From Limisphaerales bacterium (GTDB lineage Bacteria; Verrucomicrobiota; Verrucomicrobiia; Limisphaerales; UBA11358), in contig JANYFN010000166.1 of NCBI GenBank assembly GCA_025362675.1, positions 1-48,615 on the forward strand: DNA of 48,615 nucleotides. The letters are read 5' to 3'. The position numbers and the translations under genes were made by a program. Positions 1-48,615 of the stretch are shown piece after piece; positions within the stretch are counted from its first letter, which is position 1; each line of letters begins with the position of its first letter. The notes under the pieces were generated by a model. It did no database searches, was not told where the DNA came from, and saw only the letters and a program-made list of their open reading frames with translations.

Positions 1-120
1 GGCATTGACGCGACGAAGAAAATTCCCGGCGAAGGTTTCAAACGCGCGTGGCCGCCGCTCATCAAGATGGATGCGGCGGTGAAGGCGAAGGTGGAGAAGC
101 TTTTGGGCGTTAAAAAATAA
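1..120 (+). CDS. UbiD-family decarboxylase (menaquinone/ubiquinone type), C-terminal fragment cut by window edge
   Basis: Frame 1 reads GIDATKKIPGEGFKRAWPPLIKMDAAVKAKVEKLLGVKK*, resembling the UbiD C-terminus. Confidence 0.75.
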   Translation, partial: GIDATKKIPGEGFKRAWPPLIKMDAAVKAKVEKLLGVKK

Positions 121-195
121 TTCCTAACTACATCTTGGGGCTTCTTATTCAATCGACCACAATCGGCAGTGCTAAAACCTAAACTATCAGTGAAT

Positions 196-218
196 TATTA
201 ATTGATAATAAATTAATA
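196..218. promoter_or_regulatory. Perfect 8-bp-arm inverted repeat TATTAATT-N7-AATTAATA just upstream of fic ORF (candidate operator)
   Basis: Direct reading; 13-19 nt upstream of the possible start codons. Confidence 0.4.
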
Positions 219-230
219 GTTCGCTAATAG

Positions 231-1565
231 TTGGGTATGCGCATTCCGCAAACGCCGCCTTCATTCGAAAAATTGATGGCTGGAATAGAAAAACCTGAAC
301 AGATGGTGAAGGTTTTTCAAGCGGTTGAGAACTCGACGCATGATGGCCGTTATCTGCATTGGGACGAATTGCGGTTTAGAAAACCGCCAGAGGATTTAAC
401 GCATAAAGACTGGTGGTTGGGATTAAAAATGCGGCGGCGAGCCGCGCAGCGAACTATTCCTCTAAAAGATACAAAAGGAAATCTTTTTCATTTTTCTGTG
501 CCTGATTTGGTAACAGACCTTCTCCATCAAATTGACCGCGGCGGCGGAACATTTGTTGAGATTCCAGAACAGATAAATAATGCCGAACAGCGTGACCGCT
601 ATGTTGTGCGGTCGCTGATGGAAGAGGCGATCACTTCAAGTCAGTTGGAGGGAGCGGCAACCACGCGCGAGGTTGCAAAAAAAATGCTCGCCGAAGGGCG
701 AAAGCCACGCGACCGCAGCGAGCGGATGATTGTTAATAATTACATAACGATGCGGAAAATCACTGAATTGAAAGACAAACCGCTAACACCGGATATCGTT
801 TTTCAAATTCATCGGGAGATTTCCGACGGAGCGCTGGATATTACCGATGGGGCTGGACGTTTTCGAAAACCTGATGAAAACATAAAAGTTTTCGATGAGA
901 TTGAAGGCACGGTTTTCCACACACCGCCGCCCGCCGCTGAATTGTCGGCACGCTTGGAGGCGATGTGTGACTTTGCAAACGGCAAGACGCCTAGCTTTTT
1001 CGTCCACCCAGTCATTCGCGGAATCATCCTACATTTCTGGCTCGCTTATGACCACCCATTCGTTGACGGCAACGGACGAACGGCCCGAGCCTTATTTTAT
1101 TGGCAGATGATGCATTCAGGCTATTGGCTATTTGAATATATCTCCATTTCTCAATTCTTGCGGAAAGCGCCCGCGCAATACGGCACGGCTTTTCTGCATA
1201 CGGAAACCGATGACAATGACCTGACTTATTTCATCATTCATCAAGCGGAAACCATTCGGCGAGCTTTGAAGGAACTGCATGATTATGTCGCCCGAAAATC
1301 CACTGAGACGCGTGCGTGTCTTAACGCATTGCAAAACCATCCGGAGCTAAATCATCGCCAACAAGCGCTCATTGCACACGCGGTGCGGCATCCCAATTTT
1401 GCCTACCAAATTGCTGGTCACGGAGCACGCCATGCTGTCACCTATGCCACGGCTCGTGCGGATCTTTTGGGTTTGGCAAAACAGAAATTTCTTGAGCATC
1501 GGAAAGTTGGACGCGCATTTGTGTTCGTAGCTCCAAAGGATTTGGAATCAAGGCTGCGTCATTGA
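231..1565 (+). CDS. Fic family protein with N-terminal inhibitory motif and probable C-terminal winged-helix domain
   Basis: HPFVDGNGRTAR Fic motif; SSQLEGAATT inhibitory-helix-like motif; alternative ATG at 237. Confidence 0.93.
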   Translation: MGMRIPQTPPSFEKLMAGIEKPEQMVKVFQAVENSTHDGRYLHWDELRFRKPPEDLTHKDWWLGLKMRRRAAQRTIPLKDTKGNLFHFSVPDLVTDLLHQIDRGGGTFVEIPEQINNAEQRDRYVVRSLMEEAITSSQLEGAATTREVAKKMLAEGRKPRDRSERMIVNNYITMRKITELKDKPLTPDIVFQIHREISDGALDITDGAGRFRKPDENIKVFDEIEGTVFHTPPPAAELSARLEAMCDFANGKTPSFFVHPVIRGIILHFWLAYDHPFVDGNGRTARALFYWQMMHSGYWLFEYISISQFLRKAPAQYGTAFLHTETDDNDLTYFIIHQAETIRRALKELHDYVARKSTETRACLNALQNHPELNHRQQALIAHAVRHPNFAYQIAGHGARHAVTYATARADLLGLAKQKFLEHRKVGRAFVFVAPKDLESRLRH

Positions 1566-1651
1566 GAAAGCTCACGCGCCGGGCGGCAGCAGAAATTCCA
1601 GCCCGAATTTTTCGCAATCTCCATCACGCGCGGAATGACTCGTTGCGCCCA

Positions 1652-1848
1652 GCTCCGTCAGGAGTGAAATCTTTGTAGAACTTCCGACAAAAAAATCCCA
1701 AGCCCCGTCTCGCCTTCATCTGATTTCGTCGCGGCAGGCGAGGTGAAATATGCCGCTCCTGACGGAGCTTGAATTCATTTTCGTTTTGATAACTACAAAG
1801 ATGTCGCCCCGCTGGGGCTTTTGCCCGGAGCGCGGGTCTGTGACCCGC
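1652..1848. repeat. Cluster of compact hairpins (REP-like intergenic repeat patch)
   Basis: GCTCC-GTCA-GGAGT (1652-1665), GCTCC-TGAC-GGAGC (1755-1768), GCCCC-GCT-GGGGC (1806-1818), GCGGGTC-TGT-GACCCGC (1832-1848); ATCTTTGTAG (1669-1678) and its complement CTACAAAGAT (1793-1802). Confidence 0.6.
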
Positions 1849-2196
1849 AGCATCTCCGCCTGAAATGATGCGTTAAAATCACTCACCGCCATCCGTGCTG
1901 GCCGCGCCGCACGGCGGCAGGAATTCCCGACCAAATGTTTTCTCCACTCCATCCCGCAGAGAGATGGCGTTGATGGCGGCTTTATCAAATCCACGGTTCG
2001 CGCACTTGCATACTCGCCGGGTGCGACTTTGATAAGAGCGCGACTTTGATGCGTGACAGCTTTCTTCCCACCCAAGAGCAGATCCTAGAAGCGTTGTGTT
2101 TTCCTCCGCAATCGATGCCGACACCGTTTAAACGGCGAGTCTTGAAACCAGCGCCGGCAGCAAAAGGTTTAGCCCAATAACTGTTTGTCCGGGAAC

Positions 2197-2337
2197 CTAC
2201 GTTTTTTGCGGACGCTGATTCGCTTTCGAATTTGATTGCTTCGTCTGTTCCCGTCGCAGAGACCGGCGCGCATATAGAATCACCACCACCACCGCGCTCC
2301 AGACGATTATGTTTAGGATGAGTTCAGTGTGTTGCAT
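2197..2337 (-). CDS. Small (46 aa) single-TM protein, not in ORF track
   Basis: Reads MQHTELILNIIVWSAVVVVILYARRSLRREQTKQSNSKANQRPQKT*; starts 9 nt after the PEP-CTERM gene; hydrophobic segment followed by basic tail; no clear SD seen. Confidence 0.5.
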   Translation of the reverse strand: MQHTELILNIIVWSAVVVVILYARRSLRREQTKQSNSKANQRPQKT

Positions 2338-2346
2338 AAAACAGAA

Positions 2347-2937
2347 TTAAAGCGCTGCCACTTTGCGCGTCTGCTGAAAGCGCCGGATACCCACCGTCCC
2401 CACCAGCGCGACGCCGAACACGCCCAGCGCCACGTTTACCGGCTCGGGAACGGCGGTGACTTCCAAGCTCCAGCCATTTAAGGTCGTTGTGTCGCTTCCG
2501 ACCGTGTCTTGAAAATAAAGCGTCCACGTGTCGTTCGGATTGCGACCGTTTAAAGCGGTCTGAAAATCTGAACCAAACGTCGCAGTCGCATAGGTAAGTG
2601 TGTAAGTCGTCCCACCTGAAACTTCGGGGGAAGCATGAATCAGACTGGTTAAATCATAATAGGGCGAACTGGTTGTAGTGCCTAACCGCAAATATCCTGA
2701 CAAATCTGTTGATGCTCCGCCCTGCAATACAAATTTCAATGTCAAGTCGCTGATACTAGACCCCAGTCCGCCGGCCACGAAGCTGGTTCCGACCATTTCA
2801 CTGGTGCCTATGGTGCTGTTATCTGGAATGCCTCCGAGCGCCGAGCCGCCAGCCAATGTTCCATATTGGTAAAGTGTGGCCAAGGCCGGATGACTGGCCA
2901 CCAGCGTCAGACCGAGGATGCAAAGTTTGATTTTCAT
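2347..2937 (-). CDS. PEP-CTERM sorting domain protein with P-domain-like region
   Basis: Signal peptide; C-terminal VPEP + hydrophobic stretch + RRFQQTRK; NDTWTLYFQDTVGSDTTTLNGWSLEV resembles proprotein convertase P-domain. Confidence 0.85.
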   Translation of the reverse strand: MKIKLCILGLTLVASHPALATLYQYGTLAGGSALGGIPDNSTIGTSEMVGTSFVAGGLGSSISDLTLKFVLQGGASTDLSGYLRLGTTTSSPYYDLTSLIHASPEVSGGTTYTLTYATATFGSDFQTALNGRNPNDTWTLYFQDTVGSDTTTLNGWSLEVTAVPEPVNVALGVFGVALVGTVGIRRFQQTRKVAAL

Positions 2938-2975
2938 GACGTAGTTATTCGTGGGTTAGAGTTGGGGTTTTGAGG

Positions 2976-5900
2976 TCACTGCGCCAGACGATAAATCCGC
3001 ATCTGGTGAGCGGTTATGGCTTCGCTATCCGTCCAACTAATCACTCCGTTGTCTGCGGAGTTGATGGTTGAAATCGTCGTCCACGGCCCTGTGACATCCG
3101 AGTCGGTAGTTTGCGCCTGAACTTTGTAAGTAGTGTTGCGTCCACCAAAAGTCGTGATTTTATAATGTCCACCGTCATCCACACCAGTCAGGGATGGACC
3201 TGCGTTCACTGGATTAACCGTCACCGTCACCAACATCGTTTGCACCCCATGTCCATCGCTGAGCGTCACAGTGAAACTATCTGAGCCCGCAGACGCCCCC
3301 GCAGTGTAGATCAAATTACCCCCATTGAAGGAAACTGAACCCAACGTTGCCCCGGATGCTGAAGCCGACCAGCCGGTGGGATAGACCGCGCCCGCTTTGG
3401 AACTGCTGGCATGGTTCGCCAACTTAGACGCTGGAATCGTAGCCGTCGTGCTCACTAATACCGCCGCCGTCATTGGCGTCGTGCTGAACGCATATACATC
3501 CAGCACACCGCCCGTAGCCAAATGATTTGTGTCCCAACTTAAACCTGATGGCGGCGTGGTTAAATTGACCGAGTTGAACCAACCGCTAAAACTGTTGCCC
3601 GGCGTGGTGAACAATTGGAAACTATTCCCGCTCGCCAATGTGCCACTATTATCAACTGTAAGCGTGCCACCATAAGTCAAGGCGCCGCTTGATAACATGA
3701 GGCTATTCGCCGCAACATTATTTACAATTTCCATTTTCATGCCGCCGTTGAGGCTTGGCGCGCTGGCCGCTGTCACAGTTTTGCCGTTCAAATCCAATGT
3801 GCCGCTGGTGGTGGAGAAAGTTCCGTTCACGGCGGTGTTCTGCGCGAGCGTCACGATGTTATTGCCGCTGCTTCCCGTATTCGCAATGGTCAGATTATTC
3901 ACTGTGGCCGGCAATCCATTGCCGACGGCTTGGGACGCACTGCCGTTGTAGGTGTAGTTGGCAGCCGTGTTAAAATTGCGCGCGCTACCCGTGCTGGTGA
4001 CTTGAATGTTACCGGAGGTTCCTGAAGAAGTAATGCCAGCCGTTGAGCCGATTCTCAAAGTGCCACCAGAACTTAGAGTGAACACTCCAGAGCCGCTGAT
4101 GATTTGAGTGCCGCAGTCGAGAATGCCTCCGTTTGCTACGGTGACGAAACCGCCAGTTGAGGTTGGCCCAGCAGTCCCGGTATTAACCGTCAAGCCAGAA
4201 GCTAGGGTCACTGTCGCACCGTTGTCCACAGTCCAGCCGACTTTCGTGGCAGCACCAAATGTTCCAGATATGGTAAGCGTTTGATTGGCCGATCCGTTGA
4301 AATGAAAATCAATTCCATTATTCCCAGCACCAGCACCAGTTACAGTCAGAGTTGCGCCAGACGCGACAGTTACATTACCTTTTACTTTAACTGTAATCAC
4401 GCCGCTGGCGGATTGCGAAGTGAGGTTTAAGGTGTTAGCGTTCACTACAATATCGCTGCCAATATCGAGTTCGGCGCTGCTTCCCGAACTGCTATTTAGA
4501 ACAACCGTGTTTCCATTTGCCGACTGTAGAGTAAGACTTCCATTTATCGCCTTTGGGCTTCCACCGCCCAATGCTCCAGCAATATCTACTTGGGCATCTT
4601 GGGCGGTCCAGTTCCAAGTAAAGTTACCAAAAGCCTGATTAAGTCCGATAGGTGTTGTGTGTCCTGCTGCGCCGAGAATTACACAGGTTGACCCACTGGC
4701 CCATGTCGCCGCTGGAATCGTGCCGCCATTCAAATTGTGCTGATACTTGCCGGAGCCGGTGAAACTCAAAGCTCCGGTGGGCGTGAATGTCCCTGCGTTT
4801 TTCAAAATGCCGCCGGTGGTAACCGTGAGTGTCGCACCGCCGCCAACCGCGCCGCCGGAGCAAGACACGGTTCCCGCCGTTGAATCCAGCGTGCCGCCGC
4901 CGGTGTCATTCACCGTCAAAAGACCGGAGCCAAGGTTTCCGCCCGTGGGAATTTCATTGCGAGTGCCAATGGTCGCCGCCGTCGAACCTGTGTAGATCAC
5001 GTTCAGGTTGGCTCCAACAGCGGGCTTGGCGTCGAGACTACCGGTGTCGATGGAAATGGTCGCGCCACTGCCAAGCGTCAAATTCCCGGCGCTGGTCACT
5101 TGGCCACTGCTCAACGTCAGCATCCCGCCGATCGTCACCGCACTGCCGATGGCGATGCCGTTACCACGATTGACCGTAAGATTCTGCAAACCGGACACCA
5201 CCGCTGGCAACGTGGTGCTTGCTCCCGAACCGCCGAACGAGACGCTAGAGGTTGAGCCTCCTGTCAAAGTTCCACTGCTGGTGGAAATCGCGCCATTAAG
5301 CGTGAGCGTATTCGCACCTATTGATAGCGCGCCGCTCGTCAGTGTCAGTGTGCCTCCAACACTAATCACGCCGCCGAGTGATATGGTGTCGCCGACGCCG
5401 CTGCGATTCACAATAAGATTATTGAGCGCGACTGCGGGCAGTGGAGTGCTTCCTGAACCGCCAAAAGTGATGCTCGAAGTCGCGCCGCCAGTGAGGCTGC
5501 CGCTCGTTGTGCTAATTGCTCCGTTTAAGGTAAGTGTATTCGCACCGATTGAAAGTGCGCCGCTCGTCAGCGTTAGCGTGCCGCTGATAGTCGGGCTGCT
5601 ATTCAAGGTCACGCCACTGGCATTAACGATGATTAGATTGTTCAGCGCCGTCACGGTGCTCGGAATGTTCACTCCCGCTGAACTACCGCCGAACACAAGG
5701 CTAGATGCCGAAGTCGTGGACAAATTAACCGGCGTCCCAGCAATTGCAGGGCCGTTAAGCGTAAGCGTGTTCGCACCCACAAAAAATGTGCCGTTGTTCA
5801 GCGTTAGCGTGCCGCTGATGGTTGGGCTGCTATTCAAGGACACGCCACTCGTATTATTGATAATTAAATTGTTAAGCGCGGTTATACCGATTGGAATATT

Positions 5901-7319
5901 CACACCCGCTGAGCTGCCGCCAAAAGAAAGGCTCGATGAGGAAGTAGTGGATAAATTAGCCGGTGTCCCCGAAATTGTCGGCCCGTTCAGCGTGAGCGTG
6001 CTCGCGCCCACAGAAAATGTGCCGTTGTTTAGTTTAAGAGTCCCGTTGATGGTTTTTGAAGAACTGGCAGCAAGCGATACGCCGCTGGAGTTATTAATTG
6101 TGACACTATTCGGGCCAGACGATGCCGGGAATTCCACGCCGGTCGTTTGAGAAGCAGAACCGGTGTATGACAAGGTAGAGGAAGTGCCGTATGTCAGAGT
6201 AAATGGAATCATAGTATTCAATGACAAAGTGGCCGTGCCGGCCATTGTAAGTGTTCCATTCACTGTTGTATTCAGGCCAAGCGTTTTTGTGCCAGAGCCG
6301 CTTAATTTGAGATTAGCGTAAGTATCGAGATTGGCACCGCTGCCAGCGGCAACAGCCAGGGTTTGACTACCAGAGTTGGCATACTCCACCGTGCCATTGA
6401 TGGTGATAGAGTTCATGGCGATACTCGGCAATGATCCGGTCAGTTGCAGTAGGCCGTTCACAGTCAAAGTGCCAGCTTTTGTTACACTAGTTCCCCTTTC
6501 GAACACAGGATTTGATGCACTGCTACCAGATTGGCTGGAAATAATAGTTCCGTTAGCCCCAATCGTTACATCACCTTGCCCAGTCAGGCCGTTATCCAAA
6601 GAGATTACATCGGCTCCGGCATCAAGCGTTCCTGAAGATACATTCAGTGATGACGTTTTAATTGCAGTTTGCATTGTGGCCGTCTGTCCGGCAGTCATGG
6701 CAATCTCCGTTGCAAAAGTATTTGTCCCGCCAGTATTGTTTGCGGCCCACTCCCCCACTTTTAAGATATTCCGCGAAGAACCAACAAATCGAATTTCGCC
6801 GGCACCGTTGGCCGTTACTGTTATGGGTGATCCGGGCAGTGTGGTGCTCGATGTTCCTGGTAGATTGACGTTACCGCCAACCGTCCCGACATAACAACGC
6901 AACTTGCCATTAATATCCAAAGTATTGGCTACTAGAATAATTTTCCCATCGTCTCCCGTGCTTGCATCGGAGGTTCCTGTGCTGATATGTAAATCGTTGC
7001 AGGCTTCGCTCACAGTTAAAGTCATAGTGTGGCCAGCTTGAATGAAAACATTATTTACCGATGTAGGCTTTGAAGAAGCCGTCACCCAAGCCGAACCATT
7101 ATATGTTTCCCAATCCGTCGCAGTGGACCAAGTGCTGGATGTATTTTTTGAACGGTAATCCCCGCTTACATCGGCCCAAACCGTGTTGGCTGTAGCAAGC
7201 CCAAAAATCACAGCTAGCATCACCACGACCATTCGTCCTTTGAAGAATGCCGGAATGGAAGGGATTTGCCTCCAAGTGAATTTATTTTCCATGGATCGAA
7301 GTTTGAGTTTCATGTTCAT
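2976..7319 (-). CDS. Large secreted β-strand repeat (autotransporter/adhesin-like) protein
   Basis: Signal-anchor N-terminus; repeated 'SGTLTLxxGxxxxGANTLTLNGxIS...SSxxFGGSG' units; C-terminal 'YKVQAQTTDSDVTGPW' domain. Confidence 0.85.
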   Translation of the reverse strand: MNMKLKLRSMENKFTWRQIPSIPAFFKGRMVVVMLAVIFGLATANTVWADVSGDYRSKNTSSTWSTATDWETYNGSAWVTASSKPTSVNNVFIQAGHTMTLTVSEACNDLHISTGTSDASTGDDGKIILVANTLDINGKLRCYVGTVGGNVNLPGTSSTTLPGSPITVTANGAGEIRFVGSSRNILKVGEWAANNTGGTNTFATEIAMTAGQTATMQTAIKTSSLNVSSGTLDAGADVISLDNGLTGQGDVTIGANGTIISSQSGSSASNPVFERGTSVTKAGTLTVNGLLQLTGSLPSIAMNSITINGTVEYANSGSQTLAVAAGSGANLDTYANLKLSGSGTKTLGLNTTVNGTLTMAGTATLSLNTMIPFTLTYGTSSTLSYTGSASQTTGVEFPASSGPNSVTINNSSGVSLAASSSKTINGTLKLNNGTFSVGASTLTLNGPTISGTPANLSTTSSSSLSFGGSSAGVNIPIGITALNNLIINNTSGVSLNSSPTISGTLTLNNGTFFVGANTLTLNGPAIAGTPVNLSTTSASSLVFGGSSAGVNIPSTVTALNNLIIVNASGVTLNSSPTISGTLTLTSGALSIGANTLTLNGAISTTSGSLTGGATSSITFGGSGSTPLPAVALNNLIVNRSGVGDTISLGGVISVGGTLTLTSGALSIGANTLTLNGAISTSSGTLTGGSTSSVSFGGSGASTTLPAVVSGLQNLTVNRGNGIAIGSAVTIGGMLTLSSGQVTSAGNLTLGSGATISIDTGSLDAKPAVGANLNVIYTGSTAATIGTRNEIPTGGNLGSGLLTVNDTGGGTLDSTAGTVSCSGGAVGGGATLTVTTGGILKNAGTFTPTGALSFTGSGKYQHNLNGGTIPAATWASGSTCVILGAAGHTTPIGLNQAFGNFTWNWTAQDAQVDIAGALGGGSPKAINGSLTLQSANGNTVVLNSSSGSSAELDIGSDIVVNANTLNLTSQSASGVITVKVKGNVTVASGATLTVTGAGAGNNGIDFHFNGSANQTLTISGTFGAATKVGWTVDNGATVTLASGLTVNTGTAGPTSTGGFVTVANGGILDCGTQIISGSGVFTLSSGGTLRIGSTAGITSSGTSGNIQVTSTGSARNFNTAANYTYNGSASQAVGNGLPATVNNLTIANTGSSGNNIVTLAQNTAVNGTFSTTSGTLDLNGKTVTAASAPSLNGGMKMEIVNNVAANSLMLSSGALTYGGTLTVDNSGTLASGNSFQLFTTPGNSFSGWFNSVNLTTPPSGLSWDTNHLATGGVLDVYAFSTTPMTAAVLVSTTATIPASKLANHASSSKAGAVYPTGWSASASGATLGSVSFNGGNLIYTAGASAGSDSFTVTLSDGHGVQTMLVTVTVNPVNAGPSLTGVDDGGHYKITTFGGRNTTYKVQAQTTDSDVTGPWTTISTINSADNGVISWTDSEAITAHQMRIYRLAQ

Positions 7320-7440
7320 TACGGCTTCTGAGTTTTGTAAATCGGACTAAAGTTTATGTATTCAACCAGCTCACGCGCCGATCTTGCGTTCATGAATATG
7401 TGCTATAGCTGTTCACCAAGATATTGGGAAACGGTTAACT

Positions 7441-7515
7441 GGTAAGGTGCGTCACTCCATGCGCACCGCGCTTGGCCAGATACACGACGGCGCGCACGGC
7501 GTGACGCGCCCTACC
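7441..7515. repeat. Large imperfect inverted repeat (28-nt arms, 19-nt loop), MITE/REP-like
   Basis: Left arm GGTAAGGTGCGTCACTCCATGCGCACCG (7441-7468) matches the reverse complement of the right arm (7488-7515, GGTAGGGCGCGTCACGCCGTGCGCGCCG) at 22/28 positions. Confidence 0.8.
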
Positions 7516-7592
7516 CGCCCCGGCTGCGCCAAGGTTATTTTGATTTGCTATAGCCGCACCAGATCGCAGCAATGCCGCATCAGCACAGTTTT

Positions 7593-7613
7593 CCATTATC
7601 GATAAAATAATGG
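7593..7613. repeat. Perfect inverted repeat CCATTAT-N7-ATAATGG
   Basis: Direct reading. Confidence 0.5.
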
Positions 7614-8289
7614 TATTGTTTTGTGATAACTTGTCCTCATTGGGATCTAGCTGCTCCCTCCTCGATGGCTACAGTAACAGTCCGTTTGAATGCTTCAAGT
7701 AAAATTAAATGCGCTTCGCTGGTGTCTTAAAAAATCAGCAGGACGCGCCACGCACATCGCGCCTTCTAATATGATTTCACTGCGCATAGGTCTTTAGCAA
7801 AAAGTTTAGCATGGACGCCACAAAATCAAAAAAACCACCAACCGCACCGGGACGCTTTGCTTTCAGATGGTGTGTGAGGGCTGGGCCTAGTTGCGCCACG
7901 GGGAAGCGGTTGGTCTGGCGCAATCACCTGACTTTCCTACCAACCAAGCCGTTGCGCTAGAAAGCTGAGTCAGCACGGGCGCGCAATTGATCGTTGCGCC
8001 CACGCTACGACTGGGTTTGTTTGGACAACGACTGTGTGTGCGCGCGCGCCGACCGTGTGCGGGCGCGCACTGAGTCGTTGCGGGCGGGTGTAAATCAGGG
8101 AATTTTCCAATGAAATACAATAAATCGCTATGACATCAGGACAAACACGCGCGTTGGGAGCAAAGAAGTGGCGATCCAGTGCGCCGCCATGAAAGCGGGC
8201 GCGCTCATTTCAGCCAGCGGCGCAGACAATTTTTGTTATGAAGCGGTTTGGAATTGCGCTAATGGTTTCGGGCCATTACAAATTGACGC

Positions 8290-8484
8290 ATGGGAAATTT
8301 GAGCGAGCGGGCCATTCGCCATCGGGAACGGCGGAAGCAGCGGCGTTTACGCCGCATTATACGCGTGGCGTTGGGCGTGGCGCTGGTGCTCGGCTTTATT
8401 TTCTGGGCGCTGCACTTGATCAATTCCCGTTCGACTTCTGGCCCTTCCGGGGTATCGGGTGATGATGTCTCTGTCCATTTCTGA
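8290..8484 (+). CDS. Possible small basic single-TM protein (64 aa)
   Basis: MGNLSERAIRHRERRKQRRLRRIIRVALGVALVLGFIFWALHLINS...: Arg-rich N-terminus then one TM; no strong SD. Confidence 0.4.
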   Translation: MGNLSERAIRHRERRKQRRLRRIIRVALGVALVLGFIFWALHLINSRSTSGPSGVSGDDVSVHF

Positions 8485-8531
8485 TGGGCCGCACGGTATT
8501 AACTAAAAACGGCGGCGACGGTTTTACAAAC

Positions 8532-11384
8532 TTAATCGGTCGCTTGATTCAACTCTTTTAATTTGGAAGCTACCTTGTTCCACGTGGGCGAATACTTAGG
8601 CGTTTTAGTCAGGCATCTATTGAGATATTGGACGGCTAAATTCGTTTCCCCAAATCCGAGTGAACTCTCGGCCAAGCCGTAATCAATGGCGGGGATATCT
8701 ACCGAGGCATTGGTCAGATCCAGAAAATCTGCCTGGGCGGCGGCGTAGTTCGTGACGCGTAGAAAGGCGATGGCTCGGTTGAACTTTGCGGGCGGGTAGT
8801 TAGTCAGTTCGAGGAGATGGTTCAGCACGGGGATGGCGGCTCCGGCCTGACCTGATTGGATCAGCAATTCGGATTTCGCCTGGAGCAGGAAAGGCTGGTC
8901 CGGCGTCTTATCCAGATAGTTGTTAAAGGTGGCTTCCGCTTGAGCGAAATCTTGCATCAAGATAAATTCTTGGACGATACTTTCAAGGCCGACAATATCA
9001 TCCGCGTGGATTGGAATGAGGTCGCTCAAAATCTGGCGCGCGGGCGCGAGATTGGTTTGGGACCGATAGAAATCGGCTTCCAGAAGGGCGAGCTTCAACT
9101 GGGCGGCATTCGTGGCGGGCCAGCTTTTGATGTCATCACGCAGTTGCGCGATCATGGTCGCCGTTCGACTGGCAAGATGGGTGCGCGTGTAGAGTGAGAT
9201 GAGTTCCAATTTCGGGGCCAACTCACTGGGAGCCAGTTCGGCGGCGCGCTCAAAATTCTGCATGGCTTGTCGAGGAAACCCGGCTTGGGAAAAGGTGTTG
9301 CCGAGCGCGAAACAAAAAGCCGGTTCATCGACCGGCCCAAAACGGCTGAGCAGCGAATTGACGGTTCCGATGTTTGCTAGCCCGCCTACAAGTCGGTCGG
9401 CGACGGCGATATTCATGGGGTGGCCGGCCTGTTGGTTGGTGTTGCAAAATAAATTACAATGGGCGATCCAGTTGGTCTCGTTCAAACTTATCGCTTGGAG
9501 AAAATATTGTTTGGCCTCGGGCCATCGTCCGGCGCGCTGGAGCTGCACTCCCCAGCCATCCAGGGCCATGGAATACCATGACTTAAGGATATCGCCCTGC
9601 ACAAAGGTCGCCGGCTCGAGTAAGAGTAGCTTTGCAAAATAGCTTTCTGACGCTAATGCGTTTCTTCGCCCTGCTTGCTCAAGGGATTCTAGGTGTGGCT
9701 TTGCCTCGGCCCATAACTTTTCAGTTTGCGCGAGTAAGTTGGCGGGAACCGGCGGAGGCAGCACGGTATCAGTCACAAAGGGTTTCAATTCATAGATTGC
9801 CCCAGCCGGCACAAGATAGAAGGCTTCAAGAAAATAACCGGAACTTGGGTGTAAATAGAAAACGCGATTAGAGGTGGTCTGCTGATTGATCCAATCCCGA
9901 AGTTCGTTCGCCGCAATCTGGCTGCGGCTGGTCGCTGGCACGCTCAGACCGGGATGCTGGCGCTGCAGCCAAGCCCGATATTCCATGGACGCAAGCGCAG
10001 TGACATTCACCGGCACCCAATCGTGCGCCTCAGGATGGCGCGACTGAGCCGCGCGAAACACCATCAACCGATCAGAAAAATCCGAGAGCATTATTCCGCC
10101 GCCCGCCGGTAGGGAGCGCACGGCTAATTCGCCAAATTGTTTCAGGGGTTGCTGATTTACTTGCGTCACCGCAAAATAATTACGCGGCGTCAGCAGCGTG
10201 ACGATTAAAGCGATTCCGACGAGCACTAGAACTGGAAAGCTGCGCTCCTGCCAAAAAAATAGGTGATCGAGAATGATCGGACGAATGGAAGGCGGAGTGT
10301 TTCTTTGCCCGCCAAGTAAAAGATTGCCCGCCAAGAGCCCTACTCCTAAGGCGATCAAAAAATCAAAACTTAGCAGCGGCAGGGCAAAATGAATCTGATT
10401 TTTCACGATGTTTCTCGGGCCATAAGTCGGATCCAAGGCGACCCATAAGCAACTTAGCAATAGGGCAAGCCTAAGTCCGCGATAGAGGAATATTTGTAAC
10501 TGGTCCATCGTCGGCTGATTATTCGGTTCGTCATCAAAGCGGCAGAGGAACCAGGCGAGTAACGGCAACAGATAAAACGCCAGCACCACGAATCCCAAAC
10601 CCGAATGGACGCGGAAGAAATAAAAGTATAAAGCCCCTAAGATGTGTCGGACTTGTTGCAACGACATTAACCAGGATTCTTTAAAGCTCAACGATGATCC
10701 GGGGAGGAGGCCGTTCGCCAGCGGCAGAATGACAAAGATCAAAAAACCGGCCAACCCCCAACCGGCGAGCCGGAGCACAAAATTTTTTTCCAAAAATCTC
10801 AGTGGCTGAATGGCAATTAATGCGACGATAAACGCTGGCAGTGTGAGGATCATCATCCAGTTCTCCGCCATCCCTAAGCCCCAGATAAAAACCGACGCGT
10901 GAAGCCACCGACTATTTTGATTCACCCGGAATTCCAGCAGACACCACGTTGCACTGGCCAACAGTAGCACTCCCAACATTTCACCCGTGGCAGCGGTCGC
11001 GTGTTGCCAGAAATTGAGATCCAATCCGCAGACGAACACGGCCAGAGCCAGCGGCAGACGCTGCCTCCATCCAGTGATGGCGAAGATTGGACTTGTCCAT
11101 GGTATCAACTCCAAGCAACGCGCGAGCAACGACAAGGTTCCGACCGCGCAGATTGCTGAGAAGAGATTCAGCAGGCCAGGCACCCAGCTTGCCGGGACAA
11201 GACGCAACGGTAAGGTCAACAGCCAAAGCAAAGGCTGCCCCACCCAAGGACGCCAATCCCAGCCACTGACTTTGGAGGCGAGCTCAAGATTGCTGATAGT
11301 AATACCCTGACTGAGCGTGACTAAGTAAACCAGTAAAGCACCCAATCCCAATATAACTGGAAAACGCCGTAGCAACGGTTTCAT
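8532..11384 (-). CDS. DUF2723/TMEM260-like multi-pass membrane protein with C-terminal TPR repeats
   Basis: N-terminal multi-TM, 'ASKVSGWDWRPWVGQPLLWLLTLPLRLVP' resembles DUF2723; TPR-like C-terminal half. Confidence 0.65.
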   Translation of the reverse strand: MKPLLRRFPVILGLGALLVYLVTLSQGITISNLELASKVSGWDWRPWVGQPLLWLLTLPLRLVPASWVPGLLNLFSAICAVGTLSLLARCLELIPWTSPIFAITGWRQRLPLALAVFVCGLDLNFWQHATAATGEMLGVLLLASATWCLLEFRVNQNSRWLHASVFIWGLGMAENWMMILTLPAFIVALIAIQPLRFLEKNFVLRLAGWGLAGFLIFVILPLANGLLPGSSLSFKESWLMSLQQVRHILGALYFYFFRVHSGLGFVVLAFYLLPLLAWFLCRFDDEPNNQPTMDQLQIFLYRGLRLALLLSCLWVALDPTYGPRNIVKNQIHFALPLLSFDFLIALGVGLLAGNLLLGGQRNTPPSIRPIILDHLFFWQERSFPVLVLVGIALIVTLLTPRNYFAVTQVNQQPLKQFGELAVRSLPAGGGIMLSDFSDRLMVFRAAQSRHPEAHDWVPVNVTALASMEYRAWLQRQHPGLSVPATSRSQIAANELRDWINQQTTSNRVFYLHPSSGYFLEAFYLVPAGAIYELKPFVTDTVLPPPVPANLLAQTEKLWAEAKPHLESLEQAGRRNALASESYFAKLLLLEPATFVQGDILKSWYSMALDGWGVQLQRAGRWPEAKQYFLQAISLNETNWIAHCNLFCNTNQQAGHPMNIAVADRLVGGLANIGTVNSLLSRFGPVDEPAFCFALGNTFSQAGFPRQAMQNFERAAELAPSELAPKLELISLYTRTHLASRTATMIAQLRDDIKSWPATNAAQLKLALLEADFYRSQTNLAPARQILSDLIPIHADDIVGLESIVQEFILMQDFAQAEATFNNYLDKTPDQPFLLQAKSELLIQSGQAGAAIPVLNHLLELTNYPPAKFNRAIAFLRVTNYAAAQADFLDLTNASVDIPAIDYGLAESSLGFGETNLAVQYLNRCLTKTPKYSPTWNKVASKLKELNQATD

Positions 11385-11615
11385 ACCTCGCGATGATAAT
11401 CAAAGTATCCCAGAGGGGGAGAAAAAAGTAGAACGAGCCTGCAACACAGTTCTGGTCTTAGCCAACTGACAGCGCACGCAGACACCTCGGTGTTCACGGC
11501 TAAGGTTGAAAGCATTCTCCCCTGAGTTAAAATATTTATAGTGTCTGCCAGCAGTGGCGTTGGTTCGCAACGCCCCCTCTAGCCTAGCAAAAAATCATAC
11601 TTACGAGTAAGCACT

Positions 11616-11630
11616 TAGGGGAAAACCCTA
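11616..11630. promoter_or_regulatory. 15-bp palindrome TAGGG-GAAAA-CCCTA in divergent intergenic region
   Basis: Same arms/spacing as 47037-47051. Confidence 0.5.
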
Positions 11631-11735
11631 CTAAAATAGATAGACTAAACGTGCTGAAAGACGTTTTTCACATTGACATTTAGGGTGTTTCTGATTTAAT
11701 GTGAGCTGATTTTTGAGGTTATTAAATTCCTTTAT

Positions 11736-12515
11736 ATGAAAACACTTCACAACAACTTGGTATGCGCCATGGTGGCTATGGCGCTAGGAACAGCCGCAAC
11801 CGTCGGGGCGGCAAACAGCAAAGATTCAAGCGCCAGCTTTCCCGTTTTGAGCAAGGCGACGCAAATCGAGCTCCCAGCCAAGGCTGCGGAACTGGTTTCA
11901 AAAGCCGATGCCAAGCACCGCGAGCAAATGACGATTGACGTCGTCAAAGCAGCCGTGGGCTTAAACCCGGCCGCCGCGCCAAACATTGTGGCCAGCATTG
12001 CGCACGCAAATCCTGAAATGGCAGCCACCGCCGCTGCGACTGCCGCCTCACTCCTGCCCGATAATGCGGCCGAAATTGCCCGAGTTGCGGCTGTGGCAGC
12101 TCCGAAAAAATCCGGCCAGATTGTGACCGCAGTGTGCCGCGTTGTGCCGAAGCAATATAAAGCAATTGCCAACGCAGTTGCGGAAGCGGCACCCGATCAA
12201 ACCAAGCAGATTTTGGCGGGTCTCTCCACCGCCTTTCCCATGCTTGAGATGCCGCTTAACAAGATTATTTTATCCTACAGTGGCAACAATATTCCCACTG
12301 TGCCCTCAGTTCTTAACCAAGTGCCGTCCAGCCTAGTTCCCACGCCCACGGTTGCGCCGACCACGACTGCGACTGAGCCAACAGCTACCACGGGTTCACC
12401 GCAGCTTGCTCCGCCCACTTATGGCGCACCTTATGTGATACCTCCTGGCGGCCACGTAAACTTGGATCCAGGCTCGGGCGTAACAGTGCCTGTGCGTAAC
12501 TATGCGGCACCCTGA
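11736..12515 (+). CDS. Ala-rich secreted protein of unknown function
   Basis: Signal peptide; periodic 'xVxAAxxxxPxxAxxIxxAxA' pattern; followed by strong terminator. Confidence 0.75.
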   Translation: MKTLHNNLVCAMVAMALGTAATVGAANSKDSSASFPVLSKATQIELPAKAAELVSKADAKHREQMTIDVVKAAVGLNPAAAPNIVASIAHANPEMAATAAATAASLLPDNAAEIARVAAVAAPKKSGQIVTAVCRVVPKQYKAIANAVAEAAPDQTKQILAGLSTAFPMLEMPLNKIILSYSGNNIPTVPSVLNQVPSSLVPTPTVAPTTTATEPTATTGSPQLAPPTYGAPYVIPPGGHVNLDPGSGVTVPVRNYAAP

Positions 12516-12548
12516 CCATTCGTGAAATTTTATTGATTCGTTTTTTGC

Positions 12549-12580
12549 AACCCATCTTCACAAGCTGAAGATGGGTTTTA
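12549..12580 (+). terminator. Rho-independent-like terminator for 11736-12515
   Basis: AACCCATCTTCA-CAAGC-TGAAGATGGGTT, 12-bp perfect stem followed by TT. Confidence 0.8.
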
Positions 12581-12646
12581 GCTTGTAAACAAAAGCTGAT
12601 TACTCGAATCAAGAATTAACTGGTTCTAAGCTATATCGAATCATGA

Positions 12647-13102
12647 GGAAGCGTCAGTGTTTTTTCCCAGATTCAAGCCAATCCTCCGGTCGGCTGGCTT
12701 TTCGACGATGTCACGGTGACTAATACCTTCGCGCTCGGAAACCTTGTCACCAATTTTACATTTACTCCTGGGCAAGCAACCAACTATTGCTTAGAGGCGC
12801 GGGTGGTTTTATTTACCGAGTTCCCTTTGGCGTGGGGACCTTTCAAACGGTTGGCGACCGTAACTGGACCGCCGGCTATTGTGATGGCGGCACCAGTTGT
12901 CGCGCACAACCAAGTGCAACTCAACTTCACAGCAACGGCCGGACCGTTGAGCACGTTTCACCTGATTCAAGCTGATGTGCTCGGACAGGTTTGGATCACC
13001 AATGGGGAAGCGGTGCTGACAACTAATATTTTGGGCAGCGCTTATCGGTTCACGACCACCAATGGCCCCGCAAAGCGATTTTATAAGGTTCAGTCTCCTT
13101 AA
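12647..13102 (+). pseudogene. Truncated C-terminal remnant of a large secreted protein
   Basis: In-frame homology-like text 'VFSQIQANPPVGWLFDDVTVTNTFALG...' runs upstream of the track's GTG start to an in-frame TGA (12644-12646) without a plausible start. Confidence 0.55.
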
Positions 13103-13219
13103 CACCGTGGAGCCAATCCGAAACACCAATGTTTTCGCGTTCATCGCTTACTCTTTGAACGAGAGCTTACTTGAAAACAAGCATCCTTCAGAGTATAGTC
13201 CCTTTCGTGTCGAGGTGAT

Positions 13220-15976
13220 GTGAAACCCTATTTACCATTAGTCTGCTGTTTTCGCTGGCTGCCGTTCTGCCTTTGGCTGATCACGCTCCCGTTGCGATCG
13301 GCGACTTTCGCGGTGACGACAACCAGCGATGGTGGCTTGGGTTCACTGCGCCAGGCAATCTTGAATGCCAATGGCAGTGCGGGGCCAAACACGATCACTT
13401 TTCAGATCAGCGGTTCCCCTCCGTTCACGATTCAGCCCACGTCGCCGTTGCCCTCTCTGGGAACACCGACGTTCATTAATGGAACGACGCAAACTGGTTT
13501 TCCGGGCACGCCGATAATCGAATTGGACGGCACTTTGGCCGGGGCCAATACAGTAGGACTGCAATTTCTATCCGCTGCCTGCGCCGTGCGGGGATTGGTC
13601 ATCAACCGATTCAATACGCAAGCGATTGTGATATCCGGCCCCTCGAATTCAGTTCAAGGGTGTTACCTTGGGACCGATTTCACCGGCAAGATCGCCCGTG
13701 GGAACGGTAGTTTTGGCATTTGGATTCAAAGCGTCGGAAACCTGATCGGCGGCGGCAACCCTGGAGATGGCAATCTCATTTCCGGCGGCAATGATACCGG
13801 CATCTACCTCAGTCAGGGGTCGAACTTAGTTCAAGGAAATCTGATCGGGGTCAGCATCAGCGGCACGAACGCGTTGAAAAATAGAAACAACGGCGTTGTC
13901 ATTGATAGTTGTAGCGGCAACCAGATTGGCGGCAACTCGGCATTAGTGCGCAATGTTGTTTCCGGCAACGGCCTGAGCGGAATTTATCTGAACACCAAAA
14001 ATGCCAGCGGCAACTTGATTCAGGGCAACTATCTGGGACTAGGGGTCACGGGCAACATTGTGGTGAGTAACGGGGGCGATGGCATTACGATTTTTGGCGC
14101 GGCCGCAAACACGATTGGCGGTATCGCTTCGGGCGCAGGCAACGTGATTTCAGGCAATGGATTGGCCGGCATTGCCTTCAACCTGAATACTGCGGTCAGT
14201 AACGTTGTTTCGGGAAATTTCATCGGCACCGACGCAGTTGGAAAAACGGCCCTCGGTAATAAAAATGCCGGCGTGGTCCTTTCGGCTTCAATTGGTAATC
14301 AGATTGGCGGCTCCATTGCCGGATATGGCAACGTGATTTCTGGTAACAATCAGGATGGAATTTTTCTTAAAGATAGCGCGCTACAGAATTTGATTCAGGG
14401 GAATTTGATCGGACTATCAGCAGCGGGCACTAATGCCATCCCCAACGGATTTAACGGAGTTTCCATCAGCGGAGCCGTTTCGAACATGCTCGGTGGGAAC
14501 ATTAGCACCGCACGCAATGTCATTTCCGGCAATACTTATAATGGCGTCGGCATTTTACAATTAAGCGATCTTGGCAATATTGTTCTCGGAAACTATATCG
14601 GCACGGATGCTGCGGGCACCAAGGGTATTGGCAACGCGTTGGCTGGCGTTCGGATTCAGGGCCGCTCGAATGTGATCGGCGGAGCGACCACTGGCAGCGG
14701 CAATGTGATTTCTGGCAATGGCCAACAGGGGATTTTTTTGTCGGGAACTAATGGCAATGTGACCGGCAATGTGATGATGGGAAATATTATCGGTCTAGAT
14801 GCGACTGGCGCGAATGCCTTGGGCAATGGCGACGCTGGCGTGGGCATCACCAGCGCAGCAAATAATCAAATCGGAGGAACTGCCACCGGTGCGCGAAACA
14901 TACTATCCGCCAATGCCGGAGAAGGTCTCTTCATTCTCAATGCCGGTGCCACGAACAATGTGGTTCAGGGAAATTATATTGGAACTGATCCAACGGGCTT
15001 AGTCGCACGGGGAAACATTTTTGAAGGCATCACAATTCAAAGCACAACCGGTAACCAGATCGGCGGTAACACGGCCGGGGCGGGTAACCTGATTTCCGCT
15101 AATGGCAATCGGGGTATTTATCTACTGACCGCCAGTTCCAATGTCGTTCAAGGCAACCGTATCGGCACCCAATCCGATGGCGTAAGCGCCATGGGAAATG
15201 TTTTTCACGGAATTGATATTGATAGTGGTTCGACCAACAACATTATCGGTGGCACGAATGTCGGCGCCGGCAATAGTCTCGCCTTTTCCCAATCTATCTA
15301 CGCTGGGGTGCGCGTGCGCGCTGGCGCCTTCAATAATTTGATCAGCGGCAACTCCATTTTTAGCAATGGCGCGCTCGGCATTGATTTGGGCAATAATGGC
15401 GTGGATGCAGTGGTGGCTTGTGAAAGCGGGGTGGCGGTAAACGCGGCGAACGCCGGGCAAAATTATCCGGTTTTGACGGCTGCCTTCAGCGGCACCCTCA
15501 CGCTCATTCGCGGGACCCTGAACAGCCTCAGTGGAAAAACTTATGCCTTGGAATTTTTTGCCAGTCCGGCGGGCGATGCTTCGGGATATGGCGAAGGACA
15601 ACTGTTTTTGGGACAAACCAAGCTGACACTTGGGAGCCTGTGCTCCTCGAATTTCGCGGTCACACTTCCGGTGGCCGTCCCGCCGAATTGGGTCGTTACC
15701 GCCACCGCCACCAACCCCACTAATAATACTTCAGAGTTTTCAGCCTGGCTTCCGGTTTTGTCAGTTCCGTCTCCCATACTGACCCGCTCAAGCCCAACCC
15801 AAATAGCTATTTCTTGGACCAACAATGGGGGGAGTTTCCAGTTGCAACAAACGATTAGCCTCTTGCCGACACTCTGGACCACGGTCACTGCCAGCCCTAT
15901 TTTGGCCAACGGATTTTATACGGTGAACTTGCCGCCCACCAACACGACCAGCTTTTATCGCTTGACCCCACAATAG
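13220..15976 (+). CDS. Right-handed parallel β-helix repeat protein
   Basis: GTG start; signal peptide; SLRQAI motif; many 'NxIGGxxxGxGNVISGNxxxGIxLxxxxxNxVxGNxIGxDxTG' repeats. Confidence 0.9.
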   Translation: MKPYLPLVCCFRWLPFCLWLITLPLRSATFAVTTTSDGGLGSLRQAILNANGSAGPNTITFQISGSPPFTIQPTSPLPSLGTPTFINGTTQTGFPGTPIIELDGTLAGANTVGLQFLSAACAVRGLVINRFNTQAIVISGPSNSVQGCYLGTDFTGKIARGNGSFGIWIQSVGNLIGGGNPGDGNLISGGNDTGIYLSQGSNLVQGNLIGVSISGTNALKNRNNGVVIDSCSGNQIGGNSALVRNVVSGNGLSGIYLNTKNASGNLIQGNYLGLGVTGNIVVSNGGDGITIFGAAANTIGGIASGAGNVISGNGLAGIAFNLNTAVSNVVSGNFIGTDAVGKTALGNKNAGVVLSASIGNQIGGSIAGYGNVISGNNQDGIFLKDSALQNLIQGNLIGLSAAGTNAIPNGFNGVSISGAVSNMLGGNISTARNVISGNTYNGVGILQLSDLGNIVLGNYIGTDAAGTKGIGNALAGVRIQGRSNVIGGATTGSGNVISGNGQQGIFLSGTNGNVTGNVMMGNIIGLDATGANALGNGDAGVGITSAANNQIGGTATGARNILSANAGEGLFILNAGATNNVVQGNYIGTDPTGLVARGNIFEGITIQSTTGNQIGGNTAGAGNLISANGNRGIYLLTASSNVVQGNRIGTQSDGVSAMGNVFHGIDIDSGSTNNIIGGTNVGAGNSLAFSQSIYAGVRVRAGAFNNLISGNSIFSNGALGIDLGNNGVDAVVACESGVAVNAANAGQNYPVLTAAFSGTLTLIRGTLNSLSGKTYALEFFASPAGDASGYGEGQLFLGQTKLTLGSLCSSNFAVTLPVAVPPNWVVTATATNPTNNTSEFSAWLPVLSVPSPILTRSSPTQIAISWTNNGGSFQLQQTISLLPTLWTTVTASPILANGFYTVNLPPTNTTSFYRLTPQ

Positions 15977-16012
15977 TCGGCAACGTGGTGGCAGCGGGGT
16001 AACAAATAAAAA

Positions 16013-16061
16013 AGGGAGCGCAATCAGATTGAATGCACCCCCGTAAATCAAAACGATTTAC
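16013..16061. terminator. Possible bidirectional terminator between convergent genes
   Basis: Hairpin GTAAATC-AAAAC-GATTTAC (16043-16061) and adjacent imperfect hairpin GGGaGCgCAATC...GATTGaatGCacCCC. Confidence 0.4.
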
Positions 16062-16069
16062 AAATATAA

Positions 16070-16795
16070 TTATTCTTTGACAGTGCGGACGATACGCCGT
16101 TGGCGAAGACCGAAGGCCAAACACAACCCGCCAACCAAACCCAAGCAAATGGTTGAAGGTTCGGGAACATCTGCAATGTAGAATCGCGCGCCAAAATTGT
16201 TGGGGCCGGAAGATGGCGTTTGCAACAATTGCCAGCTAGATACGGGTGAAGCCTTGAACCAGTAGTCGTTGTATGAATTGCCGGTCGTGACGCTATTATA
16301 CAACTCCAATCCGAGTGAGTCGGGGCCGCTTAGACCTGAAATGGTGATGGCCAAAGTGAAGTCACTGGGAACTGACAGCGTTAATCCTGACTCAATCACC
16401 CTCAAGCCATATCCGCCGGTTCCGTCATAGGGAGCATAGGGCTGATAAGCCACGGAAGGGGGCGCGAATGTGAATGTATCGTTAAAAAGAGACGCGGAAG
16501 GCGAAGGAAAGCCGCCAACCAGAGCTCCGGCGTTGCTGTATATACTGACGTTCATGCTAACGGTTCCAGTTAACAAATTCGTCGGATTGTATAGTTCGAA
16601 CTCGAAACTAGTAATCGTCGCCGACCCTGTCAAAAGAATCTCATTGCCCACGGTATATCCGTTAGCCAAGTTCAGGCTTCGCAACGTATTTACTGTAGAG
16701 TTGTCATAAACTAAGGTGTCAGCCTTGACGACATGGTTGACGGCCAGAAAAAGGCTTACGCCTGCGGTAAGAGTTTTGGAAATGATTGTTTTCAT
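16070..16795 (-). CDS. PEP-CTERM sorting domain protein
   Basis: Signal peptide; C-terminal VPEPSTICLGLVGGLCLAFGLRQRRIVRTVKE. Confidence 0.9.
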   Translation of the reverse strand: MKTIISKTLTAGVSLFLAVNHVVKADTLVYDNSTVNTLRSLNLANGYTVGNEILLTGSATITSFEFELYNPTNLLTGTVSMNVSIYSNAGALVGGFPSPSASLFNDTFTFAPPSVAYQPYAPYDGTGGYGLRVIESGLTLSVPSDFTLAITISGLSGPDSLGLELYNSVTTGNSYNDYWFKASPVSSWQLLQTPSSGPNNFGARFYIADVPEPSTICLGLVGGLCLAFGLRQRRIVRTVKE

Positions 16796-17002
16796 CGGTT
16801 AATCCCATCTAATTTAGTCGAGTTTTTAAAAACCTCGCACGCTATCATAGACTAATGGGTTGCCGTGTCAACTTCAATTTGTAGAAAGTATAGGAAATTA
16901 TGGCGTGCAAAAGGTGTTCGGAATAGAAAAATACTCTTGAATTACTTCGCGGTTCCGAATAAGATCATGGTTCGTAGGGGTATTGATATCAGAACTCGGC
17001 AT

Positions 17003-18517
17003 ATGAATTTCTATCAACTGGGATTTTCCGCGCTACTTGGTTTTGGGGTTTGTTTAGCAACCATCTGGCTGGTCCTTCGATTGTATCACCAGAAAAAAGT
17101 GAACATCACCAATCGAATTGAGGCCCATCACTCTAATGCGGTGGCAATGCCACGACTGGGTGGTATTGGGCTGGTCGCGGCTTTCATCTTAACCTTATTG
17201 ACTACAATTGATTTTGCGGTGTATCCATTTGCGTGGAATATTGCCATTTTTTCGGTAGCCATGTTTGGGGTCGGTATTTGGGATGATTTTCGTCCCTTAG
17301 GAGCCAAGAAAAAGCTCGTAGGCCAAATATTGATTGCCACGGCGACTTATTTAAGCGGCATCGGTATCTATAAGTTTCAGATTCCTTTCTCGATGCAAAT
17401 CATAGACCTAGGGGAATGGTCTGGGCTAGTTACAATCTTGTGGGTGGTCGGCTTGACTAATCTGATCAACCTCATTGACGGCGTGGATGGATTGGCGGGC
17501 GGCATTTGTCTGATGCTAATGTTCCTGATGATCTTTGTCGGCAACCAATGCTGCGCGAGCCTGATTGCAGCCGGCATGTGTGGCGCGTTGCTGGCCTTTC
17601 TAAGGTATAACTTCCCGCCAGCGCGGATTTACCTAGGCGATGGCGGCGCATATTTTCTCGGTTTTTTAATCGCCTGTTTGACCATCAGGAGTTCTCAAAA
17701 AGGTGCCGTTTTTGCGGCGTTAACCGCGCCGCTATTCGTTTTGGCGCTCCCCATCGTGGACACTAGCTTGGCTATTTTGCGGCGGGGATTGAATGGCCTC
17801 CCATTATTCCGGCCGGATCGTCGCCATATCCACCACCGGATGCTGGGCATGGGCATGTCCCGGCGACAACTGGTGCTGTGTGCTTATGGCTTCACCGCCT
17901 TTTTTCTCGCGCTGGGTTTTGCCGCGTTCTGGTTGCGCGGAGAACATTTTGCCGTGTTAGTAGGGATTAGTCTGCTAGCTATCGTGTGTGTGGCGGGAAC
18001 ACTGCGATTCAGTCGCCAATGGTTTGCCGTGAGCCGCGTCGTGGGCTATTCGCTAGAAGTGCGCGCGGAAATTCAATATGCACTCGCCCAGTCCCGCTGG
18101 CTCGCCTTGGAAGGATCCCGCACGCCTAACTTATTGCACTTGAGTCAGGACGTGGTTTTCATCGCGCGCAAACTTGGATTCACCAGCGTTCAAATCCAGT
18201 TGGAAGATGACGTGCAACAATGGCAGATAGTTCCCGTCTCAGATACGGAGCAACATTTTTTTCAGCATAAGCTCCCCGGCCATCGTTACTGCTTTATCAA
18301 ACTTGGGATCAAGTATCCGAACCCGACTTCAACCAACTATTCCGACATCCCCAAGGAATTTTGTATGATGAGCGAGTTGGTGGCTGAAGGCTGGGCCAAG
18401 GCAATCAAATCCTGGCAAATCCAAAGAGGTTTTCCTTTACGGTTTGATTTACTGACGCTGACTGACCCCGATCCGGCGGAAGCCATGCCACCGATCAAAC
18501 CCCTACCAGCGCCATAA
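17003..18517 (+). CDS. WecA/MraY-family undecaprenyl-phosphate sugar-1-phosphate transferase with soluble C-terminal extension
   Basis: Multi-TM; 'PRLGGIG', 'NLINLIDGVDGLAGG', 'YLGDGGAYFLGF', 'RRHIHHR' motifs; track ORF starts at 16865 but ATG at 17003 fits family N-terminus. Confidence 0.88.
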   Translation: MNFYQLGFSALLGFGVCLATIWLVLRLYHQKKVNITNRIEAHHSNAVAMPRLGGIGLVAAFILTLLTTIDFAVYPFAWNIAIFSVAMFGVGIWDDFRPLGAKKKLVGQILIATATYLSGIGIYKFQIPFSMQIIDLGEWSGLVTILWVVGLTNLINLIDGVDGLAGGICLMLMFLMIFVGNQCCASLIAAGMCGALLAFLRYNFPPARIYLGDGGAYFLGFLIACLTIRSSQKGAVFAALTAPLFVLALPIVDTSLAILRRGLNGLPLFRPDRRHIHHRMLGMGMSRRQLVLCAYGFTAFFLALGFAAFWLRGEHFAVLVGISLLAIVCVAGTLRFSRQWFAVSRVVGYSLEVRAEIQYALAQSRWLALEGSRTPNLLHLSQDVVFIARKLGFTSVQIQLEDDVQQWQIVPVSDTEQHFFQHKLPGHRYCFIKLGIKYPNPTSTNYSDIPKEFCMMSELVAEGWAKAIKSWQIQRGFPLRFDLLTLTDPDPAEAMPPIKPLPAP

Positions 18518-18518
18518 G

Positions 18519-20150
18519 ATGACGGGCGCGGCAAATAAATATCCGACTCGCTCTGGTAACAAAATATCCACTCCCGATCTGAACCGTGCGGCGGCGCCCA
18601 CTCGTCGATTCCGCTCCCGAATCCGCGCCTGGTTTCCGCTTCGCCCGTTGGATATCCTGAGCTACCGGATATGCGATGAGCTAAGCGGGCTGCTGATTTT
18701 CCTCATGCTGGTGTTCAGTCCGTGGGCACTGGGCACCACCGAAGCCTGGTCCATCCAGATCATGAACCGCGCAGGTTACGCGCTCGCCGTTCTGCTGCTG
18801 ATCAAATGGTTCATCCGCGAAGTAAAAGGATTTCCCGCGCTCCGTTGGGATGAATGCTCCAGCCGCGTCCGTGGTGCAGATGAACCGTATTCTCCCACGC
18901 GCAATTCGGTCGCCCGCATCCTCGCTGCGATCACCCTGTTACTGCTGGCGTATTGTCTCATGGCCGCATTGAACGCCGGCGCCACGTATCATCCGGAAAC
19001 CAAATGGTTCGAATACCATCATTATATCTCGTGGCTGCCCCACAGTTTTGACAGCCAACGCTCTTGGTTCTACTTCTGGATGTATCTCGGCCTCGCCGGC
19101 ATCTTCTGGGCCGTTCAGGATTGGTTGTGCGGGATGACCACGACGGAGGAACGGAGCGTCCGCACCCAGGCGGACAATGCCTCCGCGCCTTCGACCGGCG
19201 TTTTGCCAGCCCGACTACGCGCGCTCCTTTGGCTCCTGTGCCTCAACGGTGCGGTGCTCGGCGTGGAAGGAATTATCCAACGGGCGGCCGGCTCGGATAA
19301 CTTGCTATTTCTGGTGCATCCGCATGTGAACCCCGAAGGCGTCACCCAATTCGGACCCTACGCCTATCGCTCCAACGCCGCGCAATATTTCAACCTGCTC
19401 TGGCCCGTTTGCCTCGCCTTCTGGTGGCGCTTGCAACGCAACGGCGGCTTGCGAAATCGCGCGCAACCGACCCTGCTCTTGTGCGCGGCAATCATGGCCG
19501 CCTGCCCGTTCATTGCCTCCAGCCGCGGGAGCGCCCTGACTGCGGCAACCATGATTATTTTAGCCGTCGCCTATCTCGCGTTCTCGTCCCTACCCGGCTT
19601 CGAGCGACGACCGAGTGAAAGCCAGCACGGCGGGAAAACTATTTCGCTACTAACCTTATTCTTCAGCGTGGCGCTGGGCTTAGGCTGGTATTTTGGGTGG
19701 GATACCTTGGCCCCGCGCATGGAACAACTCGGCGAAGGGTTTGATGGCCGCGAAGCCATGTATGCCGCCGCCCGCCCCATGGCGGCAGATTACCCGTGGC
19801 TCGGGACCGGGCCGGGCACCTTTGCCACCGCATTCCAGTTTTATCGTTTTTCCAACGCCACCTATTGGCCCGAGCAATTGCACAACGACTGGCTGGAGAC
19901 CCGCATCACTTTCGGTTGGATCGGCATGGCGCTCGCACTCGCCGCGCTGGCTTGCGTCTTTTTGCGCCGACTCGTGCCGGGACAAATTCGTGCCGGTCGC
20001 CGCTTCATTTTTCTAGGCTGGCTGGCACTCATCGGCTGCCTCGTTCAGGCGATCTTTGATTTCCCCCTGCAAATCCATTCCATCCTCCTACTTTTCCTCG
20101 TCATCTCCGCCATCCTCTTCAACGTCAGCGGACGCCGCCCGCACCGCTGA
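18519..20150 (+). CDS. O-antigen ligase/polymerase-like membrane protein (Wzy_C type)
   Basis: Multi-TM; 'GTGPGTFATAFQFYRFSNATYWPEQLHNDWLETRITFGWIG'. Confidence 0.85.
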   Translation: MTGAANKYPTRSGNKISTPDLNRAAAPTRRFRSRIRAWFPLRPLDILSYRICDELSGLLIFLMLVFSPWALGTTEAWSIQIMNRAGYALAVLLLIKWFIREVKGFPALRWDECSSRVRGADEPYSPTRNSVARILAAITLLLLAYCLMAALNAGATYHPETKWFEYHHYISWLPHSFDSQRSWFYFWMYLGLAGIFWAVQDWLCGMTTTEERSVRTQADNASAPSTGVLPARLRALLWLLCLNGAVLGVEGIIQRAAGSDNLLFLVHPHVNPEGVTQFGPYAYRSNAAQYFNLLWPVCLAFWWRLQRNGGLRNRAQPTLLLCAAIMAACPFIASSRGSALTAATMIILAVAYLAFSSLPGFERRPSESQHGGKTISLLTLFFSVALGLGWYFGWDTLAPRMEQLGEGFDGREAMYAAARPMAADYPWLGTGPGTFATAFQFYRFSNATYWPEQLHNDWLETRITFGWIGMALALAALACVFLRRLVPGQIRAGRRFIFLGWLALIGCLVQAIFDFPLQIHSILLLFLVISAILFNVSGRRPHR

Positions 20151-20252
20151 GACAGCGAGCGACTCGCCACTCCCAAGGCCAGACTGCCAATCCGACACCC
20201 GCCGCTGGTTTGGACTGGCATAAACACCTGCGCAAACTGAATTTAAGGCGTC

Positions 20253-20419
20253 GCGAGTCGTCCGCAGGCCATCGCGAGTCGTCCGCAGGCCATCGCTAGT
20301 CGTCGGCAGGCCATCGCAGGTCGTCGGCAGGCCATCGCAGGTCGTCGGCAGGCAGTCGCAGGTCGTCGGCAGGCCATCGCGAGTCATCCGCAGGCCGTCG
20401 CGAGTCGTCCGCAGGCGTC
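20253..20419. repeat. 21-bp direct tandem repeat array, 8 copies
   Basis: Unit GCGAGTCGTCCGCAGGCCATC and variants at 20253, 20274, 20295, 20316, 20337, 20358, 20379, 20400 (last is 20 nt). Confidence 0.95.
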
Positions 20420-20460
20420 GCGGACTAAAAACTAGCGGACGCAGGTGGTTTGTGCGCCAG

Positions 20461-22170
20461 TTAAAATTGCCCCGCCGCCGACAGCAACCGCTTTTCTTCC
20501 GGCAGCCATTGCGATTTGGTCCGCGCGATTTTCAGGAACGCCCTCGCTGCGTTGGTCTCGCCATTGGCCAGCAGCAGCAATCCGTTATACAGCGCCACAT
20601 CCGGCTGCTGCAACTGCGCCGGATCAAGCTGTTGCAGCACCGCCAACCCCTCCCTCGTCCGCCCCTGCAAGTGCAGCGCAAATGCGTAGGTGGAAGCTGG
20701 AACCGGATTGCTCTTCGCGACCGCATAGTTCTCGGCGGACCATTTAAAGGCGTTCGGCAAATTAGTTTTCAACAACAGGCTGGTGAAAGTGAGATTGTTT
20801 TTCAAAACCAGGTTGTCAGGGAAGGCCGCCAATAGTTTGGCGTAAAAAGAGTTTAAGTCAGCCGTGTTACCCCGGGCCACATACAATTGTTCCAGCGCCT
20901 CCTGCGCCCAACGTTCACGTGGAAATTTTTCGGCGATGAGCTTCAACAACACTTCGCGCTCACGCGGCAACTGCCAACGTTCCGCCAGCCCCAGCAACGT
21001 CGTCAATGCGCCATAACGATTACCCGCCTCGCTGATCGCTGAACTCCAATTGCTGTCGGCGGATGGTTGCGCGCCAAGTTGCGACCAGGCGCGGGCAGCC
21101 AAGGCCAGCCGCAGAAAATTCATTTCATCCCAATCGTTCTTCGAAGTGAGTTCATGCAGCGCCGCCCAATCGCCGCTTTGCAAATACGCATCCGCCAGCG
21201 CCACCCGAACCGGCGGCTGCGACCGAATCGCCACCGGCAGATTGATCAACCAGTGGATTTCCTCGGACAACAATTCATTGGCTTGCATCCACTCGGCCAT
21301 TTGCGCCACCGCCGGCGCATTCGTCGACGCGTCTTGCTGAAGGGAACGCAAACGGTCGCCGAAATCTTCGCGCTTGAGCTGCCGCAAAATCCCCAAATGC
21401 ACTAGTTCATCGGCCAGCGGGGCGCGCCCCTTCGCGAGCAGTTGCGTGGCATAAACCTCGGCACCCGCAACGTCGTTGTTCGCCAGCCGATCCACCACCA
21501 ACGCGCGCAACGCCACCGGACCGAGATTGATATCCGACCGAAATTTCTCCAGCACCGCGCGCGCCAGCGGCGCCTTGTTTTCGTTGGTGAACGCGAGCCG
21601 CAAGACCGCGAGATTCAATTCAAATAACTGATTCGTCGGGTCCAGCTTGGTGGCGATTTCAAAATGCGACTCGGCTTCGCCAAGCCGCCGCAGGCTCAAC
21701 GCCAAGCTCGCCGCGGTCACCTGATAGCTGGCGAGATTCGTGGCCGTCAACGCCAGCTCATTCACGATTTGAGCGGTCAGCGGAAAAGGCGGACTTTGAT
21801 AACGCAACGCCGTCGCCGCCAGTTGCAATTTATTTTCCACGGTGGGTTCAACTTGAACTAGGCGTTGTAACCAGTCCAACGCCGCCGACGAATGGGAAAT
21901 CTCCGCGAGCGACGCCATGACGCGGCAGGCGGCGGCGTTCGTGGAATTGAGGTTCAACGTCTGGCGGGCGCTCAACAGGGCATTGCGAAAATCTCCCTGC
22001 GTCAGAAATGCCTGCGCCTGCGCCTGACTGCGACGCTCCTTGAAATGCCGGTAAAACGGGCGGGCTAGCCAAACAATTCCCGCCAGCACCGCCAGCGCGA
22101 TTAGAATGCGCACCAACCAGATGCGGAGCCGCTTTTTCTCCGCTTCAATACTAGTGTTTTCTTCGACCAT
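20461..22170 (-). CDS. Membrane-anchored TPR-repeat protein
   Basis: N-terminal TM; TPR-like helical repeats. Confidence 0.75.
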   Translation of the reverse strand: MVEENTSIEAEKKRLRIWLVRILIALAVLAGIVWLARPFYRHFKERRSQAQAQAFLTQGDFRNALLSARQTLNLNSTNAAACRVMASLAEISHSSAALDWLQRLVQVEPTVENKLQLAATALRYQSPPFPLTAQIVNELALTATNLASYQVTAASLALSLRRLGEAESHFEIATKLDPTNQLFELNLAVLRLAFTNENKAPLARAVLEKFRSDINLGPVALRALVVDRLANNDVAGAEVYATQLLAKGRAPLADELVHLGILRQLKREDFGDRLRSLQQDASTNAPAVAQMAEWMQANELLSEEIHWLINLPVAIRSQPPVRVALADAYLQSGDWAALHELTSKNDWDEMNFLRLALAARAWSQLGAQPSADSNWSSAISEAGNRYGALTTLLGLAERWQLPREREVLLKLIAEKFPRERWAQEALEQLYVARGNTADLNSFYAKLLAAFPDNLVLKNNLTFTSLLLKTNLPNAFKWSAENYAVAKSNPVPASTYAFALHLQGRTREGLAVLQQLDPAQLQQPDVALYNGLLLLANGETNAARAFLKIARTKSQWLPEEKRLLSAAGQF

Positions 22171-22266
22171 TGCGGGTGGATGGTGTCAAAGCAGACTGGG
22201 AAATTCCAATGCTTTCTGTGTGGAGCAGAATCGTCGCACAGAAAATTCCAACTGCGCGCGAACGAA

Positions 22267-22911
22267 TCAAACAGCCGAAGTTATCCGCTGGGAAAGATAC
22301 CGGCGCAAACTTACCACCCCAAAGATGCCGCCGAAGATGGGCAGCGCGAGCGTGATGGGTTCGGGGACGGCAGTGATGTAGAACGTAAAATTTCTACCGC
22401 CATTGCTATAGTAACCAGGGTCACTATTATTAGCACCCTGAAAGTAAACCGTGAGCGTGTCAGTATAGCCTCCGGGTGCATAAGTCAAAAGGCTTGCGAG
22501 GTTGACGCTGGCACCAGAATCCCAAATGTCGGAGTAACTTCCGCTTCCATCCTTCCCACTACCAGTATATGGGAGATTTATAGGCGTGAACGAGCCTCCA
22601 TTTAACGAGTAATACATCGCGATAGTCGTTCCCAAAACGCCAAGATAATCATAAGAACGAATCTGCCCGCCAAGATACAAACTCTGACCTTGGGAAATCG
22701 TAAATAATGTGGATTTGTTTGCACTATCAACGTTGTTGTAAGTAGTGGTGGCACCATTGAGCTGCATTTCAAGATAACCGCTGCCCAAATATAAAGTCGC
22801 CTGACTCACCATCGGGGCGACCAAACAAGCACCGAGAATCAAATTCCGTAGAAACGGCTTGATAATCCTACGATTCTGAGAGACTGAATTGGCAGCGTAA
22901 AATATCGTCAT
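22267..22911 (-). CDS. PEP-CTERM sorting domain protein
   Basis: C-terminal VPEPITLALPIFGGIFGVVSLRRYLSQR. Confidence 0.85.
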   Translation of the reverse strand: MTIFYAANSVSQNRRIIKPFLRNLILGACLVAPMVSQATLYLGSGYLEMQLNGATTTYNNVDSANKSTLFTISQGQSLYLGGQIRSYDYLGVLGTTIAMYYSLNGGSFTPINLPYTGSGKDGSGSYSDIWDSGASVNLASLLTYAPGGYTDTLTVYFQGANNSDPGYYSNGGRNFTFYITAVPEPITLALPIFGGIFGVVSLRRYLSQRITSAV

Positions 22912-23065
22912 AAATAACCTTGCTGACTGTTCATTATTTTACACCCCACTGGCTTTTTTTCAACAGCATGTTCATGCAGTCACCGCCTCAAGCGTGGCCC
23001 GCGTTGCAAACAGTTTTTGAGTCGCACACCGTTGCTCCCGGCAAAACGGAAGGTCTCGATCAAGT

Positions 23066-23104
23066 AAAGAAAGCCCGAAAACAAATCGTTTCCGGGCTTT
23101 CTTT
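23066..23104 (-). terminator. Rho-independent-like terminator downstream of the EPS export/kinase operon
   Basis: AAAGAAAGCCCG-AAA...TTTC-CGGGCTTTCTTT stem, ~50 nt past the stop at 23153. Confidence 0.75.
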
Positions 23105-23152
23105 GAAACCAAGGCTGAGGCCCACGGAGAAAACTCCGTGCGCGTATGGCCG

Positions 23153-25294
23153 CTATTTTGTCGCGTGTCCGGAGTAATAATCGCGGTAGCGATAGTAGCT
23201 GTATTCTCCGAGCGACGGGCGCACGGAATTGAACACCAGCCCAAGAATGCGCGCTTTGCGTTGCGCCAACATGTCCAATGAGGCGTTAGCCACTCGGGCG
23301 GAAGTGAATTCTGCGCGGATCACAAACAGCACGCCATCCACGCGGGGCGCGAGACTGGTGACATCATCCGCCGCCATCACCGGTGCTGTGTCAATCAACA
23401 CGTAGTCGTATTCCTTGACGGTATCGGTCAAAAACTGCTGCATGCTTGGCCCAATGAAATACTCGCCGGAATCGTGCATGACCGCGCCGCGTGGCAACAG
23501 ATGAAGCCCGGGCGTTTGGGTTTCCTTGATTGCTTGGTGCCAGTCCAAACCTTGAGTCAGACATTCAGAAAGGCCCGTGTCTGCTTGGATGCCGAAGCGA
23601 CGATGTTGGGTTCCTTTGCGTAGATCCGCATCCACCAACAACACCCGCGAACCACCCGCGGCCAGAGTAATAGCCAGATTTGCAGCCGTAACTGATTTGC
23701 CATCGTTGGGCACGGAACTGGTGATCAATAACGTATGGGGGCGGGTGCCGGTGTTGGCCGTGTAGAGCAGCGAGGAACGCAGATTACGATACGCTTCCAC
23801 GAAGGGATGCCGCGGATCTTCTGGTTGCAGCAATGGCAAAGTCCCGTCTTTGGCCGGCGCTTTTTCGCGAGGAATTTGTCCCAACACATCTTCATCAAAT
23901 AATTCTTCCAATTCCATGAACGAAGTCATCCGGTCGTCCAGGCGGTTCAGCAACAACAGGATTCCCAAGCCCAAAGCCAGACCCACCAATCCGGCAACGA
24001 ACATTTTTTTACTCATTTCCGGGTTCACCACAAAGGCTTCGCTGGCAGGCTGATAAATGGTGACGCTTTCCTGGCCAATGTCCTTGTTAACGTCCACGGT
24101 TTGGAGCGTGGCTAGAAGCTGGTTGTAGAGATCCTGCAACCGGCCACCCTTGGCTTTCAAGCGATTGTATTCGGCATTTTTTCGGTCTAGCTCGACTTTA
24201 TGCTCGCCCAGTTTTTTGGTGGCTCCCTCCAAATTTTTGATTTTGAGATCCAAGACACTTTTTCGCGCTTCCAACTGTTCCACCGTTTGATCTTTGTAAA
24301 TCGCCAGGGTCCGGTTCAGGCGATCCAGTTGGTCATTTAGTTCGACCATCTTAGGATGCATCGGTTTGAGATAGTCGCCATATCGTTCCATTTCGGCTTT
24401 GAGCAGTAGGATGTGTTGCTTGATAGACAAGTATTCCGTGCCGATGGTGCCGGATGACGCGGTTGACTGATTACCGACCGCAGCGTTCGCGAGAATGCTA
24501 TTGTCCTCTCTAGCCGCACCCGCCATTTGAGACGGTAACACCGAACCAGACGAACGCTCTCGCTCGATGACCAGACTCTGATCCAAGGTCGTGGACTCAA
24601 GCAAACTATATTCGGACCGCGCCTCGGCCAACTGCTGATATAACGTGCTCAAATAATTGGCAACCCCGTTAGCCTCTTGCGTCAGACCAACATCATTGGT
24701 GCTAGCGAATGAAGCAATCTCGTCATCTACTTTGCGCATGTCCGGTTGCAGCTTCAGCATTTGATCCGTCAATCCAGCAATCGTGACATCCGACGCGCGC
24801 TTCTCGACGCCACGTTTTATTTCCTGAAATTCTTCCATACATGCCTGAAGATAGGCCTTGGTGTAATCCGGATTTCCACCAGTGGCGCGCAGCATAAAGA
24901 TGGTGGTCTTGGGCAGCAGCGAAACCTCTAGTTTTACTGGTGGTGGAACGGTGAGATTTGGAAATTGGCCGACCAGACGCTCGCGGGCGCGGGACGACAC
25001 CTGTTGGCCTTGCATCAAGGCTTGTTGGGTGCCTAGAAAATTTCCCAATTCCTCGGTGTAGAGCGAATTCTCTTTGATGTTCAGCTTCACGTTAACAATC
25101 ATCTGCCCCACGGAAGAGAACAGTGCCGGAGCGTTCCGAATCAAAAGGGATTCGATACCCACCGCCAGAATCAGACAAATGGCGATTACCCACCACAGGC
25201 GTTGGAGCAGGCTGCGGTAGCGCTGCAGCAGTGAAAAAAATTTCCGGTTGCCAGCGTGGCGGCTGCGAGTATTGGATGTATTAACTCCGTTCAT
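23153..25294 (-). CDS. Polysaccharide biosynthesis tyrosine autokinase (Wzc-like, BY-kinase)
   Basis: Wzz-like N-terminus, coiled coil, Walker-type 'SSVPNDGKSVTAANLA' and 'LLVDADLRKG', C-terminal Tyr cluster 'YSYYRYRDYY'. Confidence 0.93.
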   Translation of the reverse strand: MNGVNTSNTRSRHAGNRKFFSLLQRYRSLLQRLWWVIAICLILAVGIESLLIRNAPALFSSVGQMIVNVKLNIKENSLYTEELGNFLGTQQALMQGQQVSSRARERLVGQFPNLTVPPPVKLEVSLLPKTTIFMLRATGGNPDYTKAYLQACMEEFQEIKRGVEKRASDVTIAGLTDQMLKLQPDMRKVDDEIASFASTNDVGLTQEANGVANYLSTLYQQLAEARSEYSLLESTTLDQSLVIERERSSGSVLPSQMAGAAREDNSILANAAVGNQSTASSGTIGTEYLSIKQHILLLKAEMERYGDYLKPMHPKMVELNDQLDRLNRTLAIYKDQTVEQLEARKSVLDLKIKNLEGATKKLGEHKVELDRKNAEYNRLKAKGGRLQDLYNQLLATLQTVDVNKDIGQESVTIYQPASEAFVVNPEMSKKMFVAGLVGLALGLGILLLLNRLDDRMTSFMELEELFDEDVLGQIPREKAPAKDGTLPLLQPEDPRHPFVEAYRNLRSSLLYTANTGTRPHTLLITSSVPNDGKSVTAANLAITLAAGGSRVLLVDADLRKGTQHRRFGIQADTGLSECLTQGLDWHQAIKETQTPGLHLLPRGAVMHDSGEYFIGPSMQQFLTDTVKEYDYVLIDTAPVMAADDVTSLAPRVDGVLFVIRAEFTSARVANASLDMLAQRKARILGLVFNSVRPSLGEYSYYRYRDYYSGHATK

Positions 25295-25320
25295 AGTGAT
25301 AAATCTGTAGTTGGAACGGG

Positions 25321-26037
25321 TTAAAAGTTAATCAGGCGCGAAGGCACAATGATCATATCGTTTGGTTTTAAGGCTATGTCTTTTTCGGTGTCGCCTTTGT
25401 CCATGATGTCAGTCATGTCCAAGTCAAAGGTTTGATTCGTGCCTTGAGGCGCCGTGCGCACCACCTTGACCTTTCGTTTATTGGCAAAGTCTGCAAACCC
25501 GCCCGCCTGCATGATGGCTTTCGCCGCGGTCAACTGCTCGTTCACCACGAGGTTCACCGGGCCTTGGGAATGCACTTGCCCCCAGATATAAACGCGTCCC
25601 AGCAAGCGGTTCGCTACATTCAGGGACAGAACGACCGTCGCCTTTTTGTAATATTTTTTCTCTAACTCCTTTTTGATTTCTTCTCCGAGCTGGTTGCAGG
25701 TTTTATCCACCGCCTTGACGCGCCCCGTATAGGGCACATCCACTTCACCAGAATCCATCACCACCAGGCTGGCTGGAACGGCTTGCAGATTGAGAATCCG
25801 ATCTTCCACGATCTGAAAACTTACGGTGTCGCCCACCCGCAACTGGTAGCTATTATCCGGCACGTAACCGTTGGTCAGGCTGGCCAAGCCAACGGGAATA
25901 TTTGCCGGCCCGGGGGCTGACGGAGCAACGGAGTTAGGCGTGGGAGCCGGAACTGCAAACGCTGGTTGGGCTACAGATGGCCCTTGGCCCAGCAGCCACC
26001 CAGTGCAGATGAAAATCAGAGATAAAGCCCTTTTCAT
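25321..26037 (-). CDS. Polysaccharide export protein (Wza-like)
   Basis: Signal peptide; 'YQLRVGDTVSFQIVEDRIL', SLBB-like 'GQVHSQGPVNL'. Confidence 0.88.
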   Translation of the reverse strand: MKRALSLIFICTGWLLGQGPSVAQPAFAVPAPTPNSVAPSAPGPANIPVGLASLTNGYVPDNSYQLRVGDTVSFQIVEDRILNLQAVPASLVVMDSGEVDVPYTGRVKAVDKTCNQLGEEIKKELEKKYYKKATVVLSLNVANRLLGRVYIWGQVHSQGPVNLVVNEQLTAAKAIMQAGGFADFANKRKVKVVRTAPQGTNQTFDLDMTDIMDKGDTEKDIALKPNDMIIVPSRLINF

Positions 26038-26051
26038 ACAATTTTAATTTT

Positions 26052-27362
26052 TTAGAAGTGATAAGTTAAGGTCAAGCTTATTATGTCCACAACATAGTTA
26101 AGGCTCGCTTGATCCGAGGTTTCGTTGATGAATTGATAGGAGAAAGCGCCCGCGAGATTTTCGGTGATCTGACGTTCCACATTTAAGGCCGCGCCATATT
26201 GTTCATAGCTGTTGGCTTGATTGAAGAACTGCGTTCCCTTGGTCCACCACACCGGCGTGCTCACGGCATATTTCCGCAATAAGGTGCAATTAGGCGACCA
26301 GCGCACTGTATAAGTGGCGTAAGCCTGACCATAGGACTGCAAATTCTGGCTGCGTTCCGCAGATAGAGTGTAATTGAACCATTGGTTGACCCGGTGCGAC
26401 AGCGATACGTTGAAATACAGGCCACTGCTCGAACCGACGCTGAGATTCGTGGAAATAGTGCCTTGCGGCATGACCTGTGTGAATCCCGCATGTATCTGCG
26501 CGTTTATGTAATCACTAATCTGCCAGCGGCTGAATGCTCCCGCCGACCATTGTTGGAGATCGGGTGAGCTGGCCGCAACCGACCGACTGTAACTGGCGGA
26601 AGTGCCGCCCGCCTCCAGCCCCAACACCAATCCACCCTGCACGTTGGCGCCCCCATTCAAATAAACATTCTCCGTCGAAGCATCCGGCACCGACACCCTC
26701 GACCCGAGTGAGATATAATTGCCATGATTGTAACCAGCCGAAAAAACGAGCTTGTTCATATCCCAGGTCATACCGGTGCCAATGCTATTGTCCAAGCTGG
26801 AGTTATCGCCGTTGCCATTAGCAGTCGGATTTTGATAACCACTCTGGCTCACGGTCACGGAATCGTGCAGGTTGAGCACGACATCGCCGATGTAGATATT
26901 GAAAATAAGACCCGAACCAGGATTCACATAGAACTGGCTCAGTTCCGGATGTTGTAGATAAGTCGAATAGCCAGCCGTGATGGAAAGATCCAGGCTGTTG
27001 AATTGCGTGACGGGATAATGCAACTGCGTGCTGACGCTGGGAACAAAAATGACATCGCCTTGCTGATGGCCGCTGCTTTGCAAACGGACGTTGTCATTGT
27101 ATTGCACACCCATCCCGGAAAAGGCGCGCAAGGTCAGATCGCCCAGCTTCATGTTGTAGTAACCGATGGTAGTCGCGGCCTTATGCTGGGCCTCAGCCGC
27201 CGCTTCCCCCGCCATTGATTGACGCAACGCTTCCTGGCCACACACCCTTTCGGCCCAGATCGCTGGCAAACTCAACGCCAACATCAGTTGCCAAAATCGA
27301 CATGAGGGATTAAACGCCATGCGCCTCGTCGTCCTCCGCAGCCCTGAAAATTTCCGGTTCAT
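26052..27362 (-). CDS. Outer-membrane β-barrel protein of EPS locus
   Basis: Signal peptide, alternating β-strand pattern, terminal 'LTLTYHF'. Confidence 0.75.
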   Translation of the reverse strand: MNRKFSGLRRTTRRMAFNPSCRFWQLMLALSLPAIWAERVCGQEALRQSMAGEAAAEAQHKAATTIGYYNMKLGDLTLRAFSGMGVQYNDNVRLQSSGHQQGDVIFVPSVSTQLHYPVTQFNSLDLSITAGYSTYLQHPELSQFYVNPGSGLIFNIYIGDVVLNLHDSVTVSQSGYQNPTANGNGDNSSLDNSIGTGMTWDMNKLVFSAGYNHGNYISLGSRVSVPDASTENVYLNGGANVQGGLVLGLEAGGTSASYSRSVAASSPDLQQWSAGAFSRWQISDYINAQIHAGFTQVMPQGTISTNLSVGSSSGLYFNVSLSHRVNQWFNYTLSAERSQNLQSYGQAYATYTVRWSPNCTLLRKYAVSTPVWWTKGTQFFNQANSYEQYGAALNVERQITENLAGAFSYQFINETSDQASLNYVVDIISLTLTYHF

Positions 27363-27643
27363 CCTGAATGACTATATTACTTCGACCTATAATGCCTGAC
27401 GCTTGAGTCCGCTCGCAATAATAAAGCCGGGCTATCTCGCCGCTCCCCTAGTATCAAAAACGTTTTGCGCTAGGAATAACACTTAAGGGATTATGCATAA
27501 TATCAGTTATCTGGCTTTAAATTGGCGCTCAATGGTGATTCCAAAAACGCTGAAAAATGGCAGCCAAATTCTGTTGTCGCGAAGCCGTTCTCATGGGAGC
27601 GCGGGACGGTGACTCGCTGCGTAGCGCGCCGCAACTCACGCAC

Positions 27644-27784
27644 CTCAGCAGCGGCGTTTTCCAATTCCAGCTTAGTGATCAAGCCAGGCAGGAGTATGCG
27701 ATTCAAAGCAGTGGCAATCTATTGAATTGGAATTCGATGCTGGAAGCGCGCCAGCCTCCAGCAACCATGCGCGAAAAATATTGA
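27644..27784 (+). pseudogene. Orphan fragment of a 'STNLLNW'-type C-terminal domain
   Basis: Reads LSSGVFQFQLSDQARQEYAIQSSGNLLNWNSML..., typical of tails of large secreted Verrucomicrobia proteins, without a body upstream. Confidence 0.45.
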
Positions 27785-27944
27785 GGTTGCCGCCAAAAAG
27801 AATGCATTAACAGGATTTGAGAACTAAATTAAGGAGTTTTAGCTGGAGAATTCGCTTCTGCTGATGTGCGGTCGCTTAAAAAGAAATTAATTTTTCGAAT
27901 TTCGCGGGGTGCTTTTACTGAGGCAAAAACACGTCAATAAAAAG

Positions 27945-28021
27945 TGGCGGGAGTGGCGGGGCTCGAACCCGTAACCTCTGCCGTGACAGGGCAGCGCTCT
28001 AACCAATTGAGCTACACCCCC
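27945..28021 (-). tRNA. tRNA-Asp (anticodon GUC), CCA encoded
   Basis: GGGGGTG acceptor, GCTCAATTGGTTAGAGC D-arm, CTGCC-CTGTCAC-GGCAG anticodon arm, TTCGAGC T-loop, ...CACTCCCGCCA. Confidence 0.96.
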
Positions 28022-28110
28022 GCGAAGGGGGACGGGACATTAAAAAATTTTCGGCGGCGCGTCAAGTTTTGCTTCGGGATGTTTTCAAAAAGATTTTCAT
28101 TAAGAAAATC

Positions 28111-28173
28111 CGGGCAGCAGACGCCAAGGAGGTGGGGGTGGGGAACCCCGCTGAAGAAACGTGCTGCTACCCG
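28111..28173 (-). other. Candidate structured RNA segment upstream of tRNA-Asp / mutL
   Basis: CGGGCAGCAG (28111-28120) vs CTGCTACCCG (28164-28173): 10-bp stem, fully paired with a G-U wobble only if transcribed from minus strand; internal GC hairpin. Confidence 0.35.
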
Positions 28174-28361
28174 AATAAGGTCATGTTACAGCCAGGTGAC
28201 AAATTGTCAAGATTTCGCTGGAATACCAATGTTTACGCATGAAAAACTATTAAAAATGACTTGTCGGCTCGTTTCTGGAGAATTATCTGGCAGGTCATCA
28301 CGCAAAGCCGGAACTAATCCAAACTCGTGCGACCCAGTAAATTCAATTCGACATTCCGCAC

Positions 28362-30401
28362 GTGAACTTCAAAATTCAGGAAGTGAATCGTATCAAGCTC
28401 CTTTCCGAACAGGTCGCCAACCAGATCGCCGCTGGCGAAGTGGTGGAACGCCCTGCCAGTGTCGTGAAGGAACTCGTCGAAAACTCCCTCGACGCGGACG
28501 CCAAAAAAATTACCGTCGAAATCGGCGCCGGCGGACGCAGTTTGATTCGCATCACAGACGACGGTTTTGGCATGAGCCGTGACGACGCCCTGCTCTCGCT
28601 GGAACGTCACGCGACGAGCAAAATCCAGCGAGCGGAAGATCTGGCCTCCATCGCCACAATGGGTTTTCGCGGCGAAGCCTTGCCCAGTATTGCGAGCGTG
28701 AGTCGTTTCACGTTGATGACGCGTGAGCGCGAAAGTGATTCGCCCGAAGGCTCGCAAATTATTGTGAATGGCGGGACGATCGCCGAAGTGAAAGCTTCCG
28801 GCGGGGCAACGGGCACAAGTATTGAGGTGCGGCAATTATTTTATAACCTGCCCGCGCGGCGTAAATTTCTTCGCACCGAGGAAACTGAAGCGGCGCACAT
28901 CCAACATTATCTCACGCTCGCCGCGCTCGCGTTTCCCGAAGTGGCATTTTCATTTGTTAAAGATGGGCGCAATGTCTGGCAGTTGCCGGCGGTCAAATCC
29001 GGCGTGGCCACTTCCAGTCGCATCGAGGCGTTGCGCGAACGACTCCGCGCCTTGCTGGGCCATGAAAAACTTCTGCCCGTAAACTTTTCTGCGACGCTCG
29101 CCGACCCAGGAAAAGAAAGACCGCCGGATGAAACGGATATTTTTGAAACTGCGTCGCCGGAAAAACCTGCCGAATCTGAAATCTCAAATCTGAAATCTCA
29201 AATCCGCGTTTGGGGTTTGATCGGCACGCCGGGCGTTTCCCGCGCGACGCGTGAGAGTCAATTCACATTTGTAAACCGTCGCCCCGTGGAAAATCGTGGA
29301 CTCAACTTCGCACTCATCGAGGGTTACCATAATTCGCTCATGAAAGGCCGCTATCCCGTCTGCTGCCTATTCATCGAAATTGATCCCGCCGCCGTGGACG
29401 TGAACATTCATCCCGCCAAACGCGAGGTGAAATTTCATCGCGAATTCGAAGTCCGGAAACATGTCGGGCAGGCAGTGCACGAAACTTTGCTTGCATTTCA
29501 TGGCGAGCCGCAACTTCAAAATCTCAAGTCCAAGGTCGCGGCCCAAGTCGAGTTTAAGCCAATCCACACAGACGCAGAACCCGCGCTGCCAAATTTTCCA
29601 GAGCGACCACAATTCTCGCCGCCCGCGGCCGCGCCGATTTCTGCCGCCGCGCAAACCCCTTTAAAACCAGGCTTCTCCGCGCCGATCTCGCCGAAAGTGG
29701 ATTTTATTCCGGGTTATCCGCCGGCGCCCGCAGCCATCGGGCGTCCGTCAAACTTTGCGCCCGATCCCGTTTTACGCACCACGCATCATGGCTCATCAAG
29801 CCCCGTGCCGCTGCTCGAGGTGCCGCTTCGCATGGTCGGCGTCATTGGCAAACTTTACGTCGTGCTCGAATCGGATCGCGGCCTCGTGTTGCTCGACCAG
29901 CATGCCGCGCACGAAAGGATTTTGTTCGAGCAAATGATGAACCGCATCGAAGCGAACACCGTCGCGCCGTCGCAAAAATTATTATTGCCGGAAACCGTTG
30001 AATTGCCACCGCGCGACGCTCAGTTTTTGCGCGAACAATTGCCCGCGCTCGCGCGGCTGGGCGTGGGGTTAAATGAATTCGGCGAGCGGACCTTTTTGTT
30101 GGATGCGCTGCCGCCGTTCGTGAAAGTGCCGGACTCGCGCCGCTTTGTGTTCGATCTCGTGGATGAATTGCGCGCTGCCGGCCGCGAGGTGAATCTCGCG
30201 CGCCTGGGCGAACACACCGTGGCGAAGACCGTCTGTCGTCACGCGGTAAAAGCCAACGACCCGCTCGGTGGCGCGGAGCTGGAAAATCTTGTCGAAGATT
30301 TACGTCGCTGCGCCATGCCCTACACCTGCCCGCACGGCCGACCGACGCTGATCGAAATGAATTATCGCGAGCTGGAGAAAAAGTTTGGACGGGTGCAATA
30401 A
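28362..30401 (+). CDS. mutL: DNA mismatch repair protein MutL
   Basis: 'RIKLLSEQVANQIAAGEVVERPASVVKELVENSLDA', 'DDGFGM', 'GFRGEALPSI'; C-terminal 'QHAAHERILFE'. Confidence 0.98.
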   Translation: MNFKIQEVNRIKLLSEQVANQIAAGEVVERPASVVKELVENSLDADAKKITVEIGAGGRSLIRITDDGFGMSRDDALLSLERHATSKIQRAEDLASIATMGFRGEALPSIASVSRFTLMTRERESDSPEGSQIIVNGGTIAEVKASGGATGTSIEVRQLFYNLPARRKFLRTEETEAAHIQHYLTLAALAFPEVAFSFVKDGRNVWQLPAVKSGVATSSRIEALRERLRALLGHEKLLPVNFSATLADPGKERPPDETDIFETASPEKPAESEISNLKSQIRVWGLIGTPGVSRATRESQFTFVNRRPVENRGLNFALIEGYHNSLMKGRYPVCCLFIEIDPAAVDVNIHPAKREVKFHREFEVRKHVGQAVHETLLAFHGEPQLQNLKSKVAAQVEFKPIHTDAEPALPNFPERPQFSPPAAAPISAAAQTPLKPGFSAPISPKVDFIPGYPPAPAAIGRPSNFAPDPVLRTTHHGSSSPVPLLEVPLRMVGVIGKLYVVLESDRGLVLLDQHAAHERILFEQMMNRIEANTVAPSQKLLLPETVELPPRDAQFLREQLPALARLGVGLNEFGERTFLLDALPPFVKVPDSRRFVFDLVDELRAAGREVNLARLGEHTVAKTVCRHAVKANDPLGGAELENLVEDLRRCAMPYTCPHGRPTLIEMNYRELEKKFGRVQ

Positions 30402-30486
30402 TTTAAGCACCCATTAACGGCCAAAATCAAAACGGCTGAACCCGCCAAGATTTTTATCGTGGAGGCTCAGAAAAGCTCACCGACCA

Positions 30487-30687
30487 CTATTTTACCACGC
30501 CCGCAATAATGCTGTCCTTGGCAGTATTTTGTAACACCGCAACATCTGGCAAGCGCCGGATGAGGTAAAACGAAGGCGGCAACGCCCCGTCTCCGCGATT
30601 ATGGATTTTAGTTGAGTAGGCTAAGGCAGCCAATAAAACTAAATTTAATAAAACGGACACAACCGTGATTATGGTTTTTCTTTTCAT
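30487..30687 (-). CDS. Small single-TM protein (66 aa), likely paralog of next ORF
   Basis: MKRKTIITVVSVLLNLVLLAALAYSTKIHNRG... Confidence 0.6.
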   Translation of the reverse strand: MKRKTIITVVSVLLNLVLLAALAYSTKIHNRGDGALPPSFYLIRRLPDVAVLQNTAKDSIIAGVVK

Positions 30688-30730
30688 GGTTTTAGAGAAA
30701 GTTAAATGAGTGCTTACGAATTCCGGGTAA

Positions 30731-30946
30731 CTATTTCGATGGAGATAATTCCGGGGCAGTCACCGCCGCCGCGCTCTCGGCAGTTTTGGGAACATAAATA
30801 AACACCGGCGTCCGCATCGCGGAGTAGAGACGGTTATTTTCGCTGTCAGTCGTCGCGATGTAACCCACCGCTCCAAGCATCACCAAATTGATGGTGATTG
30901 AACTGGCCGCGATGATGTTCAGCATTCTTTGCTTGGTTGTTTTCAT
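30731..30946 (-). CDS. Small single-TM protein (71 aa)
   Basis: Internal start MKTTKQRMLNIIAASSITINLVMLGAVGYIATTDSENN... fits better than the 31111 start. Confidence 0.6.
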   Translation of the reverse strand: MKTTKQRMLNIIAASSITINLVMLGAVGYIATTDSENNRLYSAMRTPVFIYVPKTAESAAAVTAPELSPSK

Positions 30947-31559
30947 TATATTTATTTGGCGAATATTTACTGTTCGACTAGCTGTTTGATACCGGCACAC
31001 AAAACCTGTTTTATTAGTAAAAGTTGATCTTTTAGCACATTCACTTGTAAAATAAGCGTATATTATGCCAAATCTGAAATTTGTCATTCCGTCGGTGGCA
31101 ACCGTCAGCATTAAATGCGCAAAAAACCAATGAAATCGGCGCCAATTTAGAAATCAGGCTTTCTTCGCAAGGCGCGCCAACGCAACAGCAGACCGAGTAA
31201 ATTTCGTTCAGCTTGTGGAAAATTGACCATGCGGACAAATTAATGCCAATCCTGCAGCCAGCTGTGTTAATCCGTCGAAGAATCTGACCACCACTATGTG
31301 CGGGCATTTTCTACGAGCCTACCGACAAGCCTCGCCCGATTTGCAAAAAACTTGAAGCCGGAGAAAATGATTGTCCGGCCATCGCCACATGGCTCTGTCA
31401 ACTTTTACGATTTTTTTGCGCTGCTGGCGGAGCAGTATAATAATCGCGAGTCATGTTGTCAGCGCCACCACATTTTCGGGAAGTGCTCGGACTAGGATTT
31501 TAACCAAGACTAAACGCACAGGTTGCGGGAATTTTTTGAGCGGCTAATCTTTCGGCGGA

Positions 31560-32405
31560 ATGTTTTTTCGCGCCCGCCAATTTGAATTTCGGTTTCCGCG
31601 TCCCGCGCTCGTCATGGGCATTGTGAACGTCACGCCGGATTCATTTTCCGACGGCGGAAAATTTCTCGATGTGGACGCCGCCGTCGCGCACGCGTTGAAA
31701 CTATTTTCTGACGGGGCGGAAATTTTGGACATCGGTGGTGAATCCACGCGGCCCGGCGCGGGACCGGTGGGCGAGGCGGAGGAGTTGCGACGAGTGATTC
31801 CCGTCATCAAAAAACTCGCGACCACTTTCAAAATTCCGCTCTCGGTTGATACGATGAAACCGGCGGTGGCGCAGGCGGCGCTCGCAGCGGGTGCAAGCAT
31901 CGTCAATGATGTCGCGGCGAATCGCACGGATGAGGTGATGTGGAAAATCGTGGCGGCGGCGGGCGCGGGTTATATCTGCATGCACGCACAAGGCACGCCG
32001 CAGATGATGCAGAAAAATCCGGCCTACAAAAATGTGGTCGCGGAAGTCGCGGAGTTTTTTTGCGCGCAACTGGAAAAACTGAACGCTTGTGGCGTGACTT
32101 CCGAGCAAGTTGTCTTCGATCCGGGGATCGGCTTTGGCAAGTCGCTGGAACACAATTTGTCGTTGCTCGCGGGGCTGGAGCGTTTTACAAAGTTGGATCG
32201 ACCGGTGCTCCTCGGGGTTTCAAGAAAGTCTTTTATCGGAAAATTTTCGGGCGTGGAAACGAATCAACGCTTGCCCGCGTCGCTCGCCTGCGCGACTCTG
32301 GCGGTCGCCGATGGCGTGGAGATTATCCGCACGCACGACGTGGCCGAAACGGTGCAAGCCATTCGCATGGCGGAGGCGGTTTTGACCCGGAAAAATAATG
32401 CCTGA
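31560..32405 (+). CDS. folP: Dihydropteroate synthase
   Basis: 'MGIVNVTPDSFSDGGKF', 'DIGGESTRPGA', 'DPGIGFGK', 'GVSRKSFIG'. Confidence 0.97.
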   Translation: MFFRARQFEFRFPRPALVMGIVNVTPDSFSDGGKFLDVDAAVAHALKLFSDGAEILDIGGESTRPGAGPVGEAEELRRVIPVIKKLATTFKIPLSVDTMKPAVAQAALAAGASIVNDVAANRTDEVMWKIVAAAGAGYICMHAQGTPQMMQKNPAYKNVVAEVAEFFCAQLEKLNACGVTSEQVVFDPGIGFGKSLEHNLSLLAGLERFTKLDRPVLLGVSRKSFIGKFSGVETNQRLPASLACATLAVADGVEIIRTHDVAETVQAIRMAEAVLTRKNNA

Positions 32406-33273
32406 CCACATTCACATTCATGATTTGTTGAGTCCCGCGCTGGAGATTTTAATTCTCGCGGTGCTGATTTATTTTGCGTTCAAGTTTGTGCGCGGCACGC
32501 GCGGCTGGCCGGTGGTCATTGGTTTTGTGGTGGTGTTGCTCACGCTGGAATTAGTCACGACGCTGCTGAATTTGCAGGTGTTGAAATGGATTCTCGGCAG
32601 TGCGTCGGTGTTCATCGCCGTGGGCGCGGTGGTTATTTTTCAACCGGAATTGCGCCGGATGCTGGGTGAATTGGGGAATATGCCATTGTTCGCCAACACG
32701 AGTGAACAGCGCGAGAGTATCGAGGTCATCATCCAGACCTGCGAGCGGCTCGCAGATGTAAAAATTGGTGCGCTCATCGCCATCGAACAATCCATCCAGT
32801 TGCAGGAGGCGACGGAGGCAGGCATCAAGGTGGATTGCGACGCGACGCCGGAAATGTTGGAGACGATTTTTTTTCCGAACAACGCGATCCACGATGGCGG
32901 TGTGATCATCAAGGGCGATCGGATTGCTTATGCGGCGTGTATTTTTCCGCTGACGCAGCGGAGTGATTTGAATAAATCGCTCGGCACGCGGCATCGCGCG
33001 GCGATCGGATTGAGCGAAGAAACGGACGCCGTCATCGTGGTGGTTTCAGAAGAGACGGGAATGATTTCCCACGCTTATAAAGGTCAACTCGTGCGCGGCG
33101 TGTCGCTCGAAGAATTGCGTTCGTTTCTCACGCTGATCATTTTGCGCCCGGCCAAAACACACCGGTTACTGAAATGGCTGCGCGGGCACATCGGCGAACA
33201 TAACCGGCCGGTTGGTCCGGCCGTCATCACGAAACGTGAGTCGCGTCCGGCTCCGAAACCCAACGTCAAATGA
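32398..33273 (+). CDS. cdaA: Diadenylate cyclase CdaA (DisA_N domain)
   Basis: N-terminal TMs; 'NNAIHDGGVIIKGDRI', 'GTRHRAAIGLSEETDA'. Confidence 0.95.
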   Translation: MPDHIHIHDLLSPALEILILAVLIYFAFKFVRGTRGWPVVIGFVVVLLTLELVTTLLNLQVLKWILGSASVFIAVGAVVIFQPELRRMLGELGNMPLFANTSEQRESIEVIIQTCERLADVKIGALIAIEQSIQLQEATEAGIKVDCDATPEMLETIFFPNNAIHDGGVIIKGDRIAYAACIFPLTQRSDLNKSLGTRHRAAIGLSEETDAVIVVVSEETGMISHAYKGQLVRGVSLEELRSFLTLIILRPAKTHRLLKWLRGHIGEHNRPVGPAVITKRESRPAPKPNVK

Positions 33274-33452
33274 ATTTTTTCTCCTCCCTGCGCAGCATGT
33301 TGCTCCACGACTTAGGCTGGAAAATTTTATCGGTTGTGCTCGCCGCCGCCATCTGGTTCACGGTGCATCGCAACTTGGTGGATAGTCTCGTTTCATCGTC
33401 GCCACCCAATGCGGAATCATCCGCGACGAACAGCCTTTTGCGGGTAAAATAA
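33270..33452 (+). CDS. CdaR/YbbR-like N-terminal membrane anchor stub (60 aa), no YbbR domains
   Basis: ATGA overlap with cdaA stop; 'LHDLGWKILSVVLAAAIWFTVHRN' resembles the CdaR TM anchor. Confidence 0.65.
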   Translation: MNFFSSLRSMLLHDLGWKILSVVLAAAIWFTVHRNLVDSLVSSSPPNAESSATNSLLRVK

Positions 33453-33456
33453 TTTC

Positions 33457-34368
33457 ATGGGACTTTTTGCTAAATTCAAAGCTGGCCTCGCGAAGACGCA
33501 CGCCAAGCTCACACATGAACTCAAACGCATCATCACGCGTTCGCCGAAACTCACCGCTGAGTCGTTGGAGGAAATCGAACACGCGCTGATCGCTGCCGAT
33601 TTGGGGATGGCGATGACATCGCAGATTGTTGCCGCTGTCAAAAAAAATTACGAAACGCAAGGCACGGCGGGTCTGGATTATCTCGCGATTGCCCGCGCGG
33701 AAATTGAAAAAAGCCTTTCCACGAACAAGCCTGATTTGATCAAAGCCGCGAGCGGGCCGACAGTGGTTTCCATCGTGGGCGTGAACGGCACGGGCAAAAC
33801 CACGACGAGCGCGAAGCTCGCGCATTATCTCCAAACGCAAAATAAAACTGTGCTCCTGGCCGCGTGTGACACGTTTCGCGCGGCGGCGATTGAGCAGTTG
33901 AAACTGTGGGGCGCGCGACTCAAGGTCGAAGTCATCGCCAGTGCTTATGGTTCGGATGCCGCATCGGTGGCGCACGATGCCGTCACCGCTGCGCTCGCGC
34001 GCAAGACGGATTATCTGTTCATTGATACCGCAGGCCGATTGCACACGAAGCACAACCTCATGCAGGAGTTGCACAAGCTGCATCGCGTCATCGGCAAGCA
34101 GCTCGCCGGCGCGCCGCATGAAGTGTTGCTGGTGCTCGATGGCAGCACAGGCATGAACGCTTTGAATCAAGCGCGCGAATTCAATAAGGCCGTCCCGCTC
34201 ACCGGCCTCATCGTGACGAAACTCGATGGCACCAGCAAAGGCGGCATGGTCGTGGCGATTCAAAAAGAGCTTGGCCTGCCGATCAAATTCATCGGCCTCG
34301 GCGAGCAACCGGATGATTTACAACCCTTCGATGCGAAGCAGTTCGCGCAGGCATTGTTTGACGAGTGA
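33457..34368 (+). CDS. ftsY: Signal recognition particle receptor FtsY
   Basis: 'GVNGTGKTTTSAKLA', 'DTFRAAAIEQL', 'DTAGRLHTKHNLMQEL', 'TKLDGTSKGG'. Confidence 0.97.
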   Translation: MGLFAKFKAGLAKTHAKLTHELKRIITRSPKLTAESLEEIEHALIAADLGMAMTSQIVAAVKKNYETQGTAGLDYLAIARAEIEKSLSTNKPDLIKAASGPTVVSIVGVNGTGKTTTSAKLAHYLQTQNKTVLLAACDTFRAAAIEQLKLWGARLKVEVIASAYGSDAASVAHDAVTAALARKTDYLFIDTAGRLHTKHNLMQELHKLHRVIGKQLAGAPHEVLLVLDGSTGMNALNQAREFNKAVPLTGLIVTKLDGTSKGGMVVAIQKELGLPIKFIGLGEQPDDLQPFDAKQFAQALFDE

Positions 34369-34443
34369 TGCGCATGGTTAATAATTTTTGAATGGACGAG
34401 GGCGACGTATGGCGGTTGAATATGCCGGTTTAGCGACGTAAAT

Positions 34444-35493
34444 ATGAATCCACCCGAAGCCGATGCCACCAAGCTCGCCCAAGAAGCGGCCGCCATGCTC
34501 AAGCGGAGCGAATTGATCACCAAAGAAGCGGGGCGTTTTGCGGAGATGGCGCGAAAAGTTGGCGGCAAGACCCGTCCGGCCATCCGATTGATGGCGGAAT
34601 CGGATCGCCTGCAAACGGAAGCAAATGAACTGCGGGCGAAGGCAGGTCAGCTTCAGGCGCAAGCCGACGAATTATTGCCGATGGCGGAAATTATCGATTC
34701 GCCGAGGTTGGCAATAAAACCGGCTGCGGTGACAACGAATCAAAATGTGGTGGATGTCGAGCCGCTCGCACCGCCGCCCAGACCCACCGCCGCCAGAATC
34801 GTGGTTCCGATTAATAAACCGCCGGTGGCCACCGAGAAATGGGGCGCGGGAATGAAACCGCCCACAGAAAATTTTAGTCCGGCACCACCGATTTCCAAGC
34901 CAGTGGTTCAGGCGCCGAAACCAGTTCAAGAAATTCCAGCGCCGATGGCAACCGTTGCTAAATCAGAGCCACCAAAACCCGAGCCAGCGAAAACGGAAAC
35001 ACCTTCACCGGTGTTGCGAGAAGTGAATCGGTTCCACGAACGGGCGCTGGAAAAACCTAAACCCCTCGGAGCTGGGAGCAAAATAGAGTCAGCGAAACCA
35101 AGCTTTTTAAAACGAATTTTCGGACTGGGGAAATCGGCCGAGCCGCGTGCCAAGCCAGCTCCGGCCAGCACGCGTTCAACCGCCAGCACTACCAAACCGG
35201 CCGTGCCGCCGACCAAGCCGACGGAGCCGATGTTTGAAGCACCCAAGGCTCCCGCCCCGAATGTCGTCGCCCCTCTTCCGGTCCCGTTGCCCGTGGAAAA
35301 ACCAACCCCACCAGCAACCCCGCCGCCCGCACCGAAACCGATCGCGCCACCGCCGCCGCCGGAACGATATGTCACCTGCCATTGCCCTCAGTGTGAACAA
35401 GGAGTGGAGTTTGATACCACGGAACTGACGCCCGACAACTGCTTGATTCCTTGCCCCAATTGCGGAGAGGAAATGAAGTTGTCTATTCCTTGA
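34444..35493 (+). CDS. Pro-rich linker protein with C-terminal zinc ribbon
   Basis: 'CHCPQCEQGVEFDTTELTPDNCLIPCPNCGEEMKLSIP'; α-helical N-terminus. Confidence 0.7.
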   Translation: MNPPEADATKLAQEAAAMLKRSELITKEAGRFAEMARKVGGKTRPAIRLMAESDRLQTEANELRAKAGQLQAQADELLPMAEIIDSPRLAIKPAAVTTNQNVVDVEPLAPPPRPTAARIVVPINKPPVATEKWGAGMKPPTENFSPAPPISKPVVQAPKPVQEIPAPMATVAKSEPPKPEPAKTETPSPVLREVNRFHERALEKPKPLGAGSKIESAKPSFLKRIFGLGKSAEPRAKPAPASTRSTASTTKPAVPPTKPTEPMFEAPKAPAPNVVAPLPVPLPVEKPTPPATPPPAPKPIAPPPPPERYVTCHCPQCEQGVEFDTTELTPDNCLIPCPNCGEEMKLSIP

Positions 35494-35865
35494 AGCCGAG
35501 TTGATTCAGCACTAAAAAACTCCGCCGAGGAGAGGTTCGTAAGTTGCAAAAAGCCATTGTCGTCCGACTTTAGATACGATCGGGAATCATTGATTCAATC
35601 ATCATTCGCAATAGATTTGGGGCTGTCCTAGGTTACACTTAAAAAGTTTTATTGAATTGGACATGAGAAAGAGTCGTTCAACTAAAAATCAGCAGCGGCA
35701 ATGGGTGGCGCTTTTTGTGGCTGCGACTCGCTAACTAAAGCAACTTAAATTCGGTGGTTTTAAATCAATTCATTTTCCGCACTAACCAACAACGATGACT
35801 TTCGCCGTCACCAGAAAAAAATTGCGGAGGGATGGATGCGATTGATTATTTTTGTCAGAATATTT

Positions 35866-36555
35866 TCAAAGTTTCGCGCCAAACAATGCGCCGACGCCCG
35901 CCGTCAGGGCCATGGCCAGTGCGCCCCAAAACGTTACCCGCGCGATGGATTTCCAAACGGGCGCTCCGCCCGCCCGCGACGCCAAAGCACCCAACAAGGC
36001 CAGAAAGAAAAGTGAACTGCCGGAAACCACCCAAACCAGTTTGGAGGTCGGCACCACCAAAACGAGCAACAACGGCAGGGCGGCTCCGACAGTGAACGTG
36101 CCCGCCGAAGCCATGGCCGCTTGAACCGGGCGCGCACTCAGGGTGTCGGAAATCCCCAACTCGTCGCGGGCGTGAGCGCCGAGCGCGTCTTTGGCCATCA
36201 ATTGTGCGGCGACCTGTTTCGCCAGGTCATCATCCAGGCCGCGCTTCACGTAAATGGCCGCGAGTTCCGCCTGTTCAGATTCAACATCCATCGCCAATTC
36301 TTCGCGCTCTCGCTCCAGGTCGGCATTTTCGGTATCCGACTGGGAGCTGACCGAAACATATTCGCCCGCGGCCATAGACATCGCACCGGCGACCAAGCCG
36401 GCCAGGCCGGCGACCAGCACGTTGTTCCGGCTGGCTTCAGCGGCAGCGACCCCGACGATCAAACTAGCGGTGGAAACGATGCCGTCATTCGCGCCGAGGA
36501 CGGCGGCCCGCAGCCAGCCGATGCGGTGAGTGCGATGGAGTTCAGCGTTTTTCAT
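35866..36555 (-). CDS. VIT1/CCC1 (VIT) family protein
   Basis: 'GWLRAAVLGANDGIVSTASLIVGVAAA', 'GAMSMAAGEYVSVSSQ'. Confidence 0.93.
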   Translation of the reverse strand: MKNAELHRTHRIGWLRAAVLGANDGIVSTASLIVGVAAAEASRNNVLVAGLAGLVAGAMSMAAGEYVSVSSQSDTENADLEREREELAMDVESEQAELAAIYVKRGLDDDLAKQVAAQLMAKDALGAHARDELGISDTLSARPVQAAMASAGTFTVGAALPLLLVLVVPTSKLVWVVSGSSLFFLALLGALASRAGGAPVWKSIARVTFWGALAMALTAGVGALFGAKL

Positions 36556-37142
36556 AAAAATTTTTTTGCAGTTTTAACCGCCGTCGCATGATGCACCCAA
36601 AGTTTCCATCAGGCAATGGCTCGTAACCCTACCCGCTACAATTATTTTATCGCAACCAACCATTCATTCAAAAGGGCACACGCAAAGCTGGTGGCCGAAT
36701 CGCTCATTGCGCAGGGGATAATTAGTTCACGTTCGTGCCACACGCTACCGCCGGAATAAACCGCCTTCAGCATCGTTTAGACAAAGCAACGGATCACGCA
36801 GCCGCCCGTTTCCGTCTCGATGGGAATCCGTAGTTACCGAGCTTGAAAAATTCCCACGGCTATTCCGGCAATAATAAAATTTTCGGCTCCGTCCAGAAAT
36901 GCAGGTTGTCGGACGACATGATTCCGCACGCTAATCGCAGCCTTCTGCACGGTCATTGACCGACAGGACGCGGCATTGCAGCGTGAGAAATGCTTTCGTG
37001 ACGGCGCAACGCAGATTGGTTGTGAACGCGCCGACACCTAATTTACTCGGTAGATAATCGCGGAGAAACGCGATCTTGCGAATGGCAGCGATGAGCAAAA
37101 TGAATTGTCATGCGGCGCAACGGGAAGTGATTGACCTCACGA

Positions 37143-37472
37143 TTATTTATTTTTTTGGTTACCGCGCGCGGCGCTAAAATCTGACCAGAAGGTGCTGACG
37201 ATGCCCGCGCCCTTCAACACCGTTTGCCACCAAGCTGGCTTTGTGTCATCGGCCGCGGCTTTGTTGCGGGTCAATGCGGAAAGGCCTGATACTAAAGAGA
37301 CCGCCGAAGAAATGATGGATTTGATCGCGCTCGCACGGACGGTCAAGGCGTGGGTTTCCGCTTTGATCTCCTGCCATTCCTGAAGCATTTGGGCACGGTT
37401 GAGCTCGCTTTCCGCGATCAACAATTGTTTGCGGGTAGCGAGTGAGTTCACACGAGGATTTTTTCCAAACAT
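37143..37472 (-). CDS. YqjK-like small protein
   Basis: Start MFGKNPRVNSLATRKQLLIAESELNRAQMLQEW fits; overlaps the upstream holin-X ORF stop. Confidence 0.6.
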   Translation of the reverse strand: MFGKNPRVNSLATRKQLLIAESELNRAQMLQEWQEIKAETHALTVRASAIKSIISSAVSLVSGLSALTRNKAAADDTKPAWWQTVLKGAGIVSTFWSDFSAARGNQKNK

Positions 37473-37837
37473 GCGCGGTCCTTTCGGAGTTGCTCCAGTG
37501 ACGCGGAAAGAGTTTGCCAATTGCGCAACACGCCCATGAGTTGCAAGTATAGGCAAATCCCGGTGGCCGCATAGAGCAGCGTCAGAATCAGCAACACGGC
37601 CAACGGCGACCACGCCCACAACCAAACGGCGATCGCCGCCGTGAGGGTGAGGCCAGCAAGCAAGCCAAACACCGCGATGCCGAGCGCCAGCAGAAACGCG
37701 TGCAGCAGCCGCTCGCGTTCTTCCTGCACTTCCACCGCCAGTAATTCCAGACGGTTTTCGCCGATGGTCAACAACCGACGCGCGAAAGTTTTCGAGGTCG
37801 TGGCCAGTTGCCGCAAGCCGACGGTGGAAGGTTCCAT
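37448..37837 (-). CDS. Phage holin family / Holin-X (DUF1469-like) membrane protein
   Basis: Internal start MEPSTVGLRQLATTSKTFARRLLTIGENRLELLAVEVQEERERL; two TMs. Confidence 0.75.
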   Translation of the reverse strand: MEPSTVGLRQLATTSKTFARRLLTIGENRLELLAVEVQEERERLLHAFLLALGIAVFGLLAGLTLTAAIAVWLWAWSPLAVLLILTLLYAATGICLYLQLMGVLRNWQTLSASLEQLRKDRACLEKILV

Positions 37838-37844
37838 AACGAAA

Positions 37845-38150
37845 TCAGTCGCGTTTACAGTTGCCACGGCGGGCGAGGAGATAGCCGAGGAGCGCCCCGA
37901 CGCCGACGCCGATGGCGATGGCTTGGTAAGGATTTTCGCGGACGGTTTGATCGGCAACTTTCGCGCCGGCGATCGCGCGGTCACGGACTTGACCGCCAAC
38001 TTCCTTGGCACGATCAAGCGCAGCGGCAAGGCGCTTGCGGGCTTCGCCGACTTTTTCCCCAGCGACATCAGCCGTCGCCGCCATCATCGCGCGCGCGTCA
38101 TCCGCGAGTTGTCCGAGATCATTACCGACTGCTTGATTTTCTTTATTCAT
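37845..38150 (-). CDS. DUF883 (ElaB/YqjD) family membrane protein
   Basis: Start MNKENQAVGNDLGQLADDARAMM; C-term 'VRENPYQAIAIGVGVGALLGYLLARR'. Confidence 0.85.
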   Translation of the reverse strand: MNKENQAVGNDLGQLADDARAMMAATADVAGEKVGEARKRLAAALDRAKEVGGQVRDRAIAGAKVADQTVRENPYQAIAIGVGVGALLGYLLARRGNCKRD

Positions 38151-38287
38151 AGTTTTGATTTGTTTTGGATTTTTTTTAACCGCAAATTTTTGCAAACGGG
38201 ACGCGCCGACATCCTGAGAAAGTGATTCGCCAGGCCACACCGTTCATAAAAGTCCCTTCAGATTAGCGGCGGAAGCAAGTGGCAACT

Positions 38288-38305
38288 ATGGGGTGTTCAC
38301 CCCAT
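38288..38305. promoter_or_regulatory. Perfect palindrome ATGGGGTG-TT-CACCCCAT
   Basis: Between the HupE/UreJ stop (38319) and the DUF883 start (38150); no U-tract. Confidence 0.55.
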
Positions 38306-38318
38306 GCCGGAGCGAACG

Positions 38319-39431
38319 TCAGAAGATGGTTCTTTGCAGCAACCACCAGGTTCCGGCCACGACAATCACACCGGAACCAGCCGGCATGAGTCGCAGCACA
38401 AATTGAGGCCGTTCGCGCAACTTCCAGATCACCGGTAAAAACAATGCCGCCAGTGTCATTTGGCAAATCTCCACACCCAGATTGAAAGAAAATAAGGGCA
38501 CGAAAATACTTCCACCATTTGAGCCGACGCCGAGATCTCGCAGCGCCGTGGCAAAGCCGCAGCCGTGCACCAGCCCGAAACCAAACGCGAGCAGCCAGCG
38601 TTGGTCCATGTTCTGGCGAAGGATATTTTCGACGCCGACATAAATAATGGAAACCGCGATCAACGGCTCAATGATGCTCGGAGGAATGTTGATCAGGTTC
38701 ATCGTCGCCAACGCCAGCGTCAGCGAATGTGCCACCGTGAAAGCGGTGATGATTTTTAGTGCCGACTTGAAACTGCCCCCGACCAGCAATAATCCCAACA
38801 AAAATAAGATATGATCATATCCGGTCGCGATGTGCATGACGCCTAGGACGAGAAACTCCTTGAATGAGTGCTGGGCCGCCGGTGGGGATACTTTTCCCGT
38901 CAACGCCAGCGTGCAGGAATCATAAGTGGCATCCAGCATTTCCTGAGCTAACAATTTATTTTCCTGATCGCGAACGGTGAGAAATTGACGATGGCCCCGC
39001 GCTAGACGGTTTAACATTTCAGAATGGATCGCTAGTTGTCCGGCCAACGGACCGGGATATAACATCTCAAATTGGATCGCGCCGGTAGGGTCGCGGCGAA
39101 CGCTAACCTCGGTCACGGAAATATTTCGAGAATCTTCCTTAACGACGAAGGCTTCCCGAGCGATTCGGGTCAGGCTCGGCTGGGCGGCGATAAGTTCATC
39201 CACCGAAATCGTGCCATCATGATTCGCGTCAAGCGGAGTAAGGAATTGGACATCAGTCGGCGACATCGCGAGTTGAATCTGCACGCCGCGGTCGTTGAGT
39301 CTAGCCGTAACAACACTTAATCCGGGATCATGGGCAAATACCGAAACAGCACAGCCAAAGCATGACAGGAAAAAAATAAAGCGATACCACCGGTAGTTGA
39401 CTCCGAGAGTGGTGATCGCTTTTTTGCACAT
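38319..39431 (-). CDS. HupE/UreJ-family membrane protein with EF-hand-like motif
   Basis: 'GYDHILFLLGLLLVGGSFKSALKIITAFTVAHSLTL'; 'DANHDGTISVDE' EF-hand loop. Confidence 0.88.
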   Translation of the reverse strand: MCKKAITTLGVNYRWYRFIFFLSCFGCAVSVFAHDPGLSVVTARLNDRGVQIQLAMSPTDVQFLTPLDANHDGTISVDELIAAQPSLTRIAREAFVVKEDSRNISVTEVSVRRDPTGAIQFEMLYPGPLAGQLAIHSEMLNRLARGHRQFLTVRDQENKLLAQEMLDATYDSCTLALTGKVSPPAAQHSFKEFLVLGVMHIATGYDHILFLLGLLLVGGSFKSALKIITAFTVAHSLTLALATMNLINIPPSIIEPLIAVSIIYVGVENILRQNMDQRWLLAFGFGLVHGCGFATALRDLGVGSNGGSIFVPLFSFNLGVEICQMTLAALFLPVIWKLRERPQFVLRLMPAGSGVIVVAGTWWLLQRTIF

Positions 39432-39506
39432 AAATTTTGGTTGTTAAAACCGGTGGTAGTTCAGGCATCAGTATTTGCCAGACTACCACCGGTTATGACT
39501 AATTAG

Positions 39507-41024
39507 TTACGGATGAACGTGATTACGTCCATTCTGCGGGGTTGGCTCGTAAGGAAATACTTTATTATAAGCCATATCGTTGCCATCGACATTATCGCCG
39601 TAAGGTCCGCGAATGATCGGTGGGCTGGTCCGCAAATCACTGGCCAGAGCCGTGACCGCGATGTCAATCACGTCATCACCGAAGCGACGGCCATTCGGCC
39701 AGCCACCGGGAATCGTGCCGCCGCCGAAGCCGGGTTGAATCGTGCTGGTAAGTGTGTCCCCGCCGAAGATACCCAGCCGTGAATAGCCAGCATCATCTGG
39801 ATTGGTCGAACTGCTCGCACCACCACCCGCTAACCGGCATGGCCCGGTGGAAAGATCCACCTTAATCAAGTCGGGAATAAAAATCCCGGCAATGTCCGTG
39901 CGATTAGTTTCCGGGGCGGGACCCGCGCCGACAAAAACGATGGCATTGATCAAATGCGCCAGTTCCGGAGTCAACGCATACTTCTTAAACAATTGTTTGT
40001 CCTGCGTCGGGCTGCTGCGGCTATACATATCCTTATCCGCAATGGCCACCAAGGCTTCATTGAAAAGCGGATTACCTTGGCGGGCCACTTGGATATACGG
40101 GCCGTAGATTATGCCACCGCGACTCATATAGCGGTTAGGGTCATTATTAGGATTTGATTCGTCGGTCCGATAGTTTGCAACTGGACTGATCAGCACCTGA
40201 ACTTGGCGACGACTGGTCGTGGCGTAAACACCGACGACCTGCGCCTCACCGCCCAATTCACTGAGTGGAATCGCCAATGCCATCATGTGGACGTTAAAAC
40301 CAGCTTGTGAATCCTTGCCGGGGGAACGGAGTTGCAGTAAGTCAAAGATAGACTGGATGTCGCCGTAAAACCCATCATCGCGCTGGCCGGCAAAAGCCAC
40401 ATATCCATTTGGCAAATTGGTAATCGCCTGGGCCGTGTAATGATCTAACTCGCCAGCCGTGGCCACGCCGTCCTTTGCCGGATTCTCACCGTTGTCACCC
40501 TGATTGTAAAGCGGGGTGGCAATACCTTGGTTGTTGGGCGGAACCATGCCCGTGCCCAAGACCGTTGATTTATGGGTGCGATTGTTGACTTTGGTAACTG
40601 TATAAGTCTGGGTCAGGTTTTGCGCGGCATCCCCAACGTCGCCAATGACGCCCAAATACGATTGTAGAATGGTTTTCGTGTTTTTATATTTGGTCTTGAA
40701 CTGGAATTGATAGCTATAAGTTGCAACGCCCGCCGCCACGTCCTTGCCGGTCGCAACGTGGATCTGGTATAGCACATTATCGTCGAAGTTATACTTGTTG
40801 GGACCGATGCCCGGTTCCTCGAAGGGATAGACGCTCAAGGCGGTGACTAGTTTTTTGACTCCGTTGTCTTGTTGCACGAAGGCATAGACATCCGTGGTGT
40901 TGGCCGAAGGATCAAGCACGATCAACGGCGCATCCATATGGCTGGAAGCGAAGACTGACGTGGCCACGGCTCCAGCCATTAGGCAAGCCAGTCTAAGGCT
41001 AGTTATTTTATTGTTTGTTTTCAT
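39507..41024 (-). CDS. DUF4331 family secreted protein
   Basis: 'SSHMDAPLIVLDPSANTTDVYAFVQQDNG', typical DUF4331 N-terminus. Confidence 0.9.
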   Translation of the reverse strand: MKTNNKITSLRLACLMAGAVATSVFASSHMDAPLIVLDPSANTTDVYAFVQQDNGVKKLVTALSVYPFEEPGIGPNKYNFDDNVLYQIHVATGKDVAAGVATYSYQFQFKTKYKNTKTILQSYLGVIGDVGDAAQNLTQTYTVTKVNNRTHKSTVLGTGMVPPNNQGIATPLYNQGDNGENPAKDGVATAGELDHYTAQAITNLPNGYVAFAGQRDDGFYGDIQSIFDLLQLRSPGKDSQAGFNVHMMALAIPLSELGGEAQVVGVYATTSRRQVQVLISPVANYRTDESNPNNDPNRYMSRGGIIYGPYIQVARQGNPLFNEALVAIADKDMYSRSSPTQDKQLFKKYALTPELAHLINAIVFVGAGPAPETNRTDIAGIFIPDLIKVDLSTGPCRLAGGGASSSTNPDDAGYSRLGIFGGDTLTSTIQPGFGGGTIPGGWPNGRRFGDDVIDIAVTALASDLRTSPPIIRGPYGDNVDGNDMAYNKVFPYEPTPQNGRNHVHP

Positions 41025-41062
41025 TTTATTTTATTGTTTATTTTCGTTTTATCTTATTGTTC
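41003..41062. repeat. 23-bp AT-rich tandem repeat (2 full + 1 partial) across the DUF4331 start codon
   Basis: TTATTTTATTGTTTGTTTTCATT / TTATTTTATTGTTTATTTTCGTT / TTATCTTATTGTTC. Confidence 0.85.
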
Positions 41063-41067
41063 TACCC

Positions 41068-42456
41068 TCATTGCCCGTCGGAAAAAACCGTAGTGGAAGG
41101 TTCAGCCGCGGCAGCTGATTGACTAATCAGACCGAAAGTGCCTGCCGATTGCTGAAATTGTTTTTGTTCGGAAGGCAACAGTAACGGCAACATTCCGGCG
41201 GTCTTTCCAAACCACTTGGCGGCCTCCGCGGCATGTCCGGCCCGGCTGGCGATAATGGTGGCGTGAAAAAATAGACGCGCATCCTGGGTGCCTTCCGCCA
41301 GTGCCTTTTCCATTTCTTGATAAGCTTCCCCGGAGCGTCCACTGGCGGCCAGTGCCCAGGCAAGTGCGTCATGGGTGAAGACATCGGCCCGTGAAGCCAA
41401 TTCGTTTCGGGCTAGCTCTAAGGCTGTCAAACTCTCCTTCCCTTGGGTGGCTAGATACAGCGCATAGGTTCTAGGATCAGCGCTGGCACCGTGTTGATTG
41501 AGGCGAGCTTCCACAACCGCCGCATCCTCGTCGCGCCCAGCGGCGTGCAACGCTTCGGCCAGCGCCCATTGATAATCCGGCAGCGGATTCGCGATCTCAG
41601 ATCGTGTAAAACTTTCGACCGCGTCAGTATTTTTACCATCCGCTAACTGCAAACGCCCGAGTAAGAGCAGTGCCGGGGCATAATCTTTTTGGTAATCCAG
41701 CCCGGCTGCAATAGTCTCATTCGCTTGGGAAATTTGTCCCGCTTGGAATTGAAAGAAGGCCAGCCTGGTATCAACCCACGCGGCGGATTCAGGCGCATTG
41801 GGACTCGCCGCACTTACGGCCAACCGCATTAGTTCTGTCGCGCCCGCCAGATCACCTTTTAGCCAGCGATAATGCGCAATGCGGGCATAGGCTTCCAGAT
41901 CCGGTTTAATATCTACCATCTTTTGATAAGCTTCAGCGGCTAACTCCAGCTGTCCTTGCTCCATCAGAACATCGCCCAGCAGCCCATAGTCGAAAGAACG
42001 TCCGCGTTTCGCCACGAGTTCACGGGCTAAAGGTTCGGCTTCTTTGAACCTATGAAGGTTTTGCAACACGTGACCACGGAGTAACAACGCCTCGGGGCAA
42101 TACGGTTTTCGCGAATTAAGACAATAGGCACATTGCTCCGCCAGCTTGTAGTAACCTGGGTCGAAACTCGCGCGCGCCTTCGCCACAAAGAGCCAGCCCA
42201 GGATTTCCAGTGATTGAAACGGTTCGGATTCGGTCTTGATTTTTTCCTGATAACGGACGATGTCGCGGTCGATTTTTTTATCACCGCGATGCGGTGTCAG
42301 CACCAGCGCACAGGGATCGGGCGCGCCGTTCTGGCCGACCTCATTGACCGAAACTGAAGCCATGGGCGGCCGCGCCGGGAGGCTCGCCGCCTGTTTTCTC
42401 TGGCAGGAAGCAGTGACCAAACTCACCACCAAGGGAATCATCAACCATTTTTTCAT
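41068..42456 (-). CDS. TPR-repeat secreted/lipoprotein-like protein
   Basis: MKKWLMIPLVVSLVTASCQRKQ N-terminus (internal start) and TPR repeats. Confidence 0.8.
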   Translation of the reverse strand: MKKWLMIPLVVSLVTASCQRKQAASLPARPPMASVSVNEVGQNGAPDPCALVLTPHRGDKKIDRDIVRYQEKIKTESEPFQSLEILGWLFVAKARASFDPGYYKLAEQCAYCLNSRKPYCPEALLLRGHVLQNLHRFKEAEPLARELVAKRGRSFDYGLLGDVLMEQGQLELAAEAYQKMVDIKPDLEAYARIAHYRWLKGDLAGATELMRLAVSAASPNAPESAAWVDTRLAFFQFQAGQISQANETIAAGLDYQKDYAPALLLLGRLQLADGKNTDAVESFTRSEIANPLPDYQWALAEALHAAGRDEDAAVVEARLNQHGASADPRTYALYLATQGKESLTALELARNELASRADVFTHDALAWALAASGRSGEAYQEMEKALAEGTQDARLFFHATIIASRAGHAAEAAKWFGKTAGMLPLLLPSEQKQFQQSAGTFGLISQSAAAAEPSTTVFSDGQ

Positions 42457-42747
42457 AAGTCTATTAAGTCGGTGTTGGGTTATCAAACTGAGCAATCTAA
42501 TTTATTCTTAATTGATTTACGCCGCTCAATTCATAGTGGATGCAAATAATTTGAGGAGCCGAAGTTTTTTTTACAGAAGCAGTTGGCCGTAAGTTTGGAA
42601 GTGGAAACTAGCTCGCTGATTTTGAGTCAATAAAGGTGCCAGCAAACCTTATCATTGCGTCGCTATTTTTGCTGCGAACGATTGGAATCGCGGGGTTTGT
42701 AACCTCCTCCGTCACACATGAGCGGGTGGCGGAGCGCTTGAGTTAGG

Positions 42748-43131
42748 TCAAGCTTTTGATCTTTGCTTGGTTTCTTTTTTCAACGGCAAATGTTCTGCGT
42801 CCGCGAGATGCGCGGCGACGGGCGAAGTAGCGACTTTCAAAATGGAATTTCTCCCGCCAAACGGATTCGGCACCGATTCCGCCGCCGACGGATCAGGTAT
42901 CCAATGACCATCCACAATAAGGCAGTATTCATAAGTGCCGGGCGCGAGCAGGGTTTCTTTCCACCAATTGCCGACACCGGAAGAATGGAGCGTCTTAGCT
43001 TCCGGCTGCCAGCGATTGAAGCTGCCCGCCACGCACACGGACTTGGCCGTGGGATGCGTGAACTCGAAGCGCACCGGCATCAATGGCAAACCGGGACTGG
43101 GAGCGTTGTCGTGATTGTGATTGTGTTTCAT
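42748..43131 (-). CDS. CBM48 / isoamylase N-terminal early-set domain protein
   Basis: 'VRFEFTHPTAKSVCVAGSFNRWQPEAKTLH...WWKETLLAPGTYEYCLIVDGHWIPDPSA'. Confidence 0.9.
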   Translation of the reverse strand: MKHNHNHDNAPSPGLPLMPVRFEFTHPTAKSVCVAGSFNRWQPEAKTLHSSGVGNWWKETLLAPGTYEYCLIVDGHWIPDPSAAESVPNPFGGRNSILKVATSPVAAHLADAEHLPLKKETKQRSKA

Positions 43132-43167
43132 ATTTTCAAATACCTTCGTCAAATTATTTAAGGGCGG

Positions 43168-44106
43168 TTACTTCACCGATGCATATTTTGCAGCTTCACG
43201 CCGTGACGCACACTTGGCACCACAACTGCCTCCCCACGCCGTGATCAAAAGGCCGATCAATAGCGCAAAAAATGACCAGAGAGCGGCGCACGAAAGATTG
43301 TGCGCGACCGCATCGGCGGTCGCCCGGGCTTTTTGTTCAGCCACGGCTTTCAGGTTTTCTAATTCGGCTTGGAGATTATTGTAGGAGGTCGTCCATTCAT
43401 CCACGGTTTTCAGGGCATCAGCCTCGGTCATTTGTGAGTTATCCACCAGCGCTTTGACCACGGCCGTGCGATTCGTCGCCATGCCCATATCATTGGCGGA
43501 GGCGAATAATTTCGTCACTGCAAAACCGATTTCGCGTCTGGCGCGCGTGCTGGCTTTGGGCGTTGCGTTCGTCGGCACGGATTGCACCGCTTCATCAATA
43601 AAACTGCCGAGCTGATCCGCGCTGCGTTTGACACCTGCTTTCGCCACTTCGCCCACCCCGTCAGCGACCACTTGTCCTCCCATGCCCATGCCTGCGCCCA
43701 ACACTTTCAACGCGCCACCAAGCACCATACCTGTGCCCGTTGAAAGCAGAAGGAACGTGATGATCAGCGTCACGCTCCAAACTAAAATTCCATGGATGAA
43801 ACCGTGCTGCGCCGAATGGGAAAAACGTCCCGCTACCGCGCCGCCAAACCACAGGGCAGCCAGTGCGCAGAGCGTCCAGACAATGGCGGCGCCCACGCTA
43901 AAATTTGCCACTGGATTAGCGTCGGTGATTGGTGAAAAAACGGACAACCCGGCACCCACGCCCAGGGCCGTCAGGAGGATGTGAATGCCAATCGCTGCGA
44001 CAGTGCCGCCAATAATCGCCTTCCAGCATAAGGACGGAAACAGGGCGGGTCCGCAGGGTGATGAAATAGTTTCGGTCGTTCCAGGAATAGATGAGTCGTT
44101 TAGCAT
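43168..44106 (-). CDS. Multi-pass membrane protein of stress cluster, unknown function
   Basis: Start MLNDSSIPGTTET; several TMs with Gly-rich segments. Confidence 0.7.
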   Translation of the reverse strand: MLNDSSIPGTTETISSPCGPALFPSLCWKAIIGGTVAAIGIHILLTALGVGAGLSVFSPITDANPVANFSVGAAIVWTLCALAALWFGGAVAGRFSHSAQHGFIHGILVWSVTLIITFLLLSTGTGMVLGGALKVLGAGMGMGGQVVADGVGEVAKAGVKRSADQLGSFIDEAVQSVPTNATPKASTRARREIGFAVTKLFASANDMGMATNRTAVVKALVDNSQMTEADALKTVDEWTTSYNNLQAELENLKAVAEQKARATADAVAHNLSCAALWSFFALLIGLLITAWGGSCGAKCASRREAAKYASVK

Positions 44107-44146
44107 AGTAGTGGTAAATAATGATTGAATTAAGATTGGCGGCAAA

Positions 44147-44275
44147 TCACTTGCCGAACATTTTGGCAATAATGAAAATCATAATGGCTCCGAAAAGCCC
44201 ACCCCCTCCGAGGAGATAAACTAAGGAGAAACCGGCAGCGGCAAACATGGGAGTTATTATTAATAGTGCGATCAT
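44147..44275 (-). CDS. Tiny (42 aa) hydrophobic protein, not in ORF track
   Basis: MIALLIITPMFAAAGFSLVYLLGGGGLFGAIMIFIIAKMFGK*, between two stress genes on the same strand. Confidence 0.6.
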   Translation of the reverse strand: MIALLIITPMFAAAGFSLVYLLGGGGLFGAIMIFIIAKMFGK

Positions 44276-44341
44276 AGTAAGAATTGAATGGTTATAGGTT
44301 TGTTACCCCCGCAACCACCTGGCGGCGGTTGCAGGGCAGCG

Positions 44342-44941
44342 TTAATTACTTTCACGCAAAGTTTCTGCCCGTTTGCGGCTGGGGACGGATGGACGACTGC
44401 CCGAGCGCTTCACCGATTTTTCGTTGGCATCGTCCCCCACTTCTTTTGCATCAGATTCGCCCAATGCCTGCTGGTTGCAAGTGCTGCGCGCCAGTTCAGT
44501 CAGTGATTCATTGGCCGCCTTCTCTTCTTCAAGGATTTCCTGCAAGAGGCCGACTGCTTCTTCGTTCTCCAACAATCCAGCCCATTCGTGCAAGCAGCCA
44601 TAGGATGCTATCTCATAATGCTCCACCTTCTGTGCGGCCGAAACTAACGCGGCGTTGATGGCGGGTGAACCTTTGAAATCAGCGGCGATTTCGTCGCCCT
44701 CTTTCAGCAGACCGACGGTGGCTTCGCAAGTTTTACCCTTCGCATTTTCGTCAAAGGACTCGAAAACTTGTTCCAACTTCGTGACGTGGCCCTCGGTTTC
44801 CTTCAAGTGCGCTCGGATAGCGGCTCGCAAATCGTCGCAGGTGGCAGCCTTCGCCATTTTTGGCAACGCTTTGACAAGGCGTTTTTCGGCATCATACATA
44901 TCCGCCAGTTCGTCCAGGAACAGATTTTTTAGTGTCTTCAT
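44342..44941 (-). CDS. DUF892 (YciE/YciF-like ferritin-like) protein
   Basis: 'MKTLKNLFLDELADMYDAEKRLVKALPKMAKAA', 'KVEHYEIASYGCLHEWA'. Confidence 0.93.
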   Translation of the reverse strand: MKTLKNLFLDELADMYDAEKRLVKALPKMAKAATCDDLRAAIRAHLKETEGHVTKLEQVFESFDENAKGKTCEATVGLLKEGDEIAADFKGSPAINAALVSAAQKVEHYEIASYGCLHEWAGLLENEEAVGLLQEILEEEKAANESLTELARSTCNQQALGESDAKEVGDDANEKSVKRSGSRPSVPSRKRAETLRESN

Positions 44942-44977
44942 TTTTATTTGGTATTAGATGAATATCGTGCTGAGGAA

Positions 44978-45571
44978 TTAGGAACGCGGAGCAAGGTAAC
45001 TTTCTTTGACCGGGCGATAACTTGACTCGGCCAGCTTGGTTGGTTTGGGAGCGGGCGTGGATGCTTCACCCGTGACACAAATATCCTGCGCCGCCGCACC
45101 GGTGAAAATGGCTTTGGCGCGGGTAATTTCGCCGGAGTTCTCGGTGTGAACCGAGATGAGGATGTTGCCCTGTTTGATCTTCCCCTCGTAACGCTTCGCT
45201 TCCAGTTCAGGAATACCCAGGCCAATCAGTCCACCGGCAATGCCACCGACGGCCGCACCAATCGCGGCACCGCTCAACGCCGCCATGATCGGTCCGGCCG
45301 CGATAAACGGCCCGACTCCGGGGATCGCCAGCGCGCCAATGCCCGCGATCCAACCCAACGCTCCGATTGCGACCCCGCCCGCGACCGCACCAGTCACCGC
45401 CCCTTCTGGTGCTTTGGTGTTCTTCTCATGTGCAAAGTCATGACTCGTGCCTTTGTCGGCGAACAAGGCCGAGATGTCGTTGTGGGAAAATTTCGCCTCC
45501 TTAAGCTGGTCAACAATAGTGTCGGCCTGACTAAGCGAAGTGGCGATGCAGAATACCGATTTTTTTGACAT
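44978..45571 (-). CDS. General stress protein with glycine-rich hydrophobic core
   Basis: 'KKSVFCIATSLSQADTIVDQLKEAKFSHNDISALFADKG' plus Gly/Ala zipper. Confidence 0.8.
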   Translation of the reverse strand: MSKKSVFCIATSLSQADTIVDQLKEAKFSHNDISALFADKGTSHDFAHEKNTKAPEGAVTGAVAGGVAIGALGWIAGIGALAIPGVGPFIAAGPIMAALSGAAIGAAVGGIAGGLIGLGIPELEAKRYEGKIKQGNILISVHTENSGEITRAKAIFTGAAAQDICVTGEASTPAPKPTKLAESSYRPVKESYLAPRS

Positions 45572-45615
45572 GATGTTTTTATTTCTTTGGTTAGTTTAGT
45601 TAGCTGCCGTAAAAA

Positions 45616-46968
45616 TTAATTACTGCTGGTAGTAAGCTGGACTTCCAACTGATTATCCACATTTCCGGTGTTGGCGATGCGGTTGGCAATGTCGCCGATC
45701 CGGCGTTTTTCTTCCGCCGTATTGACCGGTCCCCGCAACGTGACCTGGCCATCTACCGTGATGATCTTGACGTTCTTGGCATTCGTGGACATTCCGTCTT
45801 CAGCAATGATTTCTTTGCGGATTTGCGCCGTGGTGTTGATGTCCGACTGATTATTTCCCTGATCAATCGGGGTCAAGGTGCGGTCATCGCGCTCACTGAC
45901 ATTGCGCCGGGAGTTGTCCGCCTCCGAGACATGACTCGTAGTGAAGTAAGGTTCAAGGTTATAGGCCCGATAAACACCACCAATGTAATTAGTCTGGTCG
46001 AAATCAGGCCATTGACTGTTCTTAAAGTGTGGCGAATTAGCCAGCAACTCTTTACTCGTATCCATGACGAGGTCTTTATGGTTTTCGCTAAACTGGAGCA
46101 ACGTCGGCGGGATGGCACTTAACTCATCGCCGATACCCAGATAGCCACCCGAAGCGACAATCACTGCCACAATGCGACCGGCGGCGACATCCACCGCGAA
46201 ATTTTTCACCCCGCCAATCTTATCATCTTGTAAATCTCTTACGGCCATCCCCATCAACTTGCTCGCCATCTGCACATAGCCAAGGCGAGCTTGTCCTTTA
46301 CCACCGCTAGTTGAATCGCGATTTGCGATGACGGCGGAGGTAGAGGTGGTGGAAGTATTGTTTGTGTCCGCGTAGTTCCGAACTCTACTCACGCCCGAGT
46401 TGTCATCCATCCGGCGTGCCGTGTCGTTATAAATGGTCCCAAACGTGTTAAGGGCCACCGCCACATCATCGTTTTCATGGCCCGCGGCGGCATAAGGCTG
46501 ATCGCCATAGTTGCCATAGACCTCATTCAACCCGGTGGCCTGCGTTGCTCCGTTCAAATGCAAACTGTTAAATTTAGTTCCGGCCAGAAATTTTTTCTTG
46601 TTGGCATCCAGATGTAACATGTGACGCGAAATATCATGATGCAGCGCCCCAGGCGGGACCGCGATGAGTGTAGGCCGCAAGCCCATGAATCCACCGCTAG
46701 CGACGACCACCAGCACCATGCGCCCGGACGACACGTCCAGCGCCAAATCGGACACTTTGCCCAATTTCTCGTTTTGGTAGTTTTGAATTTCTAGTCCGAT
46801 CACGTCGCTGGCCTTGACGACATTGTTGAGCCGGTCAGACTGATTCATCGAGGCATTATTTGAGCCGTCTTCATTCATACTGACATCATTAGTTTCAGCG
46901 ACGAGCATCGTCGGCGAGAGCAGACCGACGGCAGCGACGCCGGTGATGATATGTAATTTCAATTTCAT
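45616..46968 (-). CDS. Exported protein with two PRC-barrel domains and C-terminal BON domain
   Basis: Duplicated 'KLGKVSDLALDVSSGRMVLVVVASGGFMG' / 'KIGGVKNFAVDVAAGRIVAVIVASGGYLG'; C-term 'NVKIITVDGQVTLRGPVNTAEEKRRIGDIA'. Confidence 0.9.
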   Translation of the reverse strand: MKLKLHIITGVAAVGLLSPTMLVAETNDVSMNEDGSNNASMNQSDRLNNVVKASDVIGLEIQNYQNEKLGKVSDLALDVSSGRMVLVVVASGGFMGLRPTLIAVPPGALHHDISRHMLHLDANKKKFLAGTKFNSLHLNGATQATGLNEVYGNYGDQPYAAAGHENDDVAVALNTFGTIYNDTARRMDDNSGVSRVRNYADTNNTSTTSTSAVIANRDSTSGGKGQARLGYVQMASKLMGMAVRDLQDDKIGGVKNFAVDVAAGRIVAVIVASGGYLGIGDELSAIPPTLLQFSENHKDLVMDTSKELLANSPHFKNSQWPDFDQTNYIGGVYRAYNLEPYFTTSHVSEADNSRRNVSERDDRTLTPIDQGNNQSDINTTAQIRKEIIAEDGMSTNAKNVKIITVDGQVTLRGPVNTAEEKRRIGDIANRIANTGNVDNQLEVQLTTSSN

Positions 46969-47036
46969 TATGTGATAAGTGTTTGATGGTTTTTTGTTAC
47001 CACACTGACTTTAAATTCAATCTCTTTTCCCAGCTA

Positions 47037-47051
47037 TAGGGTGTTACCCTA
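47037..47051. promoter_or_regulatory. Perfect palindrome TAGGGT-GTT-ACCCTA
   Basis: 69-83 nt upstream of the PRC/BON gene start. Confidence 0.6.
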
Positions 47052-47060
47052 ACCACCGCC

Positions 47061-47540
47061 TTACAACGGCAGCCGGTTGGGTAATGGCTGCCCCTGCCAG
47101 TTGGGTGGTGGCGCAGTCTCCGGGTGGTTGCTAGCAACCCCATATAAAACATCTTTAACCGTGTTCAACAATTCCTCGAAGGTATAGGGCTTTAGCAGCA
47201 CCGCCGTCGGACGCAGACTCGGATAGGCGGTGAAAGACCAATCTGGCAAACTTCCGGTCGCCATGATAACTGGCAAGGCCAGATGTGCGGCGCGCGCTTT
47301 CTTCAACAAGTCCACGCCCGACAAATTCGGCATCTTATGATCGGTAACCATCAAGTCGTAGGCGTTTGCCTGGAGCGCGTCCCAAGCCGCCCGACCATCT
47401 TCAGCCGCATCCACCTGATAGCCTGAGTATACCAATACTTCGATGTTGAGACGGCGAAGCACCGGCTCGTCTTCCACTACCAGAATGCGTTGGCGCAAGA
47501 CCGCGCCGGGCTGCAACGTCATATTTTTAGCTGTCAACAT
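47061..47540 (-). CDS. Response regulator receiver protein
   Basis: 'QRILVVEDEPVLRRLN', 'DLMVTDHKMPNLSGVDLL', 'LLKPYTFEELL'. Confidence 0.93.
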   Translation of the reverse strand: MLTAKNMTLQPGAVLRQRILVVEDEPVLRRLNIEVLVYSGYQVDAAEDGRAAWDALQANAYDLMVTDHKMPNLSGVDLLKKARAAHLALPVIMATGSLPDWSFTAYPSLRPTAVLLKPYTFEELLNTVKDVLYGVASNHPETAPPPNWQGQPLPNRLPL

Positions 47541-47568
47541 AAGTTTAATAGGATTAACAATCGTTGGT

Positions 47569-47766
47569 TCAGCGCACCTGCGGCACGCGGATGTCCCCGG
47601 TATGTCCCAGCACCCCAAAGGCGGACAATAGCCACAACACCACACAGATTACTACGACGATGTTGAGGATTTTTTTGATCTTAGCGTCCATCGGGATGTA
47701 AGTATTGACGAGCCAGAGCAGCACGCCAACGATGATGAGCGTAACGACAAGCGAGATTAGTGACAT
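47569..47766 (-). CDS. Thivi_2564-type small membrane protein
   Basis: MSLISLVVTLIIVGVLLWLVNTYIPMDAKIKKILNIVVVICVVLWLL. Confidence 0.85.
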   Translation of the reverse strand: MSLISLVVTLIIVGVLLWLVNTYIPMDAKIKKILNIVVVICVVLWLLSAFGVLGHTGDIRVPQVR

Positions 47767-47841
47767 ACTGATGCTCCGGTTTGATTGGGTTGGTGATAAT
47801 TCACACTGCGACTCTAGGTCAAATAGACACTGGAGGATATG

Positions 47842-47852
47842 GGGTATTACCC
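47842..47852. promoter_or_regulatory. Palindrome GGGT-ATT-ACCC
   Basis: 76-86 nt upstream of the Thivi_2564-type gene. Confidence 0.5.
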
Positions 47853-48428
47853 GACCTCGCCGCGACTTCGGACTTCAGTGGGATGCAAAACTCGATGCAC
47901 CGCTTCTCCAAACGCCCGCGCGGAGCTTGGTTTATCCAACAATCCTTTGAATCCAAGTGCCAACACTCTATCCGGAGTCATTACGCCGCTGTAGCCCGTA
48001 ATGATGATGATTGGCAAATTCGGTTGGAACTCCAGTAACTGACGACCTAGCTTGGCCCCGTCCATGACTGGCATGGTTAGATCGGTGATGACTAAGTCGA
48101 ACGCCTCCGGTTTGGCACGCACGGCGGCGATGGCTTCAAGCGGACTGGTTTTCGTGGTCACGACATACCCCAGTCGCTCGAGAATTTTCTTCCCCAGCTT
48201 GGCCAGCACCGCTTCATCATCCACAAACAAAATATGTTCGCCGCCGCCTTTCGGAATGGGCGCTTCCACGATTCCATAATCAAAAAATTCCGTTTCAAAA
48301 ACTGGAAAATACAAATGAAACACTGTGCCTTCGCCAGGCTCGCTATAAACGAAGATGCCGCCGTCATGGGGGCGCGCAAGACCGTCATCACTGGCAAACC
48401 TGATTGCAACCATGTTTCCACGAGCCAC
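47847..48428 (-). pseudogene. C-terminal remnant of a hybrid histidine kinase (end of HATPase + intact-looking receiver domain)
   Basis: 'HDGGIFVYSEPGEGTVFHLYFPV' (HATPase end) then 'ILFVDDEAVLAKLGKKILERLGY...DLVITDLTMPVMDG'; no kinase core upstream in frame. Confidence 0.6.
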
Positions 48429-48615
48429 ACAGAACGCCAGAACCTTTCAATGCGTAAGCGTGCAGATAGCTGGGAATCAACACCGCCAGAGAAAGAGTCC
48501 CAAGCAATTTTGCCGTGAGGGGAATTTTCGGCTCACGAATTAGTGGTGGTCTCTTTGCCTCAAAGCTGACTGCCTCTGTTTCTACTGAGGTCTTAGCTTT
48601 TACGAATATCAATTT

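Follow-up and report, generated by a model that had tools for sequence, protein, structure and literature searches.

Promoter-coupled palindromic operators of a predicted stress and envelope regulon in Verrucomicrobiota and their candidate NarL-type regulator

Palindromes that stand before three genes of a Limisphaerales contig (48,615 nucleotides, hereafter the window) belong to a set of conserved sites that share one promoter geometry and precede orthologous genes in other genomes. A NarL-type response regulator, RR-A, co-occurs with these sites and lies close to them, and sites are found before its own operon. We propose, with a probability of roughly 0.8, that the palindromes are operators joined to the promoters of a regulon of stress and envelope genes across Verrucomicrobiota, and that they are bound by kinase-phosphorylated RR-A, which would act by class II activation. 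To our knowledge, regulation in Verrucomicrobiota has barely been mapped. The analysis provides a predicted stress regulon at the level of the phylum, for which it gives an operator, the geometry of the promoter, a candidate regulator and a list of targets. With the consensus, many small proteins that have no annotation can be placed in this regulon.

A first-pass annotation of the window had listed six elements, described as a recurring TAGGGN5CCCTA palindrome and interpreted as a shared operator. Every quoted string was found where it had been placed in the window; taken overall, the observation was partly confirmed and the interpretation partly supported. In the form TAGGGN5CCCTA, the motif was uninformative. 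Six matches were present in the whole 4.3-Mb genome (both strands) versus six in the reversed control, and therefore this form is not enriched; with up to two mismatches, five matches were found in the window versus a shuffle mean of 8.95, i.e., below expectation. The string GGGTNNTACCC had 12 genome matches versus four in the control, and the flanks of these matches, read in gene direction, contained further common letters, GGGTWAYACCCC and then AYA. The re-derived motif, GGGTNAYACCCYAYA, matched the genome exactly nine times versus zero in the control. The enrichment that the annotation had put forward as a check was, in the form in which it was run, far above the reversed control: across 59 genomes drawn from this genus and order, GGGTNAYACCCYAYA (type I) had 124 matches and a second class, ATGGGGTGAACACCCCATAGC (type II, perfect palindromes counted on both strands), had 136, versus zero in both cases.

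An alignment of 83 distinct sites yielded the type I consensus GGTAGGGTWAYACCCCATAGC, with TAnnnT after it at positions 36-41. The annotation was thus right that a conserved element exists, but the true consensus is longer, asymmetric (with a tail, CATAGC) and locked to a -10 element, so that the two make up a promoter-operator unit. Type II has 8-bp arms and a centre one base longer than that of type I. It takes in the longer-centred palindrome at 38288, which had been listed as a variant; the site is genuine, but its class is separate from type I and equally conserved. Chance palindromes in a single window are scarcely credible as an explanation: while TAGGGN5CCCTA stays at control level in this genome and three of the six listed elements do not fit, 260 conserved matches stand against zero in the control, and for the three real sites a chance origin is already refuted. 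Further operator-like GGGN4-6CCC strings occur in the window. A literature search for the motif strings, which did not reach most subscription journals, found no description and one unrelated match.

The window was scored with matrices built from other genomes only, at a reporting floor of 4 bits. The top score over 60 simulated windows was 8.8 bits for type I and 16.3 bits for type II. The three sites found, with their predicted promoters and genes, are as follows:

47836..47856, minus strand: type I operator GGTCGGGTAATACCCCATATC before Thivi_2564 (site 47852, 29.0 bits; -10 score 5.0)
47811..47816, minus strand: TAGAGT, predicted -10 element for Thivi_2564, at offset 36-41 (the TAnnnT peak over 155 sites)
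47569..47766, minus strand: target gene, Thivi_2564 family membrane protein, 65 aa (NCBIfam NF041949, 1.2e-22, 79.7 bits versus a cutoff of 33)
47061..47540, minus strand: receiver-only response regulator (PF00072, 1.4e-20)
47033..47053, minus strand: type I operator GTTAGGGTAACACCCTATAGC before PRC-BON (site 47049, 28.2 bits; -10 score 4.3); its core is the palindrome annotated at 47037-47051
47008..47013, minus strand: predicted -10 element TAAAGT of the PRC-BON promoter, at offset 36-41
45616..46968, minus strand: target gene, PRC-barrel/BON exported protein, 450 aa (PF05239, 4.9e-22; PF04972, 2.9e-11)
38285..38305, minus strand: type II operator ATGGGGTGAACACCCCATAGT before DUF883 (site 38301, 35.4 bits; -10 score 5.6)
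38260..38265, minus strand: predicted -10 element TAATCT of the DUF883 promoter, at offset 36-41
37845..38150, minus strand: target gene, DUF883 protein, 101 aa (PF19029, 3.3e-14; PF05957, 2.4e-07)
37448..37837, minus strand: Phage_holin_3_6 family protein (PF07332, 2.6e-13 on ORF 37448-38068; start codon inferred from translation)

The proposal of a shared operator before DUF883, PRC/BON and Thivi_2564 therefore stands, and the spacing of 70-85 nt noted earlier was borne out, with the palindromes ending ca. 70 nt before the PRC-BON start and ca. 76 nt before the Thivi_2564 start. The remaining three elements proved not to be members: TAGGGGAAAACCCTA (11616-11630), the half-site GTAACCCTA (36623-36631, before VIT) and the half-site TGTTACCC (44301-44308) each scored under the 4-bit floor and are best read as chance. 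TAGGGGAAAACCCTA precedes ORF 11736-12515, which has a weak HPTransfase match.

The Thivi_2564 operator overlaps the 3' end of an upstream receiver-domain ORF, 47847-48428. Thivi_2564 is flanked by this and a second receiver-only response regulator, 47061-47540; the latter is probably co-transcribed with it, and homologous receiver genes adjoin sites in other genomes. Receiver genes neighbouring the sites may act as phosphate sinks. The PRC-BON orthologue in locus L082 likewise bears a site. DUF883 orthologues in other genomes are mostly without a site of their own, and thus the type II site before DUF883 here is not conserved at orthologous positions; several of these orthologues follow a Thivi_2564 gene on the same strand. 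The Phage_holin_3_6 gene is probably in one operon with DUF883. No papers on Thivi_2564 were found in the literature search.

When prokaryotes were scanned with a single genome for each species, at least 110 stretches with the motif came to light; among the matches listed, nearly all were labelled Verrucomicrobia, Lentisphaerae, Kiritimatiellae, Opitutae, Spartobacteria or PVC. Exact type I sites were also seen in L150, L178 and L188, labelled Acidobacteria, Planctomycetia and Hydrogenedentes, respectively, which may reflect mislabelled bins or transfer. In a sample of the phylum, 19 of 195 genomes were positive (47 matches versus five in the control), and within the genus the distribution was patchy, several members being without any site. 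Conservation in orthologous promoters had also been proposed as a check. In the form in which this was run, sites were found before Thivi_2564, BON, OsmC, lipoprotein and PRC genes in other genomes.

The families recurring downstream of sites were Thivi_2564 (eight sites outside the window), BON-repeat protein (seven), small lipoprotein (five), receiver-only, coiled-coil lipoprotein and carbohydrate-binding-like proteins (four each), OsmC-like (three), and PRC-BON and DUF2934-like (two each); some of these names were read off the sequence and did not come from a scan. The list for this genome adds Dps-like ferritin, DUF2934, DUF3300, transglutaminase and EF-hand proteins. Judged from the family names, the predicted targets have a stress and envelope theme. 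A second Thivi_2564 copy (L074 7873, plus strand; G000:C98) has a good type I site ahead of it, and an early stop codon breaks the gene. Repetitive QAETRTEQANTRT-like coiled stretches were observed at L072:1600-2100 and L071:5663-6214 (both minus strand), and one such stretch shares its open frame with a LuxR-type HTH, which it precedes.

Three type I sites lie a few bases from contig ends (G045:C78:5-19, C130:4-18 and C153:4-18), as though repeated DNA had interrupted the assembly there. The sites could on this account belong to a mobile element or dispersed repeat whose position near stress genes is accidental. We give this next to no weight, since conservation of the flank ends at 21 bp, the -10 element excepted, and since the placement of the sites follows start codons and orthologous genes.

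Of 155 type I sites, 53% had TAnnnT at offset 36, counted from the first G of GGGT, versus ca. 1% at most other offsets; in 105 of the 155 it stood at offset 35-37. The -10 offset, first seen in 83 sites, recurred at the identical place in 73 others, which came from further contigs outside the first alignment. The -10 signal of type II sites was weaker. Among the 155 type I sites, ATG codons were most frequent at positions 48-49 (35 sites). This coincides with the predicted transcription start, so that a considerable fraction of messages is probably leaderless. An ORF start was found within 40-120 nt of 68% of independent sites versus 36% of random positions, enrichment upstream of genes being judged on the sites and the fetched loci. 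The centre of the inverted repeat lies ca. 31 nt ahead of the point where TAnnnT begins, i.e., at ca. -42, and the repeat overlaps the place where a -35 element would be. A centre near -42 with overlap of the -35 region is the usual location of a class II activator, and we infer activation, although the evidence by itself fits repression as well.

The fixed distance from the block to TAnnnT and the asymmetric tail would also fit a promoter of an alternative sigma factor, with the whole block serving as a long -35 element plus -10. This is very unlikely, given that the element is an inverted repeat that allows two spacings, that the -10 resembles the housekeeping type, and that a crude seed search of the site loci found no ECF or sigma-70 relative.

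As to the regulator, the fetched loci around sites were searched with crude seeds. Only NarL-type regulators were found, and among these one orthologous group, RR-A, stood out. In this genome, RR-A is encoded on another contig, at the end of an operon with the order kaiC-kaiB-kaiB-kinase-orf-RR-A:

G000:C113:15756-16433: RR-A, NarL/LuxR-type response regulator, last gene of the operon (PF00072, 1.2e-30; PF00196, 1.4e-17)
G000:C113:16973-18187: PAS-HisKA_3 kinase of the RR-A operon (PF07730, 3.1e-12; PF02518, 3.4e-12)
G000:C113:18549-18854 and 18184-18534: kaiB copies
G000:C113:18854-20611: kaiC (NF006799, 413.3 versus a cutoff of 408; partial ORF)

RR-A consists of a receiver domain and a GerE (LuxR) HTH, and the kinase adjoins it in nearly all loci examined. 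On this contig, a type I site (15710, minus strand) follows RR-A. The suggestion of the first-pass annotation, a regulator perhaps of LuxR/NarL type and not evident in the window, is probably correct, with RR-A as the candidate.

In the genus, RR-A (at least 60% identity, a cut-off chosen after seeing the data) was present in 20 of 36 genomes, and exact sites occurred in 19 of the 20 with RR-A versus 8 of the 16 without it (Fisher p = 0.005, ignoring relatedness; the genomes are related and many assemblies are incomplete). In the phylum sample, RR-A (at least 64% identity) was found in seven of eight genomes with at least two sites versus none of 20 site-free genomes picked by hand. It is on the same contig as sites in G136, G201, G061, G189, G222 and G160. 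Strong sites were present inside 16 of 29 RR-A loci of 3.7 kb versus 0 of 24 paralogue loci. A site ahead of the first kinase gene of the RR-A operon, seen in ca. 10 of 16 loci examined, suggests autoregulation. In the tree, RR-A of G045 (another family) and of G136 (another order of the class), both site-bearing genomes, falls inside the genus clade, and thus RR-A seems to have moved between lineages. From this co-occurrence and closeness we infer that RR-A binds the operator.

The operators could instead serve another regulator, either a second set of NarL-type proteins, group B, or some other transcription factor. Group B adjoins sites in G032, G031, G025 and other genomes, with members near sites at:

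L055:11996-12682: group B NarL-type regulator
L085:820-1503: group B NarL-type regulator
L059:3344-4027: group B NarL-type regulator

Moreover, eight members of the genus (G002, G007, G014, G016, G017, G023, G028 and G035, several of them incomplete assemblies) have sites and no detected RR-A, and in G177, with three sites, the closest RR-A relative is only 53% identical. Group B is, however, absent (E > 1e-60) from this genome, for which reason it was rejected as the main candidate, and from all genomes tested beyond the genus, though those have sites, while RR-A co-occurs and co-locates with the sites. We therefore consider another regulator unlikely and retain RR-A.

A recognition-helix signature that would separate RR-A from its paralogues was sought and was not clean. 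The solved structures nearest to RR-A are VraR (5hev, 2.6e-45), DesR, NarL and DevR; a closest relationship to DevR/OsdR was not borne out, as the first three outscore DevR (3c3w). RR-A passes no NCBIfam equivalog cutoff among the best 25 listed (MctR, UvrY/GacA, NarL, MadR, etc.), the best being MctR at 204.6 versus 300.

In the proposed mechanism, the HisKA_3 kinase encoded beside RR-A would phosphorylate it, and an RR-A dimer would bind TAGGGT-N3-ACCCCATAGC or ATGGGGT-N4-ACCCCATAGC, centred at ca. -42 and overlapping the -35 region; the predicted RR-A binding sequence is GGTAGGGTTACACCCCATAGC. RR-A would then recruit housekeeping RNA polymerase to the TAnnnT -10 element, 19 nt further on. 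The predicted targets are Thivi_2564, BON, PRC-BON, DUF883, Dps-like ferritin, DUF2934, OsmC, lipoproteins and receiver-only proteins, with many of the messages probably leaderless.

The signal would enter through the kinase and, as gene order suggests, through Kai proteins. KaiB is under its equivalog cutoffs but matches PF07689 at 1.2e-21. KaiC (locus L296) has adjacent serines, ESGMSSLMDAW, at the presumed equivalent of the place where cyanobacterial KaiC is phosphorylated. Only ca. nine of the RR-A operons examined contain kai genes and ca. 15 RR-A loci show none; kai is thus an optional input. The cyanobacterial output regulator RpaA is mostly missing outside cyanobacteria, and it has been asked if another transcription factor reads out the Kai core (PMC5520375). 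Tentatively, and at well below even odds, the motif may be the DNA output end of a Kai-linked pathway outside cyanobacteria, in which KaiC and KaiB would set the activity of the kinase and RR-A and so switch the leaderless stress and envelope regulon. If true, RR-A would be a transcription factor reading out non-cyanobacterial Kai systems. That RR-A often ends a kaiC-kaiB-kinase operon offers these systems a concrete, testable transcriptional output.

Among known systems, DevR/DosR of Mycobacterium and OsdR of Streptomyces likewise pair a NarL-type response regulator with a palindromic GGG...CCC operator, AGGGCCGATCGGCCCT in the case of OsdR (PMC5069765). In these dormancy regulons, stress genes cluster around two-component genes (PMC5069765), and the arrangement here is similar. 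They differ in the operator letters and in having universal stress proteins as targets, while the targets here are Thivi_2564, BON, PRC, DUF883, OsmC and Dps, and kaiC and kaiB often adjoin the gene of the PAS-HisKA_3 kinase. The envelope-stress regulators VraR/LiaR belong to a different phylum, and VraR is the nearest solved relative of RR-A; we know of no operator common to them and RR-A. As far as sequence tells, the system has the features of a NarL/FixJ two-component regulon, namely REC and GerE domains, an adjoining HisKA_3 kinase and an inverted-repeat operator at an activating position, and, with predicted KaiC and KaiB homologues in the operon, also that of a kaiBC-type signalling operon. 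In Methylobacterium, which has a kaiC1-kaiB2-kaiB1-kaiR1 operon, KaiC proteins affect UV and heat survival (PMC8069551), and the Legionella kai operon is linked to stress survival, as cited in PMC5520375. The Methylobacterium operon has the same kaiC-kaiB-kaiB order, followed by signalling genes, as the RR-A operon here. Unlike these two, the operon described here has as its last gene a NarL-type regulator for which an operator and a regulon are predicted, and many RR-A operons are without kai genes. In E. coli, OsmY-like BON proteins, Dps, OsmC and DUF883 are general stress targets of RpoS. The target families thus overlap, but control in E. coli is by an alternative sigma factor, whereas here it would be by an operator and a response regulator.
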